This document shows positions 1 through 35,842 of a stretch of DNA of 35,842 bases, in pieces (positions within the stretch are counted from its first letter, which is position 1; every line of letters starts with the position of its first letter). The notes beneath the pieces were generated by a model. That model was not told where the DNA came from. It worked only from the letters and a program-made list of their open reading frames with translations, and did not search any database. Origin of the DNA: a virus; the IMG/VR virus record IMGVR_UViG_3300021131_000026, positions 1 to 35,842 of that record. One strand, given 5' to 3'. The translations under genes were made by a program, and so were the position numbers.

Positions 1-99
1 AACTGGTCATCATAGTTACGATCGACTTCACTTGTGAAAGTGAGTTCGTTTTCCAAGACCATCAACGCTTCATTGGTGATCTTGGAGATAGTTAAGAGA
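1..99. repeat. 99-bp terminal overlap, left copy (circular contig)
   Basis: Bases 1-99 are identical to bases 35744-35842. The repeat lies inside the coat gene and keeps its reading frame open across the joint. This is what an assembler leaves when a circular or circularly permuted molecule is closed at k=99. The unique circle is then 35,743 bp. A physical direct terminal repeat cannot be excluded, but such repeats rarely sit inside a coat gene. Confidence 0.93.
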
Positions 100-110
100 T
101 TATTACTCAT
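1..110 (-). CDS. Major coat protein, 5' end (split by window edge)
   Basis: This is the start of the coat gene whose body is at 34630-35842. On the minus strand an ATG at 108-110 opens the frame MSNNLLTISKITNEAL and runs directly into the reading frame at the right end of the window. A good Shine-Dalgarno (TAAGGAA) lies a few bases upstream. Across the circle the protein is 407 residues. Bases 1-99 duplicate the right edge, so only bases 100-110 add new coding information. Confidence 0.9.
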   Translation of the reverse strand, partial: MSNNLLTISKITNEALMVLENELTFTSEVDRNYDDQ

Positions 111-138
111 TTCTATTTCCTTAAAGAAAAATTAGGTT

Positions 139-1068
139 TTACCTGACTTTTCCAGCTTTCCTAGCAGCTTTCCATTGAGCATAAGTACCATGAAATTGAC
201 CATCTGAGCCAATCGGAGTATCTATTGCCGCAGAAGCTGCCTTTAAAGGCTGAATCGGTGCAGGAGCTTTTGATTTCTGAGCAACAGGTTTAGCTTCTTC
301 CTCTTTTGGCTCTGCTTTTTCAAACATTGCCTCAAGTTTCCCTAATTCACGTAATGCTTTAGCATCAGACCACTTTGCAAATCTCTCTCCAAGTTCTTCA
401 TTACTAGCAATGTGATATAGGATTTGTGGGCCTACATCACTTTCAATAATTGCTTCTTTTACCAAATCACTTACTTGTGTTGGTGAAGATTGAATCATGT
501 CTTGATAGTCCGGCGTTTGGGCGATAAAACTTTGTTGCTTTGCATTAAAAGCCTCATAAACTCTTTGACGCTCGGCTTGCACTTGTTTTTCCGCTTCTTG
601 CTTTTTGTAGTCTTGAATAGCTTTGTCAGCAGTCCATTCGGCTAGTGCTTTCGCATAGTCGATATTGCTACTAAATTGGTCACGTTGAGGCTCCGGCTCG
701 TAATCCTGTGCCTTTTGGGGCTTAGGAGCTTCCATTGCCTTTAGCTTTTCTTCTAATTCTGACGCCCGTTTTGATTCGGCTTCTGCTCTCGCTTCTGCTT
801 CGGCTCTACGTTTAGTCAATTCAGAAAAGCGTTTTTCTAATTTGGGATTAGGTTTTTTAGCTTCTTCTGTTGCTTTCGCTTCTTCTTCGCCTTCTTGTCC
901 ACTCTCACCATTAGCATCAGTCGGCTCTGCTGGAGTTTCCTCAACAGCAGCCTCAACTGGCGCATCATTGGCAGCTAGACCAAGTTTTTGTGCGTAAAAA
1001 TCGGCTGAATTTTCGCTTGTTACAGTTGTAAAACTACTAGGTACTTCTACTACTTGTGCTTCTGACAT
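139..1068 (-). CDS. Scaffolding protein (P22 gp8-like)
   Basis: A 309-residue, highly charged, probably mostly helical protein. It has an acidic stretch around residues 40-70 (runs of E and A), a K/R/E/A coiled-coil segment around 75-115, and a basic C-terminus ending KAARKAGKVR. Charged helical proteins between portal and coat are the scaffolds of P22-like phages; the basic C-terminal tail is the coat-binding end in P22. I chose the ATG at 1066-1068, because the upstream TTG of the open frame lies inside the Shine-Dalgarno (GGAG, 8 bases away). Identification rests on composition and position, since scaffolds diverge quickly. It would be transcribed after the portal and before the coat. Confidence 0.75.
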   Translation of the reverse strand: MSEAQVVEVPSSFTTVTSENSADFYAQKLGLAANDAPVEAAVEETPAEPTDANGESGQEGEEEAKATEEAKKPNPKLEKRFSELTKRRAEAEARAEAESKRASELEEKLKAMEAPKPQKAQDYEPEPQRDQFSSNIDYAKALAEWTADKAIQDYKKQEAEKQVQAERQRVYEAFNAKQQSFIAQTPDYQDMIQSSPTQVSDLVKEAIIESDVGPQILYHIASNEELGERFAKWSDAKALRELGKLEAMFEKAEPKEEEAKPVAQKSKAPAPIQPLKAASAAIDTPIGSDGQFHGTYAQWKAARKAGKVR

Positions 1069-1089
1069 GGATAACTCCAAGGTTTTAAC

Positions 1090-1105
1090 CCTGTGAACCC
1101 ACAGG
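1090..1105 (-). promoter_or_regulatory. Hairpin between portal and scaffold genes
   Basis: Perfect 6-bp stem CCTGTG/CACAGG around a four-base loop in the 77-bp gap before the scaffold gene. No T-run follows on the minus strand, so it is not a normal terminator. It could be an RNA processing site or an mRNA-stabilising structure that sets scaffold dosage. Confidence 0.4.
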
Positions 1106-1145
1106 TAGGTAAAGTAATCTTAATACAAATGTTGTTTATTTACAA

Positions 1146-3206
1146 CTATATTGCTCTTTCTGTTGCCTCAGCATTTGCTAATTTTGTTTGCCCTGAATTG
1201 ATGTGAGCAAGAATGAGGGCAATATTAGCCTTCATCTGCTCAATTTCTTTCTGAGATTCAGTCTTGACAATAGTATCTTGAGCCATTGTTTCAGTACGCA
1301 TTTCGGTATCGTGAGCCTTAGTATGCTGACGCATGAGTTCACGCTTAGTTTCCTCGCCCTGTTTAAATTGCTCGATAGAACCCTTATATTTAAGGTCTAA
1401 CTGCATAGCTTGCATCTGTTGTTGCATCTGCTTAACTTGTTGTTGAGCTTGAGCAATCATCATCTGCGCCCTTGGTGGGATGTCAGACTTATCATCAATC
1501 TTAGCCAATGGGTTCATAGAAGCTAGACGGTCAGCAATCACATCAGCGCCAGGGAAGTCCATATTTCTAATAAACAAGTCACCAGCTACTTGCATCAAAT
1601 TAGGGTCTTTTTGGAATAAAGGCATCATGGAATCGACAGCCTCTGCTCTCTTAGAGTTATAGCCTGGGCCTGTGTCCATTACTACGTCATATTCGCCAAC
1701 CGTTACGTTATTGACTACTTCACCGGCAGCATTACGCTCGTTGATGGTAATCATTTCAGGCTTGCCGTCATCACCAATGATCCGCATGACACGTTGGGTA
1801 TCGTAAATATGGGGTACAAGATCAAGAATAATCTTGCCAACCATACGGATAGAACGTGTCAAATTGTCGTAGAAGTTGTAGTTTGTTAGGTCAATCTGTT
1901 GTTGCTGACCATTCAAAGCCTTGCCTGAAATATTGCCAGTAGGTTGCTGATTTGGGTCAAATACGCCTAATACAGACTTCAAGTCCATATCAATCTGACT
2001 TAATGCAGCAATAACGCCTGTGGGCGGTGCTTCAGGCTGAATACGAACTGGGGTAGCAGCAGGACGTCCATCAATATCTGTCTGTTTATAACGCAATACC
2101 GCAGTTGCTTTAATGTTTGCTTGCGCCCATTCAGCTTCGTGTCCTTCGTCCTGACCTTCGGCAATCAGCCATTTTGGTTTAGGAGCAAGGGCAACAGACT
2201 CAGTAATCGATGTAACCCAAAAGTTATACATTCTTTGGGAGTCTTTGCTCATACGGGTAATCCCGTACTTCTTATGCTTGTTCTCAACAATCAGTTGATT
2301 GCCATAAACAGGCACAATTGGAATGTATTTGCCAGGCCATACACCTTCTTCAAGGATAGTATTGGCAGTCAATTTAATCCATTTAATGCGTTTTCTAACG
2401 GTTTCACGTCTATCAATGATGGTTAGGCCAAGCTCATCTAGCTCATCTTTGCTGACGTCATCCTCATACATTTCTGAGTTATCGGATAGCTTTAAAAGAT
2501 TAGTGTGCTCACGGTCAACGTAGAAGTATTCGGCAATCCGAATGTCCTCTTTCATAATCCATTCAGAATCCATATCCCCTGTGCCACGGGCGTGAAGACT
2601 ATCTTCAGGGGCGTTAGGGTACATATTACGGAATACGTCTTTAGGGATGACCTCAGTAACCATCACCTTTTCTGCGTCTGAGCCATCAGGAAATACTGAA
2701 TTTGGATCGTAATAAACAGTAAAAGGGTTACGAATAGGGCGGATATAGATTTCTTGGTCAAAACTATCGTCACGCATATAGTCTGTTTCAACCCGTAGAT
2801 AGCCCCAACCCATGCGAACTGCATATTCAAATGCGTGGTCATAGGCTTGATCGGCATCGGATTGGTTCTCAATATGACGGCAGATACCCGTTAAAACCTC
2901 GGCAATCTTCTCATCAGATTGGCTATTCATGCCATGCACTTTAATTCTTGGGCGTTGCTGACGTTGTTGATTGCAGATTTGACGAATTGCTGCGTCTAGC
3001 TTATTGATAGTCAAGCAAGGGCGAGCTTCTAATGTACGGCTATTTTGTATCTCGACAGGCCATTGGCTACCGCCTGAGAAATTAAGGTCTTCTAAGGCTT
3101 CTGAGCGATTATTGGAGTCCCAATCGGCTGATTGACGTAAAAACTTCTTAGCCTCGTCAATTCGTGGGTCATAATCCATCATTTCATTATCTACATACTC
3201 AGCCAT
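1146..3206 (-). CDS. Portal protein (P22 gp1-like)
   Basis: A 686-residue portal, the dodecameric DNA gate at one capsid vertex. The N-terminal part (DPRIDEAKKFLRQSADWDSN, then FSGGSQWP, then the QQRQQRPRIKV region) has the look of the P22-type portal family, and the length is close to P22 gp1 (about 725). The C-terminal about 110 residues are a Q- and M-rich coiled coil, matching the barrel or tail helices of this family. It follows the large terminase by two bases and precedes the scaffold, the P22 order. The start ATG sits just after the terminase stop. Nothing looks broken. Confidence 0.92.
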   Translation of the reverse strand: MAEYVDNEMMDYDPRIDEAKKFLRQSADWDSNNRSEALEDLNFSGGSQWPVEIQNSRTLEARPCLTINKLDAAIRQICNQQRQQRPRIKVHGMNSQSDEKIAEVLTGICRHIENQSDADQAYDHAFEYAVRMGWGYLRVETDYMRDDSFDQEIYIRPIRNPFTVYYDPNSVFPDGSDAEKVMVTEVIPKDVFRNMYPNAPEDSLHARGTGDMDSEWIMKEDIRIAEYFYVDREHTNLLKLSDNSEMYEDDVSKDELDELGLTIIDRRETVRKRIKWIKLTANTILEEGVWPGKYIPIVPVYGNQLIVENKHKKYGITRMSKDSQRMYNFWVTSITESVALAPKPKWLIAEGQDEGHEAEWAQANIKATAVLRYKQTDIDGRPAATPVRIQPEAPPTGVIAALSQIDMDLKSVLGVFDPNQQPTGNISGKALNGQQQQIDLTNYNFYDNLTRSIRMVGKIILDLVPHIYDTQRVMRIIGDDGKPEMITINERNAAGEVVNNVTVGEYDVVMDTGPGYNSKRAEAVDSMMPLFQKDPNLMQVAGDLFIRNMDFPGADVIADRLASMNPLAKIDDKSDIPPRAQMMIAQAQQQVKQMQQQMQAMQLDLKYKGSIEQFKQGEETKRELMRQHTKAHDTEMRTETMAQDTIVKTESQKEIEQMKANIALILAHINSGQTKLANAEATERAI

Positions 3207-3208
3207 AA

Positions 3209-4489
3209 TTAGCCCATCCAGTTAGAAGGTACGTGCATTGTGGGTCTTGCTAACTTCACTTTGCGTGGTTCATTAATCATTAATCCAATATATCTAAATG
3301 CATCAGCCCCATGCGAATAGCTGTCATGTAACGGCTTTTGACTAAACTGTTTCGTGTCGGGATCAACATCATATCGATAGTGACGCAAACATTGTAATCC
3401 TTGATGGCAATTTTCTCTATCAAAATAACACGCTTTGAAGATTGTTCTTGCAGCATTAATGGAATCGATTATCGGTGTTTTGCCAATAATTCGAGTGTTA
3501 TAGCCTGCATTTCTGACGATTTCTTCAATAGAACGCCCATTGGCAGCTAAAGTCTTATTCTCTGCGTCATGGGGTAGCCATAAGGTGTCATAGACATAGC
3601 CAAAGGTTTGCATCTTAGCCAGAATGTCAGTCATTGTGGTCTGAGTGGTTTCAAAGTATCGAATAAGCCTTGTTTCCATGCCAATAAACTGCACAAACCA
3701 TACCGCAGTTGCATCAGCCCAACCAAGGTCAAACACAGCATGGACAGGCTTGGCTGCATCGTATGGCACTTTGGTTATGCGCCCCTCTAAATCAGCTAAT
3801 GTCATTTCTTTGGCAAAGATAGCGCCATCCACAGTCTGCCTACAGATACCTTCCCAAACGGTGTTATAAGACTGTGTGTCCCTCATTTTGAGGGCATCTT
3901 TCTCAAGCCTTAATACTTCAGGGAACCAAGGGTTATCTGACCAGTTGACCTTTTGAACTACGGCATTTTCAGGGGGGTTTACGACAAATCGCTGATACGT
4001 TTCGTCCGTTTCAAGCTCAGGATTAAAACAAACCCAAATCTCGCTTCCTTCTTTACGGATTGTCGGGATGAGAACGTCCCACGATGTTTTGCTAACTGTT
4101 TGCGCTTCCTCGACCCAACAGTAATCAACACCCTCGAATGATTTAATGTTCGCAATGTTATTTTTGAGTCCGGCAAACGAGAATTCCGTACCATTCGCAC
4201 CCCGTATTGAAGTCTGCGTAATCTCATAGAAGCTCTCAATCCCAAGCGCATAGATTTGGTCGCTTAATAATTTGTGAACAGATTGTGAAATGGAATTTTG
4301 ATACTCACGAGCACATAGAACACGAATAGCTCTTTTGCCACCCATAAGAAGCAAAGCCCTAGCAATACACCAAGACTTAGCTCCACCCCTACCGCCGTAA
4401 TAGACTTTATATCGAGATGACTTAAATAGACCTTGAAATTTGACAGGAAACTCAGCTTTGGCGAGAGCATCCTGTACAACATCAGACAC
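3209..4489 (-). CDS. terL: Terminase large subunit (ATPase and nuclease)
   Basis: A 426-residue packaging motor of the PBSX-type (Terminase_3) family. The Walker A is GGRGGAKS at residues 32-39, the Walker B region VDYCWVEEAQ at 121-130 with catalytic glutamate at 127 or 128, and the coupling segment near residues 152-157. The nuclease domain begins around 250 with HAVFDLGWADATA (D254, D259), and a late HDSYSHGADAFRY segment supplies a further acidic ligand. It cuts and pumps DNA into the prohead through the portal. The start overlaps the small subunit by 8 bases, a sign of translational coupling. The family often goes with headful packaging, in keeping with the permuted circle. Confidence 0.95.
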   Translation of the reverse strand: MSDVVQDALAKAEFPVKFQGLFKSSRYKVYYGGRGGAKSWCIARALLLMGGKRAIRVLCAREYQNSISQSVHKLLSDQIYALGIESFYEITQTSIRGANGTEFSFAGLKNNIANIKSFEGVDYCWVEEAQTVSKTSWDVLIPTIRKEGSEIWVCFNPELETDETYQRFVVNPPENAVVQKVNWSDNPWFPEVLRLEKDALKMRDTQSYNTVWEGICRQTVDGAIFAKEMTLADLEGRITKVPYDAAKPVHAVFDLGWADATAVWFVQFIGMETRLIRYFETTQTTMTDILAKMQTFGYVYDTLWLPHDAENKTLAANGRSIEEIVRNAGYNTRIIGKTPIIDSINAARTIFKACYFDRENCHQGLQCLRHYRYDVDPDTKQFSQKPLHDSYSHGADAFRYIGLMINEPRKVKLARPTMHVPSNWMG

Positions 4490-4838
4490 CGACTTTAGAC
4501 CTTAGTTGAGCAGTAGCCAAATCTTCTAGCAATGTGTCATGCTTTGGCGGTTCTACAAATACAAGCTGAAAGCCAGGAATGACGGCCTTACCATCTTCAG
4601 TTTCAATCGTGTTCGCTTGAACTGGCTTGCCATCTACCCGATCCATAACTTCTCTTGCCGCAGCAATATTGCCATCCATTGCATCATCAATAAGCTGAGT
4701 AACAATCTTTTCTAGCTTGTCAGGATTCTGAATTAAGTGACGCTTTAATTGATCTGAGAATAGCTTGTTCTTGGTAGCGTTCTTGTTACCCTTCATGCTT
4801 TCAGCAATTTTTGCGTTTTTACTTAACTCAGTTTCCAT
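4482..4838 (-). CDS. terS: Terminase small subunit (probable)
   Basis: A 118-residue protein immediately before the large terminase, overlapping it by 8 bases. The region GNKNATKNKLFSDQLKRHL, followed by the IAAAREVMDRVDGKPVQ segment, is typical of short phage DNA-packaging small subunits, which form a ring that recognises the packaging site. Charged N-terminal helices precede an extended C-terminus. The call rests on position and on resemblance to small-terminase proteins; I see no classic HTH. Confidence 0.75.
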   Translation of the reverse strand: METELSKNAKIAESMKGNKNATKNKLFSDQLKRHLIQNPDKLEKIVTQLIDDAMDGNIAAAREVMDRVDGKPVQANTIETEDGKAVIPGFQLVFVEPPKHDTLLEDLATAQLRSKVGV

Positions 4839-4868
4839 ATTATTGATTATAAATACGTTTTGTTGTAT

Positions 4869-5045
4869 TTACGCAACACCTGTTTCTTCGTTTGTTTCAG
4901 CAGGCGCTTGAGCAGCTTGGAATTGCTCTGTTGCATCCTTATGTAGCTTTGCATGGAACTCAGCGACTACTTCCATAGGTAGCTTACGTAAGCCAGCAAG
5001 GATGAGTTCTACTTCTTGTACGGTTAGATTGAGAAAATTAATCAT
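4869..5045 (-). CDS. Small phage protein (58 aa), unknown function
   Basis: A short gene encoding MINFLNLTVQEVELILAGLR and 38 more residues. The pattern (LTxxEVxxILxxLxxLP, then a helical stretch) recurs in small proteins near phage structural genes, but no function is known to me. Its ATG overlaps the stop of the upstream gene as ATGA, strong evidence for coupled translation. The C-terminus is Q/A/E-rich and probably disordered. Confidence 0.7.
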   Translation of the reverse strand: MINFLNLTVQEVELILAGLRKLPMEVVAEFHAKLHKDATEQFQAAQAPAETNEETGVA

Positions 5046-5398
5046 TTTTTACCTTTCTTGGTTGTTTTCTTTGCTTCACGTTGCACATTAAGAGCGATGG
5101 CTACTGCTTGCTTTTGGGGCTTGCCAGCTTTCATTTCTGCTTCAATGTTCTTTCCTACTGCCTTTTTACTAGCGGATTTAACTAATGGCACTTTCTTCTC
5201 CTTAATGATGGTTTTCACTACTTTGGTGTTTAACTTCTCGACTTTCTTTGGGAAAGTGTGTTGTTTTTTTACAACACTTGACCGATCCCATAGCTCAGGA
5301 TTGTCATTAATTGTGATTTTTGATTTAGGAAATGGAAACTCATCGTATTTAAGATGAGGCTTTTCTTCAAAAAATAAAGACTTTAACCACTTGAGCAT
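5042..5398 (-). CDS. Basic phage protein with DUF6496-like C-terminus
   Basis: A 118-residue, strongly basic protein. The C-terminal segment (about residues 75-110, GKNIEAEMKAGKPQKQAVAI) matches a motif found in many small phage proteins of the DUF6496 type, whose function is unknown. The N-terminal half is lysine- and proline-rich and lacks recognised domains. Its charge would suit nucleic-acid binding, which is inference only. It is part of a run of tiny coupled genes between the co-chaperonin and the terminases. It contains the 7-bp inverted repeat at 5258-5277. Confidence 0.65.
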   Translation of the reverse strand: MLKWLKSLFFEEKPHLKYDEFPFPKSKITINDNPELWDRSSVVKKQHTFPKKVEKLNTKVVKTIIKEKKVPLVKSASKKAVGKNIEAEMKAGKPQKQAVAIALNVQREAKKTTKKGKK

Positions 5399-5417
5399 TT
5401 ACTCCCCCTTTTATTTA

Positions 5418-5687
5418 TTAACAATTCCAGTTTTTTAGACTAGCCTTAGCCCGTTCAGCAGGGCCTTTAGACTTCTTTACTACGCCTTCCATTCTTGCAC
5501 AAAATGATGCCTTACGACCCTTATCCTTCTCAGTTTTTGGATTGGGCGCTGGGGCTTTCAGATTGCTACCATTCTTAGCGTTGTATTCAGCCCTACCCTT
5601 GGCGGTCATGCCCGCACCCTTGTCTGTAGGGTTGTAGGTCTTACCTTTGCCGGTAGTCTTATGTGCAATAGGTTTATCGTGTGCCAT
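5418..5687 (-). CDS. Small basic phage protein (DUF6321-like)
   Basis: An 89-residue lysine-rich protein. The order GAGMTAKGRAEYNAKNGSNL, then KASFCARMEG, then a C-terminal RAKASLKNWNC is a recognisable signature of a small conserved phage family (DUF6321 as I recall it). Function unknown; two conserved cysteines (in SFCARM and at the very C-terminus) may bind metal. Its ATG overlaps the preceding stop as TAATG, so translation is coupled to the 54-aa gene before it. Confidence 0.7.
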   Translation of the reverse strand: MAHDKPIAHKTTGKGKTYNPTDKGAGMTAKGRAEYNAKNGSNLKAPAPNPKTEKDKGRKASFCARMEGVVKKSKGPAERAKASLKNWNC

Positions 5688-5851
5688 TATTTTTTCGCAG
5701 TCTTGGCTGATTCTACAAACGCTTTAGCCGTAGGTGCGCCTTTACTGCCAGGCTTACGCATCTTCTCTACGGGTTTACCCTCAGCCTTTTCACGCTCAAT
5801 CCGAGCCTGTTTTTTATGAATATTGGCATATAAGCCAGGTTTAGTAGCCAT
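5687..5851 (-). CDS. Small phage protein (54 aa) of the KPGLYANIH type
   Basis: Encodes MATKPGLYANIHKKQARIER followed by a KMRKPGSKGAPTAKAF segment. This compact basic sequence is common beside DUF6321-like genes in phages and has no assigned function. Two ATGs are adjacent; the second (5849-5851) is preferred because it leaves five bases to the AAGGA ribosome site, while the first leaves only two. The stop overlaps the next ATG. Confidence 0.7.
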   Translation of the reverse strand: MATKPGLYANIHKKQARIEREKAEGKPVEKMRKPGSKGAPTAKAFVESAKTAKK

Positions 5852-5859
5852 CATTGTCC

Positions 5860-6183
5860 TTAATTGTTAATAGCTTCTTCAAAGCAAATATCTTGCCAAT
5901 CCATAATAAGATACTTAATGTTCTCATGACGATATTCTTGGAATTTTAGATATTCTTCTTTGGCGTCATCGTTCATTGTGCCAAAGCGCACTCTTGCGCC
6001 GACTTGAATAGGCATTTCTTGAAGTTTGCCATTGATCTTTTTGCCTGGGCCGACCGCAACTACTGTCCCCATATTCTCAGCTTCTTTGTTATCAACGATA
6101 ATAACGCTACTGAGGACACGTACATCAGGCTTAACGACTATCTTGCTACCAAGTGGTTTTAAGATAAAATTGTTATCAGTCAT
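5860..6183 (-). CDS. GroES-like co-chaperonin
   Basis: A 107-residue protein with the Cpn10 layout: an N-terminal strand PLGSKIVVKPD, a mobile-loop region (about residues 22-33, LSSVIIVDNKEA), the core GTVVAVGPGK, then VGARVRFG, and a C-terminal segment that includes IKYLIMDWQDICF. Length and order fit bacterial GroES (about 97 residues) and phage versions such as T4 gp31. It would cap host GroEL and help fold coat or other virion proteins, which fits its position a few genes ahead of terminase and coat in the same leftward unit. The mobile loop is unlike host GroES in detail, so a phage-adapted client range is possible (inference). Confidence 0.85.
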   Translation of the reverse strand: MTDNNFILKPLGSKIVVKPDVRVLSSVIIVDNKEAENMGTVVAVGPGKKINGKLQEMPIQVGARVRFGTMNDDAKEEYLKFQEYRHENIKYLIMDWQDICFEEAINN

Positions 6184-6213
6184 TTTAATATTACCGTATT
6201 AAATTGATTAAAA

Positions 6214-6248
6214 GCCCCCTAGTTTATTACCGTATTCTAGGGGGTTTT
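6214..6248 (-). terminator. Intrinsic terminator, works on both strands
   Basis: Perfect 8-bp stem CCCCCTAG (6215-6222) with CTAGGGGG (6237-6244) around a 14-base loop. On the minus strand it is followed by CTTTTA; on the plus strand by TTTT. It sits just after the stop of the 117-aa gene and before the co-chaperonin gene. The sequence ATTACCGTATT occurs once in the loop and once just outside the hairpin. Confidence 0.8.
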
Positions 6249-6252
6249 GCTA

Positions 6253-6606
6253 TTACATACCGTCTTGAGCGTGTTCTACACGTTTGTGGTCGTAAACAAC
6301 CTTTTCAGAGCATTCGCCCTTCATTTCGCCCAAACGACCATCGTGCTTGCCCATGTGTGAGCCTTCACGCATACCAATGCCATCAGCCTTACCCATAGCA
6401 ACGCCACCGGCAATAGGAGCTTTACGCTCACCTGTCATATCGCTTGAAATTGCGCCTTTAGGAGCCTTAGCACCAGTTGTAGATGGAACGCCACCCATTT
6501 CTTTATCTACTTTAGATGCGCCAATCTTCTTTTCGCCTGAACGATCAGAAGCGCTAACGCCTTTTGGAAATTTCTCTCCGCTTTCACCACGAATACCGTA
6601 ACCCAT
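6253..6606 (-). CDS. Glycine- and lysine-rich phage protein, unknown
   Basis: A 117-residue protein rich in G, K, S and M, with segments GEKFPKGVSASDRSGEKKIG and MGKADGIGMREGSHMGKHDG. The low-complexity, likely disordered sequence resembles a small conserved phage family with no known role. It has its own strong ribosome site (AAAGGA) embedded in a 12-bp palindrome, and an intrinsic terminator on either side, so it may be expressed at a different level from its neighbours. A minor virion or DNA-binding role would be speculation. Confidence 0.6.
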   Translation of the reverse strand: MGYGIRGESGEKFPKGVSASDRSGEKKIGASKVDKEMGGVPSTTGAKAPKGAISSDMTGERKAPIAGGVAMGKADGIGMREGSHMGKHDGRLGEMKGECSEKVVYDHKRVEHAQDGM

Positions 6607-6614
6607 AATTTTTC

Positions 6615-6626
6615 CTTTTGCAAAAG
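6615..6626 (-). promoter_or_regulatory. 12-bp palindrome covering a ribosome binding site
   Basis: CTTTTGCAAAAG, a perfect palindrome whose right arm on the minus strand supplies the AAAGG of the ribosome site for the 6253-6606 gene. An almost identical leader (TTTGCAAAGGAAAAATTATG) precedes the 33055-33381 gene. It may hide the ribosome site in an RNA hairpin or bind a protein. Confidence 0.5.
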
Positions 6627-6643
6627 AACCTACACCATGTAGG
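6617..6643 (-). terminator. Short intrinsic terminator after the VRR-NUC gene
   Basis: On the minus strand a 6-bp stem CCTACA/TGTAGG (6629-6643) with a three-base loop is followed at once by TTCTTTT. It lies 17 bases beyond the stop of the nuclease gene. The stem is short, so termination is probably partial. Confidence 0.55.
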
Positions 6644-6659
6644 AATTTATATATTAAAC

Positions 6660-6950
6660 CTATTTTACAATAGGATCAATTGATTTTAACAGTCTTTCTG
6701 CTGCTTCTTCATTATCAATTCGAGCTAATACTCCGCCCTTCCAATTGGCAATAAACTTGAGTTGGTCAGGGGTAAATTTCTTATTAGGGCCGTCTTTGAC
6801 CTCGATTAATAAGGTGTGTCCTTCGTATGCACATAATAGGTCAGGAATCCCATGTCCTACAGTATGAAGTAAATAAACATCAGCACCCAAATCACGCAAT
6901 TTTTTGACTACTTGTGCTTGATTTTTATCGACTTTTTTGGCATAAACCAT
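6660..6950 (-). CDS. VRR-NUC / PD-(D/E)XK nuclease
   Basis: A 96-residue stand-alone nuclease domain. The catalytic set is visible: GHGIPDLL with D37, then LLIEVKDGPNKKFTPDQLKF with E50 and K52, the G-x-PD ... ExK layout of VRR-NUC and resolvase-like enzymes. The length equals the minimal VRR-NUC domain. Such phage proteins are thought to resolve branched DNA before packaging, which would suit the first gene of the leftward packaging unit. Its start faces the metallophosphatase gene across a 54-bp divergent gap. Confidence 0.85.
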   Translation of the reverse strand: MVYAKKVDKNQAQVVKKLRDLGADVYLLHTVGHGIPDLLCAYEGHTLLIEVKDGPNKKFTPDQLKFIANWKGGVLARIDNEEAAERLLKSIDPIVK

Positions 6951-6977
6951 TGTTAATTCACAATAATCAGTTAAGAT
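6950..6977 (+). promoter_or_regulatory. Candidate sigma-70 promoter for the 7005 gene
   Basis: TTGTTA (6950-6955), 16-base spacer, TAAGAT (6972-6977), followed by a leader with AAAGGGA before the ATG at 7005. The match is moderate. No equally good promoter was found for the leftward late unit in the same 54-bp gap, so late transcription may need another factor. Confidence 0.45.
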
Positions 6978-7004
6978 TGCGTAACTTTATCACAAAGGGA
7001 TTTT

Positions 7005-7964
7005 ATGGCTGGCTATCATTTATCAGATGAAGAATGGATTGCAGAGTGGAAAAAAATAGGCAGCCCTCAAAAATTTGCTGAAATTCATAAATTTGATGTA
7101 CGGTCGGTTTATAACCGTAGGCGTTCTATAGAAACAAGACTTAATGTTGAATTGCCATCATTTAATGACCAAAGAATTGATTTAATCAAAAAGATACAAC
7201 AAACAGATGGTCACGTTCGCAGAGGAATTGATTTAGAAAAAGGCAGAATCGTTGTGTTTTCTGACGCTCATTTTTGGCCTGACATTACCACCACAGCTTT
7301 CAAATCATTAATTGAAGGTATTAAAGAGCATAAGCCTTCAGTTATCGTGGCAAATGGGGACTGTTTTGACGGAAGTGGTCTATCAAGATTTCCTAGAATG
7401 GATTTTGACAAGTTGCCAAGCGTAAAAGAAGAATTAGAAGCCTGTCAGCATTATCTTGGAGAGATTGAAAAAGTTGCTAAAGGGGCTAAATTAATATGGA
7501 CGATGGGCAACCATGACCAAAGATTTCTAGCTTCTGTGGTGCAAAATTTGCCTGCTTTTGAGGGTGTACCTGGTACACATTTAAAAGACTATTTCCCTAT
7601 GTGGAATTCTTGTTGGTCATTTTGGGTCAATGAGGATACTTGTATAAAACACCGACACAAAGGCTCTTTTGGGGCTACTAGGGCTAATCCTCTTGCGGCT
7701 GGCACAAATATGATTACAGGGCATACGCACCATTTATCCGTGTTTCCAGTTGCTGACTATTCAGGCACAAGATGGGGTTGCCAAACAGGAACATTAGCAG
7801 ATGTTAATGGCCCTCAATTTTCTTATACTGAGGACACAGTTAAAGATTGGAATAGTGGATGGGCTTTACTTTCTTTTGAAAGAAAAAAGTTATTAATGCC
7901 TGAAATTGTGAGAGTTTGGGGTGAGGATGAAGTTGAATTTCGTGGAAAGATTCATAGGGTATGA
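7005..7964 (+). CDS. Calcineurin-like metallophosphoesterase with N-terminal HTH-like region
   Basis: A 319-residue protein with all motifs of the calcineurin-like phosphoesterases: SDAHF (D87, H89), GDCFD (118-122), GNHD (168-171) and GHTHH (239-243), which bind two metals. Residues 18-45 (GSPQKFAEIHKFDVRSVYNR) look like a helix-turn-helix, so the enzyme may be DNA-directed. Phage relatives are usually annotated only as metallophosphatase; the substrate (phosphodiester, nucleotide or DNA end) is unknown. It has a clear AAAGGGA ribosome site and is coupled by ATGA to the SprT-like gene. This two-gene rightward unit stands apart from its leftward surroundings. Confidence 0.88.
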   Translation: MAGYHLSDEEWIAEWKKIGSPQKFAEIHKFDVRSVYNRRRSIETRLNVELPSFNDQRIDLIKKIQQTDGHVRRGIDLEKGRIVVFSDAHFWPDITTTAFKSLIEGIKEHKPSVIVANGDCFDGSGLSRFPRMDFDKLPSVKEELEACQHYLGEIEKVAKGAKLIWTMGNHDQRFLASVVQNLPAFEGVPGTHLKDYFPMWNSCWSFWVNEDTCIKHRHKGSFGATRANPLAAGTNMITGHTHHLSVFPVADYSGTRWGCQTGTLADVNGPQFSYTEDTVKDWNSGWALLSFERKKLLMPEIVRVWGEDEVEFRGKIHRV

Positions 7965-8308
7965 AAATTACGCCCAAAATTCTTGAAGGTATTTATCTGA
8001 CGCTTGCAAAGTGTGATCCTTTTACTAAATGGGATTTACCGCCTAGCGAACTATGCCGATTTGGTATTGTGGACGATCATTCAGTAATGGCTACTTATGA
8101 ATATGATGAATCTATGTCTAAACCGCATATATTTAATATATCTAAGGCTCGTTGTGGATTTTTTGATACTGTAGTTAGAAGTATGGCTCACGAGATAATT
8201 CATTGTTCTCGGCATAAGTCAGGTAAATGGAATTTGCATGATGCTACCTTTAAAAGGCGCAAAATGCTTGTGGGGCAATGCCTTGGTTTTGACGGTCACG
8301 AATTGTAA
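7961..8308 (+). CDS. SprT-like zinc metallopeptidase
   Basis: A 115-residue protein with the zinc site HEIIH (in MAHEIIHCSRHKS) and a downstream third ligand in NLHDATF, the SprT/Spartan layout. The N-terminal half contains a short beta segment (ATYEYDESMSKPHIFNISKA). Spartan-type proteases cut proteins crosslinked to DNA; phage versions are common but untested as far as I know. The ATG overlaps the preceding TGA. It has only the catalytic core, with no C-terminal zinc ribbon. Confidence 0.8.
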   Translation: MKITPKILEGIYLTLAKCDPFTKWDLPPSELCRFGIVDDHSVMATYEYDESMSKPHIFNISKARCGFFDTVVRSMAHEIIHCSRHKSGKWNLHDATFKRRKMLVGQCLGFDGHEL

Positions 8309-8398
8309 TGAGGCGTTAAGCCGTCAATGTAGGACGCAGTAATTGGGTAATTTTACGGCTTTCTGACCCATTGCTAGTAACTGCCAAATACAGCCTCA
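8309..8398. ncRNA. Candidate structured RNA with pseudoknot between convergent genes
   Basis: No gene fits here. Four exact complementary pairs are packed into 90 bases: TGAGGC (8309-8314)/GCCTCA (8393-8398), AAGCCGT (8318-8324)/ACGGCTT (8355-8361), GCAGT (8336-8340)/ACTGC (8380-8384), and TGGGT (8344-8348)/ACCCA (8366-8370). The second pair crosses the third and fourth, which would make a pseudoknot enclosed by the first. It directly follows the SprT-like stop on the plus strand and ends 52 bases beyond the sigma-like stop on the minus strand. The coding strand is not known. No known family was recognised. Confidence 0.45.
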
Positions 8399-8401
8399 AG
8401 T

Positions 8402-8425
8402 TTTACAATTATTGCTTTTTGTAAA
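8402..8425. terminator. A/T-rich inverted repeat between convergent genes
   Basis: TTTACAA (8402-8408) pairs with TTGTAAA (8419-8425); a further TTGTAAA at 8441-8447 and the palindrome-like GTAAAGTTTTAC at 8443-8454 follow. Two units converge here, so a weak bidirectional terminator is expected, but the stem has little GC and no proper T-run. Confidence 0.35.
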
Positions 8426-8450
8426 GTATAAGAAACATTATTGTAAAGTT

Positions 8451-8603
8451 TTACTTATCTAACAAATCATCCATTTCTATACCACGCTTAAATAGCTCTT
8501 GTCTTATTTTACGCATAGCTCTTTCAATAATTTCAGATACGGCTTGTGGACTAATATCTAATTCGTCAGCAATTTCTCTAAGTGTTTTAGATTCTTCATT
8601 CAC
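8451..8603 (-). CDS. Sigma-70 region 4-only protein
   Basis: A 50-residue protein that is essentially one sigma region 4 helix-turn-helix: TLREIADELDISPQAVSEII (7-26) followed by ERAMRKIRQEL, the classic layout that reads the -35 element. There is no region 2 or 3, so it cannot melt a promoter alone. I infer an adaptor or activator that redirects host RNA polymerase, perhaps to late genes. The only in-frame start is GTG at 8601-8603, which overlaps the stop of the nuclease gene as GTGA. It is the last gene of the leftward early unit. Confidence 0.8.
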   Translation of the reverse strand: MNEESKTLREIADELDISPQAVSEIIERAMRKIRQELFKRGIEMDDLLDK

Positions 8604-8887
8604 TTATTTGCTTTTCCAAGTTTCTGATCGACTCTCTCCAAGAGCCTCTCATAGGTAATTCCCCATTTATTTTCAAAACCTTTTGTACCCAATCCGTGAA
8701 CACCAAGGTTTCCCCGATGATGCTCTGGGCATAAAGGCAACACAGGGGATGTAGCCCGTTTAGTTCCATATCTTCGCACATGATGGAGTTCTGCCGCTGT
8801 GCCTTCAATCCCAAGGACTTCGGAGCAGAGAATACATCCAAGTTCTGCAATCTTGTTAAGTGCGATCTTTTCACTTTTACTTGCCAT
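8600..8887 (-). CDS. Ref-like (RecA-dependent) HNH nuclease
   Basis: A 95-residue protein with a zinc-knuckle HNH layout: GCILC (C18, C21), AELHHVRR (H35, H36), PLCPEHHRG (C53, H56, H57), then a C-terminal part with WGITYERLLERV. This matches the compact nuclease family typified by phage P1 Ref, in which RecA filaments direct cutting. Phages use relatives for recombination. The stop overlaps the sigma-like start. The length equals the family core, without the long disordered N-terminus of P1 Ref. Confidence 0.8.
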   Translation of the reverse strand: MASKSEKIALNKIAELGCILCSEVLGIEGTAAELHHVRRYGTKRATSPVLPLCPEHHRGNLGVHGLGTKGFENKWGITYERLLERVDQKLGKANK

Positions 8888-9044
8888 TAACTGATTTCAA
8901 TGACATATCTTCAATTTCTTGTGCTAAATCAGTAATATCAATAGCAATTTCAAATGCAGCTTGAGCATCATGTTTTAAACAAGCGTTGTACCATGCACTT
9001 GTTAGCTTTACTAAAGCTAAATAGGGTTCTGCGTAATCTTTCAT
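8877..9044 (-). CDS. Small helical protein (55 aa), unknown
   Basis: Encodes MKDYAEPYLALVKLTSAWYN and a following acidic helix. No recognised domain. It is coupled on both sides: its ATG overlaps the preceding stop as ATGA and its end overlaps the nuclease start by 11 bases. The first four residues (MKDY) are the same as those of the 109-aa protein just upstream, probably chance or a small start duplication. Confidence 0.65.
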   Translation of the reverse strand: MKDYAEPYLALVKLTSAWYNACLKHDAQAAFEIAIDITDLAQEIEDMSLKSVNGK

Positions 9045-9370
9045 GATGTCATTCTTTCTATTTGTCTATTGTTTGCTTGTTCTGTACGCCATGCTTCAAA
9101 ACGCATTTTGGCGGCTTCTAATTGCCATTTAAGCGCTTCAGCTTGTTCTGTTGCAACTCCAATTGCTTTGCATAAATCTTGGTACTCTTGCGAACGATAA
9201 GCCTCTCGTTCTTGAGCGCCCAAACTTTGTTCACTTGTTTCCGCCATTTTAATCGCTTTAAGAGAACTTTTAAAACACTCAAGTTCCGCCAACCTACCCT
9301 TGGCTGCCGCAAAATTTGGCGCTGTTTTGAAAATAAAATCAATCGCATCATTTGGGTCATAGTCTTTCAT
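9041..9370 (-). CDS. Conserved helical phage protein (109 aa)
   Basis: A charged, helical protein (AAAKGRLAELECFKSSLKAI, then GAQEREAY, then ALKWQLEAAKMRFEAWRTEQ). The pattern with GAQEREAY and a C-terminal RxxxWRTxxANNR is widespread in phages, usually beside SSB or recombination genes, with no firm function. Its ATG lies in an ATGA overlap with the stop of the -1-frame extension of the gene upstream, which argues that the extension was once, or still is, translated. Confidence 0.7.
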   Translation of the reverse strand: MKDYDPNDAIDFIFKTAPNFAAAKGRLAELECFKSSLKAIKMAETSEQSLGAQEREAYRSQEYQDLCKAIGVATEQAEALKWQLEAAKMRFEAWRTEQANNRQIERMTS

Positions 9371-9404
9371 TTAATTTTCTCGCAAATTTGAGTCATAAAC
9401 TCAA

Positions 9405-9914
9405 TCAATTTATCAGGACTGTATTCTCTTTCGTATTGAGTGCATCTGCGCCCAGGTTGCCCTGTAATTCCACAAATAGTTTTCCACGGCTGCCCCCCCT
9501 AATCGGTATTTCAGGTAATTGGTCAAGTGTAATTCCAACAATATAAAGATGTGTCCATTTTCTAGCCACATGACCAAAATGGTATTGGTCAATAAGAATG
9601 GTAAAACCACCAAATTCATCAGGAAATTCGCCAGGCATGGGTAATGGCGCTTCTTTCCATAAACGACTGCCTTTAGGATGTTCTAATACACCACCATTTT
9701 TACGCACTTTTTCTAATGCAAACCAAGCCAAATCTTTTTCGTCTGGGCGTGGGTTAGCCATGTGACTTAAACGACCCCAAGCACGACATGGTGGATGAGC
9801 AATCACAGGGTAATTTTCATTAAAGTTTCTTGCATCTCGGTCAATGTCATAAACATCATAGCCTGGTAACTCTTTGTAACGACTGTCTTGTCGTGCAAAT
9901 AACACAGCAATCAT
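9405..9914 (-). CDS. HPPCRAW-motif phage protein, interrupted at a G7 tract (-1 frameshift candidate)
   Basis: The zero frame gives 169 residues. It has IAHPPCRAWGRLSHMANPRP (38-57), reminiscent of the PPC motif of DNA methyltransferases but without other methylase motifs, and a GGVLEHPKGSRLW segment. After residue 139 or so the zero frame becomes unlike a normal domain end. The tract AGG GGG GGC (9500-9492) holds the heptamer G GGG GGC. One slip of -1 there opens a frame of 41 more residues (QPWKTICGITGQPGRRCTQY, then EREYSPDKLIEF, then MTQICEKIK) ending at 9367 in an ATGA overlap with the next gene; the product would be 182 residues. Either programmed frameshifting or a one-G deletion explains it. 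Function unknown. Confidence 0.7.
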   Translation of the reverse strand: MIAVLFARQDSRYKELPGYDVYDIDRDARNFNENYPVIAHPPCRAWGRLSHMANPRPDEKDLAWFALEKVRKNGGVLEHPKGSRLWKEAPLPMPGEFPDEFGGFTILIDQYHFGHVARKWTHLYIVGITLDQLPEIPIRGGSRGKLFVELQGNLGADALNTKENTVLIN

Positions 9915-10057
9915 TTAAGGTTTAACCATAAACCAACTTGGGCGGCAGCATAGCCAACCCAAATTAAAGAGTTAGACATAGACCCTTTATAAAACTGTAA
10001 AAGGCCAACCACTAAATACCCAAGCCCTGTCGCAGCGACAATGTATTTTTCTATCAA
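9911..10057 (-). CDS. Small two-helix membrane protein (48 aa)
   Basis: Encodes two hydrophobic segments, IVAATGLGYLVVGLLQFY and SLIWVGYAAAQVGLWLNL, separated by a short KGSMSN turn. Small proteins with this look (a second helix with YAxAxVGL) are frequent in phages and have no proven function. The start is TTG at 10055-10057, overlapping the sulfotransferase stop as TTGA; no ATG or GTG lies nearer. The stop overlaps the next ATG as ATGA. Whether it belongs functionally with the sulfotransferase is unknown. Confidence 0.65.
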   Translation of the reverse strand: MIEKYIVAATGLGYLVVGLLQFYKGSMSNSLIWVGYAAAQVGLWLNLK

Positions 10058-10644
10058 AATGTATATCCAAACGTATCAATGTCTTTTTCAAACAACTTAG
10101 CAACTTTTTGCTTTTGAGCATCGTTGTAATAAGACCTATATTCGTCATGGAATGTTCTATTGACCAAATCTAAATCAATGTGAAAATCCACAATATCTTG
10201 AATAACTTTAAAGTCTTCTTTTAAGTTTTCCTGTGTTAACAAATATGTTACACCGTCAGGAATCCAATCTGCCTGATTAGTTGTAGTGGTGAACCAATGT
10301 AATGTGTGATATTTCTCAATATTGTTTAACCATTGATTAAAGCTAGGAAACTCATCTACTAGATTATTGACTTTACGAAAGTTTACGCACCAAGCCGTTT
10401 GACCATCACGAGCAAAAGTATAAAAGCTCACTACTCTATCCCAAGGATTACGCACAATTGCAAAAGTTTTATTGGTAGGCAAAGTCTTTTTAAGCATTGG
10501 CAGACTTTCGTGTGATCCAAAAAATACAGGGTCAGCCTCAAAAAAAGACTTGTTTTCTGTAAACCATTTGACTACGGCAGTTCCGGCATTTTTAGGAATA
10601 TGCACAAATGTAATGTCGTGCTTAGGTAAATAAATAGCGGTCAT
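10054..10644 (-). CDS. Sulfotransferase (PAPS-dependent, family 2-like)
   Basis: A 196-residue protein with both PAPS-binding signatures: FVHIPKNAGTAVVKWF (13-28; 5'-phosphosulfate loop with K18) and FAIVRNPWDRVVSFY (61-75; 3'-phosphate loop with R65 and S73). This is the carbohydrate sulfotransferase type, moving sulfate from PAPS to a hydroxyl. There is no signal peptide or membrane helix, so it would act in the cytoplasm. The acceptor is unknown: a cell-surface sugar precursor, a virion glycan or a small molecule are all possible. I chose the ATG at 10642-10644 because the TTG further up lies in the GGGAG ribosome site. It is coupled to the DUF2061 gene and follows an APS-kinase gene, which would supply PAPS. 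Confidence 0.85.
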   Translation of the reverse strand: MTAIYLPKHDITFVHIPKNAGTAVVKWFTENKSFFEADPVFFGSHESLPMLKKTLPTNKTFAIVRNPWDRVVSFYTFARDGQTAWCVNFRKVNNLVDEFPSFNQWLNNIEKYHTLHWFTTTTNQADWIPDGVTYLLTQENLKEDFKVIQDIVDFHIDLDLVNRTFHDEYRSYYNDAQKQKVAKLFEKDIDTFGYTF

Positions 10645-10820
10645 TTGGACTCCCAAAATATCTCATGTAAGTAATACAAAATTGTGTTAACTATCATTTG
10701 CAAAATAGCAATACTGCTTGAAACTAGAATCATGCCAGTAATTAAATAACTAATTGCAAAAGTGCTTGTTGTTCCAATTACACGCCAAGTAAACGTTTTT
10801 ATTAATGATTTACTTAACAC
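10641..10820 (-). CDS. DUF2061 membrane protein
   Basis: A 59-residue protein with the DUF2061 pattern: KSLIKTFTWRVIGTTSTFAI, then SYLITGMILVSSSIAILQMI, then a C-terminal LYYLHEIFWESK. Two membrane helices are likely. The family has no proven function, but from memory it is often found next to or fused with sulfate-activation genes such as cysC. Here it lies exactly between an APS-kinase-like gene and a sulfotransferase. The start is GTG at 10818-10820, with AGGGA eight bases upstream and a stop codon directly before it; it overlaps the kinase end by 11 bases. Its stop overlaps the sulfotransferase ATG. Confidence 0.8.
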   Translation of the reverse strand: MLSKSLIKTFTWRVIGTTSTFAISYLITGMILVSSSIAILQMIVNTILYYLHEIFWESK

Positions 10821-11643
10821 CTAAATTTTCCCTAATCTTTGTTGCGCTTATAGAAGTAATAGACTCATCAAAAGTTTCTTGTTCTATTTTGTAGCCTACA
10901 TCACGCCCATAGGTAATATTTACTATATTTGGCACAACTTGGATATAGTATTGACCTTGATACAAAGGGTCTAAATCTCTAATGATGTTGTCTTTTACTT
11001 GTTGTAGGCTAAAAGGATTGCTTTGGTTCCATCCTTGACAATCCCTTATCTGAATCACTACTTGCCCAGTTTTAGCAAGACTGCGCTCAAACAAAGCACG
11101 ATGGCCTTTATGCCAAGGCTGCCATCTACCTAACATTTGTACGGTTTCGTTCTTCCAATCAAATGTTGGACGCCTACGATTTTCAATAATGTGATTACCT
11201 ACAAACTCAGCCCATTTTTCGCAATTCTGTTCTGTGATACGGAAATCATAAACTTCAGGTGGCACAAAGGCTTTATTGGTGTCATCAAATCGACCGGCAT
11301 CAATCGTGTCCATCCAAATAGTCCAATCGGCTTTGAAGTTGTTACGCATTTCTACAAGTGGAGCTACAAAATCACAAATTACATAGTCACCGCCAGCAGA
11401 TAAAGCAAAATCAGCCATTCGAATGCTTTGACGAATTCGACCTTCTTTAGAAAAATCCCAATCATTGTATTTTTTTCTCACCTCATCTGCGTTAAACCAT
11501 GTGACTTTACAACCATATTCACCAATGTGTTCATTTAAGGCCCTTGCATAAGACATTTGACCATATTCTTCTAAATAAGCCTTTAATGCTTGAGCAAAGT
11601 ATGTTTTGCCTGATCCAGGCAAGCCCATAACAAGTATTTTCAT
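10810..11643 (-). CDS. APS kinase-like / nucleotidyltransferase fusion
   Basis: A 277-residue two-domain protein. Residues 1-130: P-loop GLPGSGKT (7-14), NADEVRKKYN (51-60, compare DGDNVR of CysC), FSKEGRIRQSIRMADFA (64-80) and VICDFVAPL (88-96, compare VSFISP), the APS-kinase pattern that makes PAPS. Residues 168-277: a nucleotidyltransferase with GRWQPWHKGH (172-181, HxGH) and ISATKIR (265-271), most like NMN adenylyltransferase and cytidylyltransferase. The second half is not a typical ATP sulfurylase. The joint function is therefore open: PAPS supply for the sulfotransferase two genes downstream is favoured; a NadR-like NAD role is the alternative. The start overlaps the hydroxylase stop. 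Confidence 0.78.
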   Translation of the reverse strand: MKILVMGLPGSGKTYFAQALKAYLEEYGQMSYARALNEHIGEYGCKVTWFNADEVRKKYNDWDFSKEGRIRQSIRMADFALSAGGDYVICDFVAPLVEMRNNFKADWTIWMDTIDAGRFDDTNKAFVPPEVYDFRITEQNCEKWAEFVGNHIIENRRRPTFDWKNETVQMLGRWQPWHKGHRALFERSLAKTGQVVIQIRDCQGWNQSNPFSLQQVKDNIIRDLDPLYQGQYYIQVVPNIVNITYGRDVGYKIEQETFDESITSISATKIRENLGVK

Positions 11644-12170
11644 TTGTATATATCCACAATAATGTGTATGCGATCTTCTTGCCCATTGTTTTTAACCATG
11701 TGCAAAGCCTGATTGTTAAACCACCAAATCTCGCCTGCGTTCATGTGTACGCTGTCAGACCCAGCAGTAAAGGTAACGTTTTCATTGCTAGTCACAACCA
11801 TGTGATAACGGTCAATTCTTTGAGCGTATCGACCCTCATCAATGTGATAATCAATGACTTCGCCCGGGCGTAAGTTAGCCACCATGACACGCCCTAAATT
11901 CTGATAAGAAAATTCGTCTAATACTGCATTAAAAGTTTTAGGCAAATAACGCTGAGAAAAGTAATCTACACAAGGCAATGAGTTGTAAAAAAATTCATAA
12001 GTGGCATCGTAACCAACAGGTTGAAAGCGCAAAATAATATCTTGCACAGCCATGTGTTTTAGCGTGGGATCATTCCTGCGTAAGTTAAGCCAATTCCACA
12101 AATGCGTAATTTTTAATTCTTTAACAACATTAGATGGGTCAAAAGTACCCATTAATTTGAAATTATCCAT
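11640..12170 (-). CDS. Aspartyl/asparaginyl beta-hydroxylase-like 2OG-Fe(II) oxygenase
   Basis: A 176-residue protein whose C-terminal half fits the aspartyl/asparaginyl hydroxylase fold: GRVMVANLRPGEVIDYHIDE with the iron ligands H109 and D111, a central RYHMVV strand, the AGEIWWFNNQALHMV segment with the second histidine H157, and R167 for 2-oxoglutarate. The layout is complete, so an active enzyme is likely. Phage members of this family have unknown targets. The ATG of the kinase fusion overlaps its stop, so the two are translationally coupled, which suggests a shared pathway (inference). Confidence 0.83.
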   Translation of the reverse strand: MDNFKLMGTFDPSNVVKELKITHLWNWLNLRRNDPTLKHMAVQDIILRFQPVGYDATYEFFYNSLPCVDYFSQRYLPKTFNAVLDEFSYQNLGRVMVANLRPGEVIDYHIDEGRYAQRIDRYHMVVTSNENVTFTAGSDSVHMNAGEIWWFNNQALHMVKNNGQEDRIHIIVDIYK

Positions 12171-12358
12171 CCCTCTCCCCTATTTCCAAGTTTGTATTGC
12201 TCTACATAATCAGCTAAATATTGCTGCAAATTTGGACTGTTCTGTATATACAATTTAAACGGTTGCAGCCCCCACTCTATTCTATACTTAATTAATTGAC
12301 GCACGGCTGATCTGTGCTGAGATTCTTGCTCGTAATTGTGAAAAAGATTCTCCTGCAT
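12152..12358 (-). CDS. Hypothetical phage protein (68 aa)
   Basis: Contains HRSAVRQLIKYRIEWGLQPF near the N-terminus and a basic-aromatic C-terminus (KLGNRGEGWIISN). A similar (R/H)xxxxxVRQLLK pattern occurs in small phage proteins near replication genes, function unknown. It overlaps its upstream neighbour by 71 bases and the hydroxylase by 19, unusual even here; a start further in is possible, but the HRSAVRQ part lies close to the ATG and looks conserved. Confidence 0.55.
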   Translation of the reverse strand: MQENLFHNYEQESQHRSAVRQLIKYRIEWGLQPFKLYIQNSPNLQQYLADYVEQYKLGNRGEGWIISN

Positions 12359-12665
12359 ATGGTGTCAATCCCAATTCTTTACATTTCGCTAATGTTAGTT
12401 CGTCAGTAGAATACCAAGGCAAACTAGGCTTTTTCATTTCTTTAGGTGTTAAGTCTAATTCATCTTCCCAACGACCTTGATTTAACCAGGTGGCAGGGTG
12501 GGGGATGTATTCTTTATCAGTTTCTTTGAGCCGCCAATATTCAATGTGATTTGGCAAAGCCTCTAAAACTTCAGTCTGTTCCGCCTGACTTAACCTTTTC
12601 CAACTTTTTTCTGCTTGTTTTTTTGCTACTTTTCTTGGATAAAGTTGCCAAAACGTCTGAAACAT
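12288..12665 (-). CDS. Phage replication-associated protein (FWxLYPRK domain)
   Basis: A 125-residue protein beginning with FWQLYPRKVAKKQAEKSW, followed by EALPNHIEYW and YIPHPATWLNQGRWEDEL. This domain normally forms the C-terminus of phage replication initiator or helicase-loader-like proteins, and here stands alone. The C-terminal LGLTPYAGESFSQLRARI segment also fits such proteins. The start ATG has GGGG nine bases upstream and lies 95 bases inside the preceding gene. It may recruit host replication proteins; this is inference, since no DNA-binding N-terminal domain is present. Confidence 0.7.
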   Translation of the reverse strand: MFQTFWQLYPRKVAKKQAEKSWKRLSQAEQTEVLEALPNHIEYWRLKETDKEYIPHPATWLNQGRWEDELDLTPKEMKKPSLPWYSTDELTLAKCKELGLTPYAGESFSQLRARISAQISRASIN

Positions 12666-12822
12666 TGTATTTTTCCCCAGTTTTTTCTTGCACGATCGCT
12701 TCTACTAAAGTTGCTATTAATCCTTGTTGCATCAAAAATCTTGTTCCTTCTTCACAACAATTGACCTCAACATCCATTGAGCCATCTTTATTATCTTTTA
12801 TTTTTTTAACTGTAATTTCCAT
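12571..12822 (-). CDS. Small phage protein (83 aa), unknown
   Basis: Residues 1-47 (MEITVKKIKDNKDGSMDVEV, then a CCEEGTRFLMQQGLIATLVE segment) look like a compact alpha/beta phage protein seen in replication regions. The C-terminal 36 residues are lysine- and serine-rich and coincide with the overlap with the next gene, so they may be overprinted extra sequence. The ATG overlaps the preceding stop as TAATG. Function unknown. Confidence 0.6.
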   Translation of the reverse strand: MEITVKKIKDNKDGSMDVEVNCCEEGTRFLMQQGLIATLVEAIVQEKTGEKYNVSDVLATLSKKSSKKTSRKKLEKVKSGGTD

Positions 12823-12980
12823 TAGCGTGACCCATACAATTTAATTTCTAGTTCTTCTACTTGACGCATCAACCAATAATTCTTTTCTTCCAAAAAATGT
12901 ATTTTATCTCGAAGCCTTTTTATTTCAGCATCCATAAAATGATACATATCGGTCTTATCTTCTGTTGTAAATGATGTCAT
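12822..12980 (-). CDS. Small coiled-coil protein (52 aa)
   Basis: Encodes a single long helix (MDAEIKRLRDKIHFLEEKNY, then WLMRQVEELEIKLYG) with heptad-like spacing. The ribosome site is strong (GGGGGAAAT before ATG). It is the first coding gene after the structured segment 13021-13206 and starts 36 bases beyond it, so that segment could be its leader. No family recognised. Confidence 0.65.
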   Translation of the reverse strand: MTSFTTEDKTDMYHFMDAEIKRLRDKIHFLEEKNYWLMRQVEELEIKLYGSR

Positions 12981-13020
12981 ATTTCCCCCTAACTTAATAT
13001 AAAAGTTATCGTTCCCTTTT

Positions 13021-13206
13021 GGTGGACAGACTTAGCCCACCTAAGCCTGCCTTTACTTGTTCCCATTCGGAGCCACAAGACTCGTCAGACGTTCAAGGAA
13101 TCGGCTCTGACTTCGCCACCGACTTGTGTGCTATTACATCCCTTTCCCCCAGTAGCACTTACGTCTTAGTCGCTGGTGGTGGTGAATCCCCAACTAAGAA
13201 CGGACT
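13021..13206 (-). ncRNA. Candidate structured RNA or leader between repressor and 52-aa gene
   Basis: A gene-poor stretch with 52% GC over 13021-13200 (94 of 180), richer than the surrounding sequence. It holds many exact stems: CTTAG/CTAAG (13031-35/13041-45) whose loop pairs with GGTGG at 13021-25 (H-type pseudoknot); CACAAG/CTTGTG (13074-79/13123-28) enclosing GTCAGA/TCTGAC (13084-89/13106-11); GTGCTA/TAGCAC (13128-33/13153-58); CTTAGT/ACTAAG (13165-70/13193-98). A 7-bp alternative, 13068-13074 with 13103-13109, competes with the enclosed stem, as in a switch. The minus strand is favoured because leftward transcription passes through it. No Rfam family was recognised with certainty. Confidence 0.55.
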
Positions 13207-13212
13207 GTAATT

Positions 13213-13497
13213 CTAATCCAACTCTACCATTTTCTGTAATCCAAAAGTGTTGCTTTTAGGCAACAATTCAGGCCATATAAACAAAGCGAGCTTTGGAAAC
13301 ATGTCTTGGCGGTTCAAAAGACCATGTGACCGCTTTTCTAATTCGGCAGCAATTACGACCAATCTATCCATCGGAATTCCATTGGTACGCCATTGCGTAA
13401 CGGCTGAAGGGGCTATTTTATAGATATTGGCAACCTCTTTTGTGCCACCCAAAAGGTCAATCATCTGAGCATCTGTCAGTTTTAATGTTGTGTTCAT
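13213..13497 (-). CDS. Cro/CI-like HTH repressor
   Basis: A 94-residue protein with a helix-turn-helix at about residues 10-35: DAQMIDLLGGTKEVANIYKI, then APSAVTQWRTNGIP, the Cro/YdaS type. It ends with an aromatic segment (LALFIWPELLP) typical of small Cro-like proteins; there is no cleavage domain as in lambda CI. It presumably binds the palindrome at 13573-13587 and controls the two divergent promoters. No Shine-Dalgarno precedes the ATG and the predicted transcript starts at or next to it, so translation would be leaderless. It carries a TGTTGC/GCAACA inverted repeat near its 3' end. Confidence 0.82.
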   Translation of the reverse strand: MNTTLKLTDAQMIDLLGGTKEVANIYKIAPSAVTQWRTNGIPMDRLVVIAAELEKRSHGLLNRQDMFPKLALFIWPELLPKSNTFGLQKMVELD

Positions 13498-13503
13498 ACA
13501 AAT

Positions 13504-13532
13504 ATCTTAAATACTTTTCATTTATTTTACAA
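13504..13532 (-). promoter_or_regulatory. Leftward promoter of the repressor
   Basis: On the minus strand: TTGTAA (13532-13527), 17-base spacer, TAAGAT (13509-13504). The expected transcription start, six to seven bases further, falls at about 13497, the A of the repressor ATG. Confidence 0.6.
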
Positions 13533-13537
13533 GGGTG

Positions 13538-13566
13538 TTGCAATTTCTTTTTAGAAGGCTTAATAT
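13538..13566 (+). promoter_or_regulatory. Rightward early promoter (PR-like)
   Basis: TTGCAA (13538-13543), 17-base spacer, TAATAT (13561-13566): a near-consensus sigma-70 promoter. The start would be near 13573, inside the operator palindrome. It drives the rightward unit beginning at 13606. Confidence 0.8.
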
Positions 13567-13572
13567 GATCTT

Positions 13573-13587
13573 ACTACGATTTGTAGT
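13573..13587. promoter_or_regulatory. Operator palindrome
   Basis: ACTAC GATTT GTAGT, perfect 5-bp half-sites around a 5-base centre, placed on the start site of the rightward promoter. This is where a small dimeric HTH repressor would block transcription. I found only this one copy. Confidence 0.6.
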
Positions 13588-13605
13588 GATAACTAAGGAA
13601 AAATC

Positions 13606-13800
13606 ATGGATGAAATGGCACAGGTAATGCAAGACTTTGAACAGCAGTTAGAAGAAGCCCTTATGGAGCTTGAAGTGGCAGACGTTTCTCAAAAAAGTAG
13701 GGATGTTATTCGTCACGCTTGCGGTAAACCTTACCCAAGTAATGTGCATTTAAAAGATTTGTTTGTGGACTTTGGAACGATTTTTGGGGGAAAGCAATGA
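13606..13800 (+). CDS. Small acidic early protein (64 aa)
   Basis: First gene of the rightward early unit, with AAGGA seven bases before its ATG. It encodes an acidic helix (AQVMQDFEQQLEEALMELEV) followed by a mixed C-terminal region (HACGKPYPSNVHLKDLFVDF). No family recognised. Position right after the controlled promoter suggests an early regulatory or replication role (inference). The stop overlaps the next ATG as ATGA. Confidence 0.65.
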   Translation: MDEMAQVMQDFEQQLEEALMELEVADVSQKSRDVIRHACGKPYPSNVHLKDLFVDFGTIFGGKQ

Positions 13801-14399
13801 TTATTACAGAACAGAAAACAGAAAACACCGAATTTAGAAAAGTAGAGCCAGGTAATTATCTTGCTCGTTTATTTTCTATTATTGATCTTGGAACACAGAC
13901 AACCGAGTGGGAAGGTGTTGCAAAGCAACAAAGAAAAGTAATGGTTACTTTTGAGTTGCATGGGGATGATAAGAATGGGCCATTAGAAATAGATGGTAAG
14001 CCTTTAGTCATCAACAAGCGGTACACCCTCAGTCTTGGCGAGAAAGCCACGCTACGAGCCGATTTAGAGGCTTGGCGAGGCAAGAAATTGAGCGATGAAG
14101 ACCTCAAAGCGTTTGATTTGACTAAATTGCTAGATAAATGGGCAATGGTTAATGTCATTCATAACGAATATAAGGGTAAAACCTACCCCAATATTAGTGG
14201 GTTGAGCCAAGTGCCAAGTCAAATTAAAGAGTTTCCAAAAGGCGTCAATGAATGTTTGATGTTTGATTTAACCAAATATCCGACCAACTTTGACAAGGTT
14301 TGGCCTTGGGCGCAAGACATTATCAAGAAATCTGCTGAGTGGGAAAATTCACAAAGCAAACCCGTCAACACGATAGTGGATGACGATATTCCGTTCTAG
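13797..14399 (+). CDS. SSB-like / DUF669-type single-strand DNA-binding protein
   Basis: A 200-residue protein. The body (GNYLARLFSIIDLGTQTTEW near residues 19-38, then VMVTFELHG, then NKRYTLSLGEKA and a central KWAMVNVIHNEYKGKTY) reads as an OB-fold-like beta protein of the phage DUF669/SSB group. The C-terminus is TIVDDDIPF, the acidic tip with terminal Pro-Phe that bacterial SSBs use to bind partner enzymes. It would coat single-stranded DNA for the PD-(D/E)XK exonuclease encoded three genes downstream. Coupled to the 64-aa gene by ATGA. Confidence 0.75.
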   Translation: MIITEQKTENTEFRKVEPGNYLARLFSIIDLGTQTTEWEGVAKQQRKVMVTFELHGDDKNGPLEIDGKPLVINKRYTLSLGEKATLRADLEAWRGKKLSDEDLKAFDLTKLLDKWAMVNVIHNEYKGKTYPNISGLSQVPSQIKEFPKGVNECLMFDLTKYPTNFDKVWPWAQDIIKKSAEWENSQSKPVNTIVDDDIPF

Positions 14400-14413
14400 A
14401 AAGGAGCAGCAGT

Positions 14414-14617
14414 ATGAATACCCAGTTTAAAGATGTAATTAACCAAAAGACAGAGGCAATTATTACTGACTCATTCCATGTGGATGAAGAAAGACAATTA
14501 ATTGCAATGACACCTGAAGGAATTAAAAGCATCATTAATACGGTTATTTCTGCTGCTGCCGATTGTGCAATAGACGATCAAACACGCAATGAAATACTAA
14601 AACTAGGAGTTGTATGA
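14414..14617 (+). CDS. Small early protein (67 aa), unknown
   Basis: Preceded by a strong AAGGAG. Contains FHVDEERQLIAMTPEGIKSI, a short beta-hairpin-then-helix look, and an AAADCAIDDQTRNEILKL helix. No family recognised. The stop overlaps the ATG of the cysteine-rich gene. Confidence 0.6.
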   Translation: MNTQFKDVINQKTEAIITDSFHVDEERQLIAMTPEGIKSIINTVISAAADCAIDDQTRNEILKLGVV

Positions 14618-14799
14618 TTTGTCAAAAGTGTTGTTTTTTTGCAACAAACTCATTTAATGATCGGATGGGGGTTTGTAAAAGATACCCTGAAGAAAGAAAT
14701 AAATCGCACAATGATTGGTGTGGGGAATACAAAGCAGAAAAAGAAAACAAAATCGTGAAACCAAAAGGGGAAAAAATTGTTAATCAAGGAAAACAGTAG
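14614..14799 (+). CDS. Cysteine-rich small protein (putative zinc knuckle)
   Basis: A 61-residue protein with cysteines at 3, 6, 7, 21 and 36 and the ending motif DWCGEY. The C-x2-C ... GVCKRYP ... DWCGEY layout is common in tiny phage proteins and probably binds zinc, perhaps for protein or nucleic-acid contact. Residues 40-61 are lysine-rich. The gene overlaps the exonuclease by 23 bases. Confidence 0.65.
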   Translation: MICQKCCFFATNSFNDRMGVCKRYPEERNKSHNDWCGEYKAEKENKIVKPKGEKIVNQGKQ

Positions 14800-15550
14800 C
14801 GAGTCAGGTCATTGGTATCAGATAGACGGAAGCCCAGCTTACACCGTCATTGGTAAAAGCACCGGCAAACCAAGAAATACAACGGTGCGTGATGCTCGCA
14901 CTATGGGTTTATTGCCCTCAGTAACGACTGTGATTGGAGTCGCAGCCAAGCCAGGGCTACAACGTTGGTTTCAAGAGCAAGCCATTCTTGCAGCGTTAAC
15001 ATTGCCCCGTTTAGATGGGGAGCCTGAAGATCAATATTTAAGTCGTGTATTAGACGATAGCAAGGCTCAAGGAAAAGAGGCTGCGGAGCGTGGCACTCGG
15101 ATTCACGGAATCATTGAGTCATTTTTTGAAGGAATATTACTTGAACAGATACCTACATACTGTCGTGCAATCGAGAGCGTTTTGGATAGCCATTACGGTA
15201 ATCGTTTATGGAGTCCTGAGCGTAGTTTTGGGGACAGGCGAGGATTTGGTGGAAAGGTTGACTTATCTTGTCGATCCGATGACATTACTGGGTTTCCTGG
15301 GGCTATCGTAGATTTCAAAACAACTGAGAAGGACTTAGACAAAGTAGATATTTACTTTGAGCATCAGATGCAGGCCGCAGCATATCGAGAAGGATTGGGT
15401 ATGCCAAACGCCAACTGCGCTATTGTTTATGTCAATGCACTTACAGACCAAGTTAAACTAATAGAAATAGCACAGCCCGACTTGCAAAAGGGATGGGATT
15501 GCTTTGTCCATTTATTAGAGTTTTACCGTATCAAGAATAAACTCGTATAA
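14777..15550 (+). CDS. PD-(D/E)XK exonuclease (RecB/Cas4-like)
   Basis: A 257-residue nuclease. N-terminal region with LPSVTTVIGVAAKPGLQRWF (46-65); RGTRIHGIIESFF holds the first histidine; GGKVDLSC supplies the key aspartate; AIVDFKTTEKDLDK the D-x-K pair; and HQMQAAAYREGLG the QxxxY motif typical of RecB/Cas4-like enzymes. It likely resects DNA ends for recombination, together with the SSB-like protein. No recombinase gene is visible, so a host one may be used. The start is TTG at 14777, six bases after AAAAGGGG; the next methionine would delete part of the fold. Confidence 0.82.
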   Translation: MLIKENSSESGHWYQIDGSPAYTVIGKSTGKPRNTTVRDARTMGLLPSVTTVIGVAAKPGLQRWFQEQAILAALTLPRLDGEPEDQYLSRVLDDSKAQGKEAAERGTRIHGIIESFFEGILLEQIPTYCRAIESVLDSHYGNRLWSPERSFGDRRGFGGKVDLSCRSDDITGFPGAIVDFKTTEKDLDKVDIYFEHQMQAAAYREGLGMPNANCAIVYVNALTDQVKLIEIAQPDLQKGWDCFVHLLEFYRIKNKLV

Positions 15551-15556
15551 TGGATT

Positions 15557-15626
15557 TGGGGTAGTCGTAGGAGTATTCCCCCACATCCCCTTTTACTCCT
15601 TCACGATACGGCTACCCCACCTTTTT
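15557..15626 (+). terminator. Long intrinsic terminator after the exonuclease
   Basis: Outer stem TGGGGTAG (15557-15564)/CTACCCCA (15612-15619) and inner stems TCGT/ACGA plus AGGAGTA (15569-15575)/TACTCCT (15594-15600), followed by CCTTTTT. It begins seven bases after the gene stop. The very long arm may also protect the mRNA end. Confidence 0.78.
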
Positions 15627-15656
15627 GTTGCATATAAACTACATTTTAAATATTGC

Positions 15657-15685
15657 TTGCATATTAAATTAAGATAGCTTAATAT
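15657..15685 (+). promoter_or_regulatory. Strong promoter for a small RNA or the 26-aa gene
   Basis: TTGCAT (15657-15662), 17-base spacer, TAATAT (15680-15685). The -10 and spacing equal those of the rightward promoter at 13538. The predicted start is about 15692, exactly at the foot of the hairpin that follows. Confidence 0.72.
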
Positions 15686-15691
15686 TCTATT

Positions 15692-15770
15692 TAACAGGTC
15701 ATTGACACTATTCAGCTCTATGGCTCGCAGAGATTTCAGACTAAAAAGACTTTGACCTGTTACTTTTTTT
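15692..15770 (+). ncRNA. Candidate small RNA or attenuator leader
   Basis: Predicted start 15692. AACAGGTCA (15693-15701) pairs with TGACCTGTT (15753-15761), closing a 51-base loop that contains a small CTCT/AGAG hairpin; then AC and seven T. So promoter, folded body and terminator make a unit of about 78 nt. It could be a free small RNA or an attenuator in front of the 26-aa gene, whose ribosome site follows. It does not fold as a tRNA. Confidence 0.6.
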
Positions 15771-15782
15771 ATAGGGGGATTT

Positions 15783-15863
15783 ATGAAACAAATTTACATT
15801 GATTGGATTGGCGTAATTTTGCTAGGTATGCTTCTTGGTTTAATGTTTGGTTGGGGGTTTTAA
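15783..15863 (+). CDS. 26-aa single-helix membrane peptide
   Basis: Encodes MKQIYIDWIGVILLGMLLGL plus MFGWGF: a short cytoplasmic start and one membrane helix. AGGGGGA lies just upstream of the ATG. The stop is followed directly by the next ATG. Function unknown; tiny membrane peptides in early phage units sometimes alter host envelope or exclusion, but nothing here proves that. Confidence 0.6.
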   Translation: MKQIYIDWIGVILLGMLLGLMFGWGF

Positions 15864-16250
15864 ATGAACAATGAACCAGTAGCGTGGATGGAATTGTATT
15901 TTGGAGAACCTAATAATATTGCATGGACTAACGCTGAATTAAAAGATAGTGGTGATGTCTATAAAACTATTCCACTCTACACCCATCCAGCAAAGACACA
16001 AGAATTGCTTAAAGAAATACAGGAGTTGAAAGAAAAATTAATGATGGAAGAAGAAAGTTATATTCTTTTAGATGAAGAATTACTTTGTGCTAAAGAAGCA
16101 ATAAAACAACAACAAGTCAAAATAGAAGTGTTGAAAGCAAAGACACTAACAGATGAGGAAATAGTAAATCTGTATAAAGAAACTGAAGCTGACAATGGCG
16201 GAATTAGGGAATTTGCTAGAGCAATACTAAGAAAGGCACAAGAGAAATGA
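15864..16250 (+). CDS. Hypothetical phage protein with coiled coil (128 aa)
   Basis: Begins NEPVAWMELYFGEP and has a TIPLYTHPAKTQELL segment near residues 35-49, a long K/E/L coiled coil (50-95), and a C-terminal LTDEEIVNLYKETE plus EFARAILRKAQEK part. The PVAW ... LYTHP ... LTDEEI combination is frequent in phage early-region proteins of unknown function. It follows the 26-aa gene without a gap and is coupled by ATGA to the next. Confidence 0.65.
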   Translation: MNNEPVAWMELYFGEPNNIAWTNAELKDSGDVYKTIPLYTHPAKTQELLKEIQELKEKLMMEEESYILLDEELLCAKEAIKQQQVKIEVLKAKTLTDEEIVNLYKETEADNGGIREFARAILRKAQEK

Positions 16251-16441
16251 GCACTCGTAGCTTTGGAATGGTCGGTAAAACCTATAAATCAACGCAGGAG
16301 GCGTTTAAAGATGCAGAATATGCTACGGCTATTATTCGTCCTAGCTCTAATAGTATGGACGGTATTGGGGCTTTTTTGGGGGCTATTGTTTTTTTGGGAA
16401 TTTTTGCTTATGGTTTTTGGATAACCATTAATGGCAACTAA
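16247..16441 (+). CDS. Small membrane protein (64 aa)
   Basis: A polar N-terminal half (FGMVGKTYKSTQEAFKDAEY) and one C-terminal membrane helix (IGAFLGAIVFLGIFAYGFWI). No family recognised. It overlaps both neighbours (4 and 11 bases), so it sits in a tightly coupled cluster. Confidence 0.6.
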   Translation: MSTRSFGMVGKTYKSTQEAFKDAEYATAIIRPSSNSMDGIGAFLGAIVFLGIFAYGFWITINGN

Positions 16442-16865
16442 AGCATTTAGCCAGTTTTTACACGATAAATATGATAAGCCAGCTAGGGATGCAGTCACAG
16501 CCTACGTTAAAATGAAATGGGGCTTAGATTGCAAGCCTAATGAAGATCAGTATGCAGTTGATTTAGTCGTTTATCGATCAGGAGAACCAACTGGATATAT
16601 TGAAGTTGAAGTTCGGAATTGGAATCGATGTGACTATCAAACCATCCATATAGCGCACCGCAAAGCGAAATTACTTCAGAATAATCTGCCGACTCTATTT
16701 TTTGCTTTAACTGCGGACTTAACCCATGCGTACTGGGCGAGCGCCTCAATAATTCAAAATAGTCCATTAATTGAAGTTCGCAATTTTGAAGTGCCGGAAG
16801 GGGAAATGTTTTACGATTGCCCCATCAGCGAATTCAAATATGTGGATTTAACCGAACCTTTTTAA
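16431..16865 (+). CDS. Putative PD-(D/E)XK-like endonuclease fold protein (144 aa)
   Basis: Contains NEDQYAVDLVVYRSGEPTGY then IEVEVRNWNRCDY, which resembles the D ... ExE/K core of restriction-like nucleases, followed by a helix with HIAHRKAKLLQ and a strand LPTLFFALTAD. Catalytic assignment is uncertain because the usual lysine is replaced (EVEVR). It is the last gene of the rightward unit. Its stop TAA shares the sequence TTAA with the stop of the convergent gene. Confidence 0.5.
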   Translation: MATKAFSQFLHDKYDKPARDAVTAYVKMKWGLDCKPNEDQYAVDLVVYRSGEPTGYIEVEVRNWNRCDYQTIHIAHRKAKLLQNNLPTLFFALTADLTHAYWASASIIQNSPLIEVRNFEVPEGEMFYDCPISEFKYVDLTEPF

Positions 16866-17068
16866 TACTTACGCATATTAGGCAAAGGTGCTTCTTTTTG
16901 GCTTGCCTGGTGCGGATGGTGGGCTTTTTCCATAGGCAAAGCAATGTGTTTATCTAGCTTTTGCTCTAGGCGCTCAATGCGGTCTTCTGTACGATGCTCA
17001 GAATCTTTAACATAGTGACCCTTAGGTGACTTGTATTCTTTGCCTTCAATTTTAAAATTAGTTGCCAT
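16862..17068 (-). CDS. Small basic protein (68 aa), last of the leftward late unit
   Basis: Encodes MATNFKIEGKEYKSPKGHYV, a helical DRIERLEQKLDKHIA segment and a histidine-rich end (EKAHHPHQASQKEAPLP). No family recognised. I chose the ATG at 17066-17068 because the TTG above it lies in the GGAG ribosome site. It overlaps the endolysin stop by 11 bases. No terminator separates it from the convergent gene. Confidence 0.6.
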   Translation of the reverse strand: MATNFKIEGKEYKSPKGHYVKDSEHRTEDRIERLEQKLDKHIALPMEKAHHPHQASQKEAPLPNMRKY

Positions 17069-17579
17069 TTGATTCTCCAATCATTTTTAATGCATTTTGT
17101 TTAACATCTTCAACTCGTTTGAGCCAACCTTTGCCAAATACAGGAAACGTTTTAAGCGCTTCATAAAAGCTAATTTTACGCTGACTAAAGGCTTCTACAA
17201 TATCTTCAGCCTTTTTTTGGTCTAATAATTGCATAGTGCGTGGCCCAATTAAACCATCAGGAACGCATTGCATAGCTTCTTGTAACAATTTTATTGCTCT
17301 GCCAGGCCCCATATTGACCGCAGCATCAAATAAACAATAATCCACGCCTGTTTTTAATTGGGGCGCATAGCAAGCCATCCAATACTTAGCCTTATACATA
17401 GGCGCAACATCATCAGGGGTTAAGTCTTTCATAGTCTTAACGTCATGCCCAACCCATTCTTCCCATACACTTTTGGTAACGCCTAGGTTAGTTTCACCGC
17501 CAGGATCAGCAGGATTATTAACCCAACCACCTTCAGACTTTAAAACCAACTCCAAAGACTTATCAAAGTTGGCGTTCAT
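17058..17579 (-). CDS. Endolysin, GH108 muramidase
   Basis: A 173-residue enzyme. Residues 8-40 contain SLELVLKSEGGWVNNPADPG and then GETNLGVT, with the catalytic glutamate E16 in SEGGW, the signature of glycoside hydrolase family 108. The C-terminal half (NMGPGRAIKLLQEAMQ, DGLIGPRTMQLL) is the family's peptidoglycan-binding domain. It cuts the glycan chain of the cell wall at the end of infection. No signal peptide, so it depends on a holin. The start overlaps the Rz gene stop as ATGA-type coupling. Confidence 0.92.
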   Translation of the reverse strand: MNANFDKSLELVLKSEGGWVNNPADPGGETNLGVTKSVWEEWVGHDVKTMKDLTPDDVAPMYKAKYWMACYAPQLKTGVDYCLFDAAVNMGPGRAIKLLQEAMQCVPDGLIGPRTMQLLDQKKAEDIVEAFSQRKISFYEALKTFPVFGKGWLKRVEDVKQNALKMIGESNGN

Positions 17580-17977
17580 TTAAGACCCATTTGCTCATTG
17601 AGCCATTCTTGCAAGCTGACTAATTGTTGGGTTGTTTCAGCGCATTGTCCAATAAGTATTGAGTAGGCGGAGCTAACATCAATTGGCTTGGGGGTGATGC
17701 CTGAATTGGGGGACACGCTGCTGGGATTGGGCTGGTGCACCCCATTAGCATAATACTGGCGCAACAAAGCAAGTTTCGCATCATATTCCTTTTGTATTAA
17801 GTTTGTGGTTAATTCTTGTTGCTTTTTGATTGATTCGACATGGGCTTCTTGCGCTTTGGCGGCAATTTCAACCGACTTCTTATACTCAATATATCGTGAA
17901 TAGCCCATCCAATACCCACTACCAAAGGCAAACATACATACAGCGCTAATAATTGAAATTTTGACATAATCTATCAT
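17576..17977 (-). CDS. Rz: Rz-like inner-membrane spanin
   Basis: A 133-residue protein: one N-terminal membrane helix (about 6-26), a long periplasmic coiled coil (KSVEIAAKAQEAHVESIKKQ and onward), a proline-rich link (HQPNPSSVSPNS) and a C-terminal QCAETTQQLVSLQEWLNEQ helix. This is the layout of lambda Rz, which spans the periplasm with Rz1 and fuses the membranes. Another reading frame inside it encodes a lipoprotein (17620-17781), as in lambda, which greatly strengthens the call. Confidence 0.87.
   Translation of the reverse strand: MIDYVKISIISAVCMFAFGSGYWMGYSRYIEYKKSVEIAAKAQEAHVESIKKQQELTTNLIQKEYDAKLALLRQYYANGVHQPNPSSVSPNSGITPKPIDVSSAYSILIGQCAETTQQLVSLQEWLNEQMGLK
17620..17781 (-). CDS. 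Rz1: Rz1-like outer-membrane lipoprotein spanin, nested in Rz
   Basis: A 53-residue frame lying wholly inside the Rz gene. It begins MRNLLCCASIMLMGCTSPIP: a short signal peptide with lipobox LMGC, then a mature part rich in proline (7 of its first 26 residues). AAGGA lies five bases before this ATG; a second ATG directly upstream is less well spaced. Short proline-rich lipoproteins nested in Rz are the hallmark of o-spanins. With Rz it would complete the spanin complex. Confidence 0.88.
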   Translation of the reverse strand: MRNLLCCASIMLMGCTSPIPAACPPIQASPPSQLMLAPPTQYLLDNALKQPNN

Positions 17978-18204
17978 TGTGGTTCTGATCCCGACATTTG
18001 TTTGGCAGCTACGGAAGCTGCGCCTGATCCTGACACAATGCCTAAAGCGCCAGCCAGTTCTGTAAGGCTAATCTCATGCCCTGCATAAATTAAATAAAGA
18101 GCAGCAGAAGCAACCACAATAAAGCCCAAAGCCCAAGCCCAACGAGCAATATCATGAGTTTCATTATCTTTTCCAGTAAGAATGTGAGTTAATATTTCGT
18201 TCAT
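17974..18204 (-). CDS. Holin candidate, 76 aa
   Basis: One clear membrane helix (WALGFIVVASAALYLIYAG, about 24-42) and a weaker hydrophobic stretch (LTELAGALGIVSGSGAASVA). The N-terminus NEILTHILTGKDNETHDIAR is polar. It is directly upstream of the spanin and endolysin genes and coupled to both sides by ATGA overlaps. Size and place fit a phage holin, which times lysis. Two other small membrane genes upstream are rival candidates. Confidence 0.65.
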   Translation of the reverse strand: MNEILTHILTGKDNETHDIARWAWALGFIVVASAALYLIYAGHEISLTELAGALGIVSGSGAASVAAKQMSGSEPQ

Positions 18205-18545
18205 GGTTTAATTTTAAACCCTCTATATTTATCATCCATAGCTAATTGTTTTTCAATAATTGCTATTTCTTTTTTGTTTTCAAGAATCATATTGCGGTTT
18301 TCTTGAATTTCTTTTTCAAGGTCTTGACGTAATTTTTCTCTAGCCAATTCAGCGCCGCTATTAGTAGCTTGTTTATTGTCGCTAGTTACTACTAAACTAA
18401 TTTTGCCATTTAAAATGGTTACTTCATTAGTCAAATTAGACAATGATGACATTAAATACACTACACAAGAAAACAATAACGGCAATACTGCAAATGTTAT
18501 TTTTTCAATTAATGCGCTTTTGGGAGATATATGTTCTTCATTCAT
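18201..18545 (-). CDS. Lysis-cassette membrane/coiled-coil protein (114 aa)
   Basis: N-terminal membrane helix (ITFAVLPLLFSCVVYLMSSL, about 16-35) followed by an 80-residue charged coiled coil (REKLRQDLEKEIQENRNMIL and more). Similar proteins sit in lysis regions of many phages, with unproven roles; an antiholin or a membrane scaffold is possible. Coupled to both neighbours by ATGA overlaps. Confidence 0.55.
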   Translation of the reverse strand: MNEEHISPKSALIEKITFAVLPLLFSCVVYLMSSLSNLTNEVTILNGKISLVVTSDNKQATNSGAELAREKLRQDLEKEIQENRNMILENKKEIAIIEKQLAMDDKYRGFKIKP

Positions 18546-18748
18546 TTTGATGTGAAATAGTGAATTATGAAACCTACAAAACTAGAGATTGCAGATACGA
18601 TTGCCATGCCAGCCCACAAGCCTCCTTTGGATTTGTTTGCCAACTCCAAAAGTTGTTTAACGTCATCACGCAACTCAGAAACTTCTCTTTCCATTGTTTC
18701 CATTTTCTGCCACATTACCCCAATTTTTACAGGATCAATATCAGTCAT
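18542..18748 (-). CDS. Holin-like membrane protein (68 aa)
   Basis: N-terminal coiled coil (WQKMETMEREVSELRDDVKQ, then LLELANKSKGG) followed by one C-terminal membrane helix (AGMAIVSAISSFVGFIIHYF). The LANKSKGGLW junction followed by a helix is a common small phage holin-associated pattern. It is the first of the three membrane genes in the lysis cluster, starting two bases beyond the tail-tip gene. Confidence 0.6.
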   Translation of the reverse strand: MTDIDPVKIGVMWQKMETMEREVSELRDDVKQLLELANKSKGGLWAGMAIVSAISSFVGFIIHYFTSK

Positions 18749-18749
18749 A

Positions 18750-19277
18750 CTACGCTTTCATAATGTAGCAAAGTGCATAGTATTGTGGGGTATTAGAACC
18801 CGATGAAAATACAGAGCCTTGAGAGTTAACAGAATAAGAATTACCAGCACCAATTACAAAAGAATCAGTAAGGTTTGGTGTGCCATTTAAGCCATTACAT
18901 AGATAATATCCGCTAGGAATAGAACCTTGTGATCCTGACCATAAAATTACAGAGCCACTAGGAATTGCAGAACCTGATGAGGTAGAAGTCGGAATTCCAT
19001 ACAAATTATCATAAGTAGCAATCGTAGCGCTTGTAGAATCTTGCAATACAAACTTATAGCTATATCCTGAGTTTAGCCAAATCTCTTGTGGCGGACGCCC
19101 ATCAACACCCAAAACAATAGGATTAGCATTAGCAGTTGTGCCACTAGATGTTGTGTAAGTCGCTAAAGGGGTGCTTGAGCCAGCCTGATAGGAATACAAA
19201 AGACCGCCACTTAAAGGCAATCCAGTAGTGGTAAAGAATTGAAATCCATTACCGATTGGTGATAGTAAATAAGCCAT
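18750..19277 (-). CDS. Tail tip protein with collar-like domain (175 aa)
   Basis: Residues 1-85 (SPIGNGFQFFTTTGLPLSGG, then LLYSYQAGSSTPLATYTTSS and the VDGRPPQEIW segment) form the head-binding type N-terminus found on P22-like tail fibres and spikes. Residues about 105-150 (GSQGSIPSGYYLCNGLNGTP, then NLTDSFVIGAG) match the phage tail-collar domain found at fibre tips. A fibre with only these two parts is short. It would touch the host surface or act as a tip adaptor. Confidence 0.72.
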   Translation of the reverse strand: MAYLLSPIGNGFQFFTTTGLPLSGGLLYSYQAGSSTPLATYTTSSGTTANANPIVLGVDGRPPQEIWLNSGYSYKFVLQDSTSATIATYDNLYGIPTSTSSGSAIPSGSVILWSGSQGSIPSGYYLCNGLNGTPNLTDSFVIGAGNSYSVNSQGSVFSSGSNTPQYYALCYIMKA

Positions 19278-21193
19278 TATGGTTCCTCTGGGGCGTTAAC
19301 TGTTGATAATAATCCACGCAAACTTGTGACAGGCAATTTGCTCAATCTTGGTTCTAATTCCGGCGCTTTGCCTAATCTCATCATGTCGGCTAAATAATTA
19401 ACCCCACCTTTTCTTAAAGCATTTGAAATCTCACGAGCGCCAACTGAGCCAGCAGATAATGCTGAACCCAAAAGAGGGGCTTGTTTAATAGCTTGGCTAG
19501 ATAAAATTGCTGTTACAGGGCCAACAGGTGCAAACTTACCAACAAATCTAGCTACTGATTGTGCGCTACCACCTAATGCTTCTTTGCGGATAGCTTCTTG
19601 TTCTTCAGGCGTAAACATACGCATTTTCTTTTCATTTTTAGCTAAGTTGCGTAATTGCTTTGCCATAGACAATTCTGTTCCACCTTGCGTATATTGGCTT
19701 TTTTCCAATTCAGCACGATTTATCATATCGTCAAAAATCTCAGCTTTTTTAAGCCTGCTATAAGAATTTCTAGCATCTTTCCAAAGCTCCGAACCTTCTT
19801 TAGATGGCGAAATGACGTGATCTTGTGGTGCGTTCATCACATAATGATCAAAATCATCTTTTAAATTTGTTGCCAACATTTTTTCAGTAGGGTCGGTGCT
19901 TGCTTGAGCGTTTTGAATTAATTTTCTTAAATTAGTTAGTTTTGTAAAATCTTTTGGAGTATCAGGATTTTTTAAACTACGCAAAGCAAGAGAAATCTTT
20001 GGATACGGATCGGTTTCACCTGGCGCTGGTGGCAAATAACCATGTTGTTCAAGGTCTGACTCAATGTTTTTCATTGCACCTGAAAATTTATTAGAGTCAA
20101 ATTGAATGCCTGAGTTTTTAGCTTTAGCATATAAATTAGCTGTATTAGCAGCCAATTCTTCAGCAGATGGCACATTAATGGCTTTTTTACCTAATCGAAC
20201 ACCTGCTGCGCCACCAGTACCCATAGCGGCTAATTGACCAACAAAAGGCAAGCCTGTCATTTCAGTAACAATTTGACCAACGGTTGCAGCAGGAGCAGCA
20301 ATTCCAGCTTGTTTTAATGGTTGTTCTGCCATTGATTTAGCAAAACTTTTTAAAATAGGATTTGTAGCTTGTTCTGCTAATTTTGCAAAAGCAGGAATTT
20401 GACTTCCAACACCGCCCATAGCTCCGCCAACTGCCTCTAATACTCGTTCGCCTCGATTTTGAGCTTCAGGCAAACCTGCTTGTGTCATATATTGAGAAGC
20501 AACTTGACTAGGCATACCTAATTGTGGAATATTTGTACCAGCTAACTTATTAACGCCTTGTGTTGCAGCGTTGATGCCCGTATTTAATACGTCACCAATA
20601 GGCAATGCCATTGTTCCCACAAGCGAACCTACTGGGCCTAATGGCGCCCCAGCAACAGCGCCAATTACTGAAGGTGCTGCGCCTCTTGCCAATAATCCTG
20701 CGCCACGACCAGCCGTAAATGGTGCTGGTTCAGCAAATGTCTGTTCTTCTGTTGTTGTAGGTTCTTCTTCAGATAAAAGACGGCTTGCTACAGATTGATT
20801 GCTTGTTTTTATAGGAGAAAGTTCACTACCAACTACTTTATTTACATAAGCAGTCGGATCAGTAGACTTAAAACCGCCATAATCAGCCAGAGCTTTACGA
20901 TAATCTCCACCATGTTGTTGTGCCAAATGATTTAAATAATAATCTGCTGCTGCCCTAGCCTCTTTTTTATCAAAAGCATTAAATTTCACGCCCCTTTTGT
21001 GCATTTCTGCAACGGTTTCAGGCATAAATTGATAAGGCCCCATAGCCTTAGTATCTTTATTAATAGCGTGTTCATTACCTGAACTTTCAACTTGCATTAA
21101 GTTATCAAGTATTTTGGATGGAGTTCCATAGGTTTTATTAATGTTAAAACCAATATCCTCATCATCAGCAAGTCGTTGCGCTATTGTTGGCAT
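19277..21193 (-). CDS. Ejection protein with N-terminal lytic transglycosylase
   Basis: A 638-residue protein. Residues 30-130 read as a soluble lytic transglycosylase: MQVESSGNEHAINKDTKAMG with catalytic E36, YQFMPETVAEM, and ALADYGGF. The middle (about 150-350) is rich in G, A and hydrophobic residues, fit for membrane insertion; the rest is helical. This is the classic internal virion protein that is injected first, drills the cell wall and helps form a DNA channel, like P22 gp16 and T7 gp16. It follows two other ejection-protein candidates. Confidence 0.82.
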   Translation of the reverse strand: MPTIAQRLADDEDIGFNINKTYGTPSKILDNLMQVESSGNEHAINKDTKAMGPYQFMPETVAEMHKRGVKFNAFDKKEARAAADYYLNHLAQQHGGDYRKALADYGGFKSTDPTAYVNKVVGSELSPIKTSNQSVASRLLSEEEPTTTEEQTFAEPAPFTAGRGAGLLARGAAPSVIGAVAGAPLGPVGSLVGTMALPIGDVLNTGINAATQGVNKLAGTNIPQLGMPSQVASQYMTQAGLPEAQNRGERVLEAVGGAMGGVGSQIPAFAKLAEQATNPILKSFAKSMAEQPLKQAGIAAPAATVGQIVTEMTGLPFVGQLAAMGTGGAAGVRLGKKAINVPSAEELAANTANLYAKAKNSGIQFDSNKFSGAMKNIESDLEQHGYLPPAPGETDPYPKISLALRSLKNPDTPKDFTKLTNLRKLIQNAQASTDPTEKMLATNLKDDFDHYVMNAPQDHVISPSKEGSELWKDARNSYSRLKKAEIFDDMINRAELEKSQYTQGGTELSMAKQLRNLAKNEKKMRMFTPEEQEAIRKEALGGSAQSVARFVGKFAPVGPVTAILSSQAIKQAPLLGSALSAGSVGAREISNALRKGGVNYLADMMRLGKAPELEPRLSKLPVTSLRGLLSTVNAPEEP

Positions 21194-22404
21194 TATTCAA
21201 TCCCTAGTTCACGCATTTTTTTAGCTTGTATCTTTAATGCATTTCTACGATCTTCAGGCAAATCTCTTTTGTATTTATTGTATTCTTCATCAGGAATATC
21301 TTGAAAAAGAATTGGATTAGCAACCTGATTAAATTCCATTGCTTTGCTTTGATACAAATCAGCATTGTTTTTAAATGGCTCTAAGAACTTAGCTCTTGCA
21401 GACTTTCTACGCTCTAAACCAATTAATTGATCGCTAATCTTACGAATAGCCTCAGGTTGAATCTGTGCGCCAGGAGTTGCCATCTGAGCAATCGCTCTAG
21501 CCATATCTGTACCAGCAGCACCCATCTGTAAAATGGCAGAGTTTTTCTTTAATTCGTCAAAGTTTGCAGCAGATTTACTATCAATTCCTAATAGATCAAG
21601 CACACCACCTAACAAACGAACTTGATCTGCACCTGTACCAGTTGTAGTCTTTTTAGATAAATCTCTAATTTTTTCTAATGCTTGAACACGCACAGGAACA
21701 GCATTTGCTTCATTAAAGGTTGATGCCCAATCTTCTGTTCCAGCTTTAGCAGTTTGACCTAATACTTGGCCTTGAGCTTGTGTTGGGTTGGCAGGCAATG
21801 TTGCTTGTGCGCTAGTTTGAGCGCCGCCACCAGCTTGACCACCACCCATTTGACCCAATAATTGTTTTGCATCCCCCAAAATTTCAACTTGGTTAGTAAC
21901 TGGGTTAGTTCTAACAAGCTGACCGGCAGCGTTAACTTGAATACGTGGGGTTTGCAATTCTTGTTGAGCAAGAGCGCCAACACCACTTGTAGTGCGTGTT
22001 TTTAGCAATTGAGCAAAATCTTGACCTTTAGATTGGGCAAAATTCATTAGCTTTGCAGCATGACTATAAATTTGAGGTTTATATTCTTCGCCCATGTAGT
22101 CAATTGCTTGGTCAGCCTGTTCAGTAATGGCTTTTTTAACCCTGTTCTGTAATACAGAATTTTCAGGATTTCTTTGCAAAGCCAAGACATCTTCGTTAGT
22201 AGCCAAAGCATTAAAGATGTCATTTTTGCGTTGTGCAATTTCAGACTTACCTTTAACGGTTTTAGCTTTAGCTTCAGCAACAGCAGCTTCAGTTTCAGGC
22301 CCAACAGTTTGAGCCTTTTTATAAATATCTAAAAATGAATTCAGCGTGTTTAGGGATTTCCCTAAATCAGGTGTTTGTGCGCTTAATCCTACTGATTCTG
22401 CCAT
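21193..22404 (-). CDS. Internal virion (ejection) protein, 403 aa
   Basis: A helical, A/Q-rich protein without a recognised catalytic motif. A central Gly/Gln/Ala linker (about 190-225, GQMGGGQAGGGAQTSAQATL) joins an N-terminal helical part to a C-terminal part with LSKKTTTGTGADQVRLLGGV. Position between the Gly-rich protein and the transglycosylase matches gp20-like ejection proteins of P22. The ATG at 22402-22404 (AGGAG 7 bases upstream) is used, not the upstream codon that lies inside the previous gene. Confidence 0.65.
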   Translation of the reverse strand: MAESVGLSAQTPDLGKSLNTLNSFLDIYKKAQTVGPETEAAVAEAKAKTVKGKSEIAQRKNDIFNALATNEDVLALQRNPENSVLQNRVKKAITEQADQAIDYMGEEYKPQIYSHAAKLMNFAQSKGQDFAQLLKTRTTSGVGALAQQELQTPRIQVNAAGQLVRTNPVTNQVEILGDAKQLLGQMGGGQAGGGAQTSAQATLPANPTQAQGQVLGQTAKAGTEDWASTFNEANAVPVRVQALEKIRDLSKKTTTGTGADQVRLLGGVLDLLGIDSKSAANFDELKKNSAILQMGAAGTDMARAIAQMATPGAQIQPEAIRKISDQLIGLERRKSARAKFLEPFKNNADLYQSKAMEFNQVANPILFQDIPDEEYNKYKRDLPEDRRNALKIQAKKMRELGIE

Positions 22405-22405
22405 T

Positions 22406-23464
22406 TTATGCTCCTGTTGTTGGTGTGCCAGCAGCCTGTAATACATTAGCTAAGGTGTAATTCTGATAACCGCCACCTAATGCATTAGCTCCTCCAACTA
22501 AGCCGCCGCCCATTGCTGTACCAGCCGCTTGTTGAGCGCCACCAATATTGCTACCGAATTGCGTACCGCCAACCGCTTGATTAGATGCAGCGCCTTGACC
22601 AAGGCCTGCAATGTTACCAAGACGGTTATAGATGTTTTGGTTTTGAGTCTGATAGTTATTAAATGCGTTTTGGTAAGCACCTTGAGCATAGTTTTGGGCG
22701 TAGTTTTGAGTAGCCTGTAGAGCATTACCGCCTACTAAACCACCCAAAGCATTGTTTTGTGCATTTAAAGCATTTTGACCTTGTTGCAATTGGAAAGCAT
22801 AGTTAGGAGCCATGTTTGCATTAAGACTTGCGCTAGTAAATGGGGTTGTAAGGCTTCCGTAGCCCTGTGCGCTAGTGTTACCACTTGTACCTAACAAATC
22901 ATTTAAATTGCTTAATGCTGACTGTCCTGCGGCACGATACGGTGCTTGCTGTCCAACCAAAGTATTAAACATATTTTGGTTAGTTTGAGCAGCTTGTTTA
23001 GCAGCATCAGATTGCAGATAAGAGCCAGCTAAAGAGCCTAAAGCGCTTAATCCGCCACCTACAAGACTAGCTGTACCTAAAGAACCTAATGCGCCTCCTA
23101 ATTTACTGCCAGCAGCGCCCAAACCAGCTTTACCGGCTGCTTGGCCTTTACCACCACCTTTAGTGCCACCCTTGCCACCACCCTTGGTTCCGCCTTTTCC
23201 ACCGCCTTGAGCAGAGCCTTTACCACCACCTGATACGGCTTTTTTGCCTTGACTTGCAACAGCACCTTTACCACCACCAGTAGCAGCATTTTTGCCTGTG
23301 CTTACAGCACCACCTTTACCTCCGCCACCACCACCGGCTCCGCCTTTACCGCCACCACCACCACCGCCTCCACCGCCACCACCTTCTAAAGTGGCAGGAG
23401 CATAGCCTCCTAAGCGTTTTTGAAACGCATTTTCAGGCAACATCGTAAAGTGGTCATAGCGCAT
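22406..23464 (-). CDS. Ejection/DNA-transfer protein with poly-Gly-Lys region
   Basis: A 352-residue protein. Residues about 28-110 are almost pure Gly and Lys repeats (including 12 consecutive glycines, then units such as GGGKGG and KGGTKGGG). The rest is A/G/Q/N-rich and helical (AAKQAAQTNQNMFNTLVGQQ, GANALGGGYQNYTLANVL). The start MRYDHFTMLPENAFQKRLGG and the overall look resemble phage DNA-transfer or p32-type internal proteins. It probably is the gp7-like ejection protein. The lysine repeats could bind DNA; this is inference. Confidence 0.62.
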   Translation of the reverse strand: MRYDHFTMLPENAFQKRLGGYAPATLEGGGGGGGGGGGGKGGAGGGGGGKGGAVSTGKNAATGGGKGAVASQGKKAVSGGGKGSAQGGGKGGTKGGGKGGTKGGGKGQAAGKAGLGAAGSKLGGALGSLGTASLVGGGLSALGSLAGSYLQSDAAKQAAQTNQNMFNTLVGQQAPYRAAGQSALSNLNDLLGTSGNTSAQGYGSLTTPFTSASLNANMAPNYAFQLQQGQNALNAQNNALGGLVGGNALQATQNYAQNYAQGAYQNAFNNYQTQNQNIYNRLGNIAGLGQGAASNQAVGGTQFGSNIGGAQQAAGTAMGGGLVGGANALGGGYQNYTLANVLQAAGTPTTGA

Positions 23465-23472
23465 AATTAATC

Positions 23473-23928
23473 CTAATCCAGCAATTTTGTAAAGTGCTTC
23501 TCAATCAACTTATATCCTAAATGCTCAAAAATCTTAGTATGGTCTAAATGAACCTTACAGCTAATATTGATTCTATTAACGCCATACTCTTTTAAACACT
23601 TTTCAGCTTCATTAAACAGTTTTAAACCTACTCTGCCCTGTCTTTCGGTATTTTTAATAAAATACACGTCTTCCATAGCAGTCAAACAATCCCAATAATG
23701 CAAATGACGATATACAAAATAGATGATGTAACCTATTAGTTCACCATCTTTTCGGCAAGTTAGGCAAAACAATTCGCCAATTTCTTGCAACTCCAAATAT
23801 CGGTCATAGTTAGGGTTTAATCCAAAACTCTTTGTAACGCTTAATTCTTCATAATGGGATTGCAACAATCCCTTCATTTCTTCTAAAAAATCACCAAATT
23901 TTTCTTCTTTATATACATATTCACTCAT
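23473..23928 (-). CDS. GNAT-family N-acetyltransferase
   Basis: A 151-residue protein with the GNAT layout: an N-terminal helix pair, a strand pair ending GELIGYIIYFV, the acetyl-CoA loop RQGRVGLKLFNEAEKCLKEY (about 95-114, with QGRVG as the Q/RxxGxG/A site) and a C-terminal FEHLGYKLIEKHFTK strand. Such genes sit among virion genes of many phages; targets are unknown. Modification of a host or virion protein is possible. Confidence 0.8.
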   Translation of the reverse strand: MSEYVYKEEKFGDFLEEMKGLLQSHYEELSVTKSFGLNPNYDRYLELQEIGELFCLTCRKDGELIGYIIYFVYRHLHYWDCLTAMEDVYFIKNTERQGRVGLKLFNEAEKCLKEYGVNRINISCKVHLDHTKIFEHLGYKLIEKHFTKLLD

Positions 23929-23960
23929 TTTAGTCCCTTAGATTCAATTTACAAGGGTTT

Positions 23961-24194
23961 TCAAGTATTGTAATAAGGCACTTTATACTGCTGGCCGTTT
24001 ACAGTTACTATGATAAAACCCACAGGTTTAGACGGTAAAACACCTTCACCTGAAGAAGCCGTAGGGGAACTACTAAAATTTAATAAATTCAAAAAAAACT
24101 GTTGCCACGCCCTTGTTGGACGTTGCGTGTTTCCATCCAAAAACGCTGATTGCGGATATGGATTTTGTTGATTTGAACCGTAAATATTGCTCAA
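23961..24194 (-). CDS. Small tail-region protein (77 aa)
   Basis: Proline/asparagine-rich N-terminus (YGSNQQNPYPQSAFLDGNTQ) with TRAWQQFFLNLLNF, then a VGFIIVTVNGQQYKVPYYN beta end. This two-part pattern is familiar from small proteins beside gp10-like hubs in aquatic podoviruses; function unknown. The stop overlaps the hub gene downstream... its neighbour starts upstream at 26380, so the two are in the order hub then this protein. Confidence 0.6.
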   Translation of the reverse strand: MSNIYGSNQQNPYPQSAFLDGNTQRPTRAWQQFFLNLLNFSSSPTASSGEGVLPSKPVGFIIVTVNGQQYKVPYYNT

Positions 24195-26380
24195 TTTTCA
24201 GCCCCCTGACCCTTCAAATTTGCTGACACAATAACGGCTTTAACTGGGTCGGTAACTACGACCTCATAGATGCGATCCCGTGACCATCCCAATCTACGCC
24301 ATCTTGCACGATTATTATACTTTCCTTCTGCGCCAATGCTTGTCCAATGTTCGTTAGACCATGTGTTTCCACCGTCTGATGACCAACGTAGCATTGCCTG
24401 TGGGTTTACCCCAAGTGGGGCAAAGTATGTACCACCGGCAACCGCTAAACCAGCGATAGCAATACCAGCTACAGCACTTGTTTTAGGAAGGGAAGCAATG
24501 CCGTTTAAGCCGATTCCTGGCTGAAATTGAATTTGTAATTCGTCAAAGTATTGACGTTGTAAGTCTGATACTAAATGAGGACATCTACGCAATCTGCGGA
24601 TTTCTTGTCCATCATCGGTGTAGTTGTTAGGATCAAGCTCATAAACCTTACCATTTTGCCAATCACCTACCATAATTAGCCCTTGGAACTGGGTTGAGCA
24701 GTTACCACGATGACGCTGATATTGATTAAAGTTATCAACATAAAGCCATTTATGCCATAAGCCTGTAGCAACGTCATAAGCCCATGTCAGATTGATTGTT
24801 GGGAACGTTACTACATATACTTCGTGACCTTCTAATTGATAATTCCAAGCAATAGCGTCATCAATATATTGATTGACTAAGGTGTTTTCTACGGCATGGG
24901 TAGAGATTCTGTCAGGCTGATAGCCCTTCATCATCATAATTTGCCCTTGTCCACGACTGTTTCGAGAAACATAAGCAAAAGAATTGCCTACACGAGCCAC
25001 CGAGAATTTAGCGGCAATACCATGTTGGGTGTTCGTGCCAGGAATCCGTTGGAATGGGAAAGGGAACGAGCCTACGTCCACCCAAACCTCAGAACTTGCC
25101 TCGCCCAATAAATAAAGTTCTCTATGGTCAGCAATAATAGAAACTAGTCTATCAGGTGAGCCATCTTTACTTGAGAACGATAAACCCGGGGTAATCGGGG
25201 ACAAAGGTGCAGAAGCAGCAAACTGTTGTGTGCCAGGGTTGTTGTAGATAAAGTAGTTATCAATGGTATCTACTACATCTGCGCCTTGAAACGCTCCGTC
25301 ACTATTTGGCAATATAGAGAAGTTAAGAGCATACATAGACTCAGAGCCAATAGTAATAGAGCTATTGCTAATTGTGTATGTACCTGTACCGCCTGCGCCC
25401 GTACCAAATGTCAATGTAAGGGTTAACCCTGATCCTGAACCATTAGTAACTGTGCTGACGTTATTAGTAGGGTAAATACTATATTGACCATTAGAAGCAA
25501 TACTTATTCCTGTAACCACGCCACCTGATACGCTTGTAACAGTAAATGATGCAGGCTGAGAATATATACCGCCCACAACGGTTACGGTGTCGTTTACAGC
25601 ATATCCTGTACCGCCTGATACGATAGCGCCCGACAATACGATTCCTTGCCCTAAAGCCGTAATAACGGTCTGTAATGGCACTCCCGTACCATATATAGTT
25701 TGACCAACATATAACGTGCCAGTAATGGCAGTTACAGTCAAAACACCGTTAGCAATAGAGCCTGTAAATGATGCAGCAGATGCACAAGTATTCATCTGCG
25801 TAGAAGCAACAGTTTGAGAAATATTGATTGTGTAAGTTCCTACGCCACCTGACGTGCCAGTTAGCTGATTAAGAATAATACTTTCAATATTGACGCCAAC
25901 ACCAAATAAATCTTGTCCTGCGGCGATTGTGCCACTTAAAACCTTGGTGACTGTTAGAGTCGTACCACTTACAGAACCAACAAAAGTTGCGGTCGCTGGG
26001 TTAGAAATGCGCCATGTATATCTATGAACGCCATCCACAATATAAACGTTGACACCATTATCAGTAATGCCAACCCTACCTGTTGAAGTAGTTAGTTGGC
26101 CAATAATAGAAGATGTAAAGTTAGACGTTACAACATAGACATAAGGCCCACAAACGGCAACCATATATTGACCGCCTGATATTCCCCTAATTCCTCTAAC
26201 TTCTTGCTGATTTTGGAAAATGACTTTGGTGGTTAGTCCTGGGGTGGGATATAAAGCAATAACTCCACGATCCCCTTGGGGTTTCGTAGGATCAACTTCA
26301 GGGCGCCAATTAATACACTCTTGTGCGTCTTGAGTTATGGATGGGGCTTCATAAGAAGCGCCTACAAATCCAAAGTCCAT
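24191..26380 (-). CDS. Tail hub / packaged-DNA stabilisation protein (P22 gp10-like) with nested insertions
   Basis: A 729-residue protein. Residues 1-125 and 350-729 form the gp10-type body (ECINWRPEVDPTKPQGDRGV, ALYPTPGLTT, RELYLLGEASSEVWVDVGSF, HGIAAKFSVARVGNSFAYVS), which plugs the portal and keeps DNA inside. Residues about 131-200 and 203-349 are two copies of a beta module ([20 protein letters not shown] ... [14 protein letters not shown]), and the second copy is itself split by another beta module (about 250-326, SGGTGYAVNDTVTVVGG). P22 gp10 is about 470 residues, so the extra length is these modules. The same type of module sits in the gp4-like protein. Confidence 0.82.
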   Translation of the reverse strand: MDFGFVGASYEAPSITQDAQECINWRPEVDPTKPQGDRGVIALYPTPGLTTKVIFQNQQEVRGIRGISGGQYMVAVCGPYVYVVTSNFTSSIIGQLTTSTGRVGITDNGVNVYIVDGVHRYTWRISNPATATFVGSVSGTTLTVTKVLSGTIAAGQDLFGVGVNIESIILNQLTGTSGGVGTYTINISQTVASTQMNTCASAASFTGSIANGVLTVTAITGTLYVGQTIYGTGVPLQTVITALGQGIVLSGAIVSGGTGYAVNDTVTVVGGIYSQPASFTVTSVSGGVVTGISIASNGQYSIYPTNNVSTVTNGSGSGLTLTLTFGTGAGGTGTYTISNSSITIGSESMYALNFSILPNSDGAFQGADVVDTIDNYFIYNNPGTQQFAASAPLSPITPGLSFSSKDGSPDRLVSIIADHRELYLLGEASSEVWVDVGSFPFPFQRIPGTNTQHGIAAKFSVARVGNSFAYVSRNSRGQGQIMMMKGYQPDRISTHAVENTLVNQYIDDAIAWNYQLEGHEVYVVTFPTINLTWAYDVATGLWHKWLYVDNFNQYQRHRGNCSTQFQGLIMVGDWQNGKVYELDPNNYTDDGQEIRRLRRCPHLVSDLQRQYFDELQIQFQPGIGLNGIASLPKTSAVAGIAIAGLAVAGGTYFAPLGVNPQAMLRWSSDGGNTWSNEHWTSIGAEGKYNNRARWRRLGWSRDRIYEVVVTDPVKAVIVSANLKGQGAEN

Positions 26381-26388
26381 TGTTTACC

Positions 26389-26607
26389 TTATTTTACTGC
26401 TTCAACAAATGGCGTTAAATCATGCTCGCCATAAAACTCTGCACCTTTAGAAATTTGAATTTCCAAATGCTCTCGGTTACGCTTAACTGTATCTGCCCAA
26501 TCTTCATCAGTCATATCTTCAGGTTTTCCTGCGTTGATAAGATTGACCGAATCCATCGCAGCAGAATAATCAGCCACTACTTTTTGTTCTTGTGTCATTT
26601 CAATCAT
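26389..26607 (-). CDS. Hypothetical small acidic protein (72 aa)
   Basis: Acidic helical sequence (EDMTDEDWADTVKRNREHLE) ending FVEAVK. AGGAG lies seven bases before the ATG. The segment MTDEDWADTVKRN resembles tail-fibre-associated small proteins in aquatic phages; function unknown, possibly a fibre chaperone because it follows an S74 fibre. Confidence 0.6.
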   Translation of the reverse strand: MIEMTQEQKVVADYSAAMDSVNLINAGKPEDMTDEDWADTVKRNREHLEIQISKGAEFYGEHDLTPFVEAVK

Positions 26608-26609
26608 TT

Positions 26610-28142
26610 TTATGCTCCTAATTTAGCTTCTAAAGCGGTTACTTTTGCGTTGAGTTCTTGGATTGCTTTAATCATTGCTGGTACTAAAAATGAAGTATCA
26701 ACACCCCAAGGTTTATCTAATGTTCCATCTTCATGGTCTACACCAACGCAAACTGCATTTGGCACAACTTCATAAAGTTCTTGTGCAATAACACCAAAAT
26801 CAACATTTTCTTTAGTATTAATCCAATCAAAACTGCGAATTTTTACAGAATTAATCTTAGATAACGCTGAAGGTGCATCTACAATATTTTCTTTTAATCT
26901 TTTGTCAGAAGTTGTTGCGTAAACAGTTGCAACACTTGTGGCATTAATATTTCCTACATTTGAACCGTTGTAATTAAAGTATGCGTAAAAAGGAGTTCCT
27001 GTAGATGGTGTATAAGAAGGACTCCAAGCAACTCCACCAGTAGCAGTAATAGAAGTTTGTTGAGCATAACCATTAGCTGTTGTTAAATGGAAAATACCAT
27101 TGTTGTCCCACCAGCCTCTAGGATTACCATCACCATCAGATAACACAATGTAGTTACTTGCTGTACGGATGTCTAGACCGCCTTGATTGCCGTTGTAACG
27201 ACCAATAATTGTATTTTTTGCGCCTGAAGTTACTGTATATCCAGCAGCACATCCTAAAAAAGTGTTGGAAGAAGCTGTTGTATTTTGACCAGCATTTGCG
27301 CCTAGAAATGTTTGACCAACACCTGTGCTATTTAATTGACCAGCATAGTGTCCAATATAGACATTATCAACACCTGTTGTGTTTGTATATCCAGCAACAT
27401 ATCCTAAAGCTGTATTAGTTCCAGATGGATTTGTTTGGCTATAAAGTGCTTGATAACCTACTGCTGTGTTATTAGAGGCTGTGGTGTTTGAGAATAAAGC
27501 ACCTACACCAAAAGCAGAATTGCTTGAACCAGTAGTGTTGTTATATAAAGCAGGATATGAATTGGAACCGCCTAATGCAGAATTATAGTTACCTGTAGTG
27601 TTTTTATATAAAGCATAAGCACCAACAGCAGTTCCATCAATTCCTGATGTGTTTGCATTTAAAGTGTTATACCCAAGACCTGTATTTGTTGTTGCGCTAG
27701 CATTATTATTTAAAAGTGAATTTACGCCTAAAGCAGTATTTGTAGCTACACTGCTTGCACCCTTACCAACAGTAAGACCTGAAATAGAAGCATCATTAGC
27801 TAAAGTTAATGTAGTGCCGTTAAAGGTCATGTTGGCAGAATCTGTTAATAGACCGCCAGTTGTTGCATAGGTAACACGACCACTTGTTAAGCCTGTATCG
27901 GTCAGGCTTGTAAATTTACCTGTGCTTGGGCTTGTGCCACCAATAGCAGGAGGGCTTGCTAGATAGTTAGAAATGGCAGTACCAGTAATTGTTCCGCTAA
28001 ATGTAGCAGTTCCGCTTACCGAAATATTAGTAGGGCTAATAGTGGACGCTTGGAATGTTCCGCTATAAACCGCACTATTAACGTCATTGAGCCATGAGGC
28101 ATCAATAACGGTTTGATAGTTAATAAAAGTTGTGCTTGCCAT
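26610..28142 (-). CDS. Tail fibre with self-cleaving S74 chaperone domain
   Basis: A 510-residue fibre. Residues about 125-325 are repeats of the type NTALGVNSLLNN, GTAVGAYALYKN, NTAVGYQALYSQ, each ending in G-x-x-A-x-x-x-N, which form a trimeric beta prism as in YadA-like heads. The C-terminal about 100 residues are an intramolecular chaperone of family S74: TSDKRLKENI (411-420, cleavage at S412) through DFGVIAQEL to the final coiled coil AIQELNAKVTALEAKL. After assembly the chaperone cuts itself off. It is likely a host-binding fibre. Confidence 0.85.
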   Translation of the reverse strand: MASTTFINYQTVIDASWLNDVNSAVYSGTFQASTISPTNISVSGTATFSGTITGTAISNYLASPPAIGGTSPSTGKFTSLTDTGLTSGRVTYATTGGLLTDSANMTFNGTTLTLANDASISGLTVGKGASSVATNTALGVNSLLNNNASATTNTGLGYNTLNANTSGIDGTAVGAYALYKNTTGNYNSALGGSNSYPALYNNTTGSSNSAFGVGALFSNTTASNNTAVGYQALYSQTNPSGTNTALGYVAGYTNTTGVDNVYIGHYAGQLNSTGVGQTFLGANAGQNTTASSNTFLGCAAGYTVTSGAKNTIIGRYNGNQGGLDIRTASNYIVLSDGDGNPRGWWDNNGIFHLTTANGYAQQTSITATGGVAWSPSYTPSTGTPFYAYFNYNGSNVGNINATSVATVYATTSDKRLKENIVDAPSALSKINSVKIRSFDWINTKENVDFGVIAQELYEVVPNAVCVGVDHEDGTLDKPWGVDTSFLVPAMIKAIQELNAKVTALEAKLGA

Positions 28143-28151
28143 TTTAAATCC

Positions 28152-29123
28152 TTATCTAAAGAAGCCGCCTGTGAGTATCCAACCAGCGTCACGACTTCTT
28201 GTATTACTTAATACATCGCTGTAACGGGCGGATTGAACTGGACGCATATTGGTACGTTTTACTGTTGATTTGCCTTGTGCTGCATATTGTTGAATCATTG
28301 CAATTTGAACTTGACTTGCTTTACCAAACATCGGCATTAATCTTTCGGCAAGACACCATCTAATTGCATTAATGTAGCCTTGTGGCAACAAAATAATGTC
28401 ATTTAACGTTGTAAAACGAGTAAACAAATTATCAACAAATATGTGCATTTCGCCTTGGGCTGGATTAGGCCATACATACAAATTACCTAATGTTTCCGTT
28501 GGCTGATAATAAAGAGCTTTTGGCCAAGGGCCATTCAAAGTCTTTAGACCAATCATTTCGTAATCTTCAACATTCAGAATGGCTACTGGATAGTCCAAGC
28601 CACCATTGACAATCGGCTGACCATTAGAATTAGTATTAATCCTAACAAATGAGCTATTAATTGTTAGTGGGCGCTCATAATAAGCATTAATAGTGGTAGA
28701 AGCAACAGTCTGACTGATATTAACGGTATATGTACCAACTTCGTTGACGTTACCGCCTGCACCGCTATTAAAAGCGACAATCTTTGTGCCTGTGGCAATA
28801 CCTGTGCCTGACAAGCTCATATTCATTGAAATGCCACCTGAAGCAATGCTTGTGACAGTTAAAGTCGTGCCTGAAATAGAACCAGTAAAGTTAGAACCAA
28901 TTTGACCGCCAGGGCCAATCGTATATTGTGTTTGCCCTGCTGTTAACGGGAATATGATTTCATTCTTATAAAAGACCATCATATCTTCGTTAGACCATTG
29001 ATCTAACATATCGTTAAGCATATCAAAAGCGTCTTGGGCTTCCTCAGGGGTAGCGACCTCGCCTGAAGCAATTGCTCCAATATCTTTTAACGCACGATTT
29101 ATGATGTCAATGGGCTGGGTCAT
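28152..29123 (-). CDS. P22 gp4-like tail accessory factor with inserted beta module
   Basis: A 323-residue protein. Residues 1-75 ([20 protein letters not shown], then [20 protein letters not shown]) and 148-323 match the gp4 family, the 12-copy ring that joins portal to tail hub. Between them, at about 78-147, is a beta module ([20 protein letters not shown] ... [16 protein letters not shown]) that P22 gp4 (about 166 residues) lacks. The module is the same type as in the hub protein. The ring would then carry 12 extra surface domains. Confidence 0.83.
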
Positions 29124-29398
29124 AACGCTACCTTAAAGGTTTCTGTACCAAGCCAAGGCGGTCTTACTTGTGGCAAAACAGCCTCAGATTGCTCTTGTAA
29201 TCTTGATTTTATTAGATTTATAGCTTCTTTACTATCATTTTCAAGATATTTCACAACATCTTCTTCTGTCATATCAGCAACAACATTCATTGGCGTATTT
29301 AAAGTTAAATAGCCCTCTGTCTGTACGCTTTGATATTCATCAAAATAACGAACTTTAAAAATCTTGTCGTTCTGAATGTGGGTTTCTAGTATTTTCAT
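29120..29398 (-). CDS. Small virion-region protein (92 aa)
   Basis: Alpha/beta sequence ([20 protein letters not shown], then [20 protein letters not shown]) with a C-terminal [13 protein letters not shown]. No family recognised. It overlaps both the gp4-like start (4 bases) and the fibre stop, so its translation is coupled. Possibly a fibre-assembly helper. Confidence 0.6.
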
Positions 29399-32300
29399 TA
29401 TCCAATGTTTCCTATGTTTCCTGTGCCAAGATCAGTTATAACAAAGTAAGAACCTAATTGGCTTGTGATACCGCTTGCAGAAGCTACTAATAACTGTAGT
29501 CTTGTCGATGCAGAAGCTACAACATAGCCTTCAATTTCAGCCATGTAAGTGTTACCGCTTGTTAGGCTTAAAGAGGCTTGTTGCGTGGTTGTAGCAGCGC
29601 CAGTTGCATACATCTGACCAATAGACGTTGTGCCATAACCTTGTTGAATAATCTTATAAGTGCCGTTTAAATTGGTAAAGTTGACCGCCGCAGAGTTACT
29701 AAAACTAAATGTAACAGTCTGACTTGCACTTGTAGAAAATACACAAAGGTATACAAATTTATACAAATTACCAGTAATAAGATAAGGTCTTACGCTAGAT
29801 GTAAAGAATTGACCACCGTTAGCCACCGCAGCAGAACTAGCTAATTGCGCTACTTGTGATGCATTAATGACTTGACGGCCATTACCAGTAGAAGTATTGC
29901 CTGTGATGTATAGCAAACTACCATCAAATTCTTGCGCTCCAGCCGTAGCAGAAGTTAGTAAAGAACCACTACTTGCAAACTGAATAGGCGCTACGCTTGT
30001 TGTTCCGGCAGACGGAGCAATAAAGCCTGAGTGCGTTGTAGCAGTTAAATTGCCTGTAGATGGTACAAAACTTAACGCACCAGTTGTGGTTAATGCTTGA
30101 TTGCTAGAAGTATTTGAACCAACAAAGCCCAAATAGAATGTGCTTGAGGATGACGATCCACCAGTTGTAGCAATGTTTGTAGCATTTGTAGCGGTTGTTG
30201 CTGTTGTTGCAGTAGTAGCTGTTGCCGCATTACCGCCAATAGATAAGCTAGATGCAGTCCCTGTTAATCCTGTGCCTGCTCCACTAAAGCTAGTTGCACT
30301 TAAAACGCCTGTAGATGGTACAAAACTGAGCTTTGTAGAGCTAGTGGTGGCAGGCGTATTGCCTGTCGTTACAGCAGAAATGATAGGATAAAAGGTCGAA
30401 ACTGACGATGTATTGTCAGTAATACCAATATTGGTAGCATTAGTCGCTGTTGTAGCGGTTGTTGCTGATGTAGCATTTCCTGACAATGCGCCTACAAAAG
30501 TAGTAGAAGTAACGCTAGTTAAGCCAGCTAAAGTAGCGCTAGAACTACCCAAACTAATAGCCGTTGAGCCAATCGTAATGCTAGAGTTTGTCAACGCAGA
30601 ATTAGGGATAGACGTTAAGCCTGCTCCTGAACCGCTAAATTGGGTAGAAGTAAATACCCCAGTAGAAGGGTTATATTGGAGTTTAGTAGAGCTTGTGTAT
30701 TCCGTTGATATGTTTCCGCTTGTTTGGTTAGCAAACAAAGGATAACGAGTGCTATTTGTAGTGGTGTCATCGGTTACTGTCGCATAAGCCGTTGGATTAG
30801 TCCAAGTCGGTGCGCCTGTTCCATTAGAAGTTAAGACCTGTCCACTTGTGCCAACTGCGCTAATTGCTAAAGCTGTTGTGCTTGCACCATAGGCTATTCC
30901 ACCAGCTACAAATGCTGAAGATTGCCCTGTGCCACCACGATTGTAGGCTACTGTGTTGCCATTCCAAGTTGCTGATGTGATCGAGCCAGGATAATCTAAA
31001 GTATTAGTTGACCACGATACATTTGAAGGTGTTGAGTCGTGACGATCCCAAGAACCTGCTGCTGTTGAATTATTTAGTAAAACAACAGTTACATAACCGC
31101 CTGCATTAATTGTTGCAACCACAGTAGATGAATTGTTGTTTACAGTAATCGTGCCTGATGATTGATTGTTATTAAATGTAAATGTTGCGCCATTAGGCAA
31201 AGTTGTTGCGTTAGGCAACTGGATAACTTGACCACCAGACCCTGTAATTAATAAATTTTGTGGTGAAGAAGCCGTTAAAGTAATAGTTGTGCCACTTGCA
31301 GCTTGGCTAGTAAAACCTTCAAACAAACAGTTAGTCGTAATGTTTCCATTGGCATCACGCAAAACTACGCTATTTGCACCGCTTGAGCTTGTTACGCCTG
31401 TGCCACCGTTAGCTACGTTTAATGTGCCAGCTAATGTAACTGCGCCTGTCGTGCTTGTAAATGGTGTAAATCCTGTTGTTCCTGCGCTAAATGAACTGAC
31501 ATTTGAAGGTAGTGAAGTCCATACAGGTGCGCCAGCAGATAATGTTAAATATTGCCCATTTGAGCCTGCAGCTAAGAAAGTCGTATTGTTTGCAGAGCTT
31601 TGATAAGGCAAAGAACCTGCTGCGCCACCACCTAAATTAGTTGCTGTAGTCGCTGTAGTTGCAGTTGTCGCTGTAGTAGCTGTTGTTGCAGTTGCAGCGT
31701 TGCCACCAATGTTTAAGCTAGTTGCTGTGCCTGTTAAACCTGTGCCAGGGCCACTAAACTGAGTAGATGCTGTGATAGTAGTGCCACCTACTGTAGAACC
31801 GCTTATAGGCGTTCCTGTGATGCTGCCACCAGTTATTGCAACATTGTTAGCGTTCTGCGTTGACATTGTGCCAAGACCTGTAACTTGGGTATTGGCAATC
31901 GCAATAGAAGTATTAGTAACGCTAGTAAGCTGACCTTGAGCATTGACCGCAAAAACAGGAACCGAGCTTGCAGAGCCATAAGTCGATGCAGATACGCCTG
32001 TATTAGTAATGCTAAAAGTATTAGATGCTAGGGTTAACCCTGTGCCTGCAAAGTAAGTCGCAGAGCCTGAAAATTGCACCCAAGGCATTGCCGTGACATT
32101 AATTGTGCCAGTTTGTGTTGCGGTGCAAACCCATCCAGTATCGGCTTGTGAGCCATTTAAAATAACTGTATAAGCGCCTGGCACTTCTGACCATACATCC
32201 ATATCAACAGAACGAGTCCATGTGGATGCAGATGCAATATAAATGCCGTTAAATTGGCTAGAGCCTTGATTCTTGACGAGAACACGATCGCCAGCTAGGA

Positions 32301-32682
32301 TAGTGTACCCATCAATCGTTTGAAGCCCTGAGAGCGTGATATTTGCTGTTGTAGCGACTGCACAAGCAGCTTTAGGGCCAAGACCTTGAGCTACAGTATC
32401 AACATAAAACTTATTAGCAATATCAGTATTAGAGCTAGGTGTGTTGCTAATTTGTCCTGTGGTGGCTGATACATTAGTAAAAACCCCTGTAGAAGGTGAA
32501 TTAGCACCAATAGTCGTACTATCTATCGTGCTATTAGTAATGGTTAACCCTGATTGAATAGGATTAACGGTAGCGTAAAAAGGCTTATTCTGACCTATGA
32601 AAGTTTGAAAATTTCCATAAACGTCAAAATAAGCCTGAACAGGCAGTAGATTCTGATCTACTGTGCTGGCTGGATTAGCCAT
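29398..32682 (-). CDS. Long repetitive tail fibre (1094 aa)
   Basis: A fibre rich in S, T, G, N and A. The N-terminus (STVDQNLLPVQAYFDVYGNF) is virion-proximal. The body carries repeated blocks: FKSTG-like PSTGVFTSTQFSGSGAGLTS and PSTGVLSATSFSGAGTGLTG, each followed by IGGNAATATTATTATTATNA-type threonine-alanine runs (near residues 325-350, 735-750 and 820-840). An early domain (KFYVDTVAQGLGPKAACAVA) is of the tail-fibre type. The C-terminal 150 residues are non-repetitive and probably bind the receptor. The DNA of the runs is a microsatellite. Confidence 0.78.
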   Translation of the reverse strand: MANPASTVDQNLLPVQAYFDVYGNFQTFIGQNKPFYATVNPIQSGLTITNSTIDSTTIGANSPSTGVFTNVSATTGQISNTPSSNTDIANKFYVDTVAQGLGPKAACAVATTANITLSGLQTIDGYTILAGDRVLVKNQGSSQFNGIYIASASTWTRSVDMDVWSEVPGAYTVILNGSQADTGWVCTATQTGTINVTAMPWVQFSGSATYFAGTGLTLASNTFSITNTGVSASTYGSASSVPVFAVNAQGQLTSVTNTSIAIANTQVTGLGTMSTQNANNVAITGGSITGTPISGSTVGGTTITASTQFSGPGTGLTGTATSLNIGGNAATATTATTATTATTATTATNLGGGAAGSLPYQSSANNTTFLAAGSNGQYLTLSAGAPVWTSLPSNVSSFSAGTTGFTPFTSTTGAVTLAGTLNVANGGTGVTSSSGANSVVLRDANGNITTNCLFEGFTSQAASGTTITLTASSPQNLLITGSGGQVIQLPNATTLPNGATFTFNNNQSSGTITVNNNSSTVVATINAGGYVTVVLLNNSTAAGSWDRHDSTPSNVSWSTNTLDYPGSITSATWNGNTVAYNRGGTGQSSAFVAGGIAYGASTTALAISAVGTSGQVLTSNGTGAPTWTNPTAYATVTDDTTTNSTRYPLFANQTSGNISTEYTSSTKLQYNPSTGVFTSTQFSGSGAGLTSIPNSALTNSSITIGSTAISLGSSSATLAGLTSVTSTTFVGALSGNATSATTATTATNATNIGITDNTSSVSTFYPIISAVTTGNTPATTSSTKLSFVPSTGVLSATSFSGAGTGLTGTASSLSIGGNAATATTATTATTATNATNIATTGGSSSSSTFYLGFVGSNTSSNQALTTTGALSFVPSTGNLTATTHSGFIAPSAGTTSVAPIQFASSGSLLTSATAGAQEFDGSLLYITGNTSTGNGRQVINASQVAQLASSAAVANGGQFFTSSVRPYLITGNLYKFVYLCVFSTSASQTVTFSFSNSAAVNFTNLNGTYKIIQQGYGTTSIGQMYATGAATTTQQASLSLTSGNTYMAEIEGYVVASASTRLQLLVASASGITSQLGSYFVITDLGTGNIGNIG

Positions 32683-32691
32683 TGACTATCC

Positions 32692-33045
32692 TTAGTTTTG
32701 GTCAACCATCGGCATCACATATAGTGTGCCACTTGTTCCAATCGCTGTAATCGCAAAACTTGGGGGAACAGCAATCACCGTTGGTTGGGACATTGCTACA
32801 CCCAACACAAAACTTTGACTGCTATTACCGCCGGTAGGCAATACTGCTGCTGGAGCCGTTGTTGTTGTGCCTGCAATAGCAGGAGCAATCGTGATAGCTA
32901 CAGGGTTTGCGCCAGTATTTAAAAACCCACAAAAGTTAGGTTGATCGTTTCCGTTAGGAGTGATCGTTACAGAAGTAGAAGAAGTGCCACTAACAGTAAT
33001 AGCCGTTGTAGGGCCTACAAAACGATAAGCTGATACGTTAGCCAT
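32692..33045 (-). CDS. Putative small virion protein (117 aa)
   Basis: Beta-rich sequence (YRFVGPTTAITVSGTSSTSV, then PNFCGFLNTGANPVAITIAP and TAIGTSGTLYVMPMVDQN). A fold of this type is common in pairs between coat and fibre genes of aquatic podoviruses. It may be a capsid decoration or a neck protein. No firm match. Its upstream neighbour is of similar size and style, possibly an old duplication. Confidence 0.6.
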   Translation of the reverse strand: MANVSAYRFVGPTTAITVSGTSSTSVTITPNGNDQPNFCGFLNTGANPVAITIAPAIAGTTTTAPAAVLPTGGNSSQSFVLGVAMSQPTVIAVPPSFAITAIGTSGTLYVMPMVDQN

Positions 33046-33054
33046 GATTTATCC

Positions 33055-33381
33055 TTAAACGGCTGTAGTCGGCAATGGGCCTTCTGCACGAACAATTTGG
33101 AACTCATAAACGCCAGTTGCAGGAGTTGCACTAGCAGTAGCGCAGTTAGCAAACTGGATAGTTAATACGCCAGCAGTCAAGCAATCACATTCAGAGATGA
33201 TGATGCCTGCTGTTTGGTTAGATATATAACCTTGAGCCATGATAATGTCGGTTGTTTGCAAACCAGGCAAAGTAAATGTTTGGTTAGAAGTGGTGTTTGG
33301 AGCCACAATAGTAGGGGTAATGCTTGGGGCAATATAAAAAGTTTCGTGTGAATTGCCACGAGTTACGGTGGTACTAGACAT
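33055..33381 (-). CDS. Putative small virion protein (108 aa)
   Basis: Beta-rich (SSTTVTRGNSHETFYIAPSI, then DIIMAQGYISNQTAGIIISE, and GVYEFQIVRAE). Similar in place and style to the next gene. A ribosome site is embedded in a palindrome (33389-33400). Likely structural, function unknown. Confidence 0.6.
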   Translation of the reverse strand: MSSTTVTRGNSHETFYIAPSITPTIVAPNTTSNQTFTLPGLQTTDIIMAQGYISNQTAGIIISECDCLTAGVLTIQFANCATASATPATGVYEFQIVRAEGPLPTTAV

Positions 33382-33388
33382 AATTTTT

Positions 33389-33400
33389 CCTTTGCAAAGG
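33389..33400 (-). promoter_or_regulatory. 12-bp palindrome covering a ribosome binding site
   Basis: CCTTTGCAAAGG; on the minus strand its right arm provides AAAGG for the 33055-33381 gene. The 20-base leader TTTGCAAAGGAAAAATTATG has a near copy in front of the gene at 6253-6606, differing by one A. Confidence 0.5.
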
Positions 33401-33408
33401 GGTGAGGT

Positions 33409-33424
33409 GTTGTAAAGCTACAAC
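33409..33424 (-). repeat. GTTGTA/TACAAC hairpin after the glycosyltransferase gene
   Basis: Perfect 6-bp stem (33409-33414/33419-33424) with a four-base loop, touching the stop codon of the glycosyltransferase. No T-run follows, so it is at best a weak terminator. It belongs to a set of TGTTG/CAACA-like inverted repeats listed in the findings. Confidence 0.4.
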
Positions 33425-34104
33425 TATTTTACATCGTTTTGTTGCTCTCGCAAGTGATTTCCGAGGCAACCTACATAAGATTTATATCCGATGTGACCCA
33501 TTTCAAACTCAAAGTTAGCCCATACTTTGCCACCAATATCTCGCCACCTTTGGCAAAAGCTAAAATCTTCGCTTAATCGATTGCCATCTTCTGTTTCATA
33601 AGGGTCAAATAATGGCCAAAACTGTGTTGAATCAGAGTTATTACTTCTTAATGTTTGACGTGGGAACGCTTCTATTAATTTTTCTACGCAGTTACGTGTA
33701 ATCTTCATAAAGCCACCTGGCAACCCTGCTACTTCGGCTAGTCCCGTTTCGGGATCAATATCTACCCTATCAGGTCTTGCGGTTTTAACAGGCCAAGCTA
33801 AAACATCATTCTTTTTAGGGTAAATACCACCCACTAAATCAACAGGGTAATCAACCAATTTGACTAAATCGCCTGTTTTCCAAAATACATCGTCATCCAC
33901 AAACACCAATACATCGCAATCTGAACGGTAAAAAGTAGCCAAAATAGCCCCTCTTGAGCCTGCAATATCGCTATTTCCTACGTCCTCAGCAAAGCAAAAC
34001 TTGTCTTTGCGTGACAATAAATGAATTACGTCACCCATAAGGCAACGCATTGTTTGAAGATGAATCTTGCTTGAGTAGCAAGGAATTCCTACCATTACTT
34101 TCAT
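33424..34104 (-). CDS. GT-A glycosyltransferase (family 2-like)
   Basis: A 226-residue protein with a nucleotide-sugar fold: an N-terminal strand KVMVGIPCYSSK, the metal-binding VFVDDDVFW (D70-D72), a central GGIYPKKND segment, the acceptor-site SEDFSFCQRWRDIGGKVWAN and a C-terminal MGHIGYKSYVG part. No membrane helix is present. It lies within the virion block between coat and fibres, with its own ribosome site after an intrinsic terminator. It may sugar-coat a virion protein or alter a host glycan; context cannot decide. Confidence 0.8.
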   Translation of the reverse strand: MKVMVGIPCYSSKIHLQTMRCLMGDVIHLLSRKDKFCFAEDVGNSDIAGSRGAILATFYRSDCDVLVFVDDDVFWKTGDLVKLVDYPVDLVGGIYPKKNDVLAWPVKTARPDRVDIDPETGLAEVAGLPGGFMKITRNCVEKLIEAFPRQTLRSNNSDSTQFWPLFDPYETEDGNRLSEDFSFCQRWRDIGGKVWANFEFEMGHIGYKSYVGCLGNHLREQQNDVK

Positions 34105-34113
34105 AAATCCCCC

Positions 34114-34151
34114 AAAAGAAAAGACCCCTACCTTCTTTAAGGGTAGAGGCC
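34114..34151 (-). terminator. Intrinsic terminator between the coat and fibre blocks
   Basis: On the minus strand a 10-bp stem (34151-34142 with 34132-34123, two G-U pairs, 9-base loop) is followed by TTTTCTTTT. It lies 17 bases after the 144-aa gene stop. It would let capsid genes be made in excess over the fibre and tail genes. Confidence 0.82.
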
Positions 34152-34167
34152 TTTAATTTACTACAAA

Positions 34168-34602
34168 TTACGACAGATCGTAACCGTAAACATACACGTC
34201 AACTGTGCCTGTAGCAGTAGCAGTAGCTACGTTTACATACAAGTTTTGTGCAGATTGGTTATAAGCTGGGCTTGAAGAAGCCGTAACTTTAACGTCTGTT
34301 GTTGCTGAGTTACTAGATAGCGCTGCTGCTGTCAAGATAGCGTTACCGCCAGCTTGAGAAGGCAAGCTATAAACACCCAAGTAAACGCTAGAGATACTTG
34401 CAACAGCAGAACCATTGTTATTTGCGTTAGCAGTAATAACAGAAGTAGCTGCAAAGTTAGAAGTGTCAATAACTTGAACAGGAGTGTCACCCAATGTGCC
34501 TAAGCTCAAACCTTTAGCAACTGCGATTAAACGCAATGCTTGGTTTGAACCTAGTACCTGTGGGTGGGTTGATACGGTACTTGCTGGGCCTGGATTTGCC
34601 AT
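34168..34602 (-). CDS. Putative capsid decoration or head protein (144 aa)
   Basis: Beta-rich, A/S/T/N-rich protein (NQALRLIAVAKGLSLGTLGD, then NGSAVASISSVYLGVYSLPS and TGTVDVYVYGYDLS). It follows the coat gene by 27 bases with a good AAAGGA ribosome site and precedes a terminator, so coat and this protein share the highest expected expression. A head-decoration role is likely but unproven. Confidence 0.62.
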   Translation of the reverse strand: MANPGPASTVSTHPQVLGSNQALRLIAVAKGLSLGTLGDTPVQVIDTSNFAATSVITANANNNGSAVASISSVYLGVYSLPSQAGGNAILTAAALSSNSATTDVKVTASSSPAYNQSAQNLYVNVATATATGTVDVYVYGYDLS

Positions 34603-34629
34603 GATTATTTTCCTTTAAGTTAAGTTAAA

Positions 34630-35842
34630 TTAAGCTGCAACACGGCAAGCAAGTTCAGGGTACAAAGGAGCCCAACCATACAGAACGTCCAAACGAGTAG
34701 GGATAGAGTCATTGTTGATGGTGTATTGACGTACTACACGCATTGACAGACCGATTTCCTTATCGCTTGCACGACCAGCAAAGTGAACACCCTCAGGCAA
34801 CTCAAGGTCGGCTACTGCGAGAGTAAACGCATTGCGGTGCATGATGATGTTTTGTGGGCTAACTGCGCCTGATTGGTTAAAGTAAGTTACCGCAGCAGTA
34901 GAGCTACCTGATGGGATAGATACGTTTTGGAACTGACCGCCTGAAATAATAGCAGGGGAAACAGTTACAGAAGTACCTGAAACAGACTTAATAACAAAGT
35001 TACGGAGCTTGTTAGAGCCGTATGCTTGACGGTTTTGTGGGTTGACTGCATAAACGCCAGCGATCTGAATTACATCACCAACGTTAGGAGTTACAGTACC
35101 TGAGTTGGTAAATGTAACAGTAGAAGTTTGCGCCCAACCACTTGTCAAGAAACCAGCTTGTGTTGAAGTGTTAACTGTAGATGTGCCTGAGAAAGAACCA
35201 AAAGTCTGTGATACAACGTTTTGATCCATTTTCCAGTTCATACCAGCAGAGTCACGACCCATCAAGCCTTTGCGATACTGTTCGCCAATAGCTTCTTGTG
35301 GAACGAAAAGACCTTTCAAGCTGTCAACAATAGTTGCAGATGTAAATGGCTCAACGATGCAAGAACGGCGTCCGTCACGTGGAGCGCCTTCAGCGTCCAA
35401 GTAAGCAGCAGCAGTCAAATAGGTAATTAAACCTGTTGGAGGAGTACCAGCTACACCAACGATGTTAGCTGTGTTAGCAGCAGCAGTTACTAAGCCATCA
35501 CGGTCAATTTTGTTGGCGATAGCAGCAACAGCAGGCTTCAATACACGATCGCTGAACATATCTAAAGACAATGCCAAATCTTGTGTTGTGAACTGTGTGT
35601 CAACGTGGAACTGAGTTGACAAAGTTACAGGTACAGAAGTTTCATTAAAGTCTTCAACGTTCAAAGCTGGGCCAGTAGTACCGATGAAACGACCAGGACG
35701 GCGTACGTTTACGGTGTTACCAATCTTAGCGCCAACTACAGCGAACTGGTCATCATAGTTACGATCGACTTCACTTGTGAAAGTGAGTTCGTTTTCCAAG
35801 ACCATCAACGCTTCATTGGTGATCTTGGAGATAGTTAAGAGA
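34630..35842 (-). CDS. Major coat protein (P22 gp5-like), 5' end continues at 110..100
   Basis: Coat protein of 407 residues when joined to bases 100-110 on the left edge. Segments VGAKIGNTVNVRRPGRFIGT, then NETSVPVTLSTQFHVDTQF, then DMFSDRVLKPAVAAIANKID match the P22-type coat family; a beta insertion at about 210-310 (around NSGTVTPNVGDVIQIAGVYA) corresponds to the I-domain. The N-terminal MSNNLLTISKITNEAL lies beyond the window edge. The TTG at 35806-35808 is an internal leucine codon, not the start. It builds the icosahedral shell on the scaffold encoded next upstream. Confidence 0.9.
   Translation of the reverse strand, partial: LLTISKITNEALMVLENELTFTSEVDRNYDDQFAVVGAKIGNTVNVRRPGRFIGTTGPALNVEDFNETSVPVTLSTQFHVDTQFTTQDLALSLDMFSDRVLKPAVAAIANKIDRDGLVTAAANTANIVGVAGTPPTGLITYLTAAAYLDAEGAPRDGRRSCIVEPFTSATIVDSLKGLFVPQEAIGEQYRKGLMGRDSAGMNWKMDQNVVSQTFGSFSGTSTVNTSTQAGFLTSGWAQTSTVTFTNSGTVTPNVGDVIQIAGVYAVNPQNRQAYGSNKLRNFVIKSVSGTSVTVSPAIISGGQFQNVSIPSGSSTAAVTYFNQSGAVSPQNIIMHRNAFTLAVADLELPEGVHFAGRASDKEIGLSMRVVRQYTINNDSIPTRLDVLYGWAPLYPELACRVAA
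35744..35842. repeat. 99-bp terminal overlap, right copy
   Basis: Exact second copy of bases 1-99. Joining the two copies restores an uninterrupted coat gene with its own ribosome binding site, which supports a circular or headful-permuted genome rather than two true ends. Confidence 0.93.

Follow-up and report, generated by a model that had tools for sequence, protein, structure and literature searches.

The window, which is the whole stretch of DNA analysed (a 35,842-base virus record, IMG/VR IMGVR_UViG_3300021131_000026, positions 1 to 35,842), comes from a freshwater phage and carries a cassette of four minus-strand ORFs through which the infecting phage probably synthesises activated sulfate and puts it to use (probability approximately two in three). 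This reading draws on the presence, coupling, and conservation of the genes, on predicted fold and conserved residues, and on linkage to enzymes that use APS or PAPS. The transcription order is hydroxylase, kinase fusion, DUF2061, and sulfotransferase, with successive genes overlapping by 4, 11, and 4 bp and translationally coupled (Table 1). The ORFs, the overlaps, and the Pfam matches all agree with the preliminary description, which had reported four coupled genes of these families. It had called the second gene an APS-kinase-like fusion; the kinase half of that name was upheld, and the other half, which it left unnamed, is a HIGH-type nucleotidyltransferase domain. Repeats within this region appear to be coincidental.

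Table 1. Cassette features, with positions in the window.
Feature	Position	Strand	Basis
2OG-Fe(II) hydroxylase, Asp/Asn beta-hydroxylase family, 176 aa	11640..12170	-	PF05118
Whole kinase-nucleotidyltransferase fusion gene, 277 aa	10810..11643	-	Single ORF; phrog_10255, E 1.3e-46
APS-kinase-like domain, fusion residues 1-156	11176..11643	-	PDB profile, fold, invariant residues
HIGH-type nucleotidyltransferase domain, fusion residues 164-276	10816..11154	-	NMNAT-like profile matches, predicted fold, genomic company
Small membrane protein with DUF2061, 59 aa, optional	10641..10820	-	PF09834, E 3e-18
PAPS-type sulfotransferase, 196 aa counted from ATG	10054..10644	-	PF03567, PHROG

The hydroxylase passes the PF05118 cut-off (E 6.9e-15, 55.7 bits vs. 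22.6), has all metal-binding and 2OG-binding residues of the HxD...H...R set (H109-x-D111, H157, R167), and weakly matches L-proline cis-4-hydroxylase in the PDB. The sulfotransferase passes PF03567 (Sulfotransfer_2; 37.2 bits vs. a cut-off of 22), and its PHROG match is "Galactose-3-O-sulfotransferase" (E 2.4e-14). Its PAPS-binding loops are PKNAGT at residue 17 and RNPWDRVVS at residue 65, which we take to be the 5′-phosphosulfate loop and the 3′-phosphate motif, respectively.

When the window sulfotransferase was used as a query among viral contigs, no relatives were found by its own patterns; cassette relatives were therefore sought through the hydroxylase and the kinase. The hydroxylase scan returned 17 further contigs (hydroxylase identity 65–69%). 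The kinase was next to the hydroxylase in 17/17, and the sulfotransferase followed the kinase in 14/14 of the contigs extending far enough. Several flanking genes are common to the window and the 17 contigs, which thus represent one phage group, so the shared order is conservation within a lineage. Within that lineage the hydroxylase-kinase-sulfotransferase arrangement is more than chance, and dN/dS in close pairs was approximately 0.03–0.14 for the three genes, indicating purifying selection. In 6 of the 17 contigs the gene in the kinase slot encodes, or starts as, a short kinase-domain-only protein; the kinase domain alone accompanies a sulfotransferase at L085 and L095. DUF2061 was present in one of the 17 close relatives and lies beside the kinase or close to it in numerous other phages; we regard it as an optional membrane accessory and not as a constant part of the cassette. 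The comparison thus leaves hydroxylase, APS-kinase-like kinase, and sulfotransferase as the constant set, so that the four-gene order given previously recurs in other phages for these three genes, but not constantly for DUF2061. Downstream of the cassette (9405-9914), a protein of unknown function matching phrog_12600 (E 4.5e-54) is absent from the 17 contigs.

By its sequence, its predicted fold, and most of its active-site residues, the N-terminal domain of the fusion is an abbreviated APS kinase. A query profile built from 39 viral relatives of the fusion and searched against all PDB sequences matched more than 20 APS kinases, with E values down to 5.5e-15 (2.5e-12 for human PAPSS1), and the nearest non-APS P-loop kinase had E 1e-3. 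The hhalign probability against E. coli CysC was 97.9%. The domain scored above the PF01583 gathering cut-off (33.4 vs. 21.1 bits; short kinase-only form, 40.2 bits) and missed that of the apsK equivalog TIGR00455 (26.7 vs. 138.7 bits). The AlphaFold2 model of the fusion had a mean pLDDT of 87.8; when residues 1–156 of this predicted structure were compared with known folds, the top 30 rows were all APS-kinase chains or domains (Z 14.6–17.4), with gluconate kinase next (Z 13.7). The P-loop and the equivalents of CysC D65, R68, F77, R82, and P110 were invariant in 239/239 phage relatives; the first four are presumably the APS-binding residues (E. coli CysC numbering). The phage kinase therefore has the fold and these residues in common with CysC, but differs in that D63 (the first Asp of DGD) is replaced by N and N85 by Q or H, in that no RDxKG lid motif could be aligned in any of the 239 relatives, and in its score below the NCBIfam equivalog.

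In human PAPSS1/2, too, an APS kinase at the N terminus precedes a HIGH-superfamily adenylyltransferase, and full-length PAPSS1 matched fusion residues 1–276 in the same domain order, with a large rmsd. The human enzymes are, however, approximately 620 aa long, compared with 277 aa for the phage fusion, whose kinase lid is abbreviated and whose putative adenylyltransferase, unlike theirs, is not of the Sat family.

At least 595 relatives of the fusion were found in IMG/VR, and three IMG/VR scans gave approximately 240 more kinase loci. Across viral loci, the kinase was found near at least four sulfotransferase groups, including a Sulfotransfer_2 type, a Sulfotransfer_3 protein of 590 aa that bears TPR-like repeats, a 280-aa sulfotransferase encoded immediately before short kinases, and two more in DLP_6-like loci. 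The commonest Pfam families among the immediate neighbors of 55 non-redundant kinases were Sulfotransfer_3 and Sulfotransfer_1, which were rarer at distance 4–5 from the kinase than immediately beside it. Kinase and sulfotransferase were adjacent in 12 of the 55 loci, against 4.3 expected (within-locus permutation, P = 1e-4), and 33 of the 55 phage kinase loci had no sulfotransferase within the fetched flanks. Other neighbors were glycosyltransferases, methyltransferases, UDP-galactopyranose mutase, and further glycan genes, which point to a glycan acceptor, and in some viral loci other 2OG oxygenase families. The earlier suggestion that the kinase makes PAPS and the transferase uses it thus gains good comparative support from kinase sequence, predicted fold, and residues, and from the excess of adjacent pairs.

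The nucleotidyltransferase domain (approximately 115–119 aa) carries GRxQPxHxGH and ISATxIR motifs that are invariant or nearly so in the 39 fusion relatives. Its best sequence relatives in profile searches are NMN adenylyltransferases (NadM, NadR), which have both motifs; compared with these, the phage domain is shorter, misses the curated NCBIfam cut-offs (26.6 vs. 127 bits for NF002243; 23.5 vs. 181 bits for TIGR01527), and keeps genomic company with APS and PAPS enzymes. The predicted fold is nearest PPAT/NMNAT, with ATP sulfurylases lower among the Foldseek hits, and a fold search with the C-terminal domain alone did not separate PPAT, NMNAT, and ATP sulfurylase. With the ATP sulfurylase Sat (TIGR00339), whose reaction we propose for it, the phage domain shares the fold of the superfamily, ISxTxxR, and a motif of the HxxH type. 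Sat, however, is approximately 380 aa long and has an N-terminal domain that the phage protein lacks, and it reads QxRNxxHxxH where the phage domain reads GRxQPxHxGH. Profile comparison with two Sat proteins showed no homology (hhalign probability 3.9%, nothing shared beyond ISxTxxR), and the QxRN motif is missing; the domain is therefore not filed as Sat, and is proposed only to work like it.

Among bacteria and archaea, a genome scan found members of the family in SAR11, SAR86, SAR116, Bradyrhizobium, and elsewhere; the kinase and the nucleotidyltransferase are two adjacent genes in SAR86 and at one common SAR11 locus. The complete SAR86 chromosome CP097973.1 has these split genes and two sulfotransferases, with no Sat, no CysD, and no APS-kinase match besides the split gene. 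Among 81 SAR86-order genomes at least 80% complete, Sat was found in 1 and CysD in none, whereas the nucleotidyltransferase was present in 42 and Sulfotransfer_3 in 44. Forty genomes had both nucleotidyltransferase and sulfotransferase, 35 had neither, and 6 were discordant (Fisher P = 4.5e-16, ancestry ignored). In 15 genomes of this order the two genes are 547–576 bp apart, a gap that fits the kinase, and an operon of kinase, nucleotidyltransferase, and sulfotransferase was seen directly at one locus (L352). In the SAR11 order (68 genomes), the nucleotidyltransferase was present in 51 and true AprA in 52, with 48 genomes having both, 13 neither, and 7 discordant (P = 3.4e-8, ancestry ignored). 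Both sets of counts disregard shared ancestry and genome gaps, and most of the genomes are incomplete. The nucleotidyltransferase lies beside apr genes in 19 SAR11-order genomes, convergent with aprA and approximately 375 bp from it in 17 and upstream on the same strand in 2. At one SAR11 locus (L351) and one SAR116 locus (L304) the kinase is absent and aprM-aprB-aprA follows the nucleotidyltransferase directly (AprB confirmed by Pfam, AprA by TIGR02061, AprM named by position). A few genomes (G009, G010, G013, G021) carry Sat too. The few true Sat genes of SAR116/SAR11 (L341, L342) are, by eye, beside surface-polymer-like genes and not beside apr. Five weak matches to the nucleotidyltransferase profile in the SAR86 order (370–380 aa) were considered as Sat and rejected, because those at L343 and L344 read as another protein (L343:2134-3243, L344:1035-2147; 370 aa, with a start that is CinA/PncC-like by eye).

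Sulfotransferases thus accompany the kinase on its own, APS reductase accompanies the nucleotidyltransferase on its own, and in genomes lacking a known ATP sulfurylase the two occur jointly with sulfotransferases. What these settings have in common is APS, which suggests that the nucleotidyltransferase is a compact analogue of ATP sulfurylase, that PAPS is the product of the kinase, and that the phage fusion acts as a miniature PAPS synthase to supply its sulfotransferase. In the proposed pathway, the nucleotidyltransferase domain would convert ATP and sulfate to APS, and the kinase domain, judged by fold, conserved residues, and context, would add a 3′ phosphate to APS, yielding PAPS. The sulfotransferase would then use PAPS to sulfate an acceptor; its family and the glycan-gene neighborhoods make a glycan or another surface molecule the likeliest candidate. 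Where a cassette has just the kinase domain, the APS would come from the host, and DUF2061 would be a dispensable membrane accessory. The hydroxylase, by its co-location, might perhaps create, prepare, or otherwise modify the acceptor. The interpretation offered in the preliminary description thus kept its putative route from kinase to transferase via PAPS; it had missed the second domain, and the hydroxyl-creating role that it gave the hydroxylase is a tentative suggestion from co-location. On balance we also lean, a little less firmly than toward sulfate activation by the cassette as a whole, toward the fuller proposal that the approximately 115-aa domain is an unrecognised compact ATP sulfurylase, that with the abbreviated kinase it forms the smallest PAPS synthase, that it supplies APS in most SAR11 and PAPS for sulfation in SAR86, and that phages use it to sulfate a surface molecule. 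We know of no smaller PAPS synthase.

The existence of kinase-only cassettes, which shows that the nucleotidyltransferase is dispensable in some phages, fits an arrangement in which the APS kinase feeds the sulfotransferase and the fused domain does another job, for example sugar-phosphate activation. The NMNAT-like sequence of the domain and its many glycan-gene neighbors agree with such a job, but it would leave unexplained why the nucleotidyltransferase alone stands beside aprMBA and why it tracks AprA in SAR11 and sulfotransferases in Sat-less SAR86; we consider it unlikely. The departures of the kinase from canonical APS kinases could instead mean that the fusion makes a 3′-phosphonucleotide carrier of a non-sulfate group, which the "sulfotransferase" would move. 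A CysC-like kinase makes such a carrier in Campylobacter phosphoramidate synthesis. The association with AprBA, an APS enzyme, and with several separate families of PAPS-type sulfotransferases makes this explanation improbable.

Phage accessory regions are crowded, the 17 close contigs are one phage group, and viral cysC is filed in the literature under assimilatory sulfate reduction (PMC12713726), as would be expected if separate accessory genes had been packed together by chance and the viral kinase only boosted that host pathway. The retention of gene order at 65–69% protein identity and the repeated pairing with different sulfotransferases, above the within-locus permutation, make chance packing very improbable. 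NAD salvage by a nicotinamide riboside kinase and an NMN adenylyltransferase (NadR-like in reverse order) would account for the NMNAT-like motifs and a 50% hhalign probability to NadR, but is scarcely credible for a protein whose kinase half is specific to APS kinases, whose nucleotidyltransferase has approximately 119 aa vs. approximately 168 aa in archaeal NMNAT, and whose distribution is patchy (42/81 SAR86-order genomes), unlike that of an essential NAD step, and tracks APS and PAPS enzymes.

Activated-sulfate synthesis and use by the cassette would give a concrete role to two groups of viral genes usually listed without function, the phage sulfotransferases and viral "cysC", the latter usually read as sulfate assimilation. 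Literature searches were consistent with the earlier statement that no phage pathway with this gene set had been described. Sulfotransferases occur in OM43 phage and cyanophage genomes, and their function has been called unclear (PMC10580990). As in the window, PAPS-type sulfotransferases are there found on phages with 2OG oxygenases in the same lineage; the text of that paper does not mention APS kinase or PAPS. The placement of viral cysC under assimilatory sulfate reduction comes from a review and is not validated (PMC12713726). Most SAR11 are reported to lack ATP sulfurylase despite having APS reductase (PMC10356861), and the nucleotidyltransferase is a candidate for the missing enzyme; our search found no paper proposing this family for the step. 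If the proposal is true, the metabolism of the commonest ocean bacteria, of SAR86, and of many phages would have to be modelled differently.

Several further arrangements were observed. A short kinase lies directly before a kinase-nucleotidyltransferase fusion, in tandem, at L151:4001-5368, and two short kinases are side by side at L169-L171. In approximately 13 related phages with DLP_6-like loci (L184-L197), a peroxiredoxin (AhpC/TSA) gene follows the fusion and the two genes preceding it are sulfotransferase-like. The isolate Stenotrophomonas phage DLP_6 (L082, L102), a possible laboratory model, carries the fusion; three genes upstream of it is a gene annotated as an Fe(II)-dependent oxygenase, and a sulfotransferase lies approximately 90 kb away. 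Limnohabitans phage DC33 (L100; PQ492659.1; 39 kb, circular) has a hydroxylase 33% identical to that of the window; it is recorded as Inoviridae, which looks unlikely for 39 kb. Elsewhere in the window, positions 17058-17579 encode an endolysin of the glycoside hydrolase 108 type that also has a peptidoglycan-binding domain.
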